From an uncultured Clostridia bacterium (GTDB lineage Bacteria; Bacillota; Clostridia; Oscillospirales; Acutalibacteraceae), in contig CAMAZY010000010.1 in assembly GCA_945863885.1 (NCBI GenBank), forward strand, positions 1 to 64,000: DNA of 64,000 bases. Reading direction: 5' to 3'. Below, one piece after another: positions 1 to 64,000 of this stretch. Position numbers and translations under genes: made by a program. Each line of letters begins with the position of its first letter. Within the stretch, counting starts at the first letter, position 1. A model generated the notes under the pieces. It had not been told where the DNA came from, ran no database searches, and was given only the letters and a program-made list of their open reading frames with translations.

Positions 1-2
1 TG

Positions 3-1124
3 CAGGCACTTTGCATCACCGGTCAGGTTTCCATCGGTGCCGCCTTTCCGATTATCTTAGGTCAGAATATCGGCACCTGCATCACAGCGATGCTTTCCTC
101 GGTCGGTGCAAACAAAAACGCCAAACGAGCGGCGATGATCCATTTCAATTTCAACGTCTTCGGCTCGGTTTTCATGCTGATCCTTTTCTACGGCGCAAAG
201 CTCATTTTCCGATTCAGCTTTGTTGACAATCCCGCTTCGGGCTTTCATATTGCCGTCATTCACACCCTTTGCAACGTTATCATCACTGCTGTCTTTCTTC
301 CGGCTTCCTCTTTGCTCGAAAAAATTTCCTGCAAAATGGTCAAGGAAAAAGAAAAAGAAAAGCAGGAAGAAATCTTTCTCGATGAGCGTCTTTTCGTCAA
401 TCCTGCCGTCGCCCTTGAGCAAAGCCGGGAAAAGACAAAGGAGATGGCAAACGAAGCGATTATCGCCATCAGCCGCTCTCTCGGACTTCTTTCTTCGTTC
501 AGCGAAGAAGCTGTCTCCGAAATCAAAAAAATGGAGGAACGCATCGACGTTTACGAAGACGTTATCAGCTCCTACCTTGTCAAGCTGAGCACCAAACAGC
601 TCACCGACGAGGACAGCTTTGAGCTGACGAAGCTTCTTCATGTTACGGGCGGCTTTGAAAGAATCTCCGACCATGCGGTGCACGTCGCCGTGTATGCAAG
701 ACAGCTTAGCGAAAACAATATGAAATTTACGCCGGAAGCCAAAAAAGAGCTTACCGTTATCGTCAGCGCCGTTCTGGAGGCGCTCGATATGACAATCAGG
801 GCGTTTTGTGAAAACAACCTTGATCTTGCAAGCTCGGTCGAGCCGCTTGAGCAAGTTATCGACAAGCTGACGGCGAAAGCAAAGAACAACCACATCGAAA
901 GAATGCTCGGCAATGTCTGCTCTTTTGAAATGGGACTTGTTTTTTCGGACGTGCTTGCTGTTCTGGAAAGAGTTTCCGACCATTGCTCGGAGATTGCCGC
1001 AAGCATGATTGAAATCGCCCACAAAAACATGGGTATTCACGAATATCTTCAGGAATTCAAGAGCAAGGACAACCCTGAATTTATCGACAAATACAGAGCG
1101 TACAAGCAAAAATACAGCTTGTAA
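3..1124 (+). CDS. Na+/phosphate cotransporter with PhoU-like domain (C-terminal part)
   Basis: The reading frame is open from the first bases of the window, so the N-terminus lies outside; 373 residues are visible. The segment GQNIGTCITA near the start matches the second glycine-rich repeat of Na/Pi cotransporters (NptA/PF02690 type). It is followed by hydrophobic membrane segments to about residue 110, then a charged helical domain of about 220 residues resembling PhoU, the usual architecture of bacterial NptA-like proteins. Expected role is sodium-coupled phosphate movement across the cytoplasmic membrane, with the PhoU-like part in the cytosol. The next gene begins within 15 bp of the stop codon, so it probably heads the operon running to sdaA. 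Confidence 0.88.
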   Translation, partial: QALCITGQVSIGAAFPIILGQNIGTCITAMLSSVGANKNAKRAAMIHFNFNVFGSVFMLILFYGAKLIFRFSFVDNPASGFHIAVIHTLCNVIITAVFLPASSLLEKISCKMVKEKEKEKQEEIFLDERLFVNPAVALEQSREKTKEMANEAIIAISRSLGLLSSFSEEAVSEIKKMEERIDVYEDVISSYLVKLSTKQLTDEDSFELTKLLHVTGGFERISDHAVHVAVYARQLSENNMKFTPEAKKELTVIVSAVLEALDMTIRAFCENNLDLASSVEPLEQVIDKLTAKAKNNHIERMLGNVCSFEMGLVFSDVLAVLERVSDHCSEIAASMIEIAHKNMGIHEYLQEFKSKDNPEFIDKYRAYKQKYSL

Positions 1125-1138
1125 TGACGGTGAAGACT

Positions 1139-1978
1139 ATGAAAAAGAAAATAGCGGTGATCTGTGCGGTCTTGCTGTTTATCGCTTTGACGGCGGTGTT
1201 TTTATACTGCCAGAACAATCTGATTGAAACGACATATTTCAGCTTCAGCAGTCAGAAGCTGCCTGAAAGCTTCGACGGGTTCCGGATTGTTCATGTGTCG
1301 GATCTGCACAACAAAAGCTTCGGAAAAGAAAACGCCGTACTTCTTAAAAAAATCGAAAACGAAAAGCCCGATGTGATTTTTATCACCGGCGACATCGTGG
1401 ACAGCCGTCATACCGACTTTGATGTTTCGCTTTCTTTCGCCGGACAATGCGTAAAAATTGCTCCGACCTATTATGTTTCCGGCAATCACGAGCACCGCTT
1501 TGACAATGCCGAAGAGATGTTTGAGGCACTTAAAAATATCGGTGTTACCGTCTTAGAGAACGAAAAAGCCGAAATCAGGCGGGGCGAGAATAAAATCACG
1601 CTTTACGGTCTTTCGGCGAAGCAAGAGGACGGCTTTTTAGGCGATTACAGCTCACAGATAAAGGCTCTTTGTAACGAAAAAGACGACAGCGGATTTTCGG
1701 TTCTGCTTGCCCATTATCCGCAATATCTGAGTAACTACGCACAAGCCGGCTTTGACCTCGTCTTCAGCGGTCACGCCCACGGCGGACAATTCCGTATTCC
1801 GTTCACAAACCAAGGCTTGTTCGCACCCGACCAGGGCTTTTTCCCGCAATATACGGGCGGAGAATACATAGAAAACGATACGGTGATGATACTTTCACGA
1901 GGACTCGGCAACAGCCTTATTCCGCTGCGGCTTTTTGACCGTCCCCAACTGATTTGTGTAACACTGAAAGGAGAATGA
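1139..1978 (+). CDS. Membrane-anchored metallophosphoesterase (YaeI-like)
   Basis: A 279-residue calcineurin-like phosphoesterase. An N-terminal hydrophobic segment (about residues 4-22) acts as signal anchor. The metal-site motifs appear in order: HVSDLH, ITGDIVD, GNHEH, LAHYPQY and SGHAHGGQ, all residues needed for a dinuclear metal centre. The YaeI/YkuE-like subgroup includes lipid phosphoesterases, so the substrate is probably an envelope lipid or nucleotide, but this is inference. An in-frame ATG at 1124 overlaps the upstream stop (TAATG) but lacks a ribosome binding site. The ATG at 1139 has GGTGA five bases upstream and gives the typical MKKK start, so it is preferred. Operonic with its neighbours. 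Confidence 0.87.
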   Translation: MKKKIAVICAVLLFIALTAVFLYCQNNLIETTYFSFSSQKLPESFDGFRIVHVSDLHNKSFGKENAVLLKKIENEKPDVIFITGDIVDSRHTDFDVSLSFAGQCVKIAPTYYVSGNHEHRFDNAEEMFEALKNIGVTVLENEKAEIRRGENKITLYGLSAKQEDGFLGDYSSQIKALCNEKDDSGFSVLLAHYPQYLSNYAQAGFDLVFSGHAHGGQFRIPFTNQGLFAPDQGFFPQYTGGEYIENDTVMILSRGLGNSLIPLRLFDRPQLICVTLKGE

Positions 1979-1980
1979 AT

Positions 1981-2160
1981 ATGGCAAAGGGCTCGTGTGA
2001 ATTTTGCGCCCACTATCTTTACGACGACGAAAACGAGGAATACTACTGCGACGTGTCGCTTGACGAGGACGAGATGGAAGCGTATATGAAAGGAACCGAG
2101 GTTTCCTGCGGCTTCTTCCGGCTTTACGACGAATACAAAATGGTTGAAAAACAAAACTGA
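1981..2160 (+). CDS. Small Cys-rich acidic protein (DUF6472-like)
   Basis: A 59-residue protein with CEFC near the start, two further cysteines and a run of acidic residues (YDDENEE, DEDEME). This pattern resembles the small Firmicutes family DUF6472, whose function is unknown; the assignment is from memory of the pattern. AAAGGAG at 1968-1974 lies six bases before the ATG at 1981. An ATG at 1975 in the same frame is too close to that site. It overlaps or abuts the phosphoesterase gene and is followed 12 bp later by the serine ammonia-lyase gene, so it is cotranscribed. The four cysteines could bind a metal. Confidence 0.75.
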   Translation: MAKGSCEFCAHYLYDDENEEYYCDVSLDEDEMEAYMKGTEVSCGFFRLYDEYKMVEKQN

Positions 2161-2172
2161 GGAGGGTCTTTT

Positions 2173-3378
2173 TTGGAATCGCTTCGCTATCTTTATAAAA
2201 TAGGAAAAGGGCCGTCAAGCTCGCACACCATGGGGCCGAACAAAGCGGCGGAAATTTTTAAGAAGAAATATCCCGACGCCGATTTTTTCAAGGTCATTCT
2301 TTACGGCTCGCTTTCCGAAACCGGAAAGGGACACAAAACCGACGAAGCCGTTTTACAAGCTCTTGAGCCGACCGAAACCGAGGTCATTTTTGCAAAGCCG
2401 CCCTATCCCGACCTTCCGCACGAAAACACGCTTGACTTTTTCGCCTATCTGAACGGAAAAGAAATCGGAAGCAACCGGGTGATGAGCATCGGCGGCGGCA
2501 ATATCCGCTTTGAAGGGCAGTCGGAATATGACAATCCCGAGGTTTACAAAGAAAACTCGTTTGCCGAAATTTCAAAGTACTGCCTTGCGAACAATATCCG
2601 CTTAAGCGACTACGTTTTTCAAAACGAGGGCGACGGAATCAAAGACTATCTGTACGAGGTCTGGGCGGTCATGAAGCAGTCGATTTCGGACGGTCTTTCC
2701 ACCTCGGGCGTACTTGACGGCGGTCTTAACGTTGAACGGAAAGCACAGCTTCTTTACAATCAGCGGCACATTGACGAAAGCGACGTCACGAGAGAAAACC
2801 GCCTTGTCTGCTCCTATGCTTTCGCCGCAAGCGAGCAGAATGCCGGCGGCGGCATCATCGTCACGGCTCCGACCTGCGGTGCGTGTGCCGTCGTTCCGAG
2901 CGTGCTCAAGTATATGCAGGACAAAAAAGGCTTTTCCGACAAGGACATGATCCGTGCGCTTGCCGCCGGCGGTATCGTCGGAAACCTTGTGAAAACGAAC
3001 GCTTCGATAAGCGGTGCGGAATGCGGCTGTCAGGCGGAAATCGGCACCGCCTGTTCGATGGCGGCGGCCGCCCTTTGTGAGCTTTTTGAAATGGGCTTAG
3101 GTCAGATTGAATACGCCGCCGAGGTTGCGATGGAGCATATGTTGGGTCTTACCTGCGACCCGATATGCGGTCTCGTTCAGATTCCGTGTATCGAGCGAAA
3201 CGCCGTTGCGGCGATGAGAGCGCTCAATGCGCTGTCGCTTGCGAACTTCCTTTCAAATACAAGAAAGATTTCGTTCGACACCGTTGTCAAAACCATGTAT
3301 CAAACCGGAAAAGACATGAATGCCCGTTACCGGGAAACCGCCCTCGGCGGTCTTGCCAAGGTTGCATACGACAAATAA
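2173..3378 (+). CDS. sdaA: L-serine ammonia-lyase, single-chain iron-sulfur type
   Basis: A 401-residue enzyme converting L-serine to pyruvate and ammonia. The N-terminal half carries the beta-domain signature GPSSSHTMGP (residues 13-22) and the C-terminal half the alpha domain with GGGI, SGAECGCQAEIG and the LTCDPICGLVQIPC segment, whose cysteines ligate the catalytic [4Fe-4S] cluster. Both domains are fused, as in the single-chain form; some Firmicutes split them into SdaAB and SdaAA. The start is TTG at 2173 with GGAGGG six bases upstream; no ATG gives the conserved N-terminus. Last gene of the operon, followed by a hairpin terminator. Confidence 0.96.
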   Translation: MESLRYLYKIGKGPSSSHTMGPNKAAEIFKKKYPDADFFKVILYGSLSETGKGHKTDEAVLQALEPTETEVIFAKPPYPDLPHENTLDFFAYLNGKEIGSNRVMSIGGGNIRFEGQSEYDNPEVYKENSFAEISKYCLANNIRLSDYVFQNEGDGIKDYLYEVWAVMKQSISDGLSTSGVLDGGLNVERKAQLLYNQRHIDESDVTRENRLVCSYAFAASEQNAGGGIIVTAPTCGACAVVPSVLKYMQDKKGFSDKDMIRALAAGGIVGNLVKTNASISGAECGCQAEIGTACSMAAAALCELFEMGLGQIEYAAEVAMEHMLGLTCDPICGLVQIPCIERNAVAAMRALNALSLANFLSNTRKISFDTVVKTMYQTGKDMNARYRETALGGLAKVAYDK

Positions 3379-3382
3379 GAAG

Positions 3383-3409
3383 AAGCAGTCACCGAAAAAG
3401 TGACTGCTT
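3383..3409. terminator. Bidirectional terminator between sdaA and the 3444-3854 gene
   Basis: A perfect 10-bp stem (3383-3392 with 3400-3409) and a 7-base A-rich loop between two convergent genes. The flanking T/A runs are short, so efficiency is uncertain. Confidence 0.7.
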
Positions 3410-3443
3410 TCAACTTATTCGTTTGTGTCAGTACGAAACGGAA

Positions 3444-3854
3444 TCAGCGGAGAGCTACTTCGAATTCAACGCTCGAATAACCGATTGTGGTGCTGCCGTC
3501 GAAAGCGGTAACAACATTGTAGCCGACCGTCAGCTTGTAGGTACCGGGAAGAAGCACGCCGGCGTCATAGCTGTCAGAGCAGGTCTTTCCGGGATAAACT
3601 TCGATAGCAGCGTCGGTAGCTTCGTCGGCAACAGGTACTTCTACCCATGAGTCGCCGGCTTTTACTTCAAGCTTTTCAACCCAGCTGTCACCCGTAGTCA
3701 TATAACCGGTTTCGTTGGTGTAGGTATACTTGATAACGGAGTAGGTGCTGGTTACCGGCTCGTCGACTGTGACGGGTGCCTTGTTGACGTCGCCCGGCAT
3801 AATCATGGAAAACAGAACCGTGATGAAAACGATGATTTTACTGATGAATGACAT
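3444..3854 (-). CDS. Small secreted beta-rich protein, function unknown
   Basis: A 136-residue protein not recognised as a named family. It begins with a hydrophobic segment (residues 4-18, IIVFITVLFSMIM) that could be a signal peptide or anchor. The remainder is rich in Thr, Val, Tyr and Asp, with alternating patterns suggesting a single immunoglobulin-like beta sandwich. GDSWVE occurs twice (about residues 55 and 67), perhaps an internal repeat. A good ribosome binding site (AAGGAG) precedes the ATG. It is transcribed alone from the promoter at 3920-3948, and the 5' untranslated region contains a 10-bp inverted repeat. Confidence 0.72.
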   Translation of the reverse strand: MSFISKIIVFITVLFSMIMPGDVNKAPVTVDEPVTSTYSVIKYTYTNETGYMTTGDSWVEKLEVKAGDSWVEVPVADEATDAAIEVYPGKTCSDSYDAGVLLPGTYKLTVGYNVVTAFDGSTTIGYSSVEFEVALR

Positions 3855-3884
3855 AGTGTATTCTCCTTTTCAAGAAATATTCAC

Positions 3885-3909
3885 AAATTGTTATTACTGA
3901 TAACAATTT
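3885..3909. promoter_or_regulatory. 10-bp inverted repeat at the transcription start of the 3444-3854 gene
   Basis: Arms AAATTGTTAT (3885-3894) and ATAACAATTT (3900-3909) are perfectly complementary across a 5-base spacer. The repeat begins just downstream of the minus-strand -10 element at 3920-3925, so it is either an operator or a 5' leader hairpin. It resembles a Rex box (TTGTTA...TAACAA) but has one extra central base. Confidence 0.6.
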
Positions 3910-3919
3910 ATTCATATAT

Positions 3920-3948
3920 ATCCTATCATACACCTCTATGGTTGTCAA
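3920..3948 (-). promoter_or_regulatory. Sigma-A promoter of the 3444-3854 gene
   Basis: Minus strand -35 TTGACA (3943-3948) and -10 TAGGAT (3920-3925) are separated by exactly 17 bp. Confidence 0.7.
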
Positions 3949-3995
3949 GCTGTTTTTCACTATATCTTCAGAGAAAAAATGTTCAAAACTTTTTC

Positions 3996-4024
3996 TTGCT
4001 ATTGCCATGCAAATTGTGTATAAT
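3996..4024 (+). promoter_or_regulatory. Sigma-A promoter of the GtrA-like gene
   Basis: -35 TTGCTA (3996-4001) and a consensus -10 TATAAT (4019-4024) with a 17-bp spacer. The start codon follows about 28 bases after the likely transcription start. Confidence 0.75.
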
Positions 4025-4059
4025 GTTGTTAACATTTTATTCAAGGAGTGCAAACAACT

Positions 4060-4599
4060 ATGGCAAAACTGAAAGATCTTGACAGCAAGGCGTCCGAAAA
4101 AGGAAAAGGTATTGAAACGCTGTGGCAATTTGTAAAATTCATCGTGGTAAGTCTCGGCGCTTTTGTAATCCAGACCTTCCTGCCCTATCTTATCAAGCTT
4201 CCGATGTCTGAGGAATTTCTTACAAGACCGTATGAGTTCTTGTTCTACTCCTCCGAAGCCGCCGCAAAAGCGGGTATGGCGACAACAGGTCTCGGTCTTT
4301 TTATTGCCCTTACGGCAAGCAACATCATTGCGCAGATTGTCTCTTTCTTCATCAATAAAGAAAAGACCTTCAATTCCGACGCCAACACAGCGGTCGTTTT
4401 GCCGATCTATATTGTCTTCACTATCGCACTTATCGCTTTTTCGGCGTGGCTTCAGCCCGTTCTCGTCAACGCCCTGACCGCAAAAGGACTTCAGGATTCG
4501 GCAATCGCCATTTCCGGTGCTGTCTGCGGTGCCGTTCAGTTCTTCCTCTATTTCCCGGTCGACAAGATTCTTTTCCACAAGAAAAAGGAAAACGCATAA
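4060..4599 (+). CDS. GtrA-like four-helix membrane protein
   Basis: A 179-residue integral membrane protein with about four hydrophobic helices. The first carries the WQFVKFIVVSLGA pattern and the second region has SNIIAQIVSFFINKEKTF, matching the conserved F-x-N-x-x-x-T-F signature at the end of helix 2 in GtrA (PF04138) proteins. GtrA-family members are linked to flipping or supplying undecaprenyl-linked sugars for cell-surface polysaccharide modification; the substrate here is unknown and no glycosyltransferase lies beside it. ATG at 4060 is used, with AAGGAG 11 bases upstream; a GTG at 4048 overlaps that site and is rejected. Own promoter and terminator, so monocistronic. Confidence 0.82.
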   Translation: MAKLKDLDSKASEKGKGIETLWQFVKFIVVSLGAFVIQTFLPYLIKLPMSEEFLTRPYEFLFYSSEAAAKAGMATTGLGLFIALTASNIIAQIVSFFINKEKTFNSDANTAVVLPIYIVFTIALIAFSAWLQPVLVNALTAKGLQDSAIAISGAVCGAVQFFLYFPVDKILFHKKKENA

Positions 4600-4619
4600 G
4601 TTTTAAAACGTAGCAAAAG

Positions 4620-4649
4620 CGCCTGATGAGCAGATTTTCTCATCAGGCG
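4620..4649. terminator. Bidirectional terminator between GtrA-like gene and dtxR-like gene
   Basis: A perfect 11-bp stem (4620-4630 with 4639-4649), 8-base loop, followed on the plus strand by a T-rich tract and on the minus strand by CTTTTGC. Confidence 0.85.
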
Positions 4650-4664
4650 TTCATTTTTTGGTCA

Positions 4665-5036
4665 TTATCCGTCCATTCTATCGGCGAGCTTCTTAATCGC
4701 TTCAAACGAGGTGTCGCTGATTACGTGCTCGATTTTACATGCGTCCTCGGAAGCGGTCTTGTCGTCTACACCGAGATTTTTTAAAAGCGTTGTCAGAGTG
4801 GTATGCTTTTCATAAATGTTTTCGGCGACCGTTCGGCCGCTTTCGGTCAGAATCAGGCTGCCGTCCTTTTCAACGACAAGATAGCCCGCATTTTTTAAAA
4901 GTCCCACCGCACGGCTTACGCTCGGCTTGGAATAGCCCATATATTCGCCGACATCAACGGAACGTACCGACTGACTGTGCTTTGAGAGAATGAGAATGGT
5001 TTCAAGATACATTTCTCCCGATTCCTGCAAATGCAT
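4665..5036 (-). CDS. DtxR/MntR-family metal-dependent regulator
   Basis: A 123-residue winged-helix regulator. Residues 1-60 contain the DtxR-type HTH (SVRSVDVGEYMGYSKPSVSRA). The C-terminal dimerisation helices carry candidate metal ligands: Glu8 and Glu12 near the N-terminus, the His in YEKH, and the Glu/His of CKIEH, arranged as in MntR. The protein lacks an SH3-like third domain, which also fits MntR. Likely a Mn(II)- or Fe(II)-responsive repressor of metal transport; no transporter is adjacent, so its targets are elsewhere. The start ATG at 5036 has GGAGG upstream and a longer in-frame extension has no support. Last gene of the chain from 9075. Confidence 0.88.
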   Translation of the reverse strand: MHLQESGEMYLETILILSKHSQSVRSVDVGEYMGYSKPSVSRAVGLLKNAGYLVVEKDGSLILTESGRTVAENIYEKHTTLTTLLKNLGVDDKTASEDACKIEHVISDTSFEAIKKLADRMDG

Positions 5037-5049
5037 AGAAAAGCCTCCT

Positions 5050-5730
5050 TTATTTCTTTTCGGTGACGATTTCCGAAGAATCAGTCGACTGAAGAGCCGA
5101 AATATAATACGTTGCGTCACTGTTTTTCCGAAGCGTGATCTTCATGTATTTCGACGGCTGAGGCTGTGTCATATTTCCGTTTTCATCCAAAACCCAGTCC
5201 TCACTTGCCAGATAGCCGACGGTGAGAATCATCGACCCTGATTTTTCGTCTGCGCTGATGACCTCGGGCGTATAAATCGGCGATATTCCCGTTATAGGAA
5301 TAACGTAGCACTTTTTCTTTTCACTGTACTTAAATTCAATTCCGCCGCCGTCAACCGTTGTGTGTACAAGCTTAACGTCATTTCCGAACAGCTTTTTAAA
5401 AGACTGTTCAACCTCTGTCTGCGGAATCAGCATATCACCGTCCGAATACTCGTACTGATCCGGTTCGGGATTGTTTCTCAAAATCGACCAGACGGCAATC
5501 GCAATCAGCTGTTCCTGATTCGCCTTGGAAACATCGTCAAAGGTGTTCGGGTCATTCATGATAAACGGTGCGATGAAGCTTTCGTATTCTTCATAGCTTT
5601 CCGGCTTTTTGGAAGAACTGATTTTACCGGCAACGGAGCCGATAATGCTTACGATTCCGGCGATAACAAGAATGATGACTACCGCACCGACAACAAAGTT
5701 CAGCGCCTTACTGCCTTTCTTTTCCTCCAT
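5050..5730 (-). CDS. Single-pass membrane protein of unknown function
   Basis: A 226-residue protein with a short Lys-rich N-terminus, one transmembrane helix (about residues 13-35, VVGAVVIILVIAGIVSIIG) and an acidic extracytoplasmic domain of about 190 residues. No family was recognised. The body has mixed alpha/beta character with repeated Ile/Tyr/Thr strands. ATG at 5730 follows AAAGGAGG with good spacing. It starts 13 bp after proA and ends 13 bp before the dtxR-like gene, so all three are cotranscribed. The neighbours do not suggest a role. Confidence 0.75.
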   Translation of the reverse strand: MEEKKGSKALNFVVGAVVIILVIAGIVSIIGSVAGKISSSKKPESYEEYESFIAPFIMNDPNTFDDVSKANQEQLIAIAVWSILRNNPEPDQYEYSDGDMLIPQTEVEQSFKKLFGNDVKLVHTTVDGGGIEFKYSEKKKCYVIPITGISPIYTPEVISADEKSGSMILTVGYLASEDWVLDENGNMTQPQPSKYMKITLRKNSDATYYISALQSTDSSEIVTEKK

Positions 5731-5743
5731 AATATTTCCTCCT

Positions 5744-6982
5744 TTAACGGGTCTGTCCGTTTCCGTAAATGATATATTTGCTCGTTGTAAGCTCCCGAAG
5801 TCCGAGCGGACCTCTTGCGTGAAGCTTCTGGGTCGAAATTCCGATTTCCGCTCCGAAGCCGAATTCTCCGCCGTCGGTAAAGCGGGTCGAAGCGTTGACA
5901 TATACCGCCGCCGAGTCGATTCGGGAAGTAAATTTCAACGCATTACCATAGTTTTCCGTGATGATGCTTTCGCTGTGACCGGTCGAATACTTCGCGATAT
6001 GCTCAATCGCTTCGTCGATCCCGGACACAATCTTTACGCTGATTTCGAGTCCGAGATATTCTTTTGCGAAATCTTCTTCAGAAGCTTTCACGGTATCGGG
6101 AATGATTTTTGCCGCTTCCTCGTCTGCATGAATGAGCACGCCCGCCTTGTCAAGCTCTTTTTTAATCATCGGCAAAACGTCTTTTGCAACCTTTTCGTCA
6201 ATCACAAGGCTTTCGCAGGCGTTACAGACCGACGGTCTTGATACCTTTGCATTGTAAATGATTTTGACCGCCTTGTCAAGGTCGGCATATTCGTCAACGT
6301 AAATATGACAGTTTCCCGTGCCGGTTTCGATAACGGGAACGGTTGAATTGTTCACACAGGCTTTGATAAGACCTGCTCCGCCTCTCGGAATGAGAACATC
6401 GACATAGTCGTTCATCGTCATCAGCGCTTTTGCGCTTTCTCTTGACGTATCTTCAACAAGCTGAATGCAGTTTTTGTCGAGACCTGCCTTTTCGGCGGCG
6501 GTTCTCATCGTCTCGGCAATTGCTTTGTTCGAATGAAACGCTTCTTTTCCACCCCGTAAGATAACGGCGTTTCCTGCTTTTAAGCAAAGCGCCGCAGCAT
6601 CGGCGGTGACGTTCGGTCTCGCCTCGTAAATGACGGCGATAACGCCCAACGGCACGCTGACTTTTTCGATTTTCAAGCCGTTCGGTCTTGTCTCTCCGCC
6701 GAGAACCTTTCCGACCGGGTCGTCAAGCGAAACAATCTGCCGGATTGCTCCGGCAATCGACGTGATGCGGCTTTCGTCAAGCTTCAGCCGGTCGACAAGC
6801 GACGGGTTCATTCCGTTTTCTTCGGCATTTTTGATATCCACGGCGTTTTGCGCCATGATCACTTGTGCATTTTCTTCAATCGCAGCCGCCATCAGAAGCA
6901 GTGCGGCGTTTTTTTGCGCCGTCCCGGTACTCATAAGAGAACAGGAGGCTTTTTTGGCGTTGATTCCGAGAGAAGTCAGCAT
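5744..6982 (-). CDS. proA: Gamma-glutamyl phosphate reductase
   Basis: A 412-residue NADPH-dependent enzyme reducing glutamyl 5-phosphate to glutamate 5-semialdehyde, the second step of proline synthesis. It shows the ALDH-like fold, including YEARPNVT at about residue 120, RGGKEA at 143-148 and the conserved catalytic Cys253 in the RPSVCNA motif. HARGPLGL near the C-terminus is the family end signature. Length equals the usual 410-420. It starts six bases after the proB stop; a GGGTGA ribosome binding site lies in that junction. Confidence 0.97.
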   Translation of the reverse strand: MLTSLGINAKKASCSLMSTGTAQKNAALLLMAAAIEENAQVIMAQNAVDIKNAEENGMNPSLVDRLKLDESRITSIAGAIRQIVSLDDPVGKVLGGETRPNGLKIEKVSVPLGVIAVIYEARPNVTADAAALCLKAGNAVILRGGKEAFHSNKAIAETMRTAAEKAGLDKNCIQLVEDTSRESAKALMTMNDYVDVLIPRGGAGLIKACVNNSTVPVIETGTGNCHIYVDEYADLDKAVKIIYNAKVSRPSVCNACESLVIDEKVAKDVLPMIKKELDKAGVLIHADEEAAKIIPDTVKASEEDFAKEYLGLEISVKIVSGIDEAIEHIAKYSTGHSESIITENYGNALKFTSRIDSAAVYVNASTRFTDGGEFGFGAEIGISTQKLHARGPLGLRELTTSKYIIYGNGQTR

Positions 6983-6988
6983 TTTGGT

Positions 6989-7783
6989 TCACCCTTTCTT
7001 CTGCGCTTTGAAAAGTGTGCCGGTCAGTCTTCCGTCAATGAGCTTATAAAGATCCTGCGGCGCACTGCCGTTCATAACGACCGTTGTGATACCGGCATTT
7101 GTTGCAACCTCTGCGGCGTGTACTTTCGTAATCATGCCGCCGGTTCCTCTTTTGGTGCCCGCTCCGCCGCAAAGCTTTTTGATGTCGTCGTCGATTCTGT
7201 CAACGACGGGAATGATTTTCGCCTCCGGATTTTCGGTCGGGTCACTGTCAAACAACCCGTCGGTGTCCGTCAGAATCACCAGTGCGTCGGCGTTCGTCAA
7301 AACGGCAACCGTCGCCGAAAGGCTGTCGTTGTCGCCGAATACGATTTCGTCGGTGGCAACACTGTCGTTTTCGTTTACAATCGGGATCGCCCCGTATTCG
7401 AAAAGCTTTTCGAAGGTGTTCGTCAGATTCTGACACCGTTCGGAGCAGTCAAAGTCGCTCTTTGTTACAAGCAGCTGCCCGATTTTCTGTCCGTATTCAC
7501 CGAAGAATTTATCGTACATGAACATCAGCTCACACTGACCGATGGTAGCCGCCGCCTGTCTGCCCGGAATATCGGCCGGCTTTTCGGAAAGCCCGAGTTT
7601 TCCGACCCCGACGCCGATTGCGCCGGAGGTAACGAGCGTGACGTCAATTCCGCTGTTGTGTAAATCGGCAAGCACCGAGCATAGCTTCATCATTCTTCGG
7701 ATATTCGTTTTTCCTGTTTCATATGTAAGCGTGGAGGTTCCGACCTTCACGACAAGTCTCTTGATATTTTTCAGGCTGTTCAT
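6989..7783 (-). CDS. proB: Glutamate 5-kinase, short form without PUA domain
   Basis: A 264-residue amino-acid kinase phosphorylating glutamate in proline synthesis. It contains the nucleotide-binding VVKVGTSTL start, TSGAIGVG at about residue 49, NENDSV and DTDGLF, and KRGTGGM near residue 215. The protein stops after the kinase domain; the PUA domain found in E. coli ProB (about 367 residues) is absent, as in the short ProB forms of other bacteria. ATG at 7783 is preferred because GGGAGAGGG lies just upstream; a GTG at 7810 overlaps the upstream stop codon. Forms the proBA pair with the next gene. Confidence 0.95.
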   Translation of the reverse strand: MNSLKNIKRLVVKVGTSTLTYETGKTNIRRMMKLCSVLADLHNSGIDVTLVTSGAIGVGVGKLGLSEKPADIPGRQAAATIGQCELMFMYDKFFGEYGQKIGQLLVTKSDFDCSERCQNLTNTFEKLFEYGAIPIVNENDSVATDEIVFGDNDSLSATVAVLTNADALVILTDTDGLFDSDPTENPEAKIIPVVDRIDDDIKKLCGGAGTKRGTGGMITKVHAAEVATNAGITTVVMNGSAPQDLYKLIDGRLTGTLFKAQKKG

Positions 7784-7806
7784 TGTTACCCTCTCCCAAC
7801 TGTATT

Positions 7807-9075
7807 TCACATTGAATCCGCTTTTGCCGTTTCAATAATTTCCCGGTAAAAGCTTTCGTCTTTCACCTTTCCGACGGCGGTAAAGGCAAGCGAGCCTAAG
7901 TCAAGATAGCGTTTCGCCGCTTCTTTCACCTCGGAAAGCGTTACGTTCTGAATTGTTTCAATGATTTCGTCGTCGTCAATGAACCGGGAAAGCATCAGCT
8001 GTGTATAGCCGAGCGAGGACAGCTTCGACTGCGGCTGTTCCCGGCTCATGATAAGCGAAGCACTCAGCTTTTCCTTGGCTCTTTGAAGTTCCTTTTCGGT
8101 AAGATCCGAAGAAAGATTTTTGATAATCTTCAGCGTTTCTTCAACCGCCGTCTTTTCCGACTGCGGCGAAAGGCTCATCTGTACGGCGATATAGCCGCCG
8201 CCCGCATACCTGGCGAGATAGGCGTCAATGCTGTAAACCAGCCCAAGCTGTTCCCGGATTCTTTTGTTCAGCCTCGACGAGCTTCCCGTTCCGAGGACAA
8301 AAAGGCAAAGCTGCAACGGGTACAGGTCTTCGTGCCAGATTCCGACACCCGGAAAAGCAAGAATGATATGCGTCTGTTCAAAATCCCGTTTTTTCAGCTT
8401 AAACCCTGTCTGAAACGGAACAACCGTTTCAGCAAGCGGATTGCCCGTATTCCGGTCGTTTTCAAAATAGCTATTGATAAGCCCGGCCATTTCCTGCTCA
8501 TCGAAGTTTCCCGAAACACCGATTACCGTCCGTTCCGGGACATAAAACCGACTCATATGTTCAAGAAAATCTTCTTTTTTCATCGAACTTACGCTTTCTC
8601 TTGTCCCGAGGATTTCCATTGAAAGACCGTTTCCCGAAAAGACAGCGCTTTCGTTCGCTTCACAGCAGACATCGGCAGGGTCGTCCTCACACATCGAAAT
8701 TTCTTCAAGAATAACGCCCTTTTCGGTCTCGATATCGGTTGTGTCAAGCTTCGGATTTTTCAGCATATCGAAAAGAATGTCGGCGGCGCTTACGATGCGG
8801 TGCCCGAGCGCCCTTACATAAAAGAAGGTGTAGTCTTTTGTCGTATACGCATTGACCGAAGCGCCGATTTCGTCCATAGCGTCGGCGATTTCGAAGGCAT
8901 TCCGTTTATCCGAGCCTTTAAAAACGATATGCTCAATGAAATGAGAAATACCGTTTTTCTCTTTCGTTTCATATCTCGAACCGCTCGCAACCCAGACGCC
9001 GACGGTAGCCGAGCGAAGCTCCGGCTGTTTCAGAAAAAATACTCTCAGTCCGTTTTCGAGCGTAACAAGCTTCAT
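7807..9075 (-). CDS. M16 (insulinase-family) zinc peptidase
   Basis: A 422-residue protein with the inverted zinc motif HxxEH (His45-Phe-Ile-Glu48-His49) and a downstream Glu in the EKGVILEE segment as third ligand. The N-terminal active domain is followed by an M16_C domain containing the R/Y substrate-binding region (SSRLNKRIREQLGLVYSI). Similar to YmxG/MlpA-like processing peptidases; a cytosolic location is likely because no signal peptide is seen. ATG at 9075 has AAGGA about ten bases upstream; the longer frame runs through a repeat element and is rejected. First gene of the chain leading to proB, proA and the metal regulator. Confidence 0.92.
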   Translation of the reverse strand: MKLVTLENGLRVFFLKQPELRSATVGVWVASGSRYETKEKNGISHFIEHIVFKGSDKRNAFEIADAMDEIGASVNAYTTKDYTFFYVRALGHRIVSAADILFDMLKNPKLDTTDIETEKGVILEEISMCEDDPADVCCEANESAVFSGNGLSMEILGTRESVSSMKKEDFLEHMSRFYVPERTVIGVSGNFDEQEMAGLINSYFENDRNTGNPLAETVVPFQTGFKLKKRDFEQTHIILAFPGVGIWHEDLYPLQLCLFVLGTGSSSRLNKRIREQLGLVYSIDAYLARYAGGGYIAVQMSLSPQSEKTAVEETLKIIKNLSSDLTEKELQRAKEKLSASLIMSREQPQSKLSSLGYTQLMLSRFIDDDEIIETIQNVTLSEVKEAAKRYLDLGSLAFTAVGKVKDESFYREIIETAKADSM

Positions 9076-9118
9076 AAGGTTTTGTTTCCTTTCAATTAAA
9101 TGCAAATAAGAATCATCA

Positions 9119-9202
9119 GGCGGCCGGGTGCGGCGAAGCCGCACATTTGCCGCTTCGAAGAAGCGGCAAACACAAAACCCCAAAAGGGTTTTGTCGGCCG
9201 CC
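9119..9202. repeat. Perfect cloverleaf of nested palindromes
   Basis: Within 84 bases there is an 8-bp closing stem (9119-9126 with 9195-9202) enclosing three perfect hairpins laid end to end with single-base joints: 9128-9144 (7-bp stem, GAA loop), 9146-9170 (11-bp stem, GAA loop) and 9172-9194 (9-bp stem, five-base loop). It lies between the ABC exporter genes and the M16 peptidase gene, downstream of one and upstream of the other on the minus strand. No tRNA anticodon or T-loop sequence is present. Its function is unknown; it may be a mobile palindromic repeat or an RNA structure. Confidence 0.75.
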
Positions 9203-9249
9203 GTCCCGCCTCCGGCTGAGACTTTCCCCGAAGCCACCCGGCTTCCCGC

Positions 9250-9375
9250 CGCTTATAATCTACAAGCTGCCCGCCGCAGAAAAGCCGTTTCTGCGGGTAG
9301 AATCTTTCCTCTGGCACCAAGTTCCCCGCGACCGCAATTCTTCACTATTCATTATTCACTATTCATTATTCATTA
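9250..9375. repeat. Intergenic repeat copy plus 7-bp tandem repeat
   Basis: Bases about 9250-9336 resemble 13076-13165: both share a GCTTATAATC start, a CTGCGGGT core and a CGCGACC end. It is followed at 9337-9375 by a short tandem array of the heptamer ATTCA(C/T)T. Together with the cloverleaf this fills the 304-bp gap 9076-9379, in which no gene is seen. Confidence 0.6.
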
Positions 9376-9379
9376 AATA

Positions 9380-11239
9380 TTACATAGCTTTCCCCGCAAA
9401 CTGCGAATAATACAGCTCTGCATAGTCGCCGTTCTTTTGGAGAAGCTGTTCATGCGTGCCTTTTTCGGTGATTTTGCCGTCATCCACAAATAAGATCATA
9501 TCCGCTTCCCGGATTGTCGAAAGACGGTGGGCAATGACAAAACTCGTTCTGTCTTTCATGAGAGCATTCATCGCCTTTTGAATCTGAAGCTCTGTCCTGG
9601 TGTCCACGTTGCTTGTCGCTTCGTCAAGAATCAGAATATCAGGATTTTTCAAGACGGCTCTTGCAATGGTAATCAGCTGTCTTTGACCGGCGGAAAGGTT
9701 TTCTCCGTCCTCCTCAAGCACGGTATCATAGCCGTCGGGGAAGGTCGAAACAAAACGGTCGACCCTTGCGGTTTTCACAGCGTTTTCAAATTCTTCTTCG
9801 GTTGCCTTTTCGTGTCCGTACAATATATTATCACGAATACTGCCCTGAAACAACCAGGTATCCTGCAAAACCATGGAAAATATATTGTGAAGATTTTCTC
9901 TTGAAATGTCCCGGATATCAACCCCGTCGATTTTAATGCTTCCGCTTTGAAGCTCATAAAACCGCATCAAGAGATTGACAAGCGTTGTCTTGCCGGCTCC
10001 CGTCGGTCCGACAATCGCAATCAGCTGACCGGGCTTTACGTCAAGACTGAAGTTTTCGATAAGCGGAACGTCTTTTTTATAGGAAAAGCAGATGTTTTCC
10101 ACTTTCACACTGCCCTCGGACTTTTCGATGGTCGTTCTGACGGTGTCGGGCACCTCTTCTTCCTCGTCAACAAGGGCGAAAACCCGTTCCGCCGACGCAA
10201 GAGAAGACTGAAGCTCATTGACGATGTTGCTCATATCGACAAGCGGCTGCATAAACAGCTTCGAGTAGAACATGAAAACGGTGATTGCTCCGATATTATA
10301 GCCTCGGTTGATGATCAGATACCCACCGATGACGCAGATGAGCACATAGCCTAAGTTGTTGGCGAAATTGATAAGCGGACCTAAAAAGCCTGAATAAAAC
10401 TGCGCCTTGCGGCTGACCTCGTAAAGCTCTTCGTTGATTTCGTTGAACTCTTCGATCGCCTGTTTTTCCCGTCCGAAGGCTTTTACGATATTATGCCCCG
10501 TAAACATTTCTTCAATATGTCCGTTCAGGTCGCCCGTGACCTGCCATTGTTTTCTGAAATAGCGTTTGGAAACCGACAGCACACCGAGAGCGATCGCCGC
10601 TCCGACCGGAAGCGGTGAAAGAGCCGCCGCCGTCATGATGCGGTTATAGGTCAGCATGATAAACAGCACGCCGAAGAAGGTGACAATTGCGTTGACGGAA
10701 TGGACAAAGCAGTTTTGAAAGGTGTTGTTGATGTTGTCAATATCGTTTGTGACACGGCTTAACAGGTCACCCTTGTTGCTGTTGTCGAAATACAAAAGCG
10801 GCAGACGGCTGAGCTTTTTGTTGATGCGGCTTCGAAGATCGGTAATCAGCCGCTGGGTAACGCCCGCCATAATAAAATGAATCACGAACGTACAGATTCC
10901 GCTTGTCAGATAAATCAGGAAAACGGTCAGAAGCACCGACGATATCTTCGAAAAATCGAGACTTCCGCCCGAAAGCTTCACGGCGACCTGCTCGTTGATA
11001 AGATCCATGATATCGCCTAAATATTTCGGGCCGAGTACGCTTAAAAAGGCACTGACGGCGCCGATAAGGACAACCGCCGTAACCGCCGGACGGTCGTTTT
11101 TGAGCATCAGCAACAGCCGTTTTGCCGTGCTTTTGAAATTCTTCGGCTTCTGATGCTCCTGTCCGCCCGTGCGGTACTGGCTGTATTTTTCGGTGTTTCG
11201 TTTTTTGCCCTGAGCGGAGGCTTTGCTTTTATTATTCAT
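9380..11239 (-). CDS. ABC exporter subunit, fused membrane and ATPase domains
   Basis: A 619-residue half-transporter of the ABCB/MsbA type. After a basic, Gln/Lys-rich cytosolic N-terminus (about 40 residues) come six hydrophobic helices to about residue 350, then the nucleotide-binding domain with Walker A GPTGAGKTT, signature LSAGQRQ, Walker B ILILDEAT and the switch His in IAHRLST. It overlaps the upstream transporter gene by four bases, and the pair probably forms a heterodimeric exporter similar to BmrCD or TM287/288. Both catalytic Glu (DEAT) and signature are intact here, so this is the catalytically competent half. Substrate unknown. Confidence 0.95.
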   Translation of the reverse strand: MNNKSKASAQGKKRNTEKYSQYRTGGQEHQKPKNFKSTAKRLLLMLKNDRPAVTAVVLIGAVSAFLSVLGPKYLGDIMDLINEQVAVKLSGGSLDFSKISSVLLTVFLIYLTSGICTFVIHFIMAGVTQRLITDLRSRINKKLSRLPLLYFDNSNKGDLLSRVTNDIDNINNTFQNCFVHSVNAIVTFFGVLFIMLTYNRIMTAAALSPLPVGAAIALGVLSVSKRYFRKQWQVTGDLNGHIEEMFTGHNIVKAFGREKQAIEEFNEINEELYEVSRKAQFYSGFLGPLINFANNLGYVLICVIGGYLIINRGYNIGAITVFMFYSKLFMQPLVDMSNIVNELQSSLASAERVFALVDEEEEVPDTVRTTIEKSEGSVKVENICFSYKKDVPLIENFSLDVKPGQLIAIVGPTGAGKTTLVNLLMRFYELQSGSIKIDGVDIRDISRENLHNIFSMVLQDTWLFQGSIRDNILYGHEKATEEEFENAVKTARVDRFVSTFPDGYDTVLEEDGENLSAGQRQLITIARAVLKNPDILILDEATSNVDTRTELQIQKAMNALMKDRTSFVIAHRLSTIREADMILFVDDGKITEKGTHEQLLQKNGDYAELYYSQFAGKAM

Positions 11240-12978
11240 GACAGCGCCTCCTTTGTCAGCTGAGATTCGGCAATTTCACGGTAAACGGGGCAAGAGTCCA
11301 AAAGCTCGCTGTGCGTTCCGATTCCGCAGATTTCCCCTTCGTCAAGCACGACGATTTTATCGGCGTCGATAATTGTTCCGACCCGTTGGGCGACAATGAT
11401 GACCGTTGCATTGAGCTTTTCACGGATCGCCTTTCTGACTCTTGCGTCCGTTCTGAAATCAAGAGCGGAAAAGCTGTCGTCAAAAATATAGACGTCCGCC
11501 TGTCTGACAAGAGCACGGGCAATCGAAAGGCGCTGTTTCTGTCCGCCGGAAAGGTTGGTGCCGCTCTGGCTTACCCGACTTTCGATTCCGTCGGGGAGCT
11601 TGTCGACAAATTCACTGCTTTGAGAAATATCAAGGGCAAGCCGAAGCCGTTCTTCGGTTGCGTTTTCGTCGCCGTAAAGAAGATTTTCCCGGACGGAGCC
11701 GCTGAAAAGCGAAGCCTTTTGCGGAACATAGCCGATAAGCGAATGCAGTGTTTTTTGCTTGAGCTTCTTAACGTCCGTTCCGTCAAAAAGCACCCGTCCG
11801 CCCGTCACGTCATAAAAGCGGGTAATCAGCGAAACAAGCGTCGACTTTCCGCTTCCCGTTGAGCCGATAATTGCCGTCACCTGCCCCTTTTCGGCGGTGA
11901 AGCTGATATTCTTCAGCACCGGTGCGGCGTCCTCGTAGCCGAACGTTACCTTTTCAAATTCAACCGTTCCCCGTTTTTCGGGTACGATATCCTCCGGGGC
12001 TTCGCAGTCCTTGATGCCCGGCTCGATTTCAAGAACTTCGTTGATTCTTTTTGCGCTGATGTTCGCTCTGGGCACAATTACGAACATAGCGGCGGCAATT
12101 GTGACGGCAAAAACAATCATCATCATATAAAGCAAAAATGCCTGTAAATCGCCAACCGTGTTCTGGATTTTCACGGTGTCGGTCATCGCATCGATATTTT
12201 TCGAAGCGATATAGACAAGAAGAACAAGTGCCGTTATGACAAGAGTAATACAAAGCGGAAGAATGACGGACATGGTGCGCTGAAACTTTAAAACAAGAGC
12301 GGAAAGACGGCGGTTTTTATCTTCAAAGCGTTCGTCCTCTTTTTCGCTCGTATTGAAAGCCCGGATAACCCGGATTCCCGAAAGCTTTTCACGAAGAAAG
12401 CTGTTGACCTCATCGGTGAGCTTCTGACGTTTTTTAAAAAGCGGCATCACGATTTTTACGACAACAAAGCAAATCAGCGCAATAACCGGAATAATCGCAA
12501 AAATTATCATCGCAAGCTTTGCGTTTAAAATAAAAGCCATTGCCGTACCGCCGACAAGCATAACGGGGGCGGCAAGAATCATTCTCATTCCCTGCAAGAG
12601 AAAGTCCTGAAGCACCTTTACGTCGTTTGTACAGCGGGTAATCAGCGACGGCGTACCGATATGCTCAATGTCGCTGTGCGAAAGTGATTCGACCTTCAGA
12701 AAAATCTTTTCACGCATGATTTTTCCGTAAGCGGCAGAGGTCTTGCTGGTGAAATAAGAGCTGAGAACCGAAATAAGGATATTCAGCGCGGACACAGCCG
12801 CCATAATAAGACCCGTTCTTTTTATGTATTCCATATCTCCTGCGGCGATGCCGTTATTGATGATAAGCGACATCAGAAGCGGTAGTGCAAGAGACAGCGC
12901 CTGAACAAAAACGACAAACAAAATTGAAAGCGCAACCGTTCCGGCGATGGGTCTTAAGTTCTTTAACGCTTTTATCAA
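11236..12978 (-). CDS. ABC exporter subunit, degenerate catalytic-site half
   Basis: A 580-residue half-transporter with six membrane helices followed by an ATPase domain: Walker A GSTGSGKST, signature LSGGQKQ, Walker B YIFDDSFSALD. Aspartate (DD) replaces the catalytic Glu after Walker B and Gln replaces the switch His (VAQRVGT). These are the hallmarks of the degenerate-site partner in heterodimeric exporters, complementing the intact subunit encoded next. The start is taken as TTG at 12978, with GGAGGAG six bases upstream; an in-frame TTG at 12999 lies upstream of that site and is unlikely to be used. Confidence 0.94.
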   Translation of the reverse strand: MIKALKNLRPIAGTVALSILFVVFVQALSLALPLLMSLIINNGIAAGDMEYIKRTGLIMAAVSALNILISVLSSYFTSKTSAAYGKIMREKIFLKVESLSHSDIEHIGTPSLITRCTNDVKVLQDFLLQGMRMILAAPVMLVGGTAMAFILNAKLAMIIFAIIPVIALICFVVVKIVMPLFKKRQKLTDEVNSFLREKLSGIRVIRAFNTSEKEDERFEDKNRRLSALVLKFQRTMSVILPLCITLVITALVLLVYIASKNIDAMTDTVKIQNTVGDLQAFLLYMMMIVFAVTIAAAMFVIVPRANISAKRINEVLEIEPGIKDCEAPEDIVPEKRGTVEFEKVTFGYEDAAPVLKNISFTAEKGQVTAIIGSTGSGKSTLVSLITRFYDVTGGRVLFDGTDVKKLKQKTLHSLIGYVPQKASLFSGSVRENLLYGDENATEERLRLALDISQSSEFVDKLPDGIESRVSQSGTNLSGGQKQRLSIARALVRQADVYIFDDSFSALDFRTDARVRKAIREKLNATVIIVAQRVGTIIDADKIVVLDEGEICGIGTHSELLDSCPVYREIAESQLTKEALS

Positions 12979-13075
12979 TGTTTTCTCCTCCGTAAGCAAT
13001 TATAACTGCAGAAAAAATTATGATAGATTTTACCATAAAGTTATGAACAAAATATGAAGAATTCTGTCCTGAACG

Positions 13076-13245
13076 CTTATAATCAGCAAGCTACCTACAC
13101 GAGAAAGCTTCCTCTGCGGGTGAAAATTTTGATATTCAGCAATCGGTACATCGCGACCACAATGTGTCCACGGTTACATTGTGCCGTCATATCCCGACCC
13201 GATTTCCGACCTCTGACTTCTGACTTCTGATTTCTGATATCTCAC
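13076..13245. repeat. Second copy of the 9250 intergenic repeat plus 7-bp tandem repeat
   Basis: Bases 13076-13165 are recognisably similar to 9250-9336 (shared GCTTATAATC, CTGCGGGT and CGCGACC blocks at similar spacing). At 13211-13242 a 7-bp tandem repeat (TCTGACT and variants) follows, as the ATTCA(C/T)T array follows the other copy. No gene is seen in the gap 12979-13358. Confidence 0.6.
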
Positions 13246-13253
13246 CGGGCACA

Positions 13254-13319
13254 CTTCATGCGGCGAAGCCGTACTTCATGGCGCCCGGCGCCGCTTCATG
13301 CACCGTAGGTGCACTTCAT
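13254..13319. repeat. 20-bp-period array: CTTCAT alternating with palindromic 14-mers
   Basis: CTTCAT occurs at 13254, 13274, 13294 and 13314, exactly 20 bp apart. The three 14-base intervals differ in sequence, yet each forms its own hairpin: CGGC-GAA-GCCG, GGCGCC-C-GGCGCC and TGCACC-GTA-GGTGCA (the last borrowing one base from the constant part). The array sits between the AraC-family gene and the ABC exporter operon. It is not a CRISPR: the units are too short and the variable parts are self-complementary. Confidence 0.75.
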
Positions 13320-13358
13320 TTAATTTTCCCGGCTCGGTCGCTCGGCTTTCAACTATAC

Positions 13359-14090
13359 TTATCTGTCCGCCTTGGGTGTTTTCCCGTATTCCTCCCGATA
13401 GCACTTGATAAAATAGCTTTCCGAGCCGAAGCCGACGGTATATGCCGCCTGTGAGACCCGCATTCCGCTATTGAGCAGTTCTCTTGCCGCCGAAAGCCGC
13501 TCTTTTTTGATATATTCGGGTATCCCGATGCCGATATGCTTTTTAAAAAGCTTCGCAAGATGATCCCGGTTCATCCCGACACTTTCGGCAACGATTCCGG
13601 CGTTCAGCTTTTCGAACAGTCTTGCATCGATGACGTTCAAGCACTTTCGGACCGCATACGGATAGCCGGCGGTTTTACTTTCTCTGACAATTTTTGTAAG
13701 TTCCTCGCTCTTACCGAGAAGATATGGGATGATTTCCTCTTCGTTTGACATTTTGTCGATTGTCATGATACATTCGTCCGCAAAATTGTATGCCTCTCGT
13801 TCCTTTGCTCCGCCGTCAATTGCATACCGCATGGCAACGGCGATACAGCAGACCGCCCAGTATTGAATCTGTCTCAATTTATCCTCGGACATCTTTCCGA
13901 CGGTTATTTTGCTTTCCAAAAGCTTTTGAGCCTGTGCTTTCATTTTCGATATGTTGCCGTCTCTGATGGAAGAATAAAACGCTTTTTCAATCTCGTACGG
14001 CGTATGAAACAGGGAGTTCTCCCGTTCGTCTGCCGTTTTTGCGCTCGGCAAAACGACAATGGAATCCGTCAACTTTTCCGTATCGGTCAC
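13359..14090 (-). CDS. AraC-family transcriptional regulator
   Basis: A 243-residue protein. The first about 140 residues form a helical domain of unknown ligand, without a cupin signature. The C-terminal about 100 residues contain the double HTH of AraC/XylS proteins: VAESVGMNRDHLAKLFKKHIG for the first helix pair, and RVSQAAYTVGFGSESYF followed by KTP for the second. Start is GTG at 14090; the promoter at 14105-14133 leaves only a short leader. A 16-bp perfect palindrome covers the -10 box, suggesting self-regulation. It is divergent from the APH-like kinase gene, a plausible target. Confidence 0.88.
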   Translation of the reverse strand: MTDTEKLTDSIVVLPSAKTADERENSLFHTPYEIEKAFYSSIRDGNISKMKAQAQKLLESKITVGKMSEDKLRQIQYWAVCCIAVAMRYAIDGGAKEREAYNFADECIMTIDKMSNEEEIIPYLLGKSEELTKIVRESKTAGYPYAVRKCLNVIDARLFEKLNAGIVAESVGMNRDHLAKLFKKHIGIGIPEYIKKERLSAARELLNSGMRVSQAAYTVGFGSESYFIKCYREEYGKTPKADR

Positions 14091-14101
14091 CGCCTTTCGT
14101 C

Positions 14102-14117
14102 TTTATCATATGATAAA
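14102..14117. promoter_or_regulatory. 16-bp perfect palindrome over the araC-family gene promoter
   Basis: TTTATCATATGATAAA is a perfect palindrome and includes the minus-strand -10 hexamer (14105-14110). A related half-site, ATTTATCA, occurs at 14176-14183 before the divergent kinase gene. Confidence 0.65.
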
Positions 14118-14133
14118 TCAGGCGGTCAGTCAA
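14105..14133 (-). promoter_or_regulatory. Sigma-A promoter of the AraC-family regulator
   Basis: Minus strand -35 TTGACT (14128-14133) and -10 TATGAT (14105-14110) with a 17-bp spacer. Confidence 0.7.
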
Positions 14134-14240
14134 CAGAATTTACAGAAATCTCTGAATTTTGATATAAATGCACCATTTATCAATATAAAATGACAGTAGC
14201 GAAGAAAACAAAATCATCTGAGACAAAAGGAGGATTTCCA

Positions 14241-15176
14241 ATGGAATTTCTTGAGCTGAATAACAAAAAGCTGACGGAGCGGTTACCGGAAATTGTGAAG
14301 GAGAAGCTCGGCGAAACCGTCACCGGCTTAAAATTTATCGGCGGCGGAAGCTACGGTCGGGTGTTCAGGGGTACGCTTCAGAAGAGCGGAGAAAAAATCA
14401 TCTTAAAAGCCTACCGCCGGAAAGGGTTACAAAACGAAGAAGCCGAACAGCTGACAATACTCGCCCGTCATACATCGGTAAAAATGCCGGCGGTCTATTT
14501 TACCTTTGAGGACGAAAAGACGGCGGTGCTTGCGATGAGCTTTATTGAGGGCGAAAACGCCATGAACCCGAAATTTATCTTCAAATCCCGGGAGAGAAAA
14601 TCCGACTTTGCGTTTCAGGTCATTGACGGAATGCTCGAATGGCACAGCGTTAAGAATACACACTACGGCTTTTTGAAAAATCCCGAAGCCGACAGCTGGA
14701 AAACGTTTTATACCGAAAGCTTTCTTAAGCCGAGACTTGCAGGCTTGCAGGCACTGTGCCGTGACGGTCAGTATCCCGAAAAGGACCTTGAACGGCTGAT
14801 AACGGGTGCGCAAATCTTCGAAAAAGAAGTTGCCGAACCGGACTGTCCCGTCCTCATTCACGGCGACTTAAATATCATGAACATCATGGTCAACCCGAAA
14901 ACGATGCGGGTCAACGGCTTTATCGACCCGCTTGACTCGATGTGGGCAGACCGGGAATACGACCTGTTTCAGCTTCAGAATATGTGGGGCGACAAATTCG
15001 GGCTGTTTGACGAGTACAAACGCCGGGTGAAGCTGAGCGAAAACGCCTTCTTCAAGCTTGCCTTTTACGGGGCGGTGAACGAAGCGTCGTGCCGCTTACG
15101 GTCGGGAGCAAGCATACATTTCTTTGAAAAGCTCTGGAACGACAGACTGGAAAAGGCGATAAAAGAGTATAGGTAA
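14241..15176 (+). CDS. APH/choline-kinase-like phosphotransferase
   Basis: A 311-residue kinase-fold protein. GGGSYGRVFRG at about residues 34-44 is the nucleotide-binding glycine loop, ILKAY supplies the Lys, and HGDLNIMNIMVN with GFIDPLD provides the catalytic Asp, second Asn and metal-binding Asp of the APH family (PF01636). Family members phosphorylate aminoglycosides, choline, homoserine, sugars or ketosamines; the substrate cannot be assigned and antibiotic resistance should not be assumed. ATG at 14241 has AAAGGAGG upstream; a longer in-frame ATG at 14190 lacks one. Divergent from the AraC regulator. Confidence 0.83.
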   Translation: MEFLELNNKKLTERLPEIVKEKLGETVTGLKFIGGGSYGRVFRGTLQKSGEKIILKAYRRKGLQNEEAEQLTILARHTSVKMPAVYFTFEDEKTAVLAMSFIEGENAMNPKFIFKSRERKSDFAFQVIDGMLEWHSVKNTHYGFLKNPEADSWKTFYTESFLKPRLAGLQALCRDGQYPEKDLERLITGAQIFEKEVAEPDCPVLIHGDLNIMNIMVNPKTMRVNGFIDPLDSMWADREYDLFQLQNMWGDKFGLFDEYKRRVKLSENAFFKLAFYGAVNEASCRLRSGASIHFFEKLWNDRLEKAIKEYR

Positions 15177-15186
15177 CCACTAAAAA

Positions 15187-15222
15187 ACGGAAGCCGACCG
15201 TAAAGCCGACTTCCGTCTCTTT
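15187..15222. terminator. Terminator between kinase gene and trpB2
   Basis: ACGGAAG (15187-15193) pairs with CTTCCGT (15210-15216) and is followed on the plus strand by CTCTTTAT; on the minus strand it is followed by TTTTTTA. It serves the two convergent genes. Confidence 0.65.
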
Positions 15223-15233
15223 ATATCCTTGTA

Positions 15234-16613
15234 TTATTTGTCTACCTTGGGCATCTGTGCAAAGCTCTTTTCGAGTTCTTCATCGGTCGGAATGTAATCT
15301 ACCATTTCGCCGTTATTGAACTTTTCGTAAGCGACCATATCGAAGTAGCCCGTACCGGTCAGACCGAAAACGATTGTCTTTTCTTCGCCGGTTTCCTTGC
15401 ACTTGAGCGCTTCGTCAATCGCAACACGGATGGCATGGGACGATTCGGGAGCGGGAAGAATGCCTTCGATCCGGGCAAACATTTCCGCCGCTTCGAAAAC
15501 GGAGGTCTGTTCAACGGAAACGGCCTCCATATAGCCGTCATGATACAGCTGAGAAAGAATCGAGCTCATGCCGTGATAGCGAAGTCCGCCGGCGTGGTTG
15601 GCCGAGGGGATAAAGCCGCTACCGAGGGTGTACATCTTTGCAAGCGGACAAACCTTACCGGTGTCGCAGAAGTCGTACGCAAACTTACCTCTTGTGAGCG
15701 ACGGGCAGGACGCAGGCTCAACGGCGATGAAGCGGTAATCCTTTTCGCCCCGGAGCTTTTCGCCCATGAACGGAGAAATCAGTCCGCCGAGGTTCGAGCC
15801 GCCGCCGGCGCAGCCGATGATAATATCGGGCGTGATGCCGTATTTGTCGAGGGCGGTCTTGGTTTCAAGTCCGATAACCGACTGATGAAGAAGAACCTGA
15901 GAAAGAACCGAGCCTAAAACATAGCGGTATTTTCCGCCGCTGGAGACCGCCGCTTCAACGGCTTCGGAAATCGCACAGCCGAGGCTTCCCGTGGTGCCCG
16001 GAAACTGCTCAAGAATGGCTCTGCCGACATTCGTTGTGTTCGACGGGGACGGCGTAACATCGGCACCGTAGGTTCTCATGACCTCACGGCGGAACGGCTT
16101 TTGCTCGTAGGAGCATTTAACCATGTATACCTTACAGTCAAGACCGAGGTAAGCGCACGCCATTGAAAGCGCCGTGCCCCACTGACCGGCACCGGTTTCG
16201 GTCGTCACACCGGAAAGACCCTGCTGTTTTGCGTAATACGCCTGGGCAATGGCGGAGTTGAGCTTGTGGCTTCCGCTCGTGTTGTTGCCCTCGAATTTAT
16301 AATAGATTTTCGCCGGTGTGCCGAGCTTTTCTTCCAGGCAGTACGCTCTGACAAGCGGCGACGGACGGTACATTTTGTAAAAATCACGGATTGTCTGCGG
16401 AATTTCGATATAGCGGTCGTCGTTGTTCAACTCCTGCTTGACAAGCTCGGAGCAGAACACGCCCTCTAATTCTTCAGCCTTCATCGGCTCAAGGGTACCG
16501 GGATTCAGAAGCGGTGCGGGCTTGTTTTTCATATCCGCACGAACGTTGTACCATGCGGTGGGCATTTCTTCTTCGCTTAAATAGATTTTGTACGGGATTT
16601 TGTTTTCTGACAT
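15234..16613 (-). CDS. trpB2: Tryptophan synthase beta-like protein, TrpB2 type
   Basis: A 459-residue PLP enzyme, longer than ordinary TrpB (about 400), with the extended N-terminus typical of TrpB2. The PLP lysine is Lys117 in GSHKLNSA; ETGAGQWG follows at about residue 140 and the phosphate-binding CAGGGSN at about 270. TrpB2 condenses indole or a related substrate with serine; no trpA or other trp gene is nearby, so it may salvage indole, which gut communities produce. It is monocistronic behind a T-box leader with a Trp specifier, which supports regulation by uncharged tRNA-Trp. Confidence 0.95.
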   Translation of the reverse strand: MSENKIPYKIYLSEEEMPTAWYNVRADMKNKPAPLLNPGTLEPMKAEELEGVFCSELVKQELNNDDRYIEIPQTIRDFYKMYRPSPLVRAYCLEEKLGTPAKIYYKFEGNNTSGSHKLNSAIAQAYYAKQQGLSGVTTETGAGQWGTALSMACAYLGLDCKVYMVKCSYEQKPFRREVMRTYGADVTPSPSNTTNVGRAILEQFPGTTGSLGCAISEAVEAAVSSGGKYRYVLGSVLSQVLLHQSVIGLETKTALDKYGITPDIIIGCAGGGSNLGGLISPFMGEKLRGEKDYRFIAVEPASCPSLTRGKFAYDFCDTGKVCPLAKMYTLGSGFIPSANHAGGLRYHGMSSILSQLYHDGYMEAVSVEQTSVFEAAEMFARIEGILPAPESSHAIRVAIDEALKCKETGEEKTIVFGLTGTGYFDMVAYEKFNNGEMVDYIPTDEELEKSFAQMPKVDK

Positions 16614-16657
16614 TGTGAGGACCTCTTTTCAAAAAATATTTTTCGGAAATCGCCCTT

Positions 16658-16933
16658 AGGACAAAACAAAAAGCGCCTGTCCTTCAGGATTTAACCCAAG
16701 GACAAGCGCTGAATTTACGCCTGCGGTGCCACCTTGATTGGTACAATATTTGTACCCGCTTACGGAGTGCCGACACACCCCTGTCATTAACGCTGACGAA
16801 CGTCAAAAGCTACTCGTAAAAACTTTCACCCTGCCCTCAGAAGACCATTGTTGCGTTCCGCTTTCTGCCGTATTCTCACCGTCAACGGCTCTCTTTGAGT
16901 GCGCTTACGCCTTTACTTCTTCCTCAACGGTTT
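16658..16933 (-). promoter_or_regulatory. T-box leader (tRNA-Trp type) upstream of trpB2
   Basis: On the minus strand the leader shows the Stem I AGAGAG and GGTGAGAA elements, a TGG triplet at 16845-16847 in the position of the specifier before TCTTCTGAGGG, and the antiterminator T-box AAGGTGGCACCGC (16723-16735), which base-pairs with the tRNA NCCA end. The terminator hairpin follows at 16671-16710. When tRNA-Trp is uncharged, binding should favour antitermination and trpB2 transcription. Confidence 0.93.
16660..16710 (-). terminator. T-box-controlled terminator
   Basis: A strong GC-rich stem (arms around 16671-16684 and 16697-16710) followed on the minus strand by TTTTTGTTTTG, directly upstream of the trpB2 ribosome binding site. 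Confidence 0.9.
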
Positions 16934-16938
16934 ACCGT

Positions 16939-16967
16939 ATTATAGCGCTAAAGCGGGCGGTTGTCAA
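16939..16967 (-). promoter_or_regulatory. Perfect consensus sigma-A promoter of the T-box/trpB2 unit
   Basis: Minus strand TTGACA (16962-16967) and TATAAT (16939-16944) with a 17-bp spacer: all twelve consensus bases are present. Confidence 0.93.
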
Positions 16968-17066
16968 GAGTTTTTTGGAGATTTTTAAAATATTTTTCCA
17001 ACGCTATCGCAACAGAATATAAATCAAAAATCCAGCATCTTCACTCTGAAAATAAAGAAAAAATTG

Positions 17067-17095
17067 TTGAAATTATGAACAATCTGTGTTATCAT
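17067..17095 (+). promoter_or_regulatory. Sigma-A promoter of the first LCAT-like gene
   Basis: -35 TTGAAA (17067-17072) and -10 TATCAT (17090-17095), 17-bp spacer. Confidence 0.7.
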
Positions 17096-17130
17096 GTAGA
17101 CAAATAACTCTTATTTAGGGAGGAAAACAC

Positions 17131-18771
17131 ATGAAAAAACTTGTTTCGGTCTTTTTGGCTCTTATCATGATGCTTACCGTTCTTACGCCGATTTGTTCGG
17201 TATCGGCGTCGGCGGCGTCGTATAAGCTTCTTGACATCCCTGTTGTCAGAATTTTCGGAGACGGCGAACCGCTTTACAACAAGGACGGAGAAAAGATCTT
17301 TCACTTTTCCGAAATGGCAAGCATCGGCGGTAGTATTGAGAAAAATGAGCTTTATTCTTCCGTAATTAACGTCGTCATGCCGTTTCTTATTGAGGGATTA
17401 GGCACCGGCAATTTCGACGGGTATTATGCCGCTCTCGAAAAGGAGATCGGCGAACTGTTCGCAGAAGCGAGACTTGACGAAAACGGCAACCCCGCCGAGG
17501 GTCAGGGCGTTTCACAGGAACGGATCCGGACGATGGAAAACTGGCTGAAGAATCCGAAGTGCCGTAATTTCATTTTCTGGTACGACTGGAGACTTGATCC
17601 GTATGAATCCGCCGCTTCTTTGAAGGAATATATTGAGCAGATCAAAGACGTCACCGGCAAAGACAAGGTTTCGGTTCAAAGCTTCTGTCTTGGTTCGAGC
17701 GTAATCGTCGCTTATATTGAAAAATACGGTACGGATGACCTTTACGGCGTCAGCTTTGACAGTTCGGTCGTAAACGGTGCGGAAATTATCAGCGAGCCGA
17801 TCAGCGGAAAATTCCGGATCAACGGCAATGCCATCAACCGTTTTCTTGCCGACTGCAACGCATCGGGTATCTTCAAGGTCGATGAATTTGTCAATCAGAC
17901 GCTTGATCTGCTTGTAAAAACAGGAGTCCTCGGTTCTGTTGTCGGCACTGTAAGAGAAAAGCTTTATTACAAGCTTTTTGAAGGCGTCACCTCTGCCCTT
18001 GCCCTTTCAACATTCTTCACCTGGCCTGTTTACTGGTCAGCCGTTACCGAGGACGATTACGACAATGCCATGAACTATGTTTTCGGCAAAGAGGGCAGTG
18101 AAAAGCGGGTTAAATACGCCGGACTGATTGAAAAGCTTGACAATTACGACGTCAAGGTTCGTCAGAAGCTTCCCGAAATATTGAAACAAGTTGAAGCCGA
18201 CGGTGTTAAAATTGTTGTTTTTGCAAAATACGGCTATCAGATTGTTCCGATCATTGAATCCGCTGACGCTGTCGCCGATCAGTATGTGTCCGCCAGCAGA
18301 GCTTCTTTCGGCGCCACGACCTCTACCGTTTACGGAACGCTCGACGAGGATTATATCGTAAACCGACTTGCCGAAGAGAAGGGCAAGTACATTTCTCCCG
18401 ACAAGCAGATTGACGCTTCCACCTGTCTTTTCCCCGAGTATACATGGTTTGCCAAGGGGGTCAGTCACTCCGACCGTCCGGACGCCGAATATGAAATTCT
18501 GTATGCTGCCATGAGGGCAGACAGACAGCTTACCGTTGACGACTTCAAGTATTCTCAGTTTATGGTTTACGACAACGATACGAAAGTCATGTCCGCCATG
18601 ACCGAGGAAAACTGCAATACCTACAATTGGGAAGCCAACAACGCTGAAGACAACCCGACGAACAAAGACGAATGGGTTTCCGCCCTTATCCGCTCACTCA
18701 TACGCTGGCTTACAGGACTTCTTAAGGTTCTTGTAAAAGTGATTTCCGCAAAAGCGGCAGTGACAGGTTAA
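17131..18771 (+). CDS. Secreted LCAT-like alpha/beta hydrolase with Cys nucleophile (paralog 1)
   Basis: A 546-residue exported protein. The signal peptide spans residues 1-29 (cleavage near ASA-AS). The body has the YDWR motif of lecithin:cholesterol acyltransferase-like hydrolases (FWYDWRLDP, about residue 150), then the nucleophile-elbow region VQSFCLGSS, where Cys186 stands in place of the usual Ser. A conserved SH in KGVSHSDRP near residue 450 is a candidate catalytic His. The last 25 residues form a basic amphipathic tail (SLIRWLTGLLKVLVKV). It shares family-specific blocks (DASTCLFP, ISPDK) with the next gene. Own promoter and terminator. Substrate unknown; probably an ester or lipid, if it is active. 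Confidence 0.8.
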   Translation: MKKLVSVFLALIMMLTVLTPICSVSASAASYKLLDIPVVRIFGDGEPLYNKDGEKIFHFSEMASIGGSIEKNELYSSVINVVMPFLIEGLGTGNFDGYYAALEKEIGELFAEARLDENGNPAEGQGVSQERIRTMENWLKNPKCRNFIFWYDWRLDPYESAASLKEYIEQIKDVTGKDKVSVQSFCLGSSVIVAYIEKYGTDDLYGVSFDSSVVNGAEIISEPISGKFRINGNAINRFLADCNASGIFKVDEFVNQTLDLLVKTGVLGSVVGTVREKLYYKLFEGVTSALALSTFFTWPVYWSAVTEDDYDNAMNYVFGKEGSEKRVKYAGLIEKLDNYDVKVRQKLPEILKQVEADGVKIVVFAKYGYQIVPIIESADAVADQYVSASRASFGATTSTVYGTLDEDYIVNRLAEEKGKYISPDKQIDASTCLFPEYTWFAKGVSHSDRPDAEYEILYAAMRADRQLTVDDFKYSQFMVYDNDTKVMSAMTEENCNTYNWEANNAEDNPTNKDEWVSALIRSLIRWLTGLLKVLVKVISAKAAVTG

Positions 18772-18790
18772 AATAACAAAGGAATTAAAC

Positions 18791-18822
18791 AAAAAAGCAG
18801 TCGAAATCCGGCTGCTTTTTTT
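18791..18822 (+). terminator. Terminator after LCAT-like paralog 1
   Basis: AAAAAGCAG pairs with CTGCTTTTT across an imperfect inner stem, ending in a run of seven T. Confidence 0.8.
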
Positions 18823-18872
18823 AATTCATTTTTTCTATATATTGATATCTCCTGTATTTTTGTCGATAACGC

Positions 18873-18901
18873 TTGAAAATATGACGATTCTATGTTATAG
18901 T
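18873..18901 (+). promoter_or_regulatory. Sigma-A promoter of the second LCAT-like gene
   Basis: -35 TTGAAA (18873-18878) and -10 TATAGT (18896-18901), 17-bp spacer; closely similar to the promoter of paralog 1. Confidence 0.72.
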
Positions 18902-18932
18902 TTAATAAACTGTTAAGAAGGAGACAGATGTC

Positions 18933-20501
18933 ATGAAAAAACTAATTTCGATTTTACTTGCGGTTGTGATGCTTTTGTCGTCTGTATCGGCCCTTGCTTT
19001 CGCTTCCGATACGGAAAAAGACATTCCGATCGTTTGCGTACACGGATACGGAGCGACTGTTTATTCTCCGGACGGTAGTGTTGTTTATCCGCCCGAAAGT
19101 AACTACGACATCGGGGAATATGTAAAAGAAGTTACGCCCGGTATTCTGAAAGAACTCGGTATAAGTCTGCTGACCGATAAATGGAACGGCTACTGCGACT
19201 CGCTTTATGATGCGATTGCAAAGCTTTATGAAGGCTTCCCGCTTGACGGTAACGGAGAGATTTCCAACGGTTCGTTTGTCAATGTCTCCATGAACGAAGC
19301 TGTTCTCAGCAATCCGAAGCAGTCGGATTATCATGTCTGCGATTTTACGTTCATGTATGATTGGCGCAAGAGCCCGCTCGATGTTGCAGATGAACTGAAC
19401 GCCTATATCAACACCTTACTTGAGAAAACCGGGCACAGTAAGATCGGACTTGTCGGCCGCTGTCTCGGCTCGGCTGTCGTTTCCGCATATATCGCAAAAT
19501 ACGGCACCGACAAGGTGGACTCTCTTGTTTATTATGTTCCGACCGCAAACGGCGGTGTTGAAACCGTAAACGCACTTTTCACCGGCGATGTTCAGCTTGA
19601 GCCGGCTTCTCTTGACCGCTTTGTCAATTATTATGTCAACAGAAAAGGACTCAGCGGTGATGAAATCATGGACGATTTTATTGTTGCTCTTTTCTCGCTC
19701 TTAACCTACTGTAAGGTTCTTCCCGCAGCAGAGGATGCAATTGAAACCATTTATGCAAAGGTTAAGGAAAACGTCGTTCCGAGACTTCTTCTCGCCTGCT
19801 ACGGTGGGCTCCCCTCTTTCTGGTCGATGTTAAGTTCCGAATACTATGAAGACGCAAAAGCGTTTGTTTTCAAGGGCAGAGAGAACGAATATGCCGGCTT
19901 CATCAAAAAGATTGATGAATACAACTATACCGTAAAAGAAAAGCTTCCTGACTTACTCAAAAAATTTGAAAACGAAGGCGGTCGGGTTGCCGTTATTGCC
20001 AAATACGGATTCAATGCTCCTCCGATATCGCAAACACCGAATATTCAAAGCGATGCAATGGTTGCAACAAAGAATCTTTCTTTCGGCGCAACCTGCAGCG
20101 ACATCAACAAGAAGCTTCCGGCAAGCTACATGGAAAGTGCCGCACTCGCAGGTACTGACCGATACATTTCGGCCGACAAAAAGGTTGACGCTTCCACCTG
20201 TCTTTTCCCTGATACCACATGGTTTATCAAAAACATTCCTCATGCTGAATTCCCCGCCGATACAAACAACTTAATCGGGACATTCATTCAAAGTAGAGAA
20301 AAGGTTACCGTCTGGAGCTATGAGAATTGGCCGCAGTACATGAAATACGATATGAAGACCGGTGCAATTTCAGCCGTTACGGAAGAAATAGACGAGGATT
20401 CCCGTTGGACAAACAATATCATTCAGGCATTTATCAAATTCCTGACATCGTTGTTCAGGGTTTTTGCAAAGCTCCTTTCTCAGCAGGTAGCGGCAAAATA
20501 A
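18933..20501 (+). CDS. Secreted LCAT-like alpha/beta hydrolase with Cys nucleophile (paralog 2)
   Basis: A 522-residue exported paralog of the preceding protein. Signal peptide at residues 1-24 (ends ALAFA-SD). IVCVHGYGA at about residue 33 is the oxyanion-hole strand (HG) of alpha/beta hydrolases; MYDWRKSP is the LCAT-type YDWR motif; LVGRCLGSA carries Cys177 at the nucleophile position in a G-x-C-x-G elbow. KNIPHAEFP holds the candidate catalytic His. The C-terminus is a basic aromatic tail (FIKFLTSLFRVFAKLL). Cys as nucleophile is known in dienelactone hydrolase (GYCLGG) but is not usual in LCAT-like enzymes. Tandem duplication with separate promoters suggests dosage or divergent specificity. 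Confidence 0.82.
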   Translation: MKKLISILLAVVMLLSSVSALAFASDTEKDIPIVCVHGYGATVYSPDGSVVYPPESNYDIGEYVKEVTPGILKELGISLLTDKWNGYCDSLYDAIAKLYEGFPLDGNGEISNGSFVNVSMNEAVLSNPKQSDYHVCDFTFMYDWRKSPLDVADELNAYINTLLEKTGHSKIGLVGRCLGSAVVSAYIAKYGTDKVDSLVYYVPTANGGVETVNALFTGDVQLEPASLDRFVNYYVNRKGLSGDEIMDDFIVALFSLLTYCKVLPAAEDAIETIYAKVKENVVPRLLLACYGGLPSFWSMLSSEYYEDAKAFVFKGRENEYAGFIKKIDEYNYTVKEKLPDLLKKFENEGGRVAVIAKYGFNAPPISQTPNIQSDAMVATKNLSFGATCSDINKKLPASYMESAALAGTDRYISADKKVDASTCLFPDTTWFIKNIPHAEFPADTNNLIGTFIQSREKVTVWSYENWPQYMKYDMKTGAISAVTEEIDEDSRWTNNIIQAFIKFLTSLFRVFAKLLSQQVAAK

Positions 20502-20515
20502 ATATCAACAAAAAG

Positions 20516-20544
20516 CACGGTACGTTCATCGGATGCGTACCGTG
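20516..20544 (+). terminator. Terminator after LCAT-like paralog 2
   Basis: Nine-bp perfect stem (20516-20524 with 20536-20544) followed by TCTTTA. Confidence 0.75.
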
Positions 20545-20562
20545 TCTTTATACACACAAAAA

Positions 20563-20586
20563 TCCGCTTCGGTTAACCGGAGCGGA
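20563..20586 (-). terminator. Terminator of the alkaline phosphatase gene
   Basis: Nearly perfect stem centred on GTTAAC, followed on the minus strand by TTTTTGTGTG. Confidence 0.8.
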
Positions 20587-20606
20587 AATGTTTTTGTGTC
20601 GCTTTA

Positions 20607-21746
20607 TTATTTCACAACCGGATCGCCCGAATATGGCTTAACCGCCGGGAACTGGGTTTCGTCAAAGCCCATGACTCTTGCGATCTGAACGCTGATCTGA
20701 CGGTTTTCAACAAGCTGGCCGTCAGTGAAGCCTGCGTCAGCTTCCGAAACGAAGAGAGGTACGTCTGCGGTGGAATGGCCGTCTTTTGTGTAATAATATT
20801 CATCCTTTTCGGCGTCATACTTGATGCCACCGGTTTCGTGGTCGGCGGTAACAACAACTAAGGTTTCTCCGTCCTCTTTTGCGTATTCAACGGCCGCCTT
20901 GACAGCGTCGTCAAACGCCATGACGCACTTGGTTGCGCCGTCAAAGTCGTTGTCATGAGAGAACTTGTCGATGCAGGCACCCTCAACCATGAGGAAGAAT
21001 CCGTTTTCGTTGTCATCAAGAAGATCGATTGCCTTTTCGGTCATTTCGGTGATAGACGGAGTATCATTGTCGCTCTTGCAGTTTTTCAGATCGTCAAAAT
21101 CAAACTGTGCAAACGAACGGCTGCCTTCTTCAAGTGCCTCAAGCTCGGTTGCGGTTGAAACATATTCAAAGCCGTGTTCGGTACATCTTTCTTCGGTGAC
21201 GGAATCGGTGTCGGCACCCCAGATCAGGTCAAGGTCGCCGTTCAGCTGATCTGTGCTGATTTCTTTTTCGAGCGTTCTTGAAATTGCATGAGCCGAGAAA
21301 GACGCCGGTGTGGCACCGCTCGTCTTGTCGGTCGTCACAACACCGGCCGACTTACCGTTCGCCTTGGCAAGCTCGGTAAGAGAAATAGGAACAGAGGTGT
21401 CGTCGATCGTAAACGGATGGAAAGCGAATCTTGCAACAGAGTTGATCCATACACGGATACCGCAGGCAAGAGCCGTTCCGCCCGCCGCCGAGTCGGTATA
21501 ATCGAAAATGAACGAACGGGTGTCCGAATTTCCGTGAACGGGCATTGTGTCAAGGAAAAGCGAGGTGTTATATCTCTGACGGGTAACGGCAAGCGTATTT
21601 TCGCCCATTCCGTCGCCGATCATAAGAATAACGTTCTTGTACTCCTTGTAGTCGTCGCTGACGTTGTTGCCCAGACCGAGAGCGCAGGTCAGAGCAAGAA
21701 GCAACGCCGTTGTGAAAGAAAGAATTCGTTTAAAGGTTGTTGGCAT
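20607..21746 (-). CDS. Secreted alkaline phosphatase
   Basis: A 379-residue exported phosphomonoesterase. Signal peptide at residues 1-25. MIGDGMG (Asp45) binds metal; the nucleophile is Ser86 in DYTDSAAGGTALACG; later metal ligands lie in CIDKFSHDND, TADHETGG and KDGHSTADVP. The full dizinc/Mg site is therefore present. It would release phosphate outside the membrane, in keeping with the Na/phosphate cotransporter at the window start. Shorter than the E. coli enzyme (about 450 after processing) because crown insertions are missing. A sigma-A promoter (21776-21804) lies directly upstream; no PhoB-type box was recognised. Confidence 0.93.
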   Translation of the reverse strand: MPTTFKRILSFTTALLLALTCALGLGNNVSDDYKEYKNVILMIGDGMGENTLAVTRQRYNTSLFLDTMPVHGNSDTRSFIFDYTDSAAGGTALACGIRVWINSVARFAFHPFTIDDTSVPISLTELAKANGKSAGVVTTDKTSGATPASFSAHAISRTLEKEISTDQLNGDLDLIWGADTDSVTEERCTEHGFEYVSTATELEALEEGSRSFAQFDFDDLKNCKSDNDTPSITEMTEKAIDLLDDNENGFFLMVEGACIDKFSHDNDFDGATKCVMAFDDAVKAAVEYAKEDGETLVVVTADHETGGIKYDAEKDEYYYTKDGHSTADVPLFVSEADAGFTDGQLVENRQISVQIARVMGFDETQFPAVKPYSGDPVVK

Positions 21747-21775
21747 TTTTTCTCCTCCTTAAAAGTGATAAAGAT

Positions 21776-21804
21776 ATTTTAACACAAGTCTGCTTTGTTT
21801 TCAA
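21776..21804 (-). promoter_or_regulatory. Sigma-A promoter of the alkaline phosphatase gene
   Basis: Minus strand -35 TTGAAA (21799-21804) and -10 TAAAAT (21776-21781), 17-bp spacer. Confidence 0.72.
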
Positions 21805-21949
21805 CATTTGTTCAAAAAATAAATTGTCTGTTGCGGTTCTGTTACGAAACTGCGTTCACTTATAAGTTTGCAAAACACGAGCTTATGTGTTAGTATAATA
21901 GCAGAATAAAATGGTTGAGTAATACAGGAAAGGATTTTTTCTTTTATCA

Positions 21950-23140
21950 ATGTCTATCAAAAGCAATTTCAAACACACCCTCTATGCGAGCTATATCGGC
22001 TACTTTGTTCAGGCAATCATCAATAATTTTGTGCCGCTGTTGTTTCTGACGATGCAAAGCTCTTTCGGCTTCTCCTACCGTCAGATATCGCTTCTTATCA
22101 TGGTCAATTTCACCGTACAGCTTTTTATCGACCTTTTGTCGGCAGGCTTTGTCGATAAAATCGGTTACCGCAAAAGCATCGTCGGCGCCCATTTTCTTGC
22201 GGCTTTGGGACTTTGCTGTCTCGGGGTGCTTCCGTTCCGGATGAGCAATCCGTATGCCGGCGTTTTGATTTCTATCTTCATCTATGCCGTCGGAAGCGGA
22301 CTGATCGAAGTCATCATCAGCCCCCTTGTCGAAGCCTGTCCGACCGAAAACAAGTCCGGCTCGATGAGCCTGCTTCACTCGTTCTACTGTTGGGGTCAGA
22401 TGAGCGTCGTTCTTCTTTCAACGGTCTTTTTCAGCTTCTTCGGAACGGAAAACTGGCGGATTCTTTCGTTCCTTTGGGCGGTCGTACCGCTTTTCAACGC
22501 CTTTTATCTTTCGGCGGTTCCGATGCCGGCACTTTTAAACGATTACAAGGGAATCGGTATCAAGTCACTTCTCAAGAAACGCACCTTCTGGGTTTTGGGC
22601 GGCATCATGCTTTGCGCAGGGGCAAGCGAAATCGCCATGAGTCAATGGGCGTCGGCGTTTGCCGAATCGGGGCTCGGCGTTTCAAAAACCGTCGGCGACC
22701 TTTTAGGTCCGTGTCTGTTCGCCTTCTTAATGGGCACGGCAAGAGTTCTTTATGCAAAATTCAGCACAAAAATTTCGCTGAAAACCGTCATGACGGTCTC
22801 CTCTCTTCTTTGCATTGCAAGCTATCTGTTATGCTCACTTTCAAGCAATCCGATTCTTTCCCTTGTCGGCTGCGGTCTTTGCGGACTTTCGGTCGGCGTT
22901 ATGTGGCCCGGAACGTTCAGCCTTTCGACCGCTCAGATTCCTGACGGCGGAACCGCCATGTTCGCTTTGCTCGCCTTGTTCGGCGACCTCGGCTGTTCAA
23001 CGGGGCCGGCGGCGGTCGGTTTTGTCACAAGTATTTTTTCGGATACACTGCGATACGGAATTTTGTTTGCCGTAGTGTTTCCGCTTCTTCTGACGGTTCT
23101 GCTTCGTGCCGTGAAAGAGAAAAAAAAGAGCAAGCCGTAA
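21950..23140 (+). CDS. MFS transporter
   Basis: A 396-residue protein with about 12 hydrophobic helices and the MFS loop 2-3 motif (GFVDKIGYRKSIVG, about residues 65-78). The C-terminus is a short Lys-rich tail. The overall pattern resembles the FHS/fucose-permease-like subgroup, but no substrate can be assigned from sequence and the neighbours give no pathway. The start is ATG at 21950; the purine-rich AAAGGA site is about 15 bases upstream, longer than usual. A TATAAT at 21894-21899 is a likely -10 box but a convincing -35 was not found. Confidence 0.88.
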   Translation: MSIKSNFKHTLYASYIGYFVQAIINNFVPLLFLTMQSSFGFSYRQISLLIMVNFTVQLFIDLLSAGFVDKIGYRKSIVGAHFLAALGLCCLGVLPFRMSNPYAGVLISIFIYAVGSGLIEVIISPLVEACPTENKSGSMSLLHSFYCWGQMSVVLLSTVFFSFFGTENWRILSFLWAVVPLFNAFYLSAVPMPALLNDYKGIGIKSLLKKRTFWVLGGIMLCAGASEIAMSQWASAFAESGLGVSKTVGDLLGPCLFAFLMGTARVLYAKFSTKISLKTVMTVSSLLCIASYLLCSLSSNPILSLVGCGLCGLSVGVMWPGTFSLSTAQIPDGGTAMFALLALFGDLGCSTGPAAVGFVTSIFSDTLRYGILFAVVFPLLLTVLLRAVKEKKKSKP

Positions 23141-23159
23141 ATATCACCACCTTTATCAA

Positions 23160-23192
23160 TATGCCGTTATCGATATAACGGCATACATTTTT
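23160..23192 (+). terminator. Terminator of the MFS gene
   Basis: Perfect 11-bp stem (23160-23170 with 23175-23185), CGAT loop, followed by CATTTTTTATATTTT. Confidence 0.92.
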
Positions 23193-23197
23193 TATAT

Positions 23198-23226
23198 TTT
23201 ACTTATTTTTAAAGCTGTGCTATTAT
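23198..23226 (+). promoter_or_regulatory. Extended -10 promoter of rex
   Basis: -35 TTTACT (23198-23203), 17-bp spacer, -10 TATTAT (23221-23226) preceded by TGC, an extended -10 feature. Confidence 0.6.
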
Positions 23227-23272
23227 ATATAAGACGAAGAAAAACATTAGATAAATATGTGAGGTGGAGAAA

Positions 23273-23902
23273 ATGAAGATTTCAATCAGCACACTGCGGC
23301 GTTTACCCGTTTATCTGAATTATCTGAAACAGCTTCCCGAAGAACAGGTCAATATTTCCGCAACCGCTATCGCAACCGCACTCCGGTACGGCGACGTACA
23401 GGTCAGAAAGGACTTAGGCGCTGTCAGCGGTGCCGGAAAGCCGAAGGTCGGCTATAACCGCATTGAGCTTATCGAAACACTCGAACGGTTTTTGGGCTAC
23501 CGTGAGGTCAAAAAAGCTGTGCTTGTCGGCGCAGGCAAGTTAGGAGAGGCTCTTATGGGCTACGGCGGCTTCCGTGATTACGGACTGGATATCGTCGCCG
23601 CCTTTGACAACCGGAATTTCGGTCAGGAGGTTTCGGGCAGGATGATTTACAACATCACCGAGCTTAAGGACTTTTGTAAAAAGGAAAACATCAAAATCGG
23701 CGTTATCACCGTACCGCATTTCGCCGCTCAGCAGGTTGCCGATCTGATGTACGAAAGCGACATAAAGGCCATCTGGAACTTTGCACCGATTCATCTGAAT
23801 CTGCCGTCGGACATTCTTGTACACGACGAAAACATGGCGGCGTCGCTTGCTCTTTTGACAAAACAGCTTGAGGACAAGGAACTTCTGGAAGCGGAAGATT
23901 GA
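23273..23902 (+). CDS. rex: Redox-sensing transcriptional repressor Rex
   Basis: A 209-residue repressor sensing the NADH/NAD+ ratio. The N-terminal winged helix carries the conserved LRRLPVYLNYL start and NISATAIATAL-YGDVQVRKDLG recognition region. The Rossmann domain follows with VGAGKLGEAL (about residue 83), and the swapped C-terminal helix is present. ATG at 23273 is chosen; a GTG at 23264 lies inside the GAGGTGGAG ribosome binding site. Rex normally represses fermentative dehydrogenases and hydrogenases under low NADH. It lies just upstream of the kinase/[FeFe] hydrogenase pair, a functional fit, although no perfect TTGTTAA-N4-TTAACAA box was found in the window. Confidence 0.96.
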   Translation: MKISISTLRRLPVYLNYLKQLPEEQVNISATAIATALRYGDVQVRKDLGAVSGAGKPKVGYNRIELIETLERFLGYREVKKAVLVGAGKLGEALMGYGGFRDYGLDIVAAFDNRNFGQEVSGRMIYNITELKDFCKKENIKIGVITVPHFAAQQVADLMYESDIKAIWNFAPIHLNLPSDILVHDENMAASLALLTKQLEDKELLEAED

Positions 23903-23936
23903 TTTTTTTAACAAAACAAGTAACGGATGGAAAAAC

Positions 23937-23971
23937 CGGAGCAAATTACATAGATTTTGCTTCGTTTTTTT
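23937..23971 (+). terminator. Terminator of rex
   Basis: CGGAGCAAA (23937-23945) pairs with TTTGCTTCG (23956-23964, one G-T pair), followed by seven T. Confidence 0.8.
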
Positions 23972-23983
23972 GATTGACGGGTA

Positions 23984-24012
23984 TTGAAACACTGTTTGCA
24001 CTATGTTAAAAT
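23984..24012 (+). promoter_or_regulatory. Sigma-A promoter of the kinase/hydrogenase operon
   Basis: -35 TTGAAA (23984-23989) and -10 TAAAAT (24007-24012), 17-bp spacer. Confidence 0.72.
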
Positions 24013-24060
24013 AAAGCGGTTTTCGATGGACCCGCCCAAGCCGAAAACGGAGGTATGAAA

Positions 24061-24813
24061 ATGAAGTTAGAAAATGTAATTGCCGAAAGAGACAACAAAA
24101 CGGTTTACCGTGACGGCGACCGTTCCATAAAAATATTTTCGCCGCAAAGCTCAAAGGCCGCCATTCTCAACGAGGCACTCAATCAGGCCATCGTTGAAGA
24201 AGCGGGCATGAACGTACCGGCCATTTTATCCTTTTATATCCGTGACGGCAAGCCGGTCACCGAATCGGAATATATCGACGGCGAAACCCTTGACCGTGTA
24301 ATAAAAAACAACCCCGATAAATTTGACGAATACTTCAATCTGTTTGTAGATTTACAAATCGAGTTGCAAAGCAAAAGCTCACGGTTTCTGACAAGACTTC
24401 GTGACAAGCTCAACCGTCAGATCAACGAAGCCGAGCTTTCCGCCACGGTGCGGTACAGCCTGCACGCAAGACTGAGCGCCATGCCGAAAAGCCAGCAGAT
24501 TTGTCACGGTGACTTCAACCCCTCAAATATTATTCTCGATAAAGACGGAAAGGCCTATATCCTTGACTGGTCAAAGGCGACACAGGGCAATGCCGCCGCA
24601 GACGCTGCCATGACCTGCATTCTTTTCTGCCTCGACGGAGAAATCGAAACCGCAAGAAAATATGTTGACCTGTACTGCAAAAAAACAGGAACGGAAAAAT
24701 CATTTATCAAGAAATGGATTCCGATTGTTGCCGCTTCCTATTCCGTTGAAGTCAGCGGCGAAAAGCACGACAAGCTGATTGCATGGGTAGAAAGCTTTGA
24801 TTTGTTGGACTGA
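24061..24813 (+). CDS. APH-family phosphotransferase, hydrogenase-linked
   Basis: A 250-residue kinase-like protein. SIKIF provides the ATP-binding Lys (about residue 24), and ICHGDFNPSNIILD plus AYILDWSKATQG give the catalytic Asp, Asn and metal-binding Asp of the APH fold. It resembles the small TIGR02172-type kinases of unknown substrate. A start at 24061 gives the right spacing from GGAGGT (24049-24054); an ATG at 24055 abuts that site. The hydrogenase gene starts 13 bp after its stop, so they share the promoter at 23984-24012. Why a small-molecule kinase should be coupled to hydrogenase is unclear. Confidence 0.8.
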   Translation: MKLENVIAERDNKTVYRDGDRSIKIFSPQSSKAAILNEALNQAIVEEAGMNVPAILSFYIRDGKPVTESEYIDGETLDRVIKNNPDKFDEYFNLFVDLQIELQSKSSRFLTRLRDKLNRQINEAELSATVRYSLHARLSAMPKSQQICHGDFNPSNIILDKDGKAYILDWSKATQGNAAADAAMTCILFCLDGEIETARKYVDLYCKKTGTEKSFIKKWIPIVAASYSVEVSGEKHDKLIAWVESFDLLD

Positions 24814-24826
24814 CAGGAGGTAAAGT

Positions 24827-26266
24827 ATGAATAAAATCAGAAAATTTGACACCAAGGTTCAGCACCTGAAATATAAAGTTTTAAGAGAAGTTGCCCGTCA
24901 CGCATGGGACGATACGCTGATTGAAAGAATGTTTGACATTCCGAAAACCATCATTCCCGGAAAAGAGCAGACCATGCGTTGCTGTGTTTACAAGGAAAGA
25001 GCCATTCTCACCGAAAGAGTCCGGATCGCCATCGGCGGAAACAGCGACAACCCGAACGTCATTCAGGTTATCGACATCGCCTGCGACGAATGTCCGTCGA
25101 GCGGCTACGAAACCGGCGACGCCTGCCGGGGCTGTCTTGCCCACCGCTGTATGGAGGTCTGCAAGATGAATGCGATCACTCTTGACAGCCAGCAGAAAGC
25201 CCATATCGACAAGTCAAAGTGCGTCAACTGCGGTCAGTGTGCCAAGGCGTGCCCGTATAACGCCATCATCAACCGCCGCCGTCCGTGCGAGCTTTCCTGC
25301 AAGGTCAAGGCCATCTCGATGGACGAAAAGACCTTTGCGGCAAAAATCGACAATGACAAGTGTATTGCCTGCGGTGCGTGCGTTTATCAATGCCCGTTCG
25401 GTGCCATTATGGACAAGTCGTTTATCATCGATGTCATTGATCTTATCAAAAAGAGCGAAAACAACACGAAGTACAACATGGTTGCCGTTGTTGCACCGGC
25501 GATTTCAAGCCAGTTCAAATTTACGACACTCGGCAAGGTCATCAAGGGCATCAAAATGCTCGGCTTCAACCGGATCGAGGAAGCGGCTCTCGGCGCCGAT
25601 ATGGTTGCGTTCAAGGAGTCGAAGGAGCTTACGGAAAAGGGCTTTTTGTTAAGCTCGTGCTGTCCGGCTTTTGTCTCCTATACGCAAAAGAATTTCCCGC
25701 AGCTTGCCGGGCACATCTCCGACAACCTTTCCCCCGCCGCAACGATTGCCAAGCACATCAAGCAGCAGGACAAGACCGCCAAGGTTGTCTTTATCGGACC
25801 GTGCACGGCAAAAAAAGCCGAAGCGAGAAAGCCGGAGGTCAGACCGTATATCGACTCGGTTATTACCTTCGAAGAGCTTCAGGCGCTGTTTGACAGCCGT
25901 GACATCGACATCACCGAGGTTGAGGAAGAACCGCTTGAGGGTGCGTCCTACTTCGGAAGAATCTTCGGCCGAAGCGGCGGACTGACCGATGCGGTACGGC
26001 AGGGCATCTACGAGCACGGTGCCGACTTTGAGTATAAGCCGATGACCTGCAACGGCATTGAGGAGTGCCGGACGGCGCTCATGAGAAAGTCGAAAAACGC
26101 ACTGCCCGCAAACTTCGTCGAGGGCATGGCGTGCGTCGAGGGCTGTGTCGGCGGTGCCGGCTGTCTGACCCATTCGGACAGAAATCGTGCCGACGTTGAC
26201 CGCTACGGCCGGGACGCTATGGAAAAAACGAAGTCGATTACTCAGGCGGTAACCGACGCAAAATAA
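24827..26266 (+). CDS. Monomeric [FeFe] hydrogenase (group B-like)
   Basis: A 479-residue protein. The N-terminal about 210 residues carry multiple Cys motifs, including two ferredoxin-like [4Fe-4S] sets (CVNCGQCAKACP and CIACGACVYQCP) and an extra Cys-rich segment before them (CDECPSSG, CRGCLAHRC). The H-cluster domain follows with SSCCPAF (L1), IGPCTAKK (L2) and EGMACVEGCVGGAGC (L3). The L1 and L3 variants match group B rather than group A1/A3 enzymes. It probably oxidises ferredoxin to make hydrogen or senses hydrogen; the maturation genes hydEFG are not in the window. Cytosolic. Confidence 0.94.
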   Translation: MNKIRKFDTKVQHLKYKVLREVARHAWDDTLIERMFDIPKTIIPGKEQTMRCCVYKERAILTERVRIAIGGNSDNPNVIQVIDIACDECPSSGYETGDACRGCLAHRCMEVCKMNAITLDSQQKAHIDKSKCVNCGQCAKACPYNAIINRRRPCELSCKVKAISMDEKTFAAKIDNDKCIACGACVYQCPFGAIMDKSFIIDVIDLIKKSENNTKYNMVAVVAPAISSQFKFTTLGKVIKGIKMLGFNRIEEAALGADMVAFKESKELTEKGFLLSSCCPAFVSYTQKNFPQLAGHISDNLSPAATIAKHIKQQDKTAKVVFIGPCTAKKAEARKPEVRPYIDSVITFEELQALFDSRDIDITEVEEEPLEGASYFGRIFGRSGGLTDAVRQGIYEHGADFEYKPMTCNGIEECRTALMRKSKNALPANFVEGMACVEGCVGGAGCLTHSDRNRADVDRYGRDAMEKTKSITQAVTDAK

Positions 26267-26283
26267 GCTGAACAGCAGACAAG

Positions 26284-26316
26284 CTGCCCGACTCGGATTG
26301 GAGCCGGGCAGTTTTT
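26284..26316 (+). terminator. Terminator of the hydrogenase operon
   Basis: CTGCCCG...CGGGCAG stem with an inner CTC/GAG extension, followed by TTTTTATAA. Confidence 0.9.
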
Positions 26317-26331
26317 ATAACACAACGAAGA

Positions 26332-27120
26332 CTATTCCTGATAGATTGACCGAAGATATTCATATGACGCAAACAGTTCCCGGTCCGATTGGAAGCTGTC
26401 GCTGTAAACTTCGATCATATATTTCCCATGGTAGCCGATTTTCTCCAACGAGTCAAAAAGCTTACGGAAATCGAATCGTCCGCCTTCTTTCGGCGGTGTA
26501 CAGTCCCGGTAAGCATCAAAGTCGCTGACATGAACATGAACGATGCTTTCCCCGAGAGCATCAACGAATTGCTGATAATCGACGCCCGTGCGCCGTGCCT
26601 GCTTGACGTCGAGCACCATATTGAAGTTTTCGCCGAGCATTTTTTTCAGATACAACATAAATTCAGGACTCTGACCGACATAATGAACAACGTTTTCATG
26701 CGCGCCCTTTACACCGAACTGCCTTGCCGCTTCGTCAAAACGGTAAAATCGTTCTGCGTATTCCTCGTCAGAGATTGTCATTTTGCCTTTTGCCCCGTGT
26801 AAAATGACATACTTAGCCCCGAGCCTTGCCGCCGCTTCAAAGCAAGGCTTATAAATCGTGTCAAGGCTGTCGTAAAACCGACGCTCATAGCTTGAAAACA
26901 GAAAATATCCTTCGGCAAAGGACATAAACGGGTGAAACGATACGATATCCATGCCGTAGTGGGTCTTGATATCGCAAATTTCCCGAAACAGACCGCCCGT
27001 AAGCTCCGACGGCGAATTAAAGAAAACCTCTACGGTTCTGATGCCCATTTCACCGAGCCGGATCAGCGATTTTTCGGTTTCAAGCGGATAATAACAGGAA
27101 GAAGATACTCCGATTCTCAT
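26332..27120 (-). CDS. Sugar phosphate isomerase/epimerase-like TIM barrel
   Basis: A 262-residue protein of the xylose-isomerase-like/AP endonuclease 2 superfamily (PF01261). Conserved elements include VEVFFNSP after strand 2, DIVSFHP, YVILHGAKG, AHENVVH, the metal ligands in NMVLDVKQARR and VHVHVSDF, and MIEVYSDS. The set suggests a divalent-metal site of Glu, Asp, His and Glu. The substrate is unknown. ATG at 27120 (MRIGVSSS) has AAAGGG upstream, while the longer frame has no support. It lies 76 bp after the secreted phosphoesterase gene on the same strand and may be cotranscribed. Confidence 0.82.
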   Translation of the reverse strand: MRIGVSSSCYYPLETEKSLIRLGEMGIRTVEVFFNSPSELTGGLFREICDIKTHYGMDIVSFHPFMSFAEGYFLFSSYERRFYDSLDTIYKPCFEAAARLGAKYVILHGAKGKMTISDEEYAERFYRFDEAARQFGVKGAHENVVHYVGQSPEFMLYLKKMLGENFNMVLDVKQARRTGVDYQQFVDALGESIVHVHVSDFDAYRDCTPPKEGGRFDFRKLFDSLEKIGYHGKYMIEVYSDSFQSDRELFASYEYLRSIYQE

Positions 27121-27196
27121 TATTTTGCCCTTTCCGTAATCAGAATAAAGCGGTAACGGCACAGCCCTGGCCATGCCGTTATGGCGTATTGGATGC

Positions 27197-28357
27197 TTAA
27201 TACCATTTTGTGATTCCGAGGAATCGGTAAAGTGTGCGAAGAAGATCGCCGACGATTGCCGGTGTCAGAAGATCGCTGAGGCAAAGGCCGGGATCGCCGA
27301 TCAGATCTTCATAAAATACCGAGCGTGTTGTATAGGCGGAGACGTCGTTTTCGTTCAGTTCAAACACTCTGACCGATCTCTTTCCGCCGTTGCCGTAGGA
27401 ACGGAAGCCCGTTCCGCCGTTATAGCCGAGAATAATGCCCTCGTCAGTTTTACCGACAAAGTTGTTGACATGGTCGTGCGCAAAGAAAGCGCCGATGATG
27501 TCGCCCTTTTCGAGCCATGCTTCATACTGACCGGTAACATGGGTAAGCGGCTCGGAGCACGGTGCTTCGCCTAAATAATTGTCTTCGGAAAGAAGCTTCT
27601 CACTGTTGAGCCGGTACCACTTGTAGTTATCAAGACTGAAAACGGAGGTGTTGCTCTCTTTTGCGTTGGTTTCGTCGATGAACTGATAGATTTCCTTAAC
27701 GGGAACGTGCTGGAAAAGGAGAGACGGAAGTACCTTTCCGCCGTTGAGAGCCTTCAGCTCATCGCTTTTCGCTTTGTACCATTCGACCTGATTCGGATAC
27801 ACACCGGTGTAGCCGCTGACGGCGCCGCTCTTGTTGTTGGTGTCCATCATGTAGACGTTCAGTGCGTAAGCCGTACCGTCGGAATTCAGAATCGGCAGGC
27901 TGTATGTACCGGGGTCGCAGCCATCGGAATTGACGCAGTATTCGAATTCTTCAAAGGTTTTCATCATATCGGCAATCGAAACCTTGTCCTCGAGGTCATG
28001 GTCATGGTTGCCGAACGTAACGGCAAACGGCACCTTTGCGTCGTTGAAGATTGTTCCGAGCGCACGGATAGCGTTTTTGATTCTTGTTTCGGTTGCGCCG
28101 ATAAACATATCCGAAAGGATATCGCCGGCGACAACAACAAGGTCAGGCTGTTCGGTTTCGAGAGCCTTTTTCAAAAACGAAACGGTCTTTTTGTTCATTT
28201 TGTCGATGTCCTGGGTGTCGTTGACCTGCATAATTTTAAAGGTTCCGTCAGAATTGAACTGAAGCGGGGCCGCCGGATCTTCGCCCGCCGCAAACGCAAC
28301 CGTGCAAAGCGCAAGAACCATTACGAGGCTAAGTAAAATGCTTAAAACTTTTTTCAT
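27197..28357 (-). CDS. Secreted calcineurin-like metallophosphoesterase
   Basis: A 386-residue exported phosphoesterase. Signal peptide at residues 1-24 (ends AFA-AG). Metal motifs in order: QVNDTQD, VVAGDILSD, FGNHDHD, FQHVP and FFAHDHVNN; all five blocks of the family are present. The final 25 residues (DLLRTLYRFLGITKWY) form a basic aromatic tail like those of the LCAT-like proteins and the double phosphoesterase. ATG at 28357 follows AAAGGAAG. The promoter is at 28412-28440, with a 7-bp-arm palindrome in the leader. Confidence 0.9.
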   Translation of the reverse strand: MKKVLSILLSLVMVLALCTVAFAAGEDPAAPLQFNSDGTFKIMQVNDTQDIDKMNKKTVSFLKKALETEQPDLVVVAGDILSDMFIGATETRIKNAIRALGTIFNDAKVPFAVTFGNHDHDLEDKVSIADMMKTFEEFEYCVNSDGCDPGTYSLPILNSDGTAYALNVYMMDTNNKSGAVSGYTGVYPNQVEWYKAKSDELKALNGGKVLPSLLFQHVPVKEIYQFIDETNAKESNTSVFSLDNYKWYRLNSEKLLSEDNYLGEAPCSEPLTHVTGQYEAWLEKGDIIGAFFAHDHVNNFVGKTDEGIILGYNGGTGFRSYGNGGKRSVRVFELNENDVSAYTTRSVFYEDLIGDPGLCLSDLLTPAIVGDLLRTLYRFLGITKWY

Positions 28358-28376
28358 TGCTTTTCTTCCTTTCTTT

Positions 28377-28392
28377 GCAGACAGATGTCTGC
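28377..28392. promoter_or_regulatory. Palindrome in the leader of the 27197-28357 gene
   Basis: GCAGACA and TGTCTGC form perfect 7-bp arms separated by two bases, between the promoter and the ribosome binding site; possible operator. Confidence 0.5.
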
Positions 28393-28411
28393 TAAACGGT
28401 CTGACAGAAAA

Positions 28412-28440
28412 AGTATAACACACAAAAATGTCGTTTACAA
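28412..28440 (-). promoter_or_regulatory. Sigma-A promoter of the secreted phosphoesterase gene
   Basis: Minus strand -35 TTGTAA (28435-28440) and -10 TATACT (28412-28417), 17-bp spacer. Confidence 0.7.
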
Positions 28441-28477
28441 TCAATTTCTTTTATACCGTCTGCCAAAATAGGCAGCC

Positions 28478-29227
28478 TCATTTTGTTGAAAATGCCCACT
28501 CCGTCAAAAACTCATATACCGTTTTGTTGAATTCGTCAGGATTGTTCCGGGCTATCATATGGTCGCCCTCAATAAAGCAAAGGCGGCTGTTTTGAATCGA
28601 ACCGGCAATCTTTTCGGTGTGTTTTTGTTTGATGAGGTCTTTTGTTCCCGCAAGAACAAGAGTCGGAACACTGATTATTTTCAGCTCATCGGGCGTAATA
28701 TCGGGCTGACCGATCATCAGGGAAAGAATTTCTCTTTTCAGCCGGGCTTTGGGGCTTCTTTTTTCCGGCAGAGCCAACAGTGCATGCGAGACGACAACTC
28801 CCGCCTGAAAAATGCCGAGAACGCCTTTGGGATCGAGGTTTGCGCCGTTAATAATCAGCTTGTTGATTCTGTCCTGGTGCCGGAGAGCAAAAAGCAAGGC
28901 AATATTTCCGCCGTCGCTGAAGCCTAAGAGGTTCGCCTTTTCAATCGAAAGCGCATTCATGAATGCCAAAAGGTCGTCGGCGATTCTCTGTAAGGTCAGC
29001 TCACCCGCACCTCGTTCGCTTTTTCCGTGCCCCCGGCTGTCAACGGCAATCACCCGGAAGAAACGGGAGAAATATTCAATCTGATAGTCGAAGTATTCCG
29101 AATTTTCGCCGTTTCCGTGAAGAAAAAGGAGCGGTTCTCCCTCCCCTTTTTCAATATAGGCAAGCGTCACATCGCCAAGACGGCAAAACCGATAATCGTA
29201 CTTCATTTTCGCTTCTCTGTCTTTCAT
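28478..29227 (-). CDS. Cytosolic alpha/beta hydrolase
   Basis: A 249-residue hydrolase. LLFLHGNGENSEYF holds the oxyanion HGNG; DSRGHGKS and the nucleophile elbow GFSDGG (Ser about residue 104) follow; the acid is probably in LAGTKDLI and the His in EGDHMIA near the C-terminus, completing the triad. No signal peptide, so cytosolic. The ATG overlaps the stop codon of the SDR gene (TAATG), which implies translational coupling; a second ATG seven codons in is possible. Substrate unknown, perhaps an ester or lactone produced with the dehydrogenase. Confidence 0.87.
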   Translation of the reverse strand: MKDREAKMKYDYRFCRLGDVTLAYIEKGEGEPLLFLHGNGENSEYFDYQIEYFSRFFRVIAVDSRGHGKSERGAGELTLQRIADDLLAFMNALSIEKANLLGFSDGGNIALLFALRHQDRINKLIINGANLDPKGVLGIFQAGVVVSHALLALPEKRSPKARLKREILSLMIGQPDITPDELKIISVPTLVLAGTKDLIKQKHTEKIAGSIQNSRLCFIEGDHMIARNNPDEFNKTVYEFLTEWAFSTK

Positions 29228-30000
29228 TATGAACCGCTTGAAAAGCCGCCGTCAACAATAATTGACGCACCGGTCACATACGCCGACAGATCGGACGAAA
29301 GGAATAAAACCGAGCCGACGATATCCTCGGGCTTCGCCAGCCGTTTCATCGGAATCCGCATATGCATATACGCCATCCAGCGTTCGTTTTGGAGGTTATC
29401 GGCAATCAGCGGCGTTTCCACAAAACCCGGACAGACACAGTTGACCCGGATTCCGAACCGTGCCCACTCGCCGGCAAGAGACTTCGTCATCTGCAGAACG
29501 GCGCCCTTGCTTGCGCTGTAGGCGACGGCGTTCGGCACACCGATAAAGGCGCTGAGTGAACACATATTGATAATGTTACCGCTCTTTTGCGGTACAAAAA
29601 ATTCGGAAGCAATCTTCTGCGAAAGATAGAAATGGCTGTTGAGGTTCAGATCAATGACTCTCTCCCAGCCCTCTTTTGTTTCGTTGAGCGAGCGGACGTT
29701 GGCTCCCGTTCCGGCGTTATTGACAAGAATATCAAGCCCGCCGAAAGCGTCTTTCACGGCGGCGACAATTTTGTCGGTGTCCTCGGACTTTGTGATGTCG
29801 CCCGTTACGGCGATGATCTTCCTTTCGGGGAAGCTGTCCGACAGTGCGTTTTTCGCTTTTTCGTTTGCTTCGCCGTTAAAATCGGCAAGGCAGACATCAC
29901 AGCCGTTTTCGAGAAAGCCTTTAGCCGTTTCAAGGCCGATGCCGCCGGCGGCGCCCGTAATCAGAACTCTTTTTCCGCTTAAATCAAGTGTGTACTTCAT
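29227..30000 (-). CDS. Short-chain dehydrogenase/reductase
   Basis: A 257-residue classical SDR. TGAAGGIG (about residues 15-22) is the NAD(P)-binding glycine motif, NNAG is at about residue 88, the catalytic Ser lies in CSLSAF and Tyr/Lys in YSASKGA; the C-terminus ends with the usual ASIIVDGGF. The acidic residue in LADFN after strand 2 favours NAD over NADP. The start is ATG at 30000 with GGAGGA eight bases upstream; the ATG at 30021 precedes that site. Coupled to the alpha/beta hydrolase by a stop-start overlap. Substrate not deducible. Confidence 0.9.
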   Translation of the reverse strand: MKYTLDLSGKRVLITGAAGGIGLETAKGFLENGCDVCLADFNGEANEKAKNALSDSFPERKIIAVTGDITKSEDTDKIVAAVKDAFGGLDILVNNAGTGANVRSLNETKEGWERVIDLNLNSHFYLSQKIASEFFVPQKSGNIINMCSLSAFIGVPNAVAYSASKGAVLQMTKSLAGEWARFGIRVNCVCPGFVETPLIADNLQNERWMAYMHMRIPMKRLAKPEDIVGSVLFLSSDLSAYVTGASIIVDGGFSSGS

Positions 30001-30137
30001 TTTTGATTCCTCCGTATTCATATTACTGCCTTTATTATACTAAACTGCGGCGCAAGAATCAAGGTTGGCATTAGCCAATACAAATACTTCTTACTGAATT
30101 CCCTGCTTTTTCAGCCGATTAACGTGAACCCGCAAGC

Positions 30138-30419
30138 CTAAAGGGAAAGCAAAAATTCCACAAGGCGTTTTTTCTGATCAGGATTCAGTTTTAAAAGGGC
30201 TGCTTTAAGCTCGGACGGTTCTTCGTCTGTGTCGAAGAATTCTTTCATCGTTATATTCAATCCGAAACATATATATTCAAGATATTCAACCGTAGGCTGC
30301 TTATTGCCCAATTCAATATCCCGAAGATAGCTTTGCGAAATTCCGGAAAGATTTGCCAATTTATTTACAGAAAGATTTCTTTTGTTTCTGAAATATTTTA
30401 TTCTTGAGCCAACATCCAT
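30138..30419 (-). CDS. XRE-family HTH regulator
   Basis: A 93-residue Cro/cI-type repressor. The HTH spans about residues 6-60 (NKLANLSGISQSYLRDIELGN), and the C-terminal 30 residues are a charged helix, perhaps for dimerisation. It is divergent from the zinc-ribbon/lipoprotein operon; an 11-bp direct repeat (30463-30473 and 30527-30537) lies between them, one copy inside the spacer of the divergent promoter, suggesting that this protein represses that operon and perhaps itself. Confidence 0.88.
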   Translation of the reverse strand: MDVGSRIKYFRNKRNLSVNKLANLSGISQSYLRDIELGNKQPTVEYLEYICFGLNITMKEFFDTDEEPSELKAALLKLNPDQKKRLVEFLLSL

Positions 30420-30462
30420 GATATCACCTCTACTATAGCCCGAAGAAGATGCCGAAAAGAAA

Positions 30463-30537
30463 GTTATCTCTATAGCAATAATATACCAAACAAGCGAGCA
30501 AAAAATAACATCTAAAGAGTTGACATGTTATCTCTAT
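30463..30537. promoter_or_regulatory. Direct-repeat operator candidate for the XRE regulator
   Basis: GTTATCTCTAT occurs at 30463-30473 and 30527-30537 in the same orientation. The second copy fills most of the -35/-10 spacer of the promoter at 30520-30548. An ATAACAT/ATGTTAT inverted repeat also brackets the -35 box. Confidence 0.6.
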
Positions 30538-30548
30538 TGATATATAAT
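30520..30548 (+). promoter_or_regulatory. Perfect consensus promoter of the zinc-ribbon operon
   Basis: TTGACA (30520-30525) and TATAAT (30543-30548) with a 17-bp spacer; such a strong promoter is probably held in check by the XRE regulator. Confidence 0.88.
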
Positions 30549-30579
30549 CAACAAGAGCGAAAAAGAAAGGAGGAAAAGA

Positions 30580-30846
30580 ATGTTTTTTATTTACGGATTC
30601 AAAAATGAACTTGTAGACGACGATTGGTCAGGTGACTGTCTTTGTCCGAACTGCGGTAAAAAGACCCGCCACGGCTTCAAGCTGTTGAAAAAATATCCGA
30701 CAATATTTTTTATCAAAATCCCGCTTGGGCGGACACTGAAACGGTATCTGGTCTGCAACGAATGCGGTTATTACCGTGAAGTCAAAAAAAGTGAATATGT
30801 AAGTATCACACAGCAAGCGGGAACCCCCGATCAGATTGAAGCATAA
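30580..30846 (+). CDS. Small zinc-ribbon protein
   Basis: An 88-residue protein with CPNCGKKTRH and CNECGYYR, two knuckles of a zinc ribbon separated by about 37 residues containing a hydrophobic FFIKIPLG stretch. It resembles the short zinc-ribbon_15-type proteins of Firmicutes, function unknown. AAAGGAGG precedes the ATG. First gene of a three-gene operon with a 55-residue membrane protein and a lipoprotein, all divergent from the XRE regulator. Confidence 0.78.
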   Translation: MFFIYGFKNELVDDDWSGDCLCPNCGKKTRHGFKLLKKYPTIFFIKIPLGRTLKRYLVCNECGYYREVKKSEYVSITQQAGTPDQIEA

Positions 30847-30861
30847 TAGGAGGAAATGCGT

Positions 30862-31029
30862 ATGAAAATTGCGGCAGTTGTTCTTTTTGTCCTTCAGGCG
30901 CTGGCGCTTTTCGTGGGATTTGTAAACGACAGCTTACCGGCAATGGGTCCGGTAGAAGCGATAGGCTATTTCAGCCCGACAATCATCGGAATCATTTTAT
31001 TGATTGTCGCTAAAATAAGAGAAAAATAA
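30862..31029 (+). CDS. 55-residue two-helix membrane protein
   Basis: A short gene with a good ribosome binding site (AGGAGG, 30849-30854). The product has two hydrophobic segments (about residues 4-21 and 35-51) joined by a polar loop containing Asp and Glu, ending in a basic KIREK tail. No family recognised. It lies 15 bp after the zinc-ribbon gene and 28 bp before the lipoprotein gene, so it is operonic. It could be a membrane partner of the lipoprotein. Confidence 0.7.
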   Translation: MKIAAVVLFVLQALALFVGFVNDSLPAMGPVEAIGYFSPTIIGIILLIVAKIREK

Positions 31030-31057
31030 AAAAATGATTTTTCCTTGGAGGTTTATC

Positions 31058-31678
31058 ATGAAGAAAAAAATCATTGCTTTATGTCTTTCCGCGCTGTTTG
31101 TGGCTTTCACACTTACGGCGTGCGGTGCGAACAGCACGGTAACCACGACAGATGAATTTGATCAGAAATTAAGTGAGATGAAGGATCTGGTCAGCGAGAT
31201 GCAGGAACGGTATTCGTATAAATATGAAAAAGGAACAGTGGTTGATCAGGAATACAGAAACAAATGGCTGAACCTGAAAATACAAATGCCGGATACCTAC
31301 CGGCCGGCAACCGAGGAAATCATTCAGAGCCTTGAAGAGAATGGCGTTGACTGCGGAATGGTTTTTATTTCCGAAGAGTTATATTCGGTTTCATTGAGCT
31401 TTATCGATCTTTCTGATTTAGACTTGACGGAGGATGCTTATCTTCAGGAGACTGTACAGCAGATGAGTGACTGGGAGCAAGGTTCCGTTATCGGAAATCT
31501 CGGTAGCGAAGTTATTGCGGATAAGACGTTTCGGGTTGCATATTTTGACAATGTAAATGGCGCGAAGCAAAGTCTTTATGCGTATAAATACGACGGCAAA
31601 ATGTGTTATATCGTAATTACCGGTGCAAGCATTGAGGAAAACGAAAAGCTTGTCACAAGATTTACAACATTATATTGA
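31058..31678 (+). CDS. Lipoprotein of unknown function
   Basis: A 206-residue lipoprotein: the lipobox LTAC at residues 21-24 gives Cys24 as lipidated residue after a basic MKKK start. The mature domain of about 180 residues is mixed alpha/beta with a helical first part (EFDQKLSEMKDLVSEMQERY). No family recognised. ATG at 31058 follows GGAGG; an earlier ATG at 31034 lies before that site. Third gene of the XRE-controlled operon; with the small membrane protein and the zinc-ribbon protein it may form an envelope stress or signalling unit (inference). Confidence 0.78.
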   Translation: MKKKIIALCLSALFVAFTLTACGANSTVTTTDEFDQKLSEMKDLVSEMQERYSYKYEKGTVVDQEYRNKWLNLKIQMPDTYRPATEEIIQSLEENGVDCGMVFISEELYSVSLSFIDLSDLDLTEDAYLQETVQQMSDWEQGSVIGNLGSEVIADKTFRVAYFDNVNGAKQSLYAYKYDGKMCYIVITGASIEENEKLVTRFTTLY

Positions 31679-31682
31679 TAAG

Positions 31683-31715
31683 CAAAACGGGAGGCGGATT
31701 TTTCCGGCTCCCGTT
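31683..31715 (+). terminator. Terminator of the lipoprotein operon
   Basis: AAAACGGGAG pairs with CTCCCGTTTTT with a further CGG/CCG inner pairing; T run on the plus strand. Confidence 0.88.
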
Positions 31716-31721
31716 TTTGGA

Positions 31722-31765
31722 TAGAAAAATCAGCCGCTTTCCGGAATCGGTCGGCGGCTGTTGTC
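31722..31765 (-). terminator. Terminator of lysC
   Basis: Minus strand CAGCCGCC and GCGGCTG stem followed by ATTTTTCT. Confidence 0.8.
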
Positions 31766-31773
31766 GTAGATTT

Positions 31774-32976
31774 TTATCCGAAGAATGCCTTGTGAACGGC
31801 TTCGACCGCCTTGTCGGCAAGCTCCTTGTCAATCAGAACAGAAACCGTAATTTCGCTCGTCGAAATCATGCTGATGTTGATGCCGGCTTCATAAAGTGCG
31901 CCGAACATCTTCGAAGCCGTACCCGAATGCGACTGCATACCGGCGCCGACGATGGAAACCTTGGCGATTGTCGTGTCGCACGAAACCTTTGCGCCCTCGG
32001 GGCTGAAGATGTCTTCAAGAACCTCAACCGCCGTATCGGCGTAATCCTTTGCACAGGTGAACGAGATATCCTTTGTGCCGTCTCTGCCGACCGACTGAAG
32101 AATAACGTCGATGTTGATTCCCTTTGAAGCGAGTTTCGAAAACATTCTGAAAGCGTTTCCGGGAATATCTTTCATGCCGACAACGGAAATTCTTGCAACG
32201 TCCGTGTCCTTGGTAACTCCTCTGATTAACATTTTCTCCATTTTTGCTGCCTCCTTGACTATGGTTCCCGGCTCTCTTTCAAGACTGGAGAGAACCTCTA
32301 ATTCGACATTGTATTTTTTCGCCATTTCAACCGAACGGTTGTTGAGCACCTGTGCGCCGAGCGTGGCAAGCTCAAGCATTTCGTCGTAGGTAATATCCTT
32401 AAGCTTCTTGGCGTTCGGAATTTTCCTCGGGTCGGCGGTGAAAACGCCGGTGACATCGGTGAAAATCTGACAGCGGTCGGCGTGCAGAACGGCGGCGATC
32501 GCAACGGCGCTTGTGTCCGAGCCGCCTCTTCCGAGAGTTGTCAGGTCGTCCGATTTATTGATGCCCTGAAACCCGGCAACGACTACGATTTTTTTCTTAT
32601 CAAGCTCACTTTGCAGTCTTTCGGTCTTGATCGACTCGATTCTTGCCGAGCCGTACGCACGGTTTGTATGGAAGCCTGCCTGCCAGCCTAAAAGCGACAC
32701 AACCGGACAGCCGAGCTTTTCGATTGCCATCGCTAAAAGCGAAATCGAAATCTGCTCGCCAGCGGTAAGAAGCATATCCATTTCTCTTTTTGAGGCTTTC
32801 GGATTGATTTCCTTCGCCTTTTCAATCAGGTCGTCCGTTGTATCTCCCTGTGCGGAAACAACCACGACGACATCGTTGCCCTCTTTATAAGTATCCGTAA
32901 CAATACGGGCTACATTCATCACTCTTTCGGCGTTGGCAACGGAGGAACCGCCGAATTTCTGTACAATCAGTGACAT
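31774..32976 (-). CDS. lysC: Aspartate kinase
   Basis: A 400-residue enzyme phosphorylating aspartate at the entry to lysine, threonine and methionine synthesis. VQKFGGSSVAN begins the amino-acid kinase domain; GRGGSDTSAVA and TDVTGVFTADP complete the active site. Two ACT domains occupy residues 265-400, with the VGMKDIPG and VGAGMQSHSG signatures, so feedback inhibition (lysine and/or threonine) is expected. It lies 37 bp after hom on the same strand; GGAGG precedes the ATG. No lysine riboswitch is present in the short hom leader. Confidence 0.97.
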   Translation of the reverse strand: MSLIVQKFGGSSVANAERVMNVARIVTDTYKEGNDVVVVVSAQGDTTDDLIEKAKEINPKASKREMDMLLTAGEQISISLLAMAIEKLGCPVVSLLGWQAGFHTNRAYGSARIESIKTERLQSELDKKKIVVVAGFQGINKSDDLTTLGRGGSDTSAVAIAAVLHADRCQIFTDVTGVFTADPRKIPNAKKLKDITYDEMLELATLGAQVLNNRSVEMAKKYNVELEVLSSLEREPGTIVKEAAKMEKMLIRGVTKDTDVARISVVGMKDIPGNAFRMFSKLASKGINIDVILQSVGRDGTKDISFTCAKDYADTAVEVLEDIFSPEGAKVSCDTTIAKVSIVGAGMQSHSGTASKMFGALYEAGINISMISTSEITVSVLIDKELADKAVEAVHKAFFG

Positions 32977-33013
32977 AGTCTAACCTCCAAATCCGCCTTT
33001 GCGGACAGTAAAA

Positions 33014-34225
33014 TCAATAATCGGTAACCCGGATAACCGAATCCGGCTTGACCGAAACGGTTCCGATCGCCTTCATAAGCTCTTTTTCGATTCCGAGTCC
33101 GGTAATCACGAGCGTCTCGCCGTCGCTTTCGGTAAGTTCGGCAACAGGAAGAACGCCACGAAGTTCTTCTTCGATTCCCGTCTTGTCAAACCGCAGGAAA
33201 AGCGCGGTTTCGGTGTTTTCGTGTTCTTCGATGAAGTTTTCCTTCGGTGCGTCCCAACCGAAGAATTTACGCTTTTCGTTATTGGCGGCGCAGTCGATGA
33301 CATCGCCGACAACCGCACTCGCCGTTGCAAGCTTACCGGCTCCCTTGCCGTACATGAGAATATCGCCCGTCGCATCGCCTCTGACTAAGCAGGCATTGAA
33401 AACGCCGTTGACACCGGCAAGAATACTTTCCTTTTTGACAAGAGCCGGGGAGACCATAATCATGATCTTACCGCTTTCGAGCATTTTGGTTCTTGCAATC
33501 AGCTTGATAACGTAGCCGAGCTTGCCTGCATCCTCAACGTCCTTGAGTGTAATTTTCGAAATGCCTTCGGTGTACACGCCGTCCGGATAGACGTGATGAC
33601 CGAAAGCAAGCGACGCAAGAATGCATATCTTCCGGCAGGCGTCGTGACCGTCGACATCGGCAGACGGATCCCGTTCGGCAAAGCCGTTCTCCTGAGCGAG
33701 CTTCAAGGCGTCCTCAAAAGACATTTTGTCTACTATCATTTTATCTAAAATAAAGTTTGTGGTTCCGTTTAAAATACCGGCGATCTCGCTGATCCGGTTG
33801 CCGGCAAGACAGCGGCTTATCGGGCGGATAATCGGAATGCCGCCGCCGACGGACGCTTCAAAAAGGAAGTTTACGTTATTCTCTCTTGCGAGAGTGAGAA
33901 GCTCAAAGCCTTTTTTAGCAACAAGCTCCTTATTGGACGTGACAACGTGCTTACCTTTTTTCAGACAGGACGAAACAAAATCAAAAGCGGGGTTGATACC
34001 GCCCATGGTTTCCACCACGATATCAATTTCATCGTCGTTGCATATGTCGTCAAAGTTTTTTGTCATAAGAGCGGAAAATTCGTTATTTTCGAAATCTCTG
34101 ATGTCAAGAATGCGGCGCAATTTCAATTCGATTCCGCTGTTTTCCAAGATGGCATCGGCGTTTTTGCTGATCACTTCGGCCACACCCGAGCCGACAACGC
34201 CGAAACCGAGAATTGCAACGTTCAT
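33014..34225 (-). CDS. hom: Homoserine dehydrogenase
   Basis: A 403-residue NAD(P)-dependent enzyme reducing aspartate semialdehyde to homoserine. The Rossmann start VAILGFGVVGSGV (about residues 3-15), ETMGGINPA, TSNKELVA, EASVGGGIPIIRP, NGTTNFIL and the catalytic DPSADVDGHDA are all present. The C-terminal about 70 residues form a short ACT-like domain. ATG at 34225 has GAAAGG about eleven bases upstream; the longer in-frame start has no site. First gene of the hom-lysC operon. Confidence 0.96.
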   Translation of the reverse strand: MNVAILGFGVVGSGVAEVISKNADAILENSGIELKLRRILDIRDFENNEFSALMTKNFDDICNDDEIDIVVETMGGINPAFDFVSSCLKKGKHVVTSNKELVAKKGFELLTLARENNVNFLFEASVGGGIPIIRPISRCLAGNRISEIAGILNGTTNFILDKMIVDKMSFEDALKLAQENGFAERDPSADVDGHDACRKICILASLAFGHHVYPDGVYTEGISKITLKDVEDAGKLGYVIKLIARTKMLESGKIMIMVSPALVKKESILAGVNGVFNACLVRGDATGDILMYGKGAGKLATASAVVGDVIDCAANNEKRKFFGWDAPKENFIEEHENTETALFLRFDKTGIEEELRGVLPVAELTESDGETLVITGLGIEKELMKAIGTVSVKPDSVIRVTDY

Positions 34226-34419
34226 ATATTTCACTTTGCCTTTCTTGTTATTTTGCAAGAGCAGAAAAATACTCCTGTTTTCCTTATATCCTACCACATT
34301 TCGACGATTTATAAAAGTGTTTCGGGCAAAAAAATTTTTATTTTGTTAAATCCATTGATTTTGTCTGCCTGTTGGGTTAATATTATTGTATATATCTATT
34401 AAAATAGGGAGTGTTGTCA

Positions 34420-35685
34420 ATGCAGGTTGTTGAAAAAAGACGGCAAACAATTATCAACGTCATTTATTTCGGAATGATCATCGCCGCTGCTGCTCTTTTG
34501 ATGCGTTACGCCGTCGGCATTTGTATGCCGTTTATTATTGCTTTCCTGTTTGCGGTGGTTCTGCAAAAGCCGAAAAATTTTCTTGTGCGAAAAACGCCGC
34601 TGAAAAAAGGTCTGGCTTCCGCCGTTTGCGTTCTTGTGGCACTCGTGCTGATTGCTCTTATCATTTCACTTATTGGAGTAAGAGTTTTCGATGAAATCAA
34701 GGGCTTTATTGACTATCTGATTCTTCAGTTCAAAGACCTTGAAGCGCTTGTAGATAAAATCGAAGGATGGCTTTCGGGTATTATCGCCTCACTGCCCGAA
34801 TTTCTTGAAAAATCGCTTACCGAAAGCTCCGAAAAATTCTTTACAAAGCTTCGTGAAATGATAAGCGGTGAAAGTGCCGAGCTGACGCAGCAGATAACAA
34901 GCGGTATCGCCGGAAGATTCAATATATCCTGGATTTCGACGCCGATCAACGGTGTCATTTCGACAGCAAGACAGCTTCCGAGTATCTTTGTCGCCGTGAT
35001 TATTACGCTTGTCTCCTCCTGTTTCCTTACGAGCGATTTCGACAAGGTAATGAACTTCATCAAGCTTCAGTTCCCGGAAGCCAAGCGCAAGGATCTTTCA
35101 AGAGCGAAAGCCATTTTAAAGGATTCTCTCGGCAAGATGGGCAAGGCTTATCTTCTTATCATGTTCATTACCTTTGTTGAAATGAGTATCGGCCTTACGG
35201 TGCTTCGCCTCATCGGTGTATTTGAGTCGAATTATATCGTGCTGATTGCCGCCGCAACGGCGATTATCGATATTGTTCCGCTTTTAGGTACGGGAACGGT
35301 CATCTTCCCGTGGGCCGTATATTGCCTTATCATGAAAGACTTCGGCATGGCAATCGGCCTTGTTGTAATCTACGTTGCCATTTCCGTAATCCGTCAGATT
35401 ATTGAACCGAAGCTTGTCGCAGGACAGCTCGGCCTTTCGCCGATTGTCACGATCACGGCGATGTATCTCGGATTGAAGCTGTTCGGCTTTATCGGTATGT
35501 TCGCTCTGCCGCTTACGATAATCGTACTCAAGCTTTTGAACGACGAAGGAATCGTCAATCTTTGGAAATCCAAAGAGAAGGAAGAAAAAAAGAAAGCCGC
35601 CGAAAAAGCCGAAGAGCCAAAGGAGGAAACGGCGGATACCGAAAATATCCCAGACGAAGCCGATAAGAATAGCGCAACTGAATAA
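34420..35685 (+). CDS. AI-2E/PerM-family permease
   Basis: A 421-residue membrane protein. It shows the PF01594 pattern: two N-terminal helices, a third helix (VCVLVALVLIALIISLIGV), a long amphipathic region (residues 90-190) and four further helices containing the family block IDIVPLLGTG. The C-terminal about 45 residues are cytosolic, Lys/Glu-rich and low-complexity. Despite the family name, many members are sodium/proton antiporters or unknown transporters, so AI-2 export should not be assumed. AGGGAG lies eight bases before the ATG. Monocistronic. Confidence 0.9.
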   Translation: MQVVEKRRQTIINVIYFGMIIAAAALLMRYAVGICMPFIIAFLFAVVLQKPKNFLVRKTPLKKGLASAVCVLVALVLIALIISLIGVRVFDEIKGFIDYLILQFKDLEALVDKIEGWLSGIIASLPEFLEKSLTESSEKFFTKLREMISGESAELTQQITSGIAGRFNISWISTPINGVISTARQLPSIFVAVIITLVSSCFLTSDFDKVMNFIKLQFPEAKRKDLSRAKAILKDSLGKMGKAYLLIMFITFVEMSIGLTVLRLIGVFESNYIVLIAAATAIIDIVPLLGTGTVIFPWAVYCLIMKDFGMAIGLVVIYVAISVIRQIIEPKLVAGQLGLSPIVTITAMYLGLKLFGFIGMFALPLTIIVLKLLNDEGIVNLWKSKEKEEKKKAAEKAEEPKEETADTENIPDEADKNSATE

Positions 35686-35773
35686 AAGCGAAAATTCTCT
35701 CGTTGAAAAATGCAACCTTTTGGTGCACCCTCTGTAAGGAAGGTGATGTTTATTTTTTATAAAATATAATATC

Positions 35774-35802
35774 TTGATATTGCAAATAACAAGTGGTATA
35801 AT
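35774..35802 (+). promoter_or_regulatory. Sigma-A promoter of the AT-rich zinc-ribbon gene
   Basis: -35 TTGATA (35774-35779), 17-bp spacer, consensus -10 TATAAT (35797-35802). Confidence 0.8.
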
Positions 35803-35826
35803 ATAAAAATGGAAGGTGATATATTT

Positions 35827-36222
35827 ATGGCTTTAATTAAATGCCCCGAGTGTGAAAAAAATGTATCGGATAAAGCAAATGCATGTATCCATTGCGGATT
35901 TCCATTGAATTCGCCAAAAGGAGAACTTGTGATTAGAGGAAAAAGGACATCAGATGTTTTAAAAAAACACATATACTTCTTATATGAAAATGGTGCTTAT
36001 TTCGACGAAGTACTGCCAGGTGAAGTAAAGCGTTATCCTGTTGATAAAACAATGCATTTAGTTCTTGGGCACAAAAAAGGCAGTTTTATCAATTCTGCAG
36101 TAAAAGACTCTTCTCCTGTTATAGTTGAGCCAGGTAGAATCACACGTCTTGAAGCTTCAATTGGGCAAGGGTTTATGCCAAGTTATTTCTTGTCAAAAGT
36201 AGATATTATAGACGCAGAGTGA
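35827..36222 (+). CDS. Zinc-ribbon protein with unknown C-terminal domain
   Basis: A 131-residue protein whose first 25 residues form a zinc ribbon (CPECEKNVSDKANACIHCG). The remaining about 100 residues are beta-rich, with the PGEVKRYPV and VEPGRITRLEA segments, and match no family I recognise. The promoter at 35774-35802 places transcription start near 35809, so the ATG at 35827 with GGTGAT upstream is used rather than an in-frame ATG at 35809. The gene and its flanks are clearly more AT-rich than the surroundings, with codons such as TTA and ATA, suggesting acquisition from elsewhere. Confidence 0.75.
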   Translation: MALIKCPECEKNVSDKANACIHCGFPLNSPKGELVIRGKRTSDVLKKHIYFLYENGAYFDEVLPGEVKRYPVDKTMHLVLGHKKGSFINSAVKDSSPVIVEPGRITRLEASIGQGFMPSYFLSKVDIIDAE

Positions 36223-36358
36223 TTTTGGGGTTAGAGGACAATTTTTGTACATACTGTGTTTTATTCCATCACTAACCTTTTGTTGGAAAACTTGTCTCAC
36301 AATATTACTTGCTTATTTACATTTTGATGGTTATTATTCAAAATATGAAACCCACTAT

Positions 36359-36387
36359 GACACTTTCAATTTGAAAGTGTCTTTTTT
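36359..36387 (+). terminator. Terminator of the AT-rich zinc-ribbon gene
   Basis: Nine-to-eleven-bp stem (36359-36369 with 36371-36381) followed by TTTTTTATAA. The bases between the gene and this hairpin (36223-36358) show no gene. Confidence 0.85.
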
Positions 36388-36401
36388 ATAAAAGGAAACA
36401 A

Positions 36402-36435
36402 GGGAGACAACTCCCTTACAAAGTGTCTCCCTTCG
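36402..36435 (-). terminator. Terminator of the DUF1846 gene
   Basis: Minus strand AGGGAGACA pairs with TGTCTCCCT, followed by TGTTTCCTTTT. Confidence 0.65.
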
Positions 36436-36462
36436 GACGCATTTTTGCTGTTTTCAGCAATC

Positions 36463-37956
36463 TTATATATGATAAAGATTGTCGTTTTCGTAATCCGGCT
36501 CACTCGTAAGATTGATTCCGAGCTTCGTGAATACCGCACTGTCATTTTCGCAAAGGATAACCGAACAATGCGCTTCGCTTCCTTTCAGAAGAGAAAGAGC
36601 CTTCAGCGCCTTTTCGGCATTTTTGTCGGTTGCGGCGCTTACAGAAAGAGCGACAAGGATTTCATCGATATGAAGCCTCGGGTTTGTGCTTCCAAGGTAG
36701 TTCACCTTAAGGCTTTGTACCGGTTCAATCAGACTTGACGGAATCAGAGTCAGCCCGTCATCGATTCCCGAAAGGTACTTGAGCGCATTGAGAATCAACG
36801 CCGAGGTCGCCCCAAGCAGGCTTTTGGTTTTTCCGGTCAGCACCGTACCGTCGGGAAGCTCAATTGCCGCGGCGGGGGCGCCGGTCTCTTCAGCAACCTT
36901 GTTCGCCGCAACGGCGCAGGCTCTGTCGTTTTTGGTAACGCCGACCTTATTCATCAGAAGCTCAATTTTTTCGATTTCCTTTACACAGTCGCCGCCCTTA
37001 CGAAGCGAGCAAAGAGCCGTATAATACCGGCGAATAATTTCCTGCTTCGCCGCTTCACAGACCGCCTCGTTATCGAAAATACACTTTCCGGCCATATTGA
37101 CACCCATGTCCGTCGGGGACTTATAGGGAGACTCTCCGTAAATCCGTTCGAAAACCGTATTCAGGACGGGGAAAATTTCGATATCACGGTTATAGTTGAC
37201 CGTCGCTTCGCCGTACGCCTCGAGGTGGAACGGGTCAATCATATTGACGTCGTTGAGGTCGGCGGTCGCCGCTTCATAAGCGAGATTGACCGGGTGACTG
37301 AGCGGAAGATTCCATATAGGGAAGGTTTCGAACTTGGCATAGCCGGCACTGATTCCCCTCAGGTGCTCGTGATAAAGCTGAGACAGGCAGACGGCCATTT
37401 TTCCGCTGCCCGGCCCCGGTGCGGTCACGACGACGATCCGTCTTGAAGTTTTAATATATTCATTTTTGCCGTAGCCGTCCTCTGAAACGATTTTTTCCAC
37501 GTTGGACGGATAGCCTTCGATTTTATAATGGGTATAAACATTGATACCGAGCGACTGAAGCTTCGCCTTGAAAGCGTCCGCCGCCTCCTGATGGCTGTAC
37601 ATGGTGATAGCGACCGAGCCGACATAAAGGCCGACACTTCTCAAGCGGTCGATAAGCCGCAAAACCTCCATGTCGTAGGTGATATTGAGGTCGCCTCTTC
37701 TTTTCCGGCTTTCGATAGCGCCCGCACTGACGGCAATTACGATTTCCGCTTCGTCCTTAAGCGACAAAAGCATTCTCAGTTTGCTGTCGGGCTTGAAGCC
37801 GGGAAGAACACGGGAAGCGTGGTTGTCGTCAAACAGCTTTCCGCCGAACTCCATATAAAGCTTTCCGCCGAAATGCGCCATGCGTTTTTTGATTTGCTCG
37901 GACTGCATGTCGATATATTTGTTGTTGTCAAAGCCAATTTTATACAAGAAAATCAC
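36463..37956 (-). CDS. DUF1846 family protein
   Basis: A 497-residue protein of the conserved DUF1846 (UPF0371) family, about 500 residues long in Firmicutes. Hallmarks include the GFDNNKYIDMQSEQIKKR start, GGKLYMEFGGKLFDDNHASRVLPG broken over residues 30-55, and APGPGSGKMAVCLSQLYHE (about residue 190), a P-loop-like segment. Biochemical function is not established. GTG at 37956 is chosen because the promoter at 37982-38010 leaves a short leader; TTG at 37947 is an alternative. Monocistronic. Confidence 0.88.
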   Translation of the reverse strand: MIFLYKIGFDNNKYIDMQSEQIKKRMAHFGGKLYMEFGGKLFDDNHASRVLPGFKPDSKLRMLLSLKDEAEIVIAVSAGAIESRKRRGDLNITYDMEVLRLIDRLRSVGLYVGSVAITMYSHQEAADAFKAKLQSLGINVYTHYKIEGYPSNVEKIVSEDGYGKNEYIKTSRRIVVVTAPGPGSGKMAVCLSQLYHEHLRGISAGYAKFETFPIWNLPLSHPVNLAYEAATADLNDVNMIDPFHLEAYGEATVNYNRDIEIFPVLNTVFERIYGESPYKSPTDMGVNMAGKCIFDNEAVCEAAKQEIIRRYYTALCSLRKGGDCVKEIEKIELLMNKVGVTKNDRACAVAANKVAEETGAPAAAIELPDGTVLTGKTKSLLGATSALILNALKYLSGIDDGLTLIPSSLIEPVQSLKVNYLGSTNPRLHIDEILVALSVSAATDKNAEKALKALSLLKGSEAHCSVILCENDSAVFTKLGINLTSEPDYENDNLYHI

Positions 37957-37981
37957 ACCGTTTCCAAATACTCTGTCAAAT

Positions 37982-38010
37982 AATATAACAGAATTCTTCT
38001 CTCTTTTCAA
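37982..38010 (-). promoter_or_regulatory. Sigma-A promoter of the DUF1846 gene
   Basis: Minus strand -35 TTGAAA (38005-38010) and -10 TATATT (37982-37987), 17-bp spacer. Confidence 0.7.
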
Positions 38011-38093
38011 CCGTAAACGACAGATTTTTTGTTGTTTTTCCCTGCTGTCCGGGAAGGACTCACCCTGTAAGTCAGAACACTTCCAATTGTCAC

Positions 38094-38135
38094 GAAAAAA
38101 GGACTGCCGTATTCCGAACAGAAAGTGGCAGTCCT
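38094..38135 (-). terminator. Terminator of the GH95-like gene
   Basis: AGGACTGCC (minus strand 38135-38127) pairs with GGCAGTCCT (38108-38100), followed by six T. Confidence 0.85.
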
Positions 38136-38146
38136 CATCCATTACA

Positions 38147-40804
38147 TCAGAAGCTTACATAGCCCGTTTTACCTTTTTCGAGCGTGACGGTTTTCTCTTC
38201 GCCGGTCAGACCGTTTTTGACGGTGATCGTCTGGTCTTTTCCGCTTTTAATCTGCGCCGTGGCTTTTTTCGTTTCGCTGTCCCAGGTAAGGGAGACAATT
38301 TCCGCCTGTGTTCTTGTCATAAGGCCCGTGATTTTGCCCTTTTCGAAGCCGCTTTCGGGAAGTGCCGGAAGAAGCTCGATTTCGCCCTCATTCGAATAGA
38401 CAAGGCTTTCATTGATAATACCGAGATAACCGATGGCAAAGTCCGTGCAGTAGCAGCTCCCCCGATCGTAGTCGTGGTTTGTCATCAGCGAGTCGTAATG
38501 AATCTTATGATTCATCAGCTTTGTCAGCGCATCAGTTAAGCTCTTTCTGTCCTTAAGCCTTGCGGCGATCAGACTGCGGTGAACGAGTGCGTGGCTTGCC
38601 TCGTTTTCGCTTTCTCGGTTTTCAATTGCCTGAATACAGGCGTTTTTGAGCTCTTCGTCCTTTTGCGTTTCAAAAAGCGGCCATACACCGTACAGGTGGC
38701 TTAAATGCCGGTGCTCGTTGTTTTCCTCAAAGATGTTGCAAGCCCATTCCTTTAAGGCGCCTGTTTCGTCGTACAGGTACGGCGGAAGCTTATTCATCAA
38801 GTACTCCCATTTTTCGGTGATGGTATCCGGTGCAACATCCTTTGAAACAGCAATCAACATTTCAAGGTTGTTGCGGCAGGCGGCGATATCAATTGACGCA
38901 TTCGCAACCGACGGACTCGGATAATTGTCCGGGTTGTTTTCGGGCGAATAGCTAGGAAGAATGCAGTAATATTCGCCGTCCGCCAGCGTCTTCTTACCCT
39001 TTTCGTAGTGAATATCACCATTAGAGTCGGTATAGTATTCCGCCGATACAAGCTGCTGCCAATAATTGGCGGACTTAATTAAAAGCGGATACAGAATATC
39101 CTTTTCCAGTGTGAGATACCCTCTCTTTTCGATTGCTTGAATTTGTTTATCCGTCAGCGGCGTTTCGGTCGGAGAAAGGACGGATTTCAGCTTATAAAGA
39201 TCAAATTCATCGCTGAGCGGAATCCTGATATCACCGTAGCACTCAAGTGTTTCATAAAGCGGCTGAAGCATCCAGCTTGTGCCGGCATTCCAGTACCTAA
39301 ACGGATACGGATAGCACGTTTCCGTGATAACCGCCTTGTCGCCGTCGGTGTTGACGGGCGCCTGAATCGCATTCGTAAAGCCGTGGGTGGCTTTTGCGTT
39401 CTCCTCCCAGTCAGGAAGCTGACGCAGGATAAAATAGGTATAGCCGACGGGAGCGTTTTTGAGGTTGGACGTATTCATCGACGAAGTTTGCAGGTTGACG
39501 TTTGCATCCATGGTATACTTGCTTCCCCAGCCGGCGTTCCATTCACCCGTCCACATTCCGTAAAGACGGCTTGTCGAATAACCGGCACAGCAAAGATACG
39601 CATATCGTCCCGCATAATAGGCACGCTCGACAAGGGCACTGTTGAGCGTCTTTTTTCTTCTTTGCGCTTTTAAAAGCGATTCGTTTGAAGCGTAGCTTTC
39701 GCCGCCGTCAAGTGAAAGAGTTACAGCGTTAAACATCGGCTGATAGATGTCAAGATGATTTTTCAGCGCTTTTTCATAGCTGAAGGTGTCCTTTTCGGTG
39801 TACTTGTCGGCAACAGCTTTTGTCGTTTCGGAAAGCGACCTGACCAATTCAAAATCGGCGGTTTTTTCGAAGTCCTCGATTTTGCCCATATCATACGTTC
39901 TGTCCGAAACGGTGATGATATACACCTTGTCGGCATCGGTGATTTTTATCTGCGGATTCTTGTCCGAAGCGTATTCGGCGTCTTTCACCGCCGCACCGTC
40001 CGTAATCTCCTTCTTACCGTTTTCACAGACAACATAGCACACCGTCGCATAACCGCCGTTTTTCAGCTCGCTGTTTTCATAATGCGGATAGTGAGCGACA
40101 AAAGCTAAATAATCGCCGTTTTCGCCGGCAAGCTTCTTGTACCGCAGATTCTTTTCGTCTCCGTCGCCGTAATTGGCAAAAGTGCTGATGTTGTCAAAGG
40201 ACAAAACGGTGTTGACCTTTTTCCCGTCAGACGAACTCGAAATTTTCGTAATGCTTACACCGTCCGCCTGAGAGGTGAACGACCGTCTTTCCCACGTTCC
40301 GTCCTCGTCGGTGAAACGGACGCCGACTTCGGCGGTGCTGTAATCGGTAAAGCGCAGGTAGTCGCTTGTCTTTTTCTTATCAAAATTCAGCCGGAGCGCT
40401 CCACCCGGGTGGAACCGGTAAACGTCGTCATAGCTTGCGTTGTCGGTGATGTCCTCACCGTTGACAATACATTGCTTGACCGTTTCCAGCTCATCGGACG
40501 TATCCGGACAGGTACGTGCGTTTTCATTCGGCAGGATGAAATGCATATTTTGAAAAATCAGCGTATCACTGTACGGAGCACCGCTCGTAATGAATCCTTG
40601 CATTCCGTTTCCGCTGACCATTCCCTGCCGCCATGAGGAGGTCTTATTCTTTTTGGTTTCGGAAAGTTCGGTATACTTGTAGGAATAGGACATTTTGTCA
40701 CCGGATTCAAAAAGCTCGGGTGCCTCTTTTTCCCCGCCCTGACACGAGCAAAGCGTCAGCAGCATACCTGCGGCAAGAAAAAGGGATGCAATTCGTTTTT
40801 TCAT
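38147..40804 (-). CDS. GH95-like glycoside hydrolase lipoprotein
   Basis: An 885-residue surface lipoprotein: signal peptide with lipobox Cys near residue 19-21 (LTLCSC). The SSWRQGMVSGNGMQG start, the MWTGEWNAGWGSKYTMDANVNLQ block (about residues 415-440, in two short runs) and HRHLSHLYGVWP (about 705) match the (alpha/alpha)6 barrel of GH95, whose members are alpha-L-fucosidases or alpha-L-galactosidases. The catalytic positions differ from classic GH95 wording in places (DANVN instead of NINTE), so specificity and activity are uncertain. A host mucin or plant sugar substrate would fit a gut anaerobe. Its ribosome binding site directly follows the hairpin at 40821-40859. Confidence 0.82.
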   Translation of the reverse strand: MKKRIASLFLAAGMLLTLCSCQGGEKEAPELFESGDKMSYSYKYTELSETKKNKTSSWRQGMVSGNGMQGFITSGAPYSDTLIFQNMHFILPNENARTCPDTSDELETVKQCIVNGEDITDNASYDDVYRFHPGGALRLNFDKKKTSDYLRFTDYSTAEVGVRFTDEDGTWERRSFTSQADGVSITKISSSSDGKKVNTVLSFDNISTFANYGDGDEKNLRYKKLAGENGDYLAFVAHYPHYENSELKNGGYATVCYVVCENGKKEITDGAAVKDAEYASDKNPQIKITDADKVYIITVSDRTYDMGKIEDFEKTADFELVRSLSETTKAVADKYTEKDTFSYEKALKNHLDIYQPMFNAVTLSLDGGESYASNESLLKAQRRKKTLNSALVERAYYAGRYAYLCCAGYSTSRLYGMWTGEWNAGWGSKYTMDANVNLQTSSMNTSNLKNAPVGYTYFILRQLPDWEENAKATHGFTNAIQAPVNTDGDKAVITETCYPYPFRYWNAGTSWMLQPLYETLECYGDIRIPLSDEFDLYKLKSVLSPTETPLTDKQIQAIEKRGYLTLEKDILYPLLIKSANYWQQLVSAEYYTDSNGDIHYEKGKKTLADGEYYCILPSYSPENNPDNYPSPSVANASIDIAACRNNLEMLIAVSKDVAPDTITEKWEYLMNKLPPYLYDETGALKEWACNIFEENNEHRHLSHLYGVWPLFETQKDEELKNACIQAIENRESENEASHALVHRSLIAARLKDRKSLTDALTKLMNHKIHYDSLMTNHDYDRGSCYCTDFAIGYLGIINESLVYSNEGEIELLPALPESGFEKGKITGLMTRTQAEIVSLTWDSETKKATAQIKSGKDQTITVKNGLTGEEKTVTLEKGKTGYVSF

Positions 40805-40820
40805 ATGTCGTCTCCTCCTT

Positions 40821-40859
40821 AAAAAAAGCGGCGCAAAGAGGGGTTTCTCTTTGCGCCGC
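40821..40859 (-). terminator. Terminator-like hairpin between the double phosphoesterase and GH95-like genes
   Basis: A perfect 13-bp GC-rich stem (40828-40840 with 40847-40859) followed on the minus strand by seven T that run straight into AAGGAGGAG of the next gene. No promoter fits between hairpin and start codon, so the GH95-like gene needs read-through. Confidence 0.88.
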
Positions 40860-40873
40860 AGTTACTGTATAGA

Positions 40874-43800
40874 TTACGGCTTCATGTCAAGGATATAGAT
40901 TCTTACGATGTTCAAAAGAACCTTGAATGCCTTAATGATGTAGCTGAAGATGGTCTTGAACGTCGCCATTGCTTCCTCTTCTTCAAGATTCTCTTCGATT
41001 TCTTGCGGCGGATTCGGATCAACTTCGCCCTGGGTCGTATCCTTTTGGATCGCCATGCGGTCGATAGCAGTCGTTTCGCCGCCCTTGGTTGTGTAAGCGT
41101 CAAAGTAGAGAACGCCGTCCTCAATCTGAATTGCCGCAAACATCGGGGCATCGACCGAGTAAATTCTTTCCGCTCTCGGGAAGTACTTATCCGTCTTGGT
41201 TACATCGTTCTGGATATAGCTCTTGACGCCGGAACAGCCGGTAATGACATACGAGGTGCCGGTGGGCTGAACCTGTGTTCTGTATGTCTTGCCGTCTTTT
41301 ACAAGATAAGTGATTTCCGTCGGAACCTTTGCATTGTCGGCAAGCGAGCCGGTACGCAGATAAACGTGGTCGTGACCCTGGAATACCATGTCGATACCGA
41401 GCTGCGGCATCAGAGCGCTCAGCTGTGTTCTCATGGCGCAGACATCGTCGTCGTCATAATGAGAGCCGTGCGAATAGATTGCCTTGTGCAACGCAACGAA
41501 TTTCCACTGTGCGTTGCTTGCGTTCATATCCTTGGTCAGCCAGTCGATCTGCTCTTTCGAAAGGGCGTCGTCCTCGCCGAGATCCTCGGTGTTGAGAACA
41601 GCAATATGAACATTGTTATAATCGAACGAATAGTAAACGCCGGATTCGGTGTTCTGTTCGGGCACATTCGGAAGAACAAAGTGATTCGCCGTAGCGTTGG
41701 TACCCTTGCCCTCATGGTTGCCGGTGACGGGCATGAGATAGGTGTTCATCAGGCTGTCCGCCGCCGTATCGAACATATACTGCCACTGCTTGTTGTTATC
41801 GCCGTGGTCAACGAGGTCACCCGTTGTCAGAACAAAGGCGGCGTCCGGATAAGCGGTGAAAGCAGATTCAAGGACAGCTTTCCATGCACGGTTATACTGT
41901 CTTTCGTTTTGTGACTGCGGATCGGTCATGTGGAAGAACGTGACGTTCTTTCCGCCGTCAGCGGTGGTAATTGTGCCGGTCTTGCTCCACCAGCCGTATT
42001 TGGCATTACCGACACGGTAGTAGTAGGTCGTATCCGGCTCGAGATCTGAAAGCGAGACGGTATGCTGATTCATCTTGAACGCATACTGGAAGAAGCCGAT
42101 AACGCCAAGGTCAATACCCGGGTAGGATCGTTCAACGGTCTTGCTTGTCTTTTCAATCGTAAATTCAGTTGTTTCGGTCGGTGTGCCGGTAAACTTCGGC
42201 TCGCTGTCGGCTTTGTAAATTTCAATGTCGCCGTCAAGGGTCGATTTTGAGAACCAGTTGACCGTCGCTTCGGTTGTGCTGTCCTCGCCCATGGTGACGC
42301 TTACCATTGTCGGCAGGCGGTAGTTTTCGGTCGTGGCTTCAACCGCAACCGTTGAAGACGTATACGTTACGCCGCTGTCGCCGTGAAGGGCGGGATTTTC
42401 GTCCGTTGAGAAGTCGCCGAGAACATAGGCGATATAAATACCGAGAGATTCGAGCTGACTCGGGGTCAGGAATTTCTGTAAAGCAAGCTGGTCAAGAAGA
42501 TCGTAAAGGCTCGTATACGGAAGTACGCCGAGACCGAAGATCGTATTGACAAGATTCATGTAAGTGAAGTCGCCTTTAAGAACATACTTCAAAAGATAGT
42601 TGATGCCTTCACCCATCTTCTTTTGGATATAATCGTCCGCAAGAAGCTTATCGACACGGATTTCAAGCTTTGCAAGAAGTCCGTCCTCTACGATATCGCC
42701 GAGAACAAGGTCAATAATCTTATAGAACAGCTTTTCGGCGGTGTCGCCGTTTTCAAGCTTGTCAAGAACGTCCTGCATGAAAGCGTCGTCGGAGATGTCC
42801 TCGTTGCCGGTGTACCAGTAATTCATCGCCGACAAAACAGCGTCGCCCAGACAGCCGGGTTTTGAAGCATCGCCGAAGCCGAACGAGTCAAGGAACTTCG
42901 TGCAGGGTACGTCGGAAACCGGCACACTCATCAGCTCGTCAACGACATCGGTCAGAAGACCGTACAGCTGTTCGGGGTCGTTTATGTAAAGCTCGGTAAT
43001 CTGGTCAAGAAGGTCGTCAATAAACCATATCAGGTTATCGACGGAGAAAATGTTGTAAGAGCCGATCTTGAAGCCGTCACCGATATACGGAGACAGGAAG
43101 CCGGAAAGAATTTCGCGAAGGTCGATGTCCATTGTCTCAAGGAATTCGAGCACACCGCCGCTTTCCTTGATCTTGACAAGATAGCCGCCGACATAGCTTT
43201 TCAGAATACCGACAAGGAACTGGGTAATATCGGCTTTTCCGTCTTCGGTCATGCTGCCGCCGAAGCACATATCAAAAGCCTTATACTTAAACGTGCCGTT
43301 GTCGTAGGTTTTGCCGTCAAGGGTCATCTTCGCCGAAGCATCAAAGTCAATTGCATCACTTGTGATGCTTGACGAGCCGTCGGCTTTCTTTGTAATAACG
43401 TTTTCACGGTATGTATTCGGGTAACCCGTTACGGAAGCCGTTTCAATGTCATAGAGAGCTTCGCCGTCGTCGTTGACGGTAGCGGCGATGTCATTGGTAT
43501 GAAGATGACCGGTAAATGCGTAATGGATTCCCCAGGAAGCGAACTGCTCGGCAACGTCCATGTAGTTTTCGAGCGGGAACGCAAAGGTGATCGACGGCTC
43601 AACCTTCATGTGCGCTGCAAGACCGTGGTGAACCATAACGAACGGAATTTTGCCCTCTTCGGCGGACTTGTCCGCCCATGTCTTGACCCACGCCATCTGC
43701 TCGTCGGTCAGATAACCGCCGGTGTTGTCCTTTTCCGGTTCGCCGAACGAATAGACGTTACTGTCGAGTACGATCAGGCGGTAATCGTCGCCGAGGTCGG

Positions 43801-44383
43801 CAACGTAGGAAAGCTGACCGTGAATGTTGTCGCCGGGTTTTGCATATTCGTCAACCGCAAGGTCGTAACCGAGGTTTTTGTAAACCTCTCTGAACTCGGC
43901 TGCGGTAATCGCTCTTGTCTGTTCCTTCTTGCCGTTTTCGAAGGTACACGCCTTGGTGGTATTGATATCGTGGTTGCCGTTGATAACAAGGAACTCAAGA
44001 CCGTACTTTTCTTCGTATTCTTCTAAGATTTTTGCAAGTCCGACGTGAGCCTCGTACTCACTGTCCTTTGTCAGGTCGCCCGGAATCAGGACATATTTTG
44101 CGCCCGTCTTTTCTGCACGCTGTCCGATGGTATCAAGCGCCGTGCGGATAATCGTCTCGGACTCGTTATACATTTTTGAATCAAGGCGGCAGAAGTCCGT
44201 CCATGCCTGTCCCTTGTCGCCCATGAGTGATTCGGGATAATAGTGCGTATCCGAAATCGAAACAACGGGCAAAGAGCTTACGGTGCGCTCTTTTGCGCTT
44301 TCGGCGACCGATGAAAGCTGAAATGCCGTAACAAGCATGACAAGCGACAGCATCAGCGCCAAAGCTTTTTTAAGCCTTCTCAT
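40874..44383 (-). CDS. Giant secreted protein with two metallophosphoesterase domains
   Basis: A 1169-residue exported protein. Signal peptide at residues 1-27. First phosphoesterase domain (about 35-340): SISDTHY, PGDLTKDSEYEAH, NGNHDI, VMVHHGL and FTGHLHTND. A helical region of about 330 residues follows (repeated DLLDQ/VDELM-like helices). A purple-acid-phosphatase N-terminal/FN3-like domain (about 690-830) precedes the second phosphoesterase domain (about 845-1090): HMTDPQSQNE, TTGDLVDHGD, TGNHEGKG, ALHKAIYSHG, FQGHDHVYLR. An acidic linker and a basic amphipathic tail (FSYIIKAFKVLLNIVRIYIL) end the protein. Two intact catalytic sites in one chain suggest processing of diphosphorylated or complex phosphoesters outside the cell. 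Confidence 0.9.
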   Translation of the reverse strand: MRRLKKALALMLSLVMLVTAFQLSSVAESAKERTVSSLPVVSISDTHYYPESLMGDKGQAWTDFCRLDSKMYNESETIIRTALDTIGQRAEKTGAKYVLIPGDLTKDSEYEAHVGLAKILEEYEEKYGLEFLVINGNHDINTTKACTFENGKKEQTRAITAAEFREVYKNLGYDLAVDEYAKPGDNIHGQLSYVADLGDDYRLIVLDSNVYSFGEPEKDNTGGYLTDEQMAWVKTWADKSAEEGKIPFVMVHHGLAAHMKVEPSITFAFPLENYMDVAEQFASWGIHYAFTGHLHTNDIAATVNDDGEALYDIETASVTGYPNTYRENVITKKADGSSSITSDAIDFDASAKMTLDGKTYDNGTFKYKAFDMCFGGSMTEDGKADITQFLVGILKSYVGGYLVKIKESGGVLEFLETMDIDLREILSGFLSPYIGDGFKIGSYNIFSVDNLIWFIDDLLDQITELYINDPEQLYGLLTDVVDELMSVPVSDVPCTKFLDSFGFGDASKPGCLGDAVLSAMNYWYTGNEDISDDAFMQDVLDKLENGDTAEKLFYKIIDLVLGDIVEDGLLAKLEIRVDKLLADDYIQKKMGEGINYLLKYVLKGDFTYMNLVNTIFGLGVLPYTSLYDLLDQLALQKFLTPSQLESLGIYIAYVLGDFSTDENPALHGDSGVTYTSSTVAVEATTENYRLPTMVSVTMGEDSTTEATVNWFSKSTLDGDIEIYKADSEPKFTGTPTETTEFTIEKTSKTVERSYPGIDLGVIGFFQYAFKMNQHTVSLSDLEPDTTYYYRVGNAKYGWWSKTGTITTADGGKNVTFFHMTDPQSQNERQYNRAWKAVLESAFTAYPDAAFVLTTGDLVDHGDNNKQWQYMFDTAADSLMNTYLMPVTGNHEGKGTNATANHFVLPNVPEQNTESGVYYSFDYNNVHIAVLNTEDLGEDDALSKEQIDWLTKDMNASNAQWKFVALHKAIYSHGSHYDDDDVCAMRTQLSALMPQLGIDMVFQGHDHVYLRTGSLADNAKVPTEITYLVKDGKTYRTQVQPTGTSYVITGCSGVKSYIQNDVTKTDKYFPRAERIYSVDAPMFAAIQIEDGVLYFDAYTTKGGETTAIDRMAIQKDTTQGEVDPNPPQEIEENLEEEEAMATFKTIFSYIIKAFKVLLNIVRIYILDMKP

Positions 44384-44421
44384 AGTTTTTCCTCCTTCAT
44401 GAGATAGTTTTCAGCTTCCAT

Positions 44422-44450
44422 ATTATAGCACAAAAAGAGCGACAATTGAA
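44422..44450 (-). promoter_or_regulatory. Extended -10 promoter of the double phosphoesterase gene
   Basis: Minus strand TGC-TATAAT (-10 at 44422-44427), weak -35 TTCAAT (44445-44450), 17-bp spacer. Confidence 0.62.
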
Positions 44451-44596
44451 GATTTTAAGTTTTAAAAATTCTTTTTGTCGGTGTTGAATAAACTGATGAA
44501 GTGCGGTTTGTGAGTCTTGCCCAAACCGCTGATAAAAATAAACAAAAAAATCTACATCAAATTGGTCAAAAAGAACACAATCGGGCGGTTCAGCTA

Positions 44597-44625
44597 TGGA
44601 AAAAACGGCGGGCAGATGATATAAT
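44597..44625 (+). promoter_or_regulatory. Extended -10 promoter of the MATE gene
   Basis: TGA-TATAAT (-10 at 44620-44625) with a weak -35 TGGAAA (44597-44602), 17-bp spacer. Confidence 0.62.
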
Positions 44626-44663
44626 ACTACGGTATTCAGAAGAAAGGATTGAAAAAGCCATAT

Positions 44664-46031
44664 ATGAAAAAGGAAAATAAAATGGGCGTTATGCCGATCG
44701 GAAAGCTCATCATCTCCATGTCGCTTCCGATGATGATTTCCATGCTTGTTCAGGCACTTTATAATGTTGTCGACAGCATCTGGGTCGCCAAAATCAGCGA
44801 GGACGCACTGACAGCGGTTTCTCTTGCTTTCCCGGTACAGAATCTGATGATCGGCTTTGCGACCGGTACGGGCGTCGGCGTCAATGCGCTTCTTTCAAGA
44901 AGCCTCGGCGAAAAGAACTATGAAAAGGCAAACAAAATCGCCGCAAACGGGGTTCTGCTTGCGATCCTTACAGCCGTCGGTTTCATGCTTTTCGGAATTT
45001 TCGGGGCGGGACTTTTCTTCAAAACGCAGGTTGCCGCCGATTCCGCCGTTTTTGCGCACGGTGAAAAGTATCTTTCCATCTGCTGTATCTTCTCTTTCGG
45101 CGTTTTCGGTCAGATTATGTTCGAGCGGCTCATGCAGTCGACAGGCAAAACAACGCTTTCCATGGTCACTCAGTTGATCGGTGCCGGAATCAACATCATT
45201 TTTGACCCGCTGTTCATTCTCGGAATCGGCTTCTTCCCCCGTCTTGAAGCCGCCGGTGCCGCTGTCGCTACCGTCATGGGTCAGATTGCCGCCTTTATCG
45301 CCGCAATCGTTCTCAACCACAAGTTCAACAAGGAAATCAGCGTCAAAGTCAAAGGCTTTAAGCCCGACGGCAAAATCATCGGTGAAATATACAAAATCGG
45401 CGTGCCATCGATTATCATGGTCGGCATCGGCTCGGTCATGACGTATCTGATGAACCGGATTCTTCTTTCTTTCACGCAGACCGCCGCCGCTGTTTTCGGT
45501 GTTTACTTTAAGCTGCAAAGCTTTGTCTTTATGCCGATTTTCGGTATGAACAACGGCATCATCCCGATTATCGCTTTCAACTACGGCGCACAAAAGAAAG
45601 ACAGAATGTTAAAAACAGTCAAGCTGAGCCTGATTCTCGCCTGCTCGATTATGGCGGTCGGAACGGCGCTGATGTGGATTTTCCCCGAAACGATGCTCAG
45701 TCTTTTCGAAGCGTCGGAAAATATGCTGATAATCGGCGTCCCGGCTCTTCGCACGATCAGCACCTCGTTTGTGCTTGCGGGCTTTTGTATCTGTATCGGT
45801 TCGGTCTTTCAGGCAACGGGAAAGAGTTATCTTTCGATGATCGTCTCCTTTACCAGACAGCTTGTTGTGCTGATTCCCGTAGCGTATCTGCTTTCGAAAA
45901 CGGGTGTGCTCGACTACGTCTGGCTCGCCTTCCCGATTGCCGAGGTCGTTTCGGTCGTCGTCAGCGTGATTTCGTTTATCTATATTTATAAGGCCGTTAT
46001 CAGCAAGGTCGGCGGAAAAACACAGGCATAA
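44664..46031 (+). CDS. MATE-family efflux transporter
   Basis: A 455-residue membrane protein with about 12 helices and internal two-fold repeat (LPMMISMLVQALYNVVDSIWVA in the first half, cited here in outline; GVPSIIMVGIGSV in the second). The pattern is that of the NorM/DinF-related MATE proteins common in Clostridia, which export drugs or metabolites using Na+ or H+. Three in-frame starts exist: TTG 44649 (touching the AAAGGA site), ATG 44664 and ATG 44682; 44664 gives the usual MKKENKMGVMPIG beginning. Monocistronic with its own promoter and terminator. Confidence 0.92.
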   Translation: MKKENKMGVMPIGKLIISMSLPMMISMLVQALYNVVDSIWVAKISEDALTAVSLAFPVQNLMIGFATGTGVGVNALLSRSLGEKNYEKANKIAANGVLLAILTAVGFMLFGIFGAGLFFKTQVAADSAVFAHGEKYLSICCIFSFGVFGQIMFERLMQSTGKTTLSMVTQLIGAGINIIFDPLFILGIGFFPRLEAAGAAVATVMGQIAAFIAAIVLNHKFNKEISVKVKGFKPDGKIIGEIYKIGVPSIIMVGIGSVMTYLMNRILLSFTQTAAAVFGVYFKLQSFVFMPIFGMNNGIIPIIAFNYGAQKKDRMLKTVKLSLILACSIMAVGTALMWIFPETMLSLFEASENMLIIGVPALRTISTSFVLAGFCICIGSVFQATGKSYLSMIVSFTRQLVVLIPVAYLLSKTGVLDYVWLAFPIAEVVSVVVSVISFIYIYKAVISKVGGKTQA

Positions 46032-46049
46032 AAAATCAAACTGTCGGCA

Positions 46050-46082
46050 GGGGCGGCCAAATGGCTTAGCCCCGCTTTTTTG
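46050..46082 (+). terminator. Terminator of the MATE gene
   Basis: GGGGC/GCCCC stem with inner GCC/GGC pairing, followed by GCTTTTTTG. Confidence 0.75.
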
Positions 46083-46083
46083 T

Positions 46084-47190
46084 TGTCGCGTGTCGGTCTC
46101 GTGGCGATCGCGTGGCGACTCCAACGCCGGGGCACATGGTGCTTAATTGAAAGCTGAATGCCCGAGCAAGAAATTGAGCGACAAATTGTAGTTTGTCGGT
46201 GTAAAATTCGGCTCCACCTTTGGGGGAGCTGTCACGAAGTGACTGAGGGGGGGTTACTCGCTGACCGATAGCACTCGGTATATTTTAGCTTGTAGGAGCA
46301 CCAGTCAGTTTGTACTTTTGGATTTAACTTCTTCTATATCTTTACCTTTGCGCTAATGCCGCGCGGGCACTTACTTTCTGACAAACGCGTCAGAAAGTAA
46401 GCAAAGAACGCTTATGGTACGCGGTTTTTCAGCCGAGTTTTTTCTTGCCCTTAAGGGGCGAAGAAAAAACTGCGGGTCGAAACCGCTTTAGTCAGTCTGT
46501 GCTAAAGGCAGTGTCCAAACGGGTCAGGCACAGCGCTCAGAAACAGAAAAACACTAAGTGTTAATCGCACTTTTAATGTAACAGATAGTCTGTTCTCTTT
46601 CGTGCCTGACGCGTTGACGGACAGATTGAGTTATTCAATAAGCTTGCTTGTAGTTTGCAAATGAAAAATAGATTCTGTTCTTACTTTTAACATTTCAAAA
46701 CTAAAAGCAGCATGAAAATAAAATTAAACCTGCCAACCCAAAGTCAGAAAATAAAACAGTAAATCAATTCTACCGAGTCAAACATTGGAGAGAACAAACC
46801 GCCCTTAACAAGAAAAGTGCGACCACAATTGGTGTTGTCCTGCTACGAAAAGCGCTCTTTGCTTACTTTCTGACGCTTCGGTCAGAAAGTAAGTGCCCGC
46901 GCGGCATTAGCGCAAAGGTAAAGATATAGAAGAAGCTAAATCCAAAAAGTACAAACTGACTGTTACTCCTACAAGCTAAAATATACCGAGTGCTATCGGT
47001 CAGCGAGTAACTCCCTCAGTCACTTCGTGACAGCTCCCTCAAAGAGGGAGCCGAGTTTTACCCCTACAAACAAAAATTTATCGCTCGGCTTACGGCTCGG
47101 GCTGTCAGGTAGAAGCACAGCACTTTCTATCCCGGGATTGGAGTCGCCATGCGACCGGCATTGGTGTCGCCACGCGACCCCGCGGCCGTT
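46084..47190. mobile_element. Non-coding 1.1-kb element with long inverted repeats
   Basis: Two nearly identical arms of about 205 bp (46209-46413 and 46849-47053) face each other across about 435 bp; more diverged outer arms extend the symmetry to roughly 46084 and 47190. Each arm contains a short palindrome GTCACGAAGTGAC and a TTACTTTCTGAC/GTCAGAAAGTAA hairpin. No convincing gene lies inside. Parts of the arm (CTCCCTCAGTCACTTCGTGACAG in outline) are familiar intergenic repeats of gut Clostridia. It may be a MITE-like element or two solo repeats inserted head to head. It occupies most of the gap 46032-47260. Confidence 0.75.
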
Positions 47191-47212
47191 TCAGCAACAG
47201 CAAGGCAACAAA

Positions 47213-47247
47213 AAACGTGAAGCGCCGTCCTTGACGCTCCACGTTTT
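47213..47247 (-). terminator. Terminator of the 47261-49876 gene
   Basis: AACGTG...CACGTT stem with an inner AGCG/CGCT pairing, followed on the minus strand by TTTTTTGTTGCC. Confidence 0.85.
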
Positions 47248-47260
47248 TGTATCATCACTT

Positions 47261-49876
47261 TTATTTCAGCATTCCGTGATACCGACCCATCCAGTACGGC
47301 AGGGTGTAGGTCGTTGAGCCTTCCATCTCGTCCGCCTGTGATTCGGTTCCGAGACGGTAGGTTGAACCGTTGTACTTATGAAGCTCTCTTTCATCAGGTG
47401 CCGCAACCTTCCATTGAAGATTCGTGCCCGTCATAACCACGCCGAGTATCTGCAGAATACCGTTGCTGCTGTTGGCGAACAGCGGCCGTCCCACCTTCGG
47501 ATCATAGCTGAGTTCTGCAGTTCCGTCGATTCCGCCCGACGAGAAGTCGATCATCGCAATGTCGTCACGGTTCGGGTTGGACGCTAAATATCGGACGGTG
47601 CTTACCGGATGACGGGAAAGCGACCATGCGGCCGTTTCAACAAGGCTGTTGCCGTAAACGTCCTTCATTTCTTTATCGGGGTAAGCCAGCTGATAAATAT
47701 AATACCAAAGCGGATTTTCGCTGTGTGAAATCGAATACCACCAATCGTCAACGCCTTCTCTGTAATAGGAGAGCAGGGTTTCGTCGTCCTCCATCTGGAA
47801 CAGCAGATAGTAGGCAAGCATACCCATTTCTTCGTCGGAATAGTTGAGGATCAGACGGTAAACAAGCCGGAACAGCTTCGTATTGATAAGCGGTCTTAAA
47901 ATGTAGCCGAGTACACCCGAAACGCTGTTTGCATATTCAAGAATCGACATCTGATAGCGTTCCCATTCCTGCGTCATAATCTTTGCGTATTCGTACGCCG
48001 GGTCAAGAGCCGCCATTTTGTATTCGTTTTCCCATTTCTTGTCGCCCGTAACATAAGCGGCAAGCTTGAGTGCGCTTAAAATAACCGACGTCTGAAGCGG
48101 AGCACCGCCCAGAACCTGACCGTTATGAAGATAGGTGCGGTTGAACTTGCTCCACGTTGTCGGCTGGCCGGTTCCGTCGCAAAGCGAATAGCCGTTGTCA
48201 ACAATGTGCTGAGCGAACGAGTCCATGGTGCGTGTAATCAATTCCTTGATTTCCGGATCCTCGGGTCCCAAGATATCGTAAGCCAGCTTATAGATAAACA
48301 GGTGGCCGATGATTTCGTCGGAGCTTGTGTCGCCCTTGTAAACGATGTCCTCAACGTTGTAGCCCGCTCCGATCAGGTCGTTCCAGAGTCTTGCCGGAAC
48401 CTCACCCGAAGCGTCAACGGTAACCCCTCTTAAGTTTTCGCCGTTGAGAAGATAGCCGGCGGCGGTTTCGGGTTTCGTCGAAACACCGGTTGCCGTGCCG
48501 TCGCCGTTGTGGCTCCAGTAAATGTATCCGTCAACGGGATTGTTTTCCTCTTTGAACGAATAGGTTCTTGCCCAGAAGCCTTCAAGAAGTCTTGTTCTTG
48601 TGGCAGGGGTTGTTTCACTGTCGGTTGACGGATCGAACCACGAGTTGTCGGAATACAAAGACAAGTTCTTGTCGTTTTGAATATAAGAGCTCATGCCGAC
48701 CTTGAGATAGCGGTCAAACATATTCTGGAAAGAAGCCGCCGGACTGCTTTCGGGTACAAACTGCGAATAATCTCCGCCCTCTTTGAGGACTTCCTTTCCG
48801 TACCACTTGCCGACGGAAGCGTCCGCAACGCTGCCGTTTCTCTGTGCGTGAACAAGCGCCTCAGTTGTACCGGTACGCATCGAAATATAGGTCAGAAGCA
48901 AAACCGCTTCGGTTGAAAGATAGGCGGTCTTTCTCGCCGCCGCAATTTCTTCTGCGGTTGCGGTCGGATCGTCCCGTAAAACAGCATAGCGCATCAGCTC
49001 GCCGGCACCGTACATCGAAGTCCAAAGGCCGTCGTTGTCGGTTTCGTCCGGCCGCCATTCGCCGTCAACTAAGGTTGCGTTGGAAACCATGCCCCGTCTT
49101 GCAACGTTCTCCTGTGTTTCCTCGCTCATCAAAGCAGCTTTGTCCGTGCCGTTCATTTCGACCATTCTGATATGGGTATAGCCTTCCGCCATAGCGGTCC
49201 AGATTCCGTTTTCACCGTCAGGGAAAATCGCAAGCACCTTGCCGCTGCCGGTGTCAGCCGAATAGAAATACCGGTCACCCATGAAGCGCTGTTCTTTATC
49301 TCTTTCTGTCGGGGCATTGGCGTCTGTACGAAGAACGCCGTAGTTTGTGATCGTCCATACGGTGCCGTCGGCGGTTGTGGCCGTCTGGGCGTCCTTATAA
49401 AGACTTGTGTCCTTCACCTTTTCGGGGACGTCCTTTGCGTCGTCAACAGCGTAGCGGTCAACGAGCTTCTGAAGGTTTTCAACCTCTGAAACTGCACCGA
49501 GCGCATAGTCGTGCTTTTCTTTATTGGTTACGCCCTTGGTTGCGTCCTTGACAACGGTAAGCGTAACGCTGTCTGTCAATCCGTCGGCGTTTTCGGCGGT
49601 AATGGTTGCCGTTCCCTCGCCCTTCGCCGTCACTCTGCCCCATTCGTCAACTGTGGCGACAGATTCCGGCTGCGCTGTCCAGGTAAGGACACGGTTGCTG
49701 ACCGATTCGGAAAAGACGCTTTCAACGCTTCGGCTGTCTCCGATATCCATTTCCCAATCTTCGGGAACAACCAGACGCAGCGTGCCTTCTTTTTCGCCGC
49801 AGCTGAACGCAGACGCACTGATACAGGGCGAAAGCACCAGCAGACAGGCAAGAAACAGTGATATGATTTTCTTCAT
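47261..49876 (-). CDS. Large secreted protein with Ig-like (BIG2) domain
   Basis: An 871-residue exported protein. Signal peptide at residues 1-23 (ends ASA-FS). Residues about 33-110 form a BIG2-like Ig domain (SRSVESVFSESVSNRVLTWT, then GEGTATITAENADG). The remaining about 750 residues are helix-rich with many Trp and Tyr, resembling an (alpha/alpha) barrel (WTSMYGAGELMRYAVL, EIIGHLFIYKLAYDIL), but no glycosidase or lyase family was recognised. Candidates are a polysaccharide lyase or glycoside hydrolase of unknown specificity. Own promoter at 49908-49936 and own terminator. Confidence 0.8.
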   Translation of the reverse strand: MKKIISLFLACLLVLSPCISASAFSCGEKEGTLRLVVPEDWEMDIGDSRSVESVFSESVSNRVLTWTAQPESVATVDEWGRVTAKGEGTATITAENADGLTDSVTLTVVKDATKGVTNKEKHDYALGAVSEVENLQKLVDRYAVDDAKDVPEKVKDTSLYKDAQTATTADGTVWTITNYGVLRTDANAPTERDKEQRFMGDRYFYSADTGSGKVLAIFPDGENGIWTAMAEGYTHIRMVEMNGTDKAALMSEETQENVARRGMVSNATLVDGEWRPDETDNDGLWTSMYGAGELMRYAVLRDDPTATAEEIAAARKTAYLSTEAVLLLTYISMRTGTTEALVHAQRNGSVADASVGKWYGKEVLKEGGDYSQFVPESSPAASFQNMFDRYLKVGMSSYIQNDKNLSLYSDNSWFDPSTDSETTPATRTRLLEGFWARTYSFKEENNPVDGYIYWSHNGDGTATGVSTKPETAAGYLLNGENLRGVTVDASGEVPARLWNDLIGAGYNVEDIVYKGDTSSDEIIGHLFIYKLAYDILGPEDPEIKELITRTMDSFAQHIVDNGYSLCDGTGQPTTWSKFNRTYLHNGQVLGGAPLQTSVILSALKLAAYVTGDKKWENEYKMAALDPAYEYAKIMTQEWERYQMSILEYANSVSGVLGYILRPLINTKLFRLVYRLILNYSDEEMGMLAYYLLFQMEDDETLLSYYREGVDDWWYSISHSENPLWYYIYQLAYPDKEMKDVYGNSLVETAAWSLSRHPVSTVRYLASNPNRDDIAMIDFSSGGIDGTAELSYDPKVGRPLFANSSNGILQILGVVMTGTNLQWKVAAPDERELHKYNGSTYRLGTESQADEMEGSTTYTLPYWMGRYHGMLK

Positions 49877-49907
49877 AAAATTTCTCCCTTTCGTGAATCA
49901 TATTTGT

Positions 49908-49936
49908 ATAATATCACCAAACACCATCACAGTCAA
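49908..49936 (-). promoter_or_regulatory. Sigma-A promoter of the 47261-49876 gene
   Basis: Minus strand -35 TTGACT (49931-49936) and -10 TATTAT (49908-49913), 17-bp spacer. Confidence 0.72.
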
Positions 49937-50125
49937 TGAATTATGTATGAACTTTTGCGATTTAATGAATAAATTTTGGCTTATGAAAGCGAATTTCTAA
50001 CAATCAAAGAAAATCTGACCAATTTTTGCTGTAACCGTCGTGTTTTAGCTTTCCTTAAAGAACAGAACGTATAATTTCCCGACAGAAAAGCAATAATTCT
50101 ATCAAAAACCGAAAGAAGGCTTACT

Positions 50126-51103
50126 ATGTGTACAGCGGCAACCTACAAAACCAAGGATTTTTATTTCGGAAGAACACTTGACTACGAATTTTCCTACGGG
50201 GACGAGATCACGATAACGCCGAGAAACTTCCCGTTCACATTCCGGGATTCGGGGGAACGGCTTGACAGTCATTATGCCCTCATCGGCATGGCGCACGTTG
50301 CCGGCGATTATCCGCTTTATTACGACGCGATCAACGAAAAAGGGCTCGGCATGGCAGGACTGAACTTCGTCGGCAACGCCGTTTACCGGGAAAAAACCGA
50401 GGGAAAAAGTAACGTCGCTCAGTTTGAGTTTATTCCGTGGATTCTTTCAAAATGTGCAAATCTTGAGGAAGCGAAAGCACTTCTCAGAAACGTCAACATC
50501 ACGAACACGCAGTTCAGCGAAAAGCTCCCGACCGCTCAGCTTCATTGGATCATCGCCGACAAAAGCGGCTGTATCGTTGTTGAATCGGTCAAAGACGGCG
50601 TGAAGATTTACGACAACCCCGTCGGTGTACTGACAAACAATCCTCCCTTCCCCGAGCAGATGTTCCGGCTCAACGACTTTATGCGCCTTTCGCCGAAGTC
50701 CCCCGAAAACCGCTTTTCGAAGGATCTTTCGCTTCACACTTACAGCCGGGGTATGGGCGCCATGGGACTTCCCGGCGATCTGTCGTCACAGTCACGCTTT
50801 GTACGGGTTGCCTTTACAAAAATGAACTCGGTTTCGGGCGACAGTGAAAGTGAAAGCGTTAGCCAGTTTTTCCATATCTTAGGTTCGGTCGATCAGCAAA
50901 GAGGCTGCTGTGACGTCGGCAACGAAGAGTACGAAATCACGCTTTACACCTCCTGCTGTAATGCAGACAAGGGCATCTACTACTACACGACGTATGAAAA
51001 TCATCAGATTTCGGCGGTCGATATGAATAAGGAAAACCTTGATTCGGGTAAAATTATCCGTTATCCGGTTCTTACAGGTGAGAAAATTCATTATCAGAAC
51101 TGA
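50126..51103 (+). CDS. bsh: Bile salt hydrolase (choloylglycine hydrolase family)
   Basis: A 325-residue Ntn hydrolase. After removal of Met1, Cys2 becomes the nucleophile; Arg16, Asp19, Asn80, Asn171/172 and Arg224 occupy the conserved catalytic and oxyanion positions. The wording MCTAATYKTKDFYFGRTLD and SSQSRFVR is that of bile salt hydrolases rather than Gram-positive penicillin V acylases, though the two cannot be separated with certainty by eye. It would cleave taurine or glycine from conjugated bile acids, a strong sign of an intestinal habitat. No signal peptide, as usual. A TATAAT at 50070-50075 is the probable -10 box; no good -35 was found. Confidence 0.92.
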   Translation: MCTAATYKTKDFYFGRTLDYEFSYGDEITITPRNFPFTFRDSGERLDSHYALIGMAHVAGDYPLYYDAINEKGLGMAGLNFVGNAVYREKTEGKSNVAQFEFIPWILSKCANLEEAKALLRNVNITNTQFSEKLPTAQLHWIIADKSGCIVVESVKDGVKIYDNPVGVLTNNPPFPEQMFRLNDFMRLSPKSPENRFSKDLSLHTYSRGMGAMGLPGDLSSQSRFVRVAFTKMNSVSGDSESESVSQFFHILGSVDQQRGCCDVGNEEYEITLYTSCCNADKGIYYYTTYENHQISAVDMNKENLDSGKIIRYPVLTGEKIHYQN

Positions 51104-51110
51104 AAAAAGC

Positions 51111-51146
51111 AAAACAGAGATGAGTCGAAAAGCTCATCTCTGTTTT
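51111..51146. terminator. Bidirectional terminator between bsh and the MerR-family gene
   Basis: About 13-bp stem (AACAGAGATGAG with CTCATCTCTGTT) with A-rich and T-rich flanks on both sides. Confidence 0.9.
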
Positions 51147-51161
51147 TGCACCAGACTATTC

Positions 51162-51899
51162 TCAGCTGCAATATGCTCTGATCGCTTCAGCCGCAAAGTC
51201 CGCCGTCCCCTCGCCGTTTTTATCGATGTTTTGCCTGAACCGTTCGTCTCCCGTATACATCTGTCCGAGACACGAAAAAATCTGCTTATTACAGTCATAG
51301 TAATTTTCCGTAATGAAGCTTTGAAGCGCTTCGGCGGTTTTCTTTGCTTCGTCGGATCCGGGCGAAACGCCGGCTTGCTTCAGTTCGGAAAAGCGACGGA
51401 AAATCTCGTCCATGCCGTCGTTCACCTGACTCCACTTTTCGTCCGTGTAGTCCTTGGTTTTTTCGCCGAACTGACGGTATTCTGCGGTCTTTCCCCACCG
51501 CTTTTCGGCTTCGGCTTTATATTCATTTCTTGCCTTTTCGTATTCGCTGTTATCAAATGCGTTCATAGGTATCGTTCCATTCTCTGCGTCGTCAAGAGCC
51601 GCAATCAGCCGATTCAGACGGTTCCTTTTCAGAATCAGCAGTTCTTTCTGGCCTTGCAAAGCAGCCTTTCTGTCATAGTTCGGAAGACGTAAGAGCTCCG
51701 AAATGCTTTTGAGCGAAAAATCAAGCTCACGGTAAAACAGAATTTTCGAAAGCTGTCTGAGCGATTCCTCGCCGTAGTACCGGTACCCGTTGTGTTCGTC
51801 AACATATTCGGGCTTTAGTAAACCGATTTCATCGTAATAGTGAAGCGTGCGCACGCTGACCCCCGTAAGGAGACTGAATTGTTTAACCGGCATTTTCAT
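51162..51899 (-). CDS. MerR-family regulator with TipAS-like ligand domain
   Basis: A 245-residue activator. The N-terminal MerR HTH (VKQFSLLTGVSVRTLHYYDEIGLLKP, given in outline) is followed by wing and coiled coil to about residue 110, then a TipAS-type C-terminal domain (KYG-less, with YTDEKWSQVNDGMDEIF and FSCLGQMYTGDERF) related to drug-binding regulators such as TipA and Mta. The start is ATG 51899 with GGTGAG five bases upstream. Its own promoter has the 19-bp spacer and central dyad typical of MerR-activated promoters, so it probably activates itself; no drug transporter is adjacent. Confidence 0.9.
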   Translation of the reverse strand: MKMPVKQFSLLTGVSVRTLHYYDEIGLLKPEYVDEHNGYRYYGEESLRQLSKILFYRELDFSLKSISELLRLPNYDRKAALQGQKELLILKRNRLNRLIAALDDAENGTIPMNAFDNSEYEKARNEYKAEAEKRWGKTAEYRQFGEKTKDYTDEKWSQVNDGMDEIFRRFSELKQAGVSPGSDEAKKTAEALQSFITENYYDCNKQIFSCLGQMYTGDERFRQNIDKNGEGTADFAAEAIRAYCS

Positions 51900-51919
51900 T
51901 TCTCTCACCTTCCGAAGAG

Positions 51920-51950
51920 AGTATATACTATGACGTAACGGCAGAGTCAA
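51920..51950 (-). promoter_or_regulatory. MerR-type promoter with 19-bp spacer and operator dyad
   Basis: Minus strand -35 TTGACT (51945-51950) and -10 TATACT (51920-51925) are 19 bp apart. The dyad at 51927-51947 fits ACTnTGnCGTnACGnCAnAGT, matching in every defined position. Confidence 0.85.
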
Positions 51951-52029
51951 GGGGTTTTGAAAAAAAATATTTGCGTAAAAACAGAAAATAAAGGCAATAC
52001 CGCCGGAGAAATTCCCCGGCGGCTGTGTT

Positions 52030-52680
52030 TTATCTCTTTCCTCTTCTTTCGTAATCCTCGTTGATGCTCTTGCTCCACCTTGAAGAAAGCTTTTTGCCGC
52101 TTCTCACGGCACTGACAGTCGCTTCAAGCGCTTCATACACAATGCCCGTGCCCTCGCTGTCGGCGTTATAATTGACGGCTCTGTCCCCGGAAATTCCGTA
52201 GCGTGCCGCCGTTGAAACCGCATCGATATTCGCCCCGATGAACAAAAACTCCCAACCGTATTTCGTCTTTTGCTTTTCAATCATCGCTCTGACCTTTTCG
52301 GCGGTGTATCGATGGCTGGCGTTTTCCATGCCGTCTGTGGTAATGATGAACAGGGTGTGTTCGGGTACGTCCTCTTTTCTTGCGTACTTATGAATGTTTC
52401 CGATGTGATGAATCGCTCCGCCGAGTGCGTCAAGCAAGGCCGTACTGCCTCTTGTATAGTATTCTTCCTCGGTCATTTCGCCCACCTTTTCAAGCGGCAG
52501 CCTGTCGTGAAGCACTTCGGTTTCGTGGTCAAACAAGACCGTTGAAACATAGCACTTGCCGTCCTGCTTCTTCTGCTTATTGAGCATCGAGTTAAATCCG
52601 CCTATCGTGTCTTTCTCAAGTCCGGTCATGGAACCGCTTCTGTCAAGAATAAATACAAGTTCGGTAATGTTGTTTTTCAT
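52030..52680 (-). CDS. VWA-domain protein (TerY/TerF-like)
   Basis: A 216-residue soluble von Willebrand A protein. The MIDAS motif DRSGSM (residues 13-18) is joined by the conserved Thr in the TRGST segment and the Asp in TTDGMEN, so the metal site is complete. No signal peptide. Family members of this size (TerY, YfbK-like) act as cytosolic scaffolds in stress or tellurium-resistance-like systems. It lies after the ArsC-like and macro-domain genes on the same strand, separated by a terminator-like hairpin at 52705-52737. GGAGGA precedes the ATG. Confidence 0.88.
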   Translation of the reverse strand: MKNNITELVFILDRSGSMTGLEKDTIGGFNSMLNKQKKQDGKCYVSTVLFDHETEVLHDRLPLEKVGEMTEEEYYTRGSTALLDALGGAIHHIGNIHKYARKEDVPEHTLFIITTDGMENASHRYTAEKVRAMIEKQKTKYGWEFLFIGANIDAVSTAARYGISGDRAVNYNADSEGTGIVYEALEATVSAVRSGKKLSSRWSKSINEDYERRGKR

Positions 52681-52694
52681 AATCTATTCCTCCG

Positions 52695-52737
52695 TAAAAA
52701 ACAAAATGTGATTGCAGGTTGACCTTACAATCACATT
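52695..52737 (-). terminator. Terminator-like hairpin abutting the VWA gene
   Basis: Perfect 10-bp stem (52705-52714 with 52728-52737), then TTGTTTTTTAC on the minus strand, immediately followed by the ribosome binding site of the VWA gene. No promoter sequence fits between, so expression needs read-through. Confidence 0.85.
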
Positions 52738-52781
52738 ATAGATATTCACGGGTTTCTTTTGGTCGCCCGAAAAGCGACAAA

Positions 52782-53141
52782 TCATTTTTGTAAAAGGACA
52801 TGACTCCATTCCGCCTCTTTAAAGCCGATCAGCACAAAATCGTCGGCCACAAGAAGCGGTCTTTTAACAAGCATTCCGTCCGAAGCAAGAAGCGAAATCT
52901 TTTCTTCCTCACTCATTGCGGGAAGCTTGTTTTTCAGTTCCATCGACTTATATAAAAGTCCGCTCGTATTGAAAAACTTTTTGAGCGGCTGTCCGCTGCG
53001 CTTTTGCCAAGCCGAAAGCTCGTCGACCGTCGGATTGTGTGTCTTGATATCCCGAATCACATAAGAAATGTTGTTTTCGTCAAGCCATTTTTGCGCCTTT
53101 TTACAGGTCGTACATTTCGGATAGCAGATAAATTCAAGCAT
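52782..53141 (-). CDS. ArsC/Spx-family thioredoxin-fold protein
   Basis: A 119-residue protein with CTTC (Cys10, Cys13) at the start of the first helix, VKRPLLV (the Arg-Pro loop of ArsC proteins, about residue 93) and VLIGFKEAEW near the end. This is the YffB/Spx/arsenate reductase-like group; true arsenate reductase (ArsC) needs an extra Arg pair not evident here, and Spx proteins bind RNA polymerase. So it may be a redox-sensing regulator rather than an enzyme. It lies 16 bp after the macro-domain gene and is surely cotranscribed. Confidence 0.85.
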   Translation of the reverse strand: MLEFICYPKCTTCKKAQKWLDENNISYVIRDIKTHNPTVDELSAWQKRSGQPLKKFFNTSGLLYKSMELKNKLPAMSEEEKISLLASDGMLVKRPLLVADDFVLIGFKEAEWSHVLLQK

Positions 53142-53157
53142 ATTGTCCCCCTCTTTC

Positions 53158-54276
53158 TCAGGCTCCTAACAGACTTTGGTCAAAGGCAAACAGAACCTCG
53201 TTGATTTCAAAAATGTTGTAATTGCCTTTCCGGATAAAATACTCAATAATGATATCGAACTTGTTGCTGTGCGAAAGCGCATAGCCGGCTTTTCTGAGCA
53301 TCTGCTCCGTTTCGGGAAGCGACAGCTCCAAAGCTATGGCAAACGCAATCGCCGTCTGTTTTTTCGGCCGGTAATTGACGTCGCTGCGGATTTTCGAAAA
53401 CAGCTTGCGGTCGATGTTCGCTTTTTTATAACATTCGGCATCGGTCATTCCTTTTTCGTCGATTTCCCGAAGAAGCATTTGTGAAAAGCTTTTGTCAAGC
53501 TTTTTGAGCATCTCGTCAAGGCTGATTACAGACACTGCTTCGTCCGGAAAGCTGCCGGCACCGACACTGTTTTGTGTTCTCTTGTCCGGCCGTCTTCTTT
53601 TCGGAGAGCCGCCGGCCGGCGCAAAGGGCAGCATATTATCGCAGGATTCTTCGACGAAACACGCCACCGACGGGTCGGCAACCGCTTTTTCGGTAACCTG
53701 TCCGCTGGCATAAAAAGCCCGTCTTGACGCCTCGGTGTTTTCCTCTACGGCACAGTATTTGTCGTCGATGTACTCGCTGATATCGTCAAACAGCTGCTTT
53801 CCGATGCTGTAAGACTTCCTGTCGAAAATCACAAGATAAACCGTCATTTCGTTTTCGAACAGGAAGCTGCTGATGGCGTCAACCGCAACCCGCAGTGCCT
53901 TATCCTTCGGATAGCCGTAGGCGCCGGCGGAAATCAGCGGAAACGCAACGGTTTCGCATTCCTTTTCCTTGGCTATTTTCAGCGATTCCAGATAGCACGA
54001 CGTCAGCATTCTTCTTTCGCCGAAATTGCCCCCTCTCCAGACGGGTCCCACCGTATGAATCACATATTTACACGGAAGATTATATGCGCCGGTGATTTTT
54101 GCTTCGCCGGTCTTACAGCCGCCGAGCGTTTTACACTCTTCCAAAAGTGCTTTCCCCGCCGCTCTATGGATACTGCCGTCCACGCCGCCTCCGCCGAGAA
54201 GCGAACAGTTGGCGGCGTTGACAATTGCGTCAACGGGCATTTTCGTAATATCGTTCCGAACAATTTTAAGCGGCAT
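53158..54276 (-). CDS. Macro-domain ADP-ribose hydrolase with C-terminal helical domain
   Basis: A 372-residue protein. Residues 1-165 are a MacroD-type macro domain: [23 protein letters not shown] (outline), [18 protein letters not shown], and [12 protein letters not shown], with the catalytic-type Asn/Asp and glycine loops intact, so deacetylation of O-acetyl-ADP-ribose or removal of ADP-ribose from proteins is expected. A Pro/Arg-rich linker follows, then a helical domain (about 255-372) containing DRKLFSKIR and [14 protein letters not shown]; similar tails are known on macro proteins of Firmicutes and look like an HTH or sigma-like fold. Start of a group with ArsC-like and VWA genes. Confidence 0.88.
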
Positions 54277-54380
54277 ATGTTCACCCCTTTTTCTGTATTC
54301 AGGCTTCTATCATAGCATGTTTTCCCTATGTTTTCAATGTATGAGATAAAAATAGTCGCAATATTGAATGAAAACACATA

Positions 54381-54412
54381 AGAAAAGCGGGGATGCTCGC
54401 CTGAGCATCCCC
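54381..54412 (-). terminator. Terminator after the leucine-rich-repeat pseudogene
   Basis: Perfect 10-bp stem (54389-54398 with 54403-54412) and GCCT loop, followed on the minus strand by GCTTTTCTT. Confidence 0.85.
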
Positions 54413-54430
54413 CGACCTCCGGTATTATTT

Positions 54431-55214
54431 TTAGTGCTTTACACCGCAAGTGCAGACTTCATTCGTCTTGAACAATCTCCAGAAAATCCGGATAATCTTA
54501 TAAACAAAGCCGGTAAAGCCTGATTTGTGACAATTGCAGGTGCAGTTTTTCACGGCATCTGTCGTCTCACCGCAGACATCACATTTGCCGTCTGTATTCT
54601 CATCAACATGACTCGTCGCCGCAAGTACTTCGGTATAGCTGAAGCCGCAGGGACAAGTATAGGCGGTTTCACCGTCCTCTGTGCATGTTGCCGGTACCGA
54701 AGACGACGTCCAGTGGCTTTCAATGTTTTCGACGTTACAATGCAGTCTTGCATTCTGAAGTTCAATTTGATCTGAATTTGCAATCTGATCCCATTGTGCC
54801 TGCGTTTTCGCATAATAGATATCCTTTAATTTGTTGCAACCGGAAAATGCATAAACCTCTATGTGGGTCACACTTTCCGGAACTACACAGGATGATGCTT
54901 CATTGTTTTGAGGATATCGATATAAAGGGTATCTTTTCTGTAAAGCTTTTGTTGCGCTCGCAACAACGATATCTGTGTCCCATACAAAGCAATGACAATG
55001 GCATACCGGGATACAGCGGAATGTCTTTTAATGTCATATCAAAAGAATCGTGTATATATACTTTTCCTCCGCTTTCCGGGCATATTACATCCTTGGTTTT
55101 CCTTGTGCTTTTAAAACATACCACCGCACTGTCATTTGTTGGGCTGAATGATATTTGTTTAGCCTCAAATCCTTGACTTTTTCATTCAATTTTGATATCT
55201 TCAAGAAAGAGCAT
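54431..55214 (-). pseudogene. Decayed BspA-type leucine-rich-repeat surface protein
   Basis: A good ribosome binding site and ATG (55214) are followed by MLFLEDIKIE and an in-frame TGA at 55182-55184; the same frame then reads on as a beta-rich domain (FSPTNDSAVVCFKSTRK, KVYIHDSFDMTLKDIPLYPG) until about 55010, where a -1/+1 shift moves the coding frame to SATKALQKRYPLY and the LRR_5 end (VPESVTHIEVYAFSGCNKLKD in outline). The tail contains TCTCGH-like Cys clusters (CTCNCHKSG), and a basic aromatic helix FVYKIIRIFWRLFK typical of the secreted proteins here. No signal peptide remains. A stop and a frameshift show it is no longer functional as one protein. Confidence 0.72.
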
Positions 55215-55421
55215 AGGTTTCTCCTTTCACGGTTTGTCTGAGCAACTACCATTTTGGAGCTTCCTATGCTCTTTTTCAATATTTATTTTTTATTTTTTGT
55301 TTATTCCCCAATTTTCCGTGAAGAGGCGAAAAAGTTCACAATTGACACATTTTTTATGCTTAACTCAAAAAGCCTCCCGAAGGAGACTTTTCAGTGTTTT
55401 CTTCAAATAAAATCAACAATG

Positions 55422-55450
55422 CGGGGGCTGTCTCAGTAAGACAGCCCCCG
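55422..55450 (-). terminator. Terminator of the mfd/EFR1 unit
   Basis: About 11-bp GC-rich stem (GGGGGCTGTCT with AGACAGCCCCC) followed on the minus strand by a T-rich tract. Confidence 0.85.
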
Positions 55451-55462
55451 GTTTATTTCTGT

Positions 55463-56224
55463 TTAAATCTCGGTATTCGGATTGATAAACCGATTGCGCT
55501 TTTCGGTCTTCTTTCCGAACTGTATCGCCCTTGTCGGACAGGCGTTGATACACCGCAGGCATTGGGTACATTCGCTTTTTACCCAAACAGGTTTGCCGTT
55601 TTTCATTTCAATCGCCCGGTCAACACAGCCGTCTGCGCACTTTCCGCACGAAATGCACTTGTCGTTCGCATAAAACTTTTTAGTCTTGCGAAACGGCTTA
55701 TAAAACGGATACATCACGGCGGTCATGATTTTTGCACCCTTGTTATCATCAAAGTCGCCATCTTTCTTTTCGGCGATTTTTTCTTTGAGAAGTTCGATTT
55801 TCGGGTTAATCTCTTCAAGCATCCGGTTCGCTTCTTCCTCAGACGGAATGTTGAACATCGGAATATAGTTGTCCACCATAATCATCGAATAAGAAGCGTT
55901 TACCGTGATTCCTTTTTCCGAAAGCAGTTTTCCGAGCATCTTTCCGGCGTTTGCCGTGTTGCCGCCGCAGGAAAGAGCGGTAAAAGTATAGTTATCGCCG
56001 CCTGTTGTCAGCTTCATTTTTTCAATAAATTCCTTTACGCACTTCGGCACGCCCGAAAAATACACGGGAATGACGAAGCCGACGCTTTCGCCTTTTCCGG
56101 CGGTAAAAGCGGTGTCGCCGCTTTTGAGTGCATCGGCGATACCGACAAGCCGTTCGCCGAGCTTGTCGCCGATTCTTTCGGCAAGATATTTTGTGTTGCC
56201 GGTTCCCGAAAAATAAAATATCAC
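55463..56224 (-). CDS. EFR1-type flavodoxin/ferredoxin fusion
   Basis: A 253-residue protein with an N-terminal flavodoxin-like fold (FYFSGTGNTKYLAERI, FMN phosphate loop at residues 5-13) and a C-terminal bacterial ferredoxin domain with CISCGKCADGCVDRAI and CTQCLRCINACPTRAI, binding two [4Fe-4S] clusters. The domain order and length match the EFR1 family of Clostridia, whose exact electron partners are unknown. The GTG start overlaps the mfd stop by two bases (GTGA) and has AAGGAGG upstream, so it is translationally coupled to mfd. Confidence 0.92.
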   Translation of the reverse strand: MIFYFSGTGNTKYLAERIGDKLGERLVGIADALKSGDTAFTAGKGESVGFVIPVYFSGVPKCVKEFIEKMKLTTGGDNYTFTALSCGGNTANAGKMLGKLLSEKGITVNASYSMIMVDNYIPMFNIPSEEEANRMLEEINPKIELLKEKIAEKKDGDFDDNKGAKIMTAVMYPFYKPFRKTKKFYANDKCISCGKCADGCVDRAIEMKNGKPVWVKSECTQCLRCINACPTRAIQFGKKTEKRNRFINPNTEI

Positions 56225-59200
56225 GGTGTTTCCTCCTTTTCTTCGTACATCGACAGTACCTTGATGACGTCTTTTATCGTGTCTGTTGCGGTGTGCTTTA
56301 AAAGCTTAACCGAAATATACTGCTTATTCGATACGGCGCTTATCATGACTCTGCCCCGTAAGAACTTACCCAAAAGGGCAATATGTCCGGGCTTGATGTC
56401 GTTCATGAAAACGAGAATCATCTCACCCTTTTGCACGATTTCATAAATGCCGACAGCGCTCGCCTTGTTGCGTATCAGCGCAACGTCAATCAGTCCCTTA
56501 ACGCTTCCGGGCGGTTCGCCGAAACGGTCGATAAACTCGTCGAGCACGTCCATTGCGTCCTCCTCGTTTCGTATGGAAGCAATACGCTTGTACATGCCCA
56601 AACGGTTTTTGACCGAGTCAATATAGGCTTCGGGAATGTGCGCGTCGATAGCGAGGTCGATTAAGCATTCCTTTTCGCCTGACTTCTTTTCTGCCTCCGC
56701 TTCGCCCTTTTCCTCGCTGATGGCTTCGGACAAAAGCTCAAGATACATATCGTAGCCGACCGCTTCCATGTGTCCGTGCTGCTGAGCACCTAGGATGTTT
56801 CCGGCGCCCCGGATTTCAAGGTCACGCATCGCTATCTGGAAGCCCGAGCCAAACTGGGTAAATTCACGGATAGCCGAAAGCCGCCGCTGTGCGATTTCGG
56901 TAAGCTGTTTGCGGTTGTCATAGGTAAAATAGGCGAAAGCTCTTCTTGCGCTTCGTCCGACACGGCCTCTGATCTGATGAAGCTGGGCAAGTCCCAGCTT
57001 GTCGGCGTCCTCGATAATGAGCGTATTGGCATTCGGCACGTCAACACCCGTTTCGATGATTGTCGTGCAGACGAGAATATCAATTTCACCCTCAAGAAGC
57101 TGTCGCCACACCTCACTGAGCTGTTCTTCGCTCATCTTGCCGTGACCGATCCCGATTTTGGCGTCGGGGAGTGCGTCACGGATTTTCGCCGCCGTGCGTT
57201 CAATGTCGTCGACACGGTTATGAAGATAGTAAACCTGACCGCCCCGGCGGATTTCCCGTTCCATCGCTTGCGCAAGTACCTGCATATCAAAGGGCAGAAC
57301 GTAGGTCTGTACCGGGTGTCTGTCCTGCGGCGGAATTTCGAGCACCGACATATCCCGGATGCCCGTCATCGCCATATTGAGCGTTCTCGGAATCGGGGTT
57401 GCCGAAAGCGTAAGCACGTCAACAAGCGGAAACCGCTCCTTGAGCTTTTCTTTTTGCGCCACACCGAACCGCTGTTCCTCGTCAACAATCAACAGTCCGA
57501 GGTCTTTAAACTCAACGCTTGAAGCGATGATGCTGTGCGTGCCGACAACGATGTCGATACTGCCCCGTTTGAGCGCCTTTTTGATTTTATTTCGTTCGGT
57601 GACGGTACGAAAGCGTGACATCATTTCGATTTCAATCGGGAAGCCGTCAAACCGCTTTTTGATGGTCTGATAATGCTGAAAAGCTAAAATCGTCGTCGGA
57701 ACAAGGATGGCGCACTGCTTTCCGTCGGCGACGCATTTAAATGCCGCCCGAAGCGCAACCTCGGTTTTCCCGAAGCCGACATCGCCGCAAAGAAGTCGGT
57801 CCATCGGGCAGTTTCGTTCCATGTCGCCCTTGATTTCGTTCACCGAAGCCAACTGGTCGTCCGTTTCGTCAAAGGTGAAGCGGCGTTCAAAATCGTTTTG
57901 CATATCCGTGTCGGGCGAAAACGCATGGCCGGGCGTGTTCAGCCGCTTTGCGTAAATTTCGGTAAGCTGCGCCGCCATATCGGCAACCGCCTTTTTGACC
58001 CGGGACTTGGTTTTCCGCCATTCGTCCGTACCGAGCTTATTGAGCTTGACGGGCTTGTCGGTATCTCTCGGCGAAATATATTTCGAAATCAAGTCAAGCT
58101 GGGTGACCGGGATATACAGCACGTCCGTGCCCCGGAAATTGACCTTGATAAAGTCTTTGACCTTGCCTTCGACGGTCATGGTTTTGATGCCGTCAAAAAT
58201 GCCGATTCCGTAAAGCGCATGGACGACATAGTCACCCCTCGACAGCTCGTCAAGGCTTGCAACGGCTTTGCCCTGTTTGAACTTCTTTTGAACCGTTTTG
58301 CGTGTTTCCCCGGAAGAAGCTTTCCGAAGAGAAATCAGCATGAATTGAATTGAGTTATATTCAATCCGTCCGCCGAGCGTACCCGAAAGCACGCTGACCG
58401 TATTTTTCGGAAATTCAGCCGGGAAAACGGGAAAATAATGCGCCTTGAAGTCCTCGGTTTCAAGGTCGAAAGCCAGCTCTTTTGCGTTCTTTTCCGTTCC
58501 GGCAAGCACGACACAGGTGTACCCCGAGCGCATCGCCGTTTTCAGGTCATCTTCTAAAAATGACAGCGTACCGTCCCAGCCGGCGCTTTGCTGTGCGTTG
58601 ACCGTCACAAGCTCTTTTACGGGAACGTCAAAGCTCCCCCTTGCAAGGTTGTCGATAAAGACCGCACCCTGCGTTTCATATTGCTTGAAAAATTCAGCTG
58701 AGGTGAGTGTGAAACAGTCAAGCCCTTTTGTGAGCGTGCCCTCCTCGAACATCATTTTCATATCCTCGTTCAAAAGCTTCAAAGAGGACGTAAGCTGCTG
58801 TTTGATATCGGCGGTCTCCTCGGCAAAAAGCAAATCGTCTTTCAGATAGTCGAAAAGACAGGCTTTTTCCGTGTAAGCAAGCGGAAGATAGCGGTCGATA
58901 CACGGCAGGTGTACCTGCGCTTCGAGCTTTTCAATATCCGCATTGATGCTCGCTTTCGCTTTGACGCTTCCCTTACCCTTGACCGTTTTGACAAAGTCCT
59001 TTAAAACACCGAGAAGCGTTTCGTCGTTTTCAAAAAGCACCTCGGTTGCGGGTGTAATCTTGATTTCGGGAAGTCTGTCGGTCCGTCTTTGGCTTTCAAT
59101 ATCAAACGAGGTCAGCGAATCGATCTCATCGCCCCAGAACTCAGCTCTGACCGGCTCTGACAGATGCGGCGGAAAAAAGTCGACAATGCCGCCCCGTACG

Positions 59201-59718
59201 GAAAACTGTCCCTGACCCTCGACCTGCTCACAGCGGCTGTAACCGGCAAGAAGCAAAGACGACACGACGTCGTCTATCCTGATTTCGGCACCCTCTTTTA
59301 TGGTAAGCGAACGCTTCCTGAGCTCCTCGGGCGGAATCGTCAGCTGACAGGCGGCAAGGGGACTGCAAAGAATATATTTATAGTTTCCGTCAAGGATTCT
59401 TCCGAGAATGCCGATTCTCTGCTGTTCGTATTCCCGTGAGCAGGCGTCGTCGGAACGGAAGTTAAAATCTCTTGCCGGATAGACGAGAGCGTCCGAGGAA
59501 AAAGTATTCAGATCCTCACAAAGTTTCGTGGCGCTCGCTTCGTCCCGACAGATGATAAGCGCCTTTTTTTCGGTATCCTGACAAAAAGAAGAGATAAAAT
59601 GCGCTTTATGAACGCTTGACAGTCCGATGATTCCGAAAGGAACACGACCGTTTTGAATATAGCCGAGCGCAGAATTGTACTCGCTCATTCCCTTCAATAC
59701 ATTTGAAAAGCCTGACAC
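56221..59718 (-). CDS. mfd: Transcription-repair coupling factor
   Basis: An 1165-residue superfamily 2 translocase that removes stalled RNA polymerase and recruits UvrA. Present in order: UvrB-homology region (about 20-330), RNA polymerase-interacting CarD-like domain (RGDYVVHALYGIGIFDGI, about 500-560), helicase motifs I GDVGFGKTEVALRAA (about 640), II DEEQRFGV, III TLSATPIPRT, VI QIRGRVGRS, and the C-terminal regulatory domain. GTG at 59718 with GGAAAGGCGG upstream is chosen; the longer frame runs into the terminator at 59750-59783. Length is within the family range (1150-1180). Confidence 0.96.
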   Translation of the reverse strand: MSGFSNVLKGMSEYNSALGYIQNGRVPFGIIGLSSVHKAHFISSFCQDTEKKALIICRDEASATKLCEDLNTFSSDALVYPARDFNFRSDDACSREYEQQRIGILGRILDGNYKYILCSPLAACQLTIPPEELRKRSLTIKEGAEIRIDDVVSSLLLAGYSRCEQVEGQGQFSVRGGIVDFFPPHLSEPVRAEFWGDEIDSLTSFDIESQRRTDRLPEIKITPATEVLFENDETLLGVLKDFVKTVKGKGSVKAKASINADIEKLEAQVHLPCIDRYLPLAYTEKACLFDYLKDDLLFAEETADIKQQLTSSLKLLNEDMKMMFEEGTLTKGLDCFTLTSAEFFKQYETQGAVFIDNLARGSFDVPVKELVTVNAQQSAGWDGTLSFLEDDLKTAMRSGYTCVVLAGTEKNAKELAFDLETEDFKAHYFPVFPAEFPKNTVSVLSGTLGGRIEYNSIQFMLISLRKASSGETRKTVQKKFKQGKAVASLDELSRGDYVVHALYGIGIFDGIKTMTVEGKVKDFIKVNFRGTDVLYIPVTQLDLISKYISPRDTDKPVKLNKLGTDEWRKTKSRVKKAVADMAAQLTEIYAKRLNTPGHAFSPDTDMQNDFERRFTFDETDDQLASVNEIKGDMERNCPMDRLLCGDVGFGKTEVALRAAFKCVADGKQCAILVPTTILAFQHYQTIKKRFDGFPIEIEMMSRFRTVTERNKIKKALKRGSIDIVVGTHSIIASSVEFKDLGLLIVDEEQRFGVAQKEKLKERFPLVDVLTLSATPIPRTLNMAMTGIRDMSVLEIPPQDRHPVQTYVLPFDMQVLAQAMEREIRRGGQVYYLHNRVDDIERTAAKIRDALPDAKIGIGHGKMSEEQLSEVWRQLLEGEIDILVCTTIIETGVDVPNANTLIIEDADKLGLAQLHQIRGRVGRSARRAFAYFTYDNRKQLTEIAQRRLSAIREFTQFGSGFQIAMRDLEIRGAGNILGAQQHGHMEAVGYDMYLELLSEAISEEKGEAEAEKKSGEKECLIDLAIDAHIPEAYIDSVKNRLGMYKRIASIRNEEDAMDVLDEFIDRFGEPPGSVKGLIDVALIRNKASAVGIYEIVQKGEMILVFMNDIKPGHIALLGKFLRGRVMISAVSNKQYISVKLLKHTATDTIKDVIKVLSMYEEKEETP

Positions 59719-59749
59719 GGTTTCACCGCCTTTCCCCAAAATTCGGATG

Positions 59750-59783
59750 CAACAAAAAATCACCCTGTGCCGTCAGCACAGGG
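59750..59783 (-). terminator. Terminator between micropeptide genes and mfd
   Basis: Perfect 8-bp stem (59763-59770 with 59776-59783), TGACG loop on the minus strand, followed by TGATTTTTTG. mfd begins 45 bases later without an obvious promoter. Confidence 0.88.
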
Positions 59784-59801
59784 CAGTCGAGATTCAAAAG
59801 A

Positions 59802-59960
59802 TTATTGTGCGTCGGGTTCGGAAGGAGTCTTGCCTTCTTCAACATCAACGCCGAAAAGGATGCAAACATGCTTGATGAACTGGAAGAAAGCGGTAGAAAT
59901 ACCTCTCCAGAGTTCATAAAACTTCATTGCAACATCAAAATCGGGTGCACTGTAAAGCAT
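59802..59960 (-). CDS. Micropeptide with hydrophobic aromatic helix (52 residues)
   Basis: A 52-residue open frame with GAAAGGAGAAACT upstream of the ATG at 59960. The product has a hydrophobic, aromatic segment (TAFFQFIKHVCILFGVD, about residues 23-39) and an acidic Pro-rich tail ending SEPDAQ. It lies 24 bases downstream of the next micropeptide gene and before a perfect terminator, so both are a deliberate two-gene unit. No family recognised; the helix resembles the C-terminal tails of secreted proteins elsewhere in the window. Confidence 0.7.
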   Translation of the reverse strand: MLYSAPDFDVAMKFYELWRGISTAFFQFIKHVCILFGVDVEEGKTPSEPDAQ

Positions 59961-59984
59961 ATTGAGTTTCTCCTTTCAAATCAC

Positions 59985-60137
59985 TTATTTCTGAGGCTGA
60001 CCAAAGACATCCTCCCAGAAGCCGTCATAGCTGTACGGATCTTCTGCGTTACCGATAACATAATTAAGCCATCCCATAACTCTGTCACAGAAATGAAGCC
60101 ATTCATACCAAAGTTCTTCGATAGTGCCGAATTTCAT
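59985..60137 (-). CDS. Micropeptide rich in Trp, Tyr and acidic residues (50 residues)
   Basis: A 50-residue open frame starting at ATG 60137 with AAAGGAG upstream. The sequence has five Trp (ELWYEW, GWLNYVIGN, GFWED) and many acidic residues; the N-terminal half could form an amphipathic helix. It is the first gene after the promoter at 60206-60234 and is followed 24 bases later by the 52-residue micropeptide. Both have stronger translation signals than expected for chance frames. Function unknown. Confidence 0.7.
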   Translation of the reverse strand: MKFGTIEELWYEWLHFCDRVMGWLNYVIGNAEDPYSYDGFWEDVFGQPQK

Positions 60138-60205
60138 CGTGTTAAACTCCTTTCGTTAAACTTAATTATAGCGTTCGAGAGTACTTCATACTCTAAGATG
60201 ATATA

Positions 60206-60234
60206 AGTTTATCGTATTTACTTCAAATTGTCAA
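60206..60234 (-). promoter_or_regulatory. Sigma-A promoter of the micropeptide pair
   Basis: Minus strand -35 TTGACA (60229-60234) and -10 TAAACT (60206-60211), 17-bp spacer. A small hairpin at 60177-60194 lies in the leader. Confidence 0.75.
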
Positions 60235-60378
60235 TCAAAAATTTAAAATTATTTAATTTTTGTGAATAGTGTATATTTACAGGTGTAGTTGTTTGGATAA
60301 AATTAACCTTAAAAAAGAAAAAAAGCTTTTTTTCGACAAAAAATATTTTTGCAGCAGGATTTTAACGCAGCCAACTGA

Positions 60379-60407
60379 TTGACTAAGACGAGAAAATGAG
60401 CTATAAT
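60379..60407 (+). promoter_or_regulatory. Sigma-A promoter of the flavodiiron operon
   Basis: -35 TTGACT (60379-60384) and consensus -10 TATAAT (60402-60407), 17-bp spacer. Confidence 0.85.
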
Positions 60408-60442
60408 TTATCGGTAAATATTATTTAAAGGAGGAAAATCCA

Positions 60443-61048
60443 ATGGCAGCAAATCCGATGTTCAACATAACCTACGGCCTTTATATCCTTACCGCTAAAG
60501 ACGGTGAAAAGGACAACGGCTGTATCATCAATACGTTAGCTCAGGTCACAAGCAACCCCGAGCTTATCAGCATCACGGTCAACAAGGCAAACTTCACCCG
60601 TGATATGATCGACAAAACCAAGAAGTTCAACGTCAGCGTACTGACAACCGAAACCCCGTTCGGCGTTTTCGAGCACTTCGGCTTCCAGAGCGGACGGGAC
60701 ACGGAAAAATTTCTCCCGTCACAAAGCGTAACAAGAAGCGAAAACGGAATAATATACATACCGAGCTGTACGAACGCTTTCTTCTCCGGCGAGGTCATCG
60801 AACAGCACGATTACGGCACCCATACGATTTTTATTGCAAAGGTGACGCAGTCCGAGGTACTTTCCGACGCTCCGTCGTTAAGCTATGACTATTACCATAA
60901 GAACATTAAGCCGAAGCCGAAGCAGGAAGTCAAAAAAGGCTACCGCTGTAAGATCTGCGGCTATGTATATGAAGGCGATGAGCTTCCCGAAGACTTTATT
61001 TGTCCGCTTTGCAAGCATCCGGCTTCGGACTTTGAAAAAATCGTATAA
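60443..61048 (+). CDS. Flavin reductase-rubredoxin fusion protein
   Basis: A 201-residue protein. The first about 150 residues are a flavin reductase-like FMN-binding split barrel (PF01613), with NTLAQVTSNPELISITVNK and the HTIFIAKV strand. The last 45 residues form a rubredoxin with CKICGYVYEG and CPLCKHPASDF, giving four Cys for one iron. This is the electron-carrier partner of flavodiiron proteins. GGAGG precedes the ATG and the fprA-like gene follows 42 bp later. Together they would reduce oxygen or nitric oxide at the expense of NAD(P)H. Cytosolic. Confidence 0.92.
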   Translation: MAANPMFNITYGLYILTAKDGEKDNGCIINTLAQVTSNPELISITVNKANFTRDMIDKTKKFNVSVLTTETPFGVFEHFGFQSGRDTEKFLPSQSVTRSENGIIYIPSCTNAFFSGEVIEQHDYGTHTIFIAKVTQSEVLSDAPSLSYDYYHKNIKPKPKQEVKKGYRCKICGYVYEGDELPEDFICPLCKHPASDFEKIV

Positions 61049-61090
61049 CAACAGAAAGGGCGGTATTGCACATACCGCATGGTGATATAA

Positions 61091-62251
61091 ATGGAAGATA
61101 CATTTATTTCTCAAAGCATAAAATATGTCGGTGCAAGCGACAGAACGCTTGATCTTTTCGAGGGGCAGTACATTCTGCCCGAAGGCATGGCATATAATTC
61201 ATACCTGATTCTTGACGAAAAGACAGCCGTCATGGACACGGTCGACGGCTTGGTTCAGGACAAGTATTTAGAGAACGTAAAAAAAGAGCTTGGCGGAAGA
61301 GCGCTTGACTACATCGTCGTTCAGCACCTTGAGCCCGACCATTCCGGCTCACTCGAAGCGCTCGTCACACTTTATCCGGAAGCGAAAGTCGTCCTTTCCG
61401 CAAAAGCAAAGTCGATGGCGCAAAACTTCCTTGACACCGACATCACCGAAAGAACCGTCGTTGTCGGCGAGGGCGACAAGCTTTGCTTAGGTTCTCACAC
61501 GCTCAATTTCGTCACCGCGCCGATGGTACATTGGCCGGAGGTTATTCTCTCCTACGAGGAAAGCGAAAAGGTGCTTTTTGCCGCCGACGCATTCGGAAAA
61601 TTCGGTGCGCTTGACGCCGACGAGGACTGGGCGTGCGAAGCAAGACGCTATTACTTCAACATCGTCGGAAAATACGGCGCACAGGTTCAGGCACTTTTAA
61701 AGAAAGCCGCCGGACTTGACATCAAGACAATCTGTCCGCTTCACGGTCCGATTCTCAAGGAAAATCTCGGCTATTATATCGGGCTGTACGACACTTGGAG
61801 CAGCTACAAGCCCGAAGCTGAGGGCGTATTCATCGCCTATGCAACGCTTCACGGTCATACAAGAGAGGTTGCCGAAAAGCTTCGGGAAATGCTTCTCTCT
61901 GAGGGCTGTCCGAAAGTCGCTGTCGCCGACCTTTCAAGAGACGATATCGCCGAATGTGTAGAGGACGCTTTCAAGTACGGCAAAATCGTGCTCGCCGCTT
62001 CCTCATACGACGCCGGCGTCATGCCGAAGATGGAGGATTTTCTTCATCATCTTAAAGCCAAGAATTATCAGAACAGAACGGTCGCTCTGATTGAAAACAC
62101 CTCCTGGGCACCGAGCGCAATCCGCACAATGAAAGGACTTCTTGATTCGATGAAGAACATTACAATCCTCGATCCGACAGTCTCCGTAAAAGTCAAGCTC
62201 AGCGAAGAAAACGAAAAACAGCTCAAGGAAATCGCCACGCAGTTTGCATAA
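61091..62251 (+). CDS. fprA: Flavodiiron protein (A-type flavoprotein)
   Basis: A 386-residue oxygen/NO reductase. The N-terminal metallo-beta-lactamase-like domain carries the diiron ligands HLEPDHSGS (H-x-E-x-D-H, about residue 80), the His in VHWPE and Asp in FAADAFG, and the last His in CPLHGP. The C-terminal flavodoxin domain (about 250-386) has the FMN loop ATLHGHTRE. The class A architecture receives electrons from the rubredoxin-containing protein encoded upstream. Protects oxygen-sensitive enzymes such as the [FeFe] hydrogenase and L-serine ammonia-lyase. Confidence 0.95.
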   Translation: MEDTFISQSIKYVGASDRTLDLFEGQYILPEGMAYNSYLILDEKTAVMDTVDGLVQDKYLENVKKELGGRALDYIVVQHLEPDHSGSLEALVTLYPEAKVVLSAKAKSMAQNFLDTDITERTVVVGEGDKLCLGSHTLNFVTAPMVHWPEVILSYEESEKVLFAADAFGKFGALDADEDWACEARRYYFNIVGKYGAQVQALLKKAAGLDIKTICPLHGPILKENLGYYIGLYDTWSSYKPEAEGVFIAYATLHGHTREVAEKLREMLLSEGCPKVAVADLSRDDIAECVEDAFKYGKIVLAASSYDAGVMPKMEDFLHHLKAKNYQNRTVALIENTSWAPSAIRTMKGLLDSMKNITILDPTVSVKVKLSEENEKQLKEIATQFA

Positions 62252-62268
62252 ACAATCAAAGCACAAAT

Positions 62269-62300
62269 AAAAAGCCTGCCGGAAAACCGACAGGCTTTTT
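62269..62300. terminator. Bidirectional terminator between fprA and fucO
   Basis: AAAAAGCCTG pairs with CAGGCTTTTT around an inner CGG/CCG, giving a T run on both strands. Confidence 0.93.
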
Positions 62301-62315
62301 GCTGTATTCAGCTTA

Positions 62316-63464
62316 TTACATCAGGGAAAGATAAAGCTCCTTGATTTCGGCTACGCTGGTATCTCTCGGGTTGCCCGGACGGCAAGCATCGTCGTAAGCG
62401 GACTGAGCAAGGAAGTCAACGTCCTCGGGCTTTACGATATCCTTGAGGTCAGCGGGGATACCGACATCTTCGGAAAGCTTCTTGACCGCATCAATAGCCG
62501 CTTTTCTTGCCTCATCAAGGCTCATAGCGTCCACACCGTCTACGCCCATTGCCTTTGCGATATCTCTGTATTTTTCACCGGTTGCCGGTGCGTTGTATTC
62601 CATAACAGTCGGAAGAATGATCGCATTCGCCACACCGTGCGGAGTGTCATAAACAGCACCCAAAGGGTGAGCCATCGAGTGAACGATGCCGAGACCGACA
62701 TTCGAAAAGCCCATGCCGGCGATATACTGACCGAGAGCTATGCCCTCTCTTCCCTCTGCGGTATTTTCGACCGCACCGCGAAGATGCTTGGAGATAAGCT
62801 CAATTGCCTTGAGGTGGAACATATCGCTCATTTCCCATGCGCCCTTTGTGATATAGCCCTCGATTGCGTGGGTAAGAGCGTCCATACCGGTTGCGGCGGT
62901 AAGCCCCTTCGGCATAGAGGACATCATATCCGGATCAACAACGGCAACAACAGGAATGTCGTGAACGTCTACGCAGACCATTTTGCGATTCTTTTCGGTA
63001 TCAGTGATAACGTAGTTGATGGTAACCTCTGCGGCTGTGCCGGCGGTTGTCGGAACGGCGATAATCGGAACGCTCTTGTTCTTCGTCGGAGCAACGCCCT
63101 CAAGCGAGCGGACATCGGCGAATTCGGGATTTGCGATGATAATACCGATTGCTTTTGCGGTGTCCATGGACGAGCCACCGCCGATTGCAACAAGGCAGTC
63201 AGCACCCGAAGCCTTGAAAGCGGCAACGCCGGTCTGTACGTTTTCGATTGTCGGGTTGGGCTTGATCTGACTGTAAATTTCATAGTCGATCGAAGCGTTG
63301 TCAAGAACGTCGGTGACCTTCTTGGTTACGCCGAATTTGATCAGATCGGGGTCGGAGCAGACAAAAGCTTTTTTAAAGCCTCTTGCCTTGATTTCGGTTG
63401 CAATTTCATTGATGGCACCTTTGCCGTGATATCCGGTTTCGTTCAATACAAATCTGTTTGCCAT
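62316..63464 (-). CDS. fucO: Iron-dependent alcohol dehydrogenase, FucO-like
   Basis: A 382-residue group III alcohol dehydrogenase, very close in wording to lactaldehyde reductase. GGGSSMDTAKA (about residue 95) binds NAD; DALTHAIEGY, VHSMAHPLGA and DTPHGVAN supply the Asp and three His metal ligands. FucO reduces L-lactaldehyde from fucose or rhamnose to 1,2-propanediol, which would fit with the GH95-like glycosidase, but other short aldehydes are possible. GGAGG precedes the ATG. A 7-bp inverted repeat at 63519-63535 lies upstream and may be an operator. Confidence 0.92.
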   Translation of the reverse strand: MANRFVLNETGYHGKGAINEIATEIKARGFKKAFVCSDPDLIKFGVTKKVTDVLDNASIDYEIYSQIKPNPTIENVQTGVAAFKASGADCLVAIGGGSSMDTAKAIGIIIANPEFADVRSLEGVAPTKNKSVPIIAVPTTAGTAAEVTINYVITDTEKNRKMVCVDVHDIPVVAVVDPDMMSSMPKGLTAATGMDALTHAIEGYITKGAWEMSDMFHLKAIELISKHLRGAVENTAEGREGIALGQYIAGMGFSNVGLGIVHSMAHPLGAVYDTPHGVANAIILPTVMEYNAPATGEKYRDIAKAMGVDGVDAMSLDEARKAAIDAVKKLSEDVGIPADLKDIVKPEDVDFLAQSAYDDACRPGNPRDTSVAEIKELYLSLM

Positions 63465-63518
63465 TGGTATTTACCTCCTGATTTTAACTTCCGGCATTTT
63501 CCTGCCGTGTTACTTTTA

Positions 63519-63535
63519 AGGTAAACGTTTTACCT
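63519..63535. promoter_or_regulatory. Inverted repeat upstream of fucO
   Basis: AGGTAAA and TTTACCT are perfect arms separated by CGT; a further partial copy, AACCTAAAA, follows at 63542-63550. Possible regulator binding site. Confidence 0.55.
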
Positions 63536-63608
63536 AAAGCTAACCTAAAATAAGCAGCATTCGCCAAAGAAAAGCACCCGCTGAAAAAGCCACTTTAATC
63601 AACGAAAA

Positions 63609-63642
63609 AAAAGGCTTGACATTTTCTTATGGTCAAACCTTT
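63609..63642 (-). terminator. Terminator of the Fic-family gene
   Basis: Minus strand AAGG-T-TTGAC pairs with GTCAA-G-CCTT, followed by TTTTTTTT. Confidence 0.85.
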
Positions 63643-64000
63643 TTTGTAATCCTGTTAAACATGGCATTGATTTTATCGCACTTGCAAGCAAATGATTCGG
63701 CACTTGCGACGATCATCTCTTTTGCGGATACGCTTGAAAAATCAACAGAATATCCCGCATTATCGGCAAGGTATTCAATAAACAGCCGCTGCGTTCTGCC
63801 GTTACCTTCACGGAACGGGTGTAAAACATTGATCTCGCTTAAGTAATACGCCAAGGCATTTGGCACATTTCCCTGAAAACTAATCAAGTAATTTTCGGAT
63901 TTGAGCTTGTCAAATATGCTGTTACCGTACGTTTCCAAGTTCGCCGCAAGGCAAAACTGATTGCCTTTTGAAATATTCACATGGCGCAAGCAACCTGCCC
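63633..64000 (-). CDS. Fic-family AMP transferase (C-terminal part)
   Basis: The frame is open through the right edge of the window, so the N-terminus is missing; about 121 residues are visible. The Fic motif HPFREGNGRTQR is intact: His as general base, acidic residue for Mg2+ and the GNGR phosphate loop, so nucleotide transfer (usually AMP to Tyr, Ser or Thr hydroxyls) is expected. The upstream residues (G-x-L-R-x-V-N-I-S-K-G) match the conserved Fic region before the active site. No inhibitory (S/T)xxxE(G/N) helix is visible in this part; it could lie outside the window. An antitoxin gene is not seen downstream. Confidence 0.85.
   Translation of the reverse strand, partial: AGCLRHVNISKGNQFCLAANLETYGNSIFDKLKSENYLISFQGNVPNALAYYLSEINVLHPFREGNGRTQRLFIEYLADNAGYSVDFSSVSAKEMIVASAESFACKCDKINAMFNRITKKV

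Follow-up and report, generated by a model that had tools for sequence, protein, structure and literature searches.

The window, i.e. the whole stretch of 64,000 nucleotides that was analysed, carries two neighbouring genes on the forward strand, here named P1 and P2, which encode LCAT-like alpha/beta hydrolases that are probably secreted. Both open reading frames are intact, and the following features could be assigned to them:

17131..18771, + strand: P1, 546-aa alpha/beta hydrolase, LCAT-like and probably secreted, with Cys186 in the elbow QSFCLGS
17131..17217, + strand: P1 signal-peptide-like segment (residues 1-29), read from the sequence as a charged start plus hydrophobic core
17686..17688, + strand: P1 Cys186 codon TGT, nucleophile position, in the turn from strand 180-185 to helix 188-199 of the model
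18277..18279, + strand: P1 Asp383, putative catalytic acid, invariant in alignment A5, at the end of strand 380-383
18466..18468, + strand: P1 His446, putative catalytic base, invariant in alignment A5, in the loop after strand 438-442
18664..18765, + strand: P1 C-terminal hydrophobic/amphipathic helix (residues 512-545; DSSP of the model, amphipathy by eye)
18933..20501, + strand: P2, 522-aa alpha/beta hydrolase, LCAT-like and probably secreted, with Cys177 in the elbow VGRCLGS
18933..19007, + strand: P2 signal-peptide-like segment (residues 1-25), as read from the sequence
19458..19460, + strand: P2 Arg176, just before the nucleophile, Arg in 128/147 Cys homologues and Phe in P1
19461..19463, + strand: P2 Cys177 codon TGT, nucleophile position, in the turn from strand 171-176 to helix 179-190 of the model
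20001..20003, + strand: P2 Lys357, second marker residue of the Cys clade, in 140/147 Cys homologues
20052..20054, + strand: P2 Asp374, putative catalytic acid, Asp in 147/147 Cys homologues, also placed by an LCAT-family alignment
20241..20243, + strand: P2 His437, putative catalytic base, His in 146/147 Cys homologues, in the loop after strand 429-433
20418..20495, + strand: P2 C-terminal hydrophobic/amphipathic helix (residues 496-521; DSSP of the model, amphipathy by eye)

The YDWR motif is present in both proteins, and the Cys elbows and their codons lie where the original prediction had placed them. With 32-34% identity, P1 and P2 are neighbours but do not result from a recent duplication. 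Their orthologues are also adjacent in genome G020, and comparison with these gave dN/dS of 0.032/0.365 for P1 and 0.054/0.567 for P2; judged from this single orthologue each, both genes look to be under purifying selection. The genome of P1 and P2 contains 11 divergent Cys paralogues.

The AlphaFold2 models reached a pLDDT of 93.3 and a pTM of 0.90 for P1, and 91.8 and 0.89 for P2. LPLA2 and LCAT were the top fold matches of both models, with 13-15% identity in the structural alignments. P2 matched PF02450 with 21.5 bits (cut-off 21) and PF00561 with 31.6 bits, P1 gave no Pfam match to PF02450, and 24 of the 84 members of alignment A3 matched PF02450 at a threshold of E<=0.01. The proposed LCAT-likeness is thus borne out by the fold of both proteins, whereas Pfam evidence is marginal for P2 and missing for P1. 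LCAT is an acyltransferase, and its nucleophile is a serine (Ser181). Going by sequence, P1 and P2 are LCAT-like and not LCAT proper, because Cys186 and Cys177 replace this Ser. They resemble LCAT and LPLA2 in the best fold matches, in the order nucleophile, acid, His and in an aligned GDGTV acid block, but their family has Cys for Ser, is bacterial and is highly paralogous. A literature search for LCAT with Cys found nothing. Dienelactone hydrolase and its P91-like relatives are described, in part of PMC9853848, as alpha/beta hydrolases with a Cys-His-Asp triad; P1 and P2 would have this triad in common with them, but are longer, apparently exported and LCAT-like in fold. Against the dienelactone hydrolase profile PF01738, P2 scored 18.9 bits, below the cut-off of 21, and P1 did not match; that fold was absent from the best 50 structural matches listed per model, which excludes nothing.

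The first homologue set comprised 152 unique sequences, including five fragments without the elbow residue. In the later sets, 184 of 189 and 205 of 210 sequences were retained after removal of those shorter than 420 aa, and copies with a long identical stretch in common were counted once. Among the 205 homologues, which were mostly found by Cys queries and are hence biased to this type, the elbow residue is Cys in 147, Ser in 57, Gly in one and Ala in none. A Cys in the same column of so many homologues places the Cys elbow beyond chance. Free mixing of Ser, Ala and Cys was looked for, and the site was found to be Cys or Ser in 204/205 sequences. The 134 Cys codons of the earlier 184-homologue set are split into 92 TGC and 42 TGT; hence, the DNA drifts and the residue stays.

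A nucleophile tree of the 205 homologues was built and contains at most two state changes. The GRSIG Ser proteins L022 and L026 (a third, partial one is found in L021) retained the Arg of the Cys type, and FastTree as well as a quick IQ-TREE run nested L022 and L026 among the Cys proteins. A clear Cys-to-Ser reversion was considered for both, but a Cys-only clade survives the AU test with p 0.722 (this test and its companion runs used 106 rows, with 58 of 134 Cys proteins after thinning, without L176 and L150). The tree with the Cys-only clade was 14.4 log units better than the free-search tree; on this tree a single Ser/Cys change is enough.

P1 Asp383 and P2 Asp374 fall into the same alignment column, which among the 58 non-Cys homologues holds 57 Asp and one gap; the His437 column holds 56 His and two gaps. 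The GDGTV block of the LCAT-family protein L032 aligned with the Asp374 block of P2, whereas the His-like region of L032, near the C-terminus, is out of register in the same alignment. In the models, Cys occupies the classical elbow and His446 and His437 follow the last core strand, which is the place where the original prediction had sought the His. Conservation and topology together point to a Cys-His-Asp triad in both proteins. P2 Asp419 (IDAST) was rejected as the catalytic acid, since 5 of the 147 Cys proteins have Asn there and another 3 have Tyr; Asp374 is preferred because of its invariance and the strand order. A disulfide with the DASTC cysteine was dismissed as well, because the latter is missing from several Cys-elbow members and thus cannot be an obligate partner.

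The Cys type occurs in at least eight genera among the 250 genomes of the wider family search, which refuted its confinement to one genus; in this search and in those on which that confinement had been based, the five best candidates were scored per genome, and the counts are lower bounds. In the genus, 23 other genomes have 10-25 family places each, Cys and Ser types together. Stated sources of the 78 named loci are rumen, omasum, cecum, colon, rectum or faeces, with goat, sheep, cattle, deer, horse and 'Lapin' as hosts, and the remaining titles give no source. From these records, the carriers of the Cys family are uncultured gut bacteria, many of them from plant-eating mammals. Dockerin was detected in 3 of the 35 scanned homologues (L137, L138 and L176; two Ser proteins and the Gly one, no Cys protein), which hints that relatives of P1 and P2 may act on plant-matter substrates.

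A GH3 acyl-acid amidosynthetase was found in 18/18 Cys-bearing genomes vs 8/38 Ser-type genomes. The Cys-bearing genomes were first assigned by an A3 best match of at least 501 bits; the Cys elbow was then read in each of the 18, and Ser elbows among those loci scored at most 440.8 bits with A3. GH3 lies beside a Cys gene in 7 of the 14 Cys-bearing genomes outside the genus. Among the adjacent genes there are same-strand pairs with little or no gap, and both gene orders occur. In the genome of P1 and P2, GH3 is not next to P1/P2, but a different paralogue on contig C9 is only 357 bp away from it. In total, 120 Cys genes had sufficient flanking sequence; GH3 adjoins 18 of them, of which 5 are in GH3-fetched loci. 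Without these five, the counts are 13/115 Cys genes vs 0/50 others (Fisher p 0.010), although the tested genomes are related and the p-values overstate independence. The impression that GH3 is commonly found beside Cys genes was discarded, since the loci had been chosen around Cys genes and within the genus 7/63 GH3 genes have a family gene no more than 500 bp away (70 listed, minus the own GH3 of the P1/P2 genome and six partial ones). Contrasts within the genera g332 and g395 agree with the association: in each, one genome lacks both genes, and two and one, respectively, have both; in g366, one genome has GH3 and the Cys type was not found in it. A GH3 match was missing from one of 34 genus genomes. 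Other recurring neighbours (ABC ATPase, MFS and LRR proteins) gave no usable pattern. These associations suggest that at least some Cys enzymes share their acyl groups with GH3. GH3 is expected to be cytosolic whereas the Cys enzymes look exported; hence, a shared substrate would have to cross the membrane.

The interpretation of the Cys as nucleophile is thus supported by sequence comparison and models. We regard it as probable that P1 and P2 are exported Cys-His-Asp hydrolases of the LCAT/LPLA2 fold, which arose by a Ser-to-Cys switch and duplication and in some members are linked to GH3 acyl chemistry. An ancestral Ser enzyme would have changed to Cys, most simply once, with gain of the Arg before the nucleophile and of the Lys that closes the strand preceding the acid loop; duplication of the Cys type would then have led to the 11 Cys genes. 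P1 carries Phe instead of the Arg marker, a point contrary to this explanation. In the triads Cys177-His437-Asp374 (P2) and Cys186-His446-Asp383 (P1), His would take the thiol proton and the thiolate would attack a lipid-like extracellular substrate at its acyl ester (or amide); the thioester acyl-enzyme would be discharged to water or an acceptor. Some members would, with GH3, transfer acyl groups onto N-acyl amino acids or release acids for them.

It is very unlikely that the Cys is a structural, redox or metal-binding residue of catalytically dead proteins. Ser-to-Cys swaps are generally reported to break hydrolase activity, as stated in part of PMC6642262, and a table there gives an only about two-fold loss on one substrate for the single swap in CALB. 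A dead protein is, however, difficult to reconcile with a site that is almost always Cys or Ser, with the nearly invariant putative Asp and His, and with a DASTC cysteine that several Cys-elbow members lack. CALB-derived artificial cysteine-lipases combine Ser-to-Cys with helper substitutions, one of them just before the nucleophile (same part of PMC6642262); they are a laboratory product, whereas the switch in the P1/P2 family would be natural, widely inherited and then expanded.

Regarding the substrate, secreted thiol esterases or lipases for the digestion of dietary acyl esters of plant or microbial origin, with GH3 serving acid disposal or reflecting shared lineage, come close to an even chance. 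The number of family genes per genome, the herbivore gut or faecal origin wherever a source is stated, and dockerin on relatives agree with this, although no dockerin protein is of the Cys type; 11 divergent Cys paralogues are no worse a fit to the digestion of many dietary esters than to a single biosynthetic step. By itself, digestion leaves unexplained why GH3 tracks the Cys type so closely and why the two genes form close same-strand pairs. The pairs would be accounted for by a route in which GH3 forms an N-acyl amino acid in the cytosol and a Cys enzyme at the outer face adds or takes off another acyl group; we consider this route rather doubtful. Co-occurrence, operon-like adjacency in both gene orders and best fold matches to LPLA2 and an acyltransferase, LCAT, speak for it, but the majority of family genes have no GH3 as neighbour and the Cys enzyme is apparently exported. 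The model for this route, from part of PMC12493201, is the ornithine lipid system OlsH-OlsI of Singulisphaera acidiphila, in which a GH3-like amidosynthetase and an alpha/beta-hydrolase O-acyltransferase are encoded in one operon. A pairing of a GH3-like with an alpha/beta-hydrolase gene, seen at some loci but not for P1/P2, may make the two systems analogous; however, Singulisphaera belongs to another phylum, and the Cys hydrolases look exported, use Cys and exist in many copies. Unlikely, in our view, is the most specific version, a GH3-tied thiol-LCAT family with the Ser-to-Cys and Arg/Lys changes that makes or remodels surface N-acyl amino-acid lipids via a thioester in gut Oscillospiraceae-like bacteria.

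Since this natural lineage contains Cys members alongside Ser relatives, and also two Ser proteins with the Arg typical of the Cys type, the helper substitutions are directly testable in it. Moreover, should the GH3 link prove functional, an N-acyl amino acid pathway in gut Clostridia would be indicated.

The two adjacent LCAT-like hydrolase genes P1 and P2 encode proteins that share 32-34% identity, so the two are paralogues of long standing rather than products of a recent tandem duplication; both genes have low dN/dS.

17131-18771, + strand: P1, 546 residues, signal-peptide-like start, YDWR motif, nucleophile elbow QSFCLGS
18933-20501, + strand: P2, 522 residues, signal-peptide-like start, YDWR motif, nucleophile elbow VGRCLGS
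20607-21746, - strand: alkaline phosphatase gene with signal-like start, convergent with P2, 3' ends about 100 bp apart
24827-26266, + strand: iron-only hydrogenase-like protein with 4Fe-4S domains, downstream of a repressor gene

The YDWR motif named in the original prediction could be read in both proteins, and the Cys codon positions it had given are exact, corresponding to Cys186 of P1 and Cys177 of P2. The surrounding genes, i.e. an ABC transporter, an AraC-type regulator, an APH/fructosamine-kinase-like protein, a PLP enzyme, an MFS transporter, the alkaline phosphatase, a Rex-like repressor (23264-23902) and the hydrogenase-like protein, look unrelated to the pair. Each of the two proteins has a hydrophobic or amphipathic helix at its C-terminus (18664-18765 in P1, 20418-20495 in P2), which could serve as membrane anchor or sorting tail; by eye, similar tails occur in many of 14 compared tails of homologues with Cys at the elbow (Cys type).

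All fetched loci together gave 205 distinct homologues with a length of 420 aa or more, and at the elbow 147 of them have Cys, 57 Ser and one Gly (134, 49 and 1 in an earlier set of 184 sequences). In the smaller set, Cys is encoded by TGC (92) or TGT (42), and 41 of the 49 Ser codons are AGY, one base away from TGY. On a tree built with the elbow columns removed, only two changes between Cys and Ser are needed, and one clade (support 99-100) unites every Cys protein with two Ser proteins carrying GRSIG. A tree with the Cys proteins alone as a clade was not rejected (p 0.722), therefore GRSIG arose by reversion, or else it marks a sister group in which the Arg was already present. Hence, residue counts and tree reveal no free mixing of Ser, Ala and Cys among the homologues, the pattern named beforehand as speaking against a Cys-dependent family.

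Besides the nucleophile, residues 176 and 357 (P2 numbering) separated the types best in the 184-sequence set, where Arg176 occurs in 87% of the Cys type and is replaced by scattered residues in the Ser type, and Lys357 occurs in 95% of the Cys type. In the larger set, Arg176 was found in 128/147 Cys proteins versus 2/58 others, the latter being the GRS proteins, and Lys357 in 140/147 versus 9/58. P1 has Phe where the Cys type mostly has Arg. Position 39, next to the presumed oxyanion hole, varies among Cys proteins, and 53 of 58 non-Cys proteins have Met, Phe, Ile, Leu or Tyr there.

The family is expanded. With P2 as query, 17 hits were obtained in the 2.6 Mb genome that carries it, corresponding to 16 genes (11 Cys, 5 Ser by elbow) because two hits are pieces of one gene; each of 23 other genomes of the genus gave 10-25 hits, with Cys and Ser types pooled. 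Matches are common in the taxonomic family (54/250 genomes), few in a sample of the order (6/295 genomes) and limited, in a sample of the class, to this genome itself (1/291), all lower bounds with five candidates scored per genome. Scanning of named genome contigs yielded 256 relatives, of which 78 loci were kept; their titles read Clostridia, Clostridiales, Clostridiaceae, Oscillospiraceae, Ruminococcaceae or Ruminococcus sp. and, where a source is given, point to gut or forestomach of goat, sheep, cattle, deer, horse or 'Lapin'. Three of 35 scanned homologues carry a dockerin (two Ser, one Gly, no Cys), and one of the 35 matched a C-type lectin domain.

L137, 1333-2985, - strand: homologue outside the genus ending in a type I dockerin domain
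L138, 1516-3198, + strand: as before
L176, 1273-3114, - strand: as before, with Gly at the nucleophile position (AEGFGG) and the Asp and His positions kept
L036, 184-2913, - strand: Cys-type homologue with three C-terminal fibronectin type III stretches

Because of these C-terminal dockerins some relatives may be parts of cellulosomes; judged by its sequence, the Gly homologue is possibly a dead enzyme.

Clustering of the neighbours of Cys genes revealed one recurrent protein, present at 14 of the 78 loci with all three of its domains: a GH3 acyl-acid amidosynthetase (Gretchen Hagen 3, distinct from glycoside hydrolase family 3). It occurs in 33/34 genomes of the genus versus 1/14 control genomes, and in 31/250 genomes of the taxonomic family. 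These comprise 18/18 genomes with Cys-type genes, whose elbows were read directly, 8/38 with Ser homologues only and 5/194 with neither (Fisher p 7e-9 for Cys versus Ser-only, the genomes compared being related). Outside the genus, 7 of 14 Cys-bearing genomes have a GH3 gene at an estimated distance of at most 50 bp from a same-strand Cys gene, with both gene orders represented and gene ends estimated from domain ends; of their 25 GH3 genes, 7 are placed in this way. Within the genus, 7 of 63 examined GH3 genes are less than 500 bp from a family gene, all seven of Cys type and six on the same strand; in this genome, GH3 and a third Cys paralogue (44% identity with P2) are separated by 357 bp.

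Genome G682, contig C15, 24233-29330: Cys-type gene between two same-strand GH3 genes, one adjoining, the other an estimated 900 bp off

At loci with enough flank, 18/120 Cys genes versus 0/50 others have GH3 within 500 bp, but five of the 18 lie in loci fetched because of GH3; without them, the ratio is 13/115 versus 0/50 (p 0.010). On the tree this adjacency needs 13 changes and was therefore gained or lost many times.

What stands most securely in our reading is a predicted enzyme with a Cys-His-Asp triad and an LCAT-like fold that is apparently exported, has been maintained by selection and has expanded. A Cys nucleophile in the alpha/beta-hydrolase fold is already known, since a triad survey (PMC9825947) lists both Ser and Cys for thioesterases, N-acyltransferases and dienelactone hydrolases of this fold and Cys for a few further groups, and states that the third triad residue may even be absent when the nucleophile is Cys. 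Catalysis would most plausibly involve a thioester acyl-enzyme, discharged either by hydrolysis in the digestion of dietary esters or by transfer in the building or remodelling of amino-lipids. For at least some members the GH3 link favours transfer, by analogy with the planctomycete pair in which the GH3-like OlsH makes N-acyl ornithine and attachment of the second acyl chain falls to OlsI, an alpha/beta hydrolase from the same operon (PMC12493201); we liken this pair to GH3 and the Cys enzyme. Hydrolysis of dietary esters is favoured for other members by the number of paralogues and the dockerin domains on 3 of the 35. Literature searches of open-licence papers found no Cys lineage of exported LCAT-like enzymes. 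What is new are the nucleophile-switched members of an LCAT-like family, and their GH3 gene partner makes the function of this family testable.
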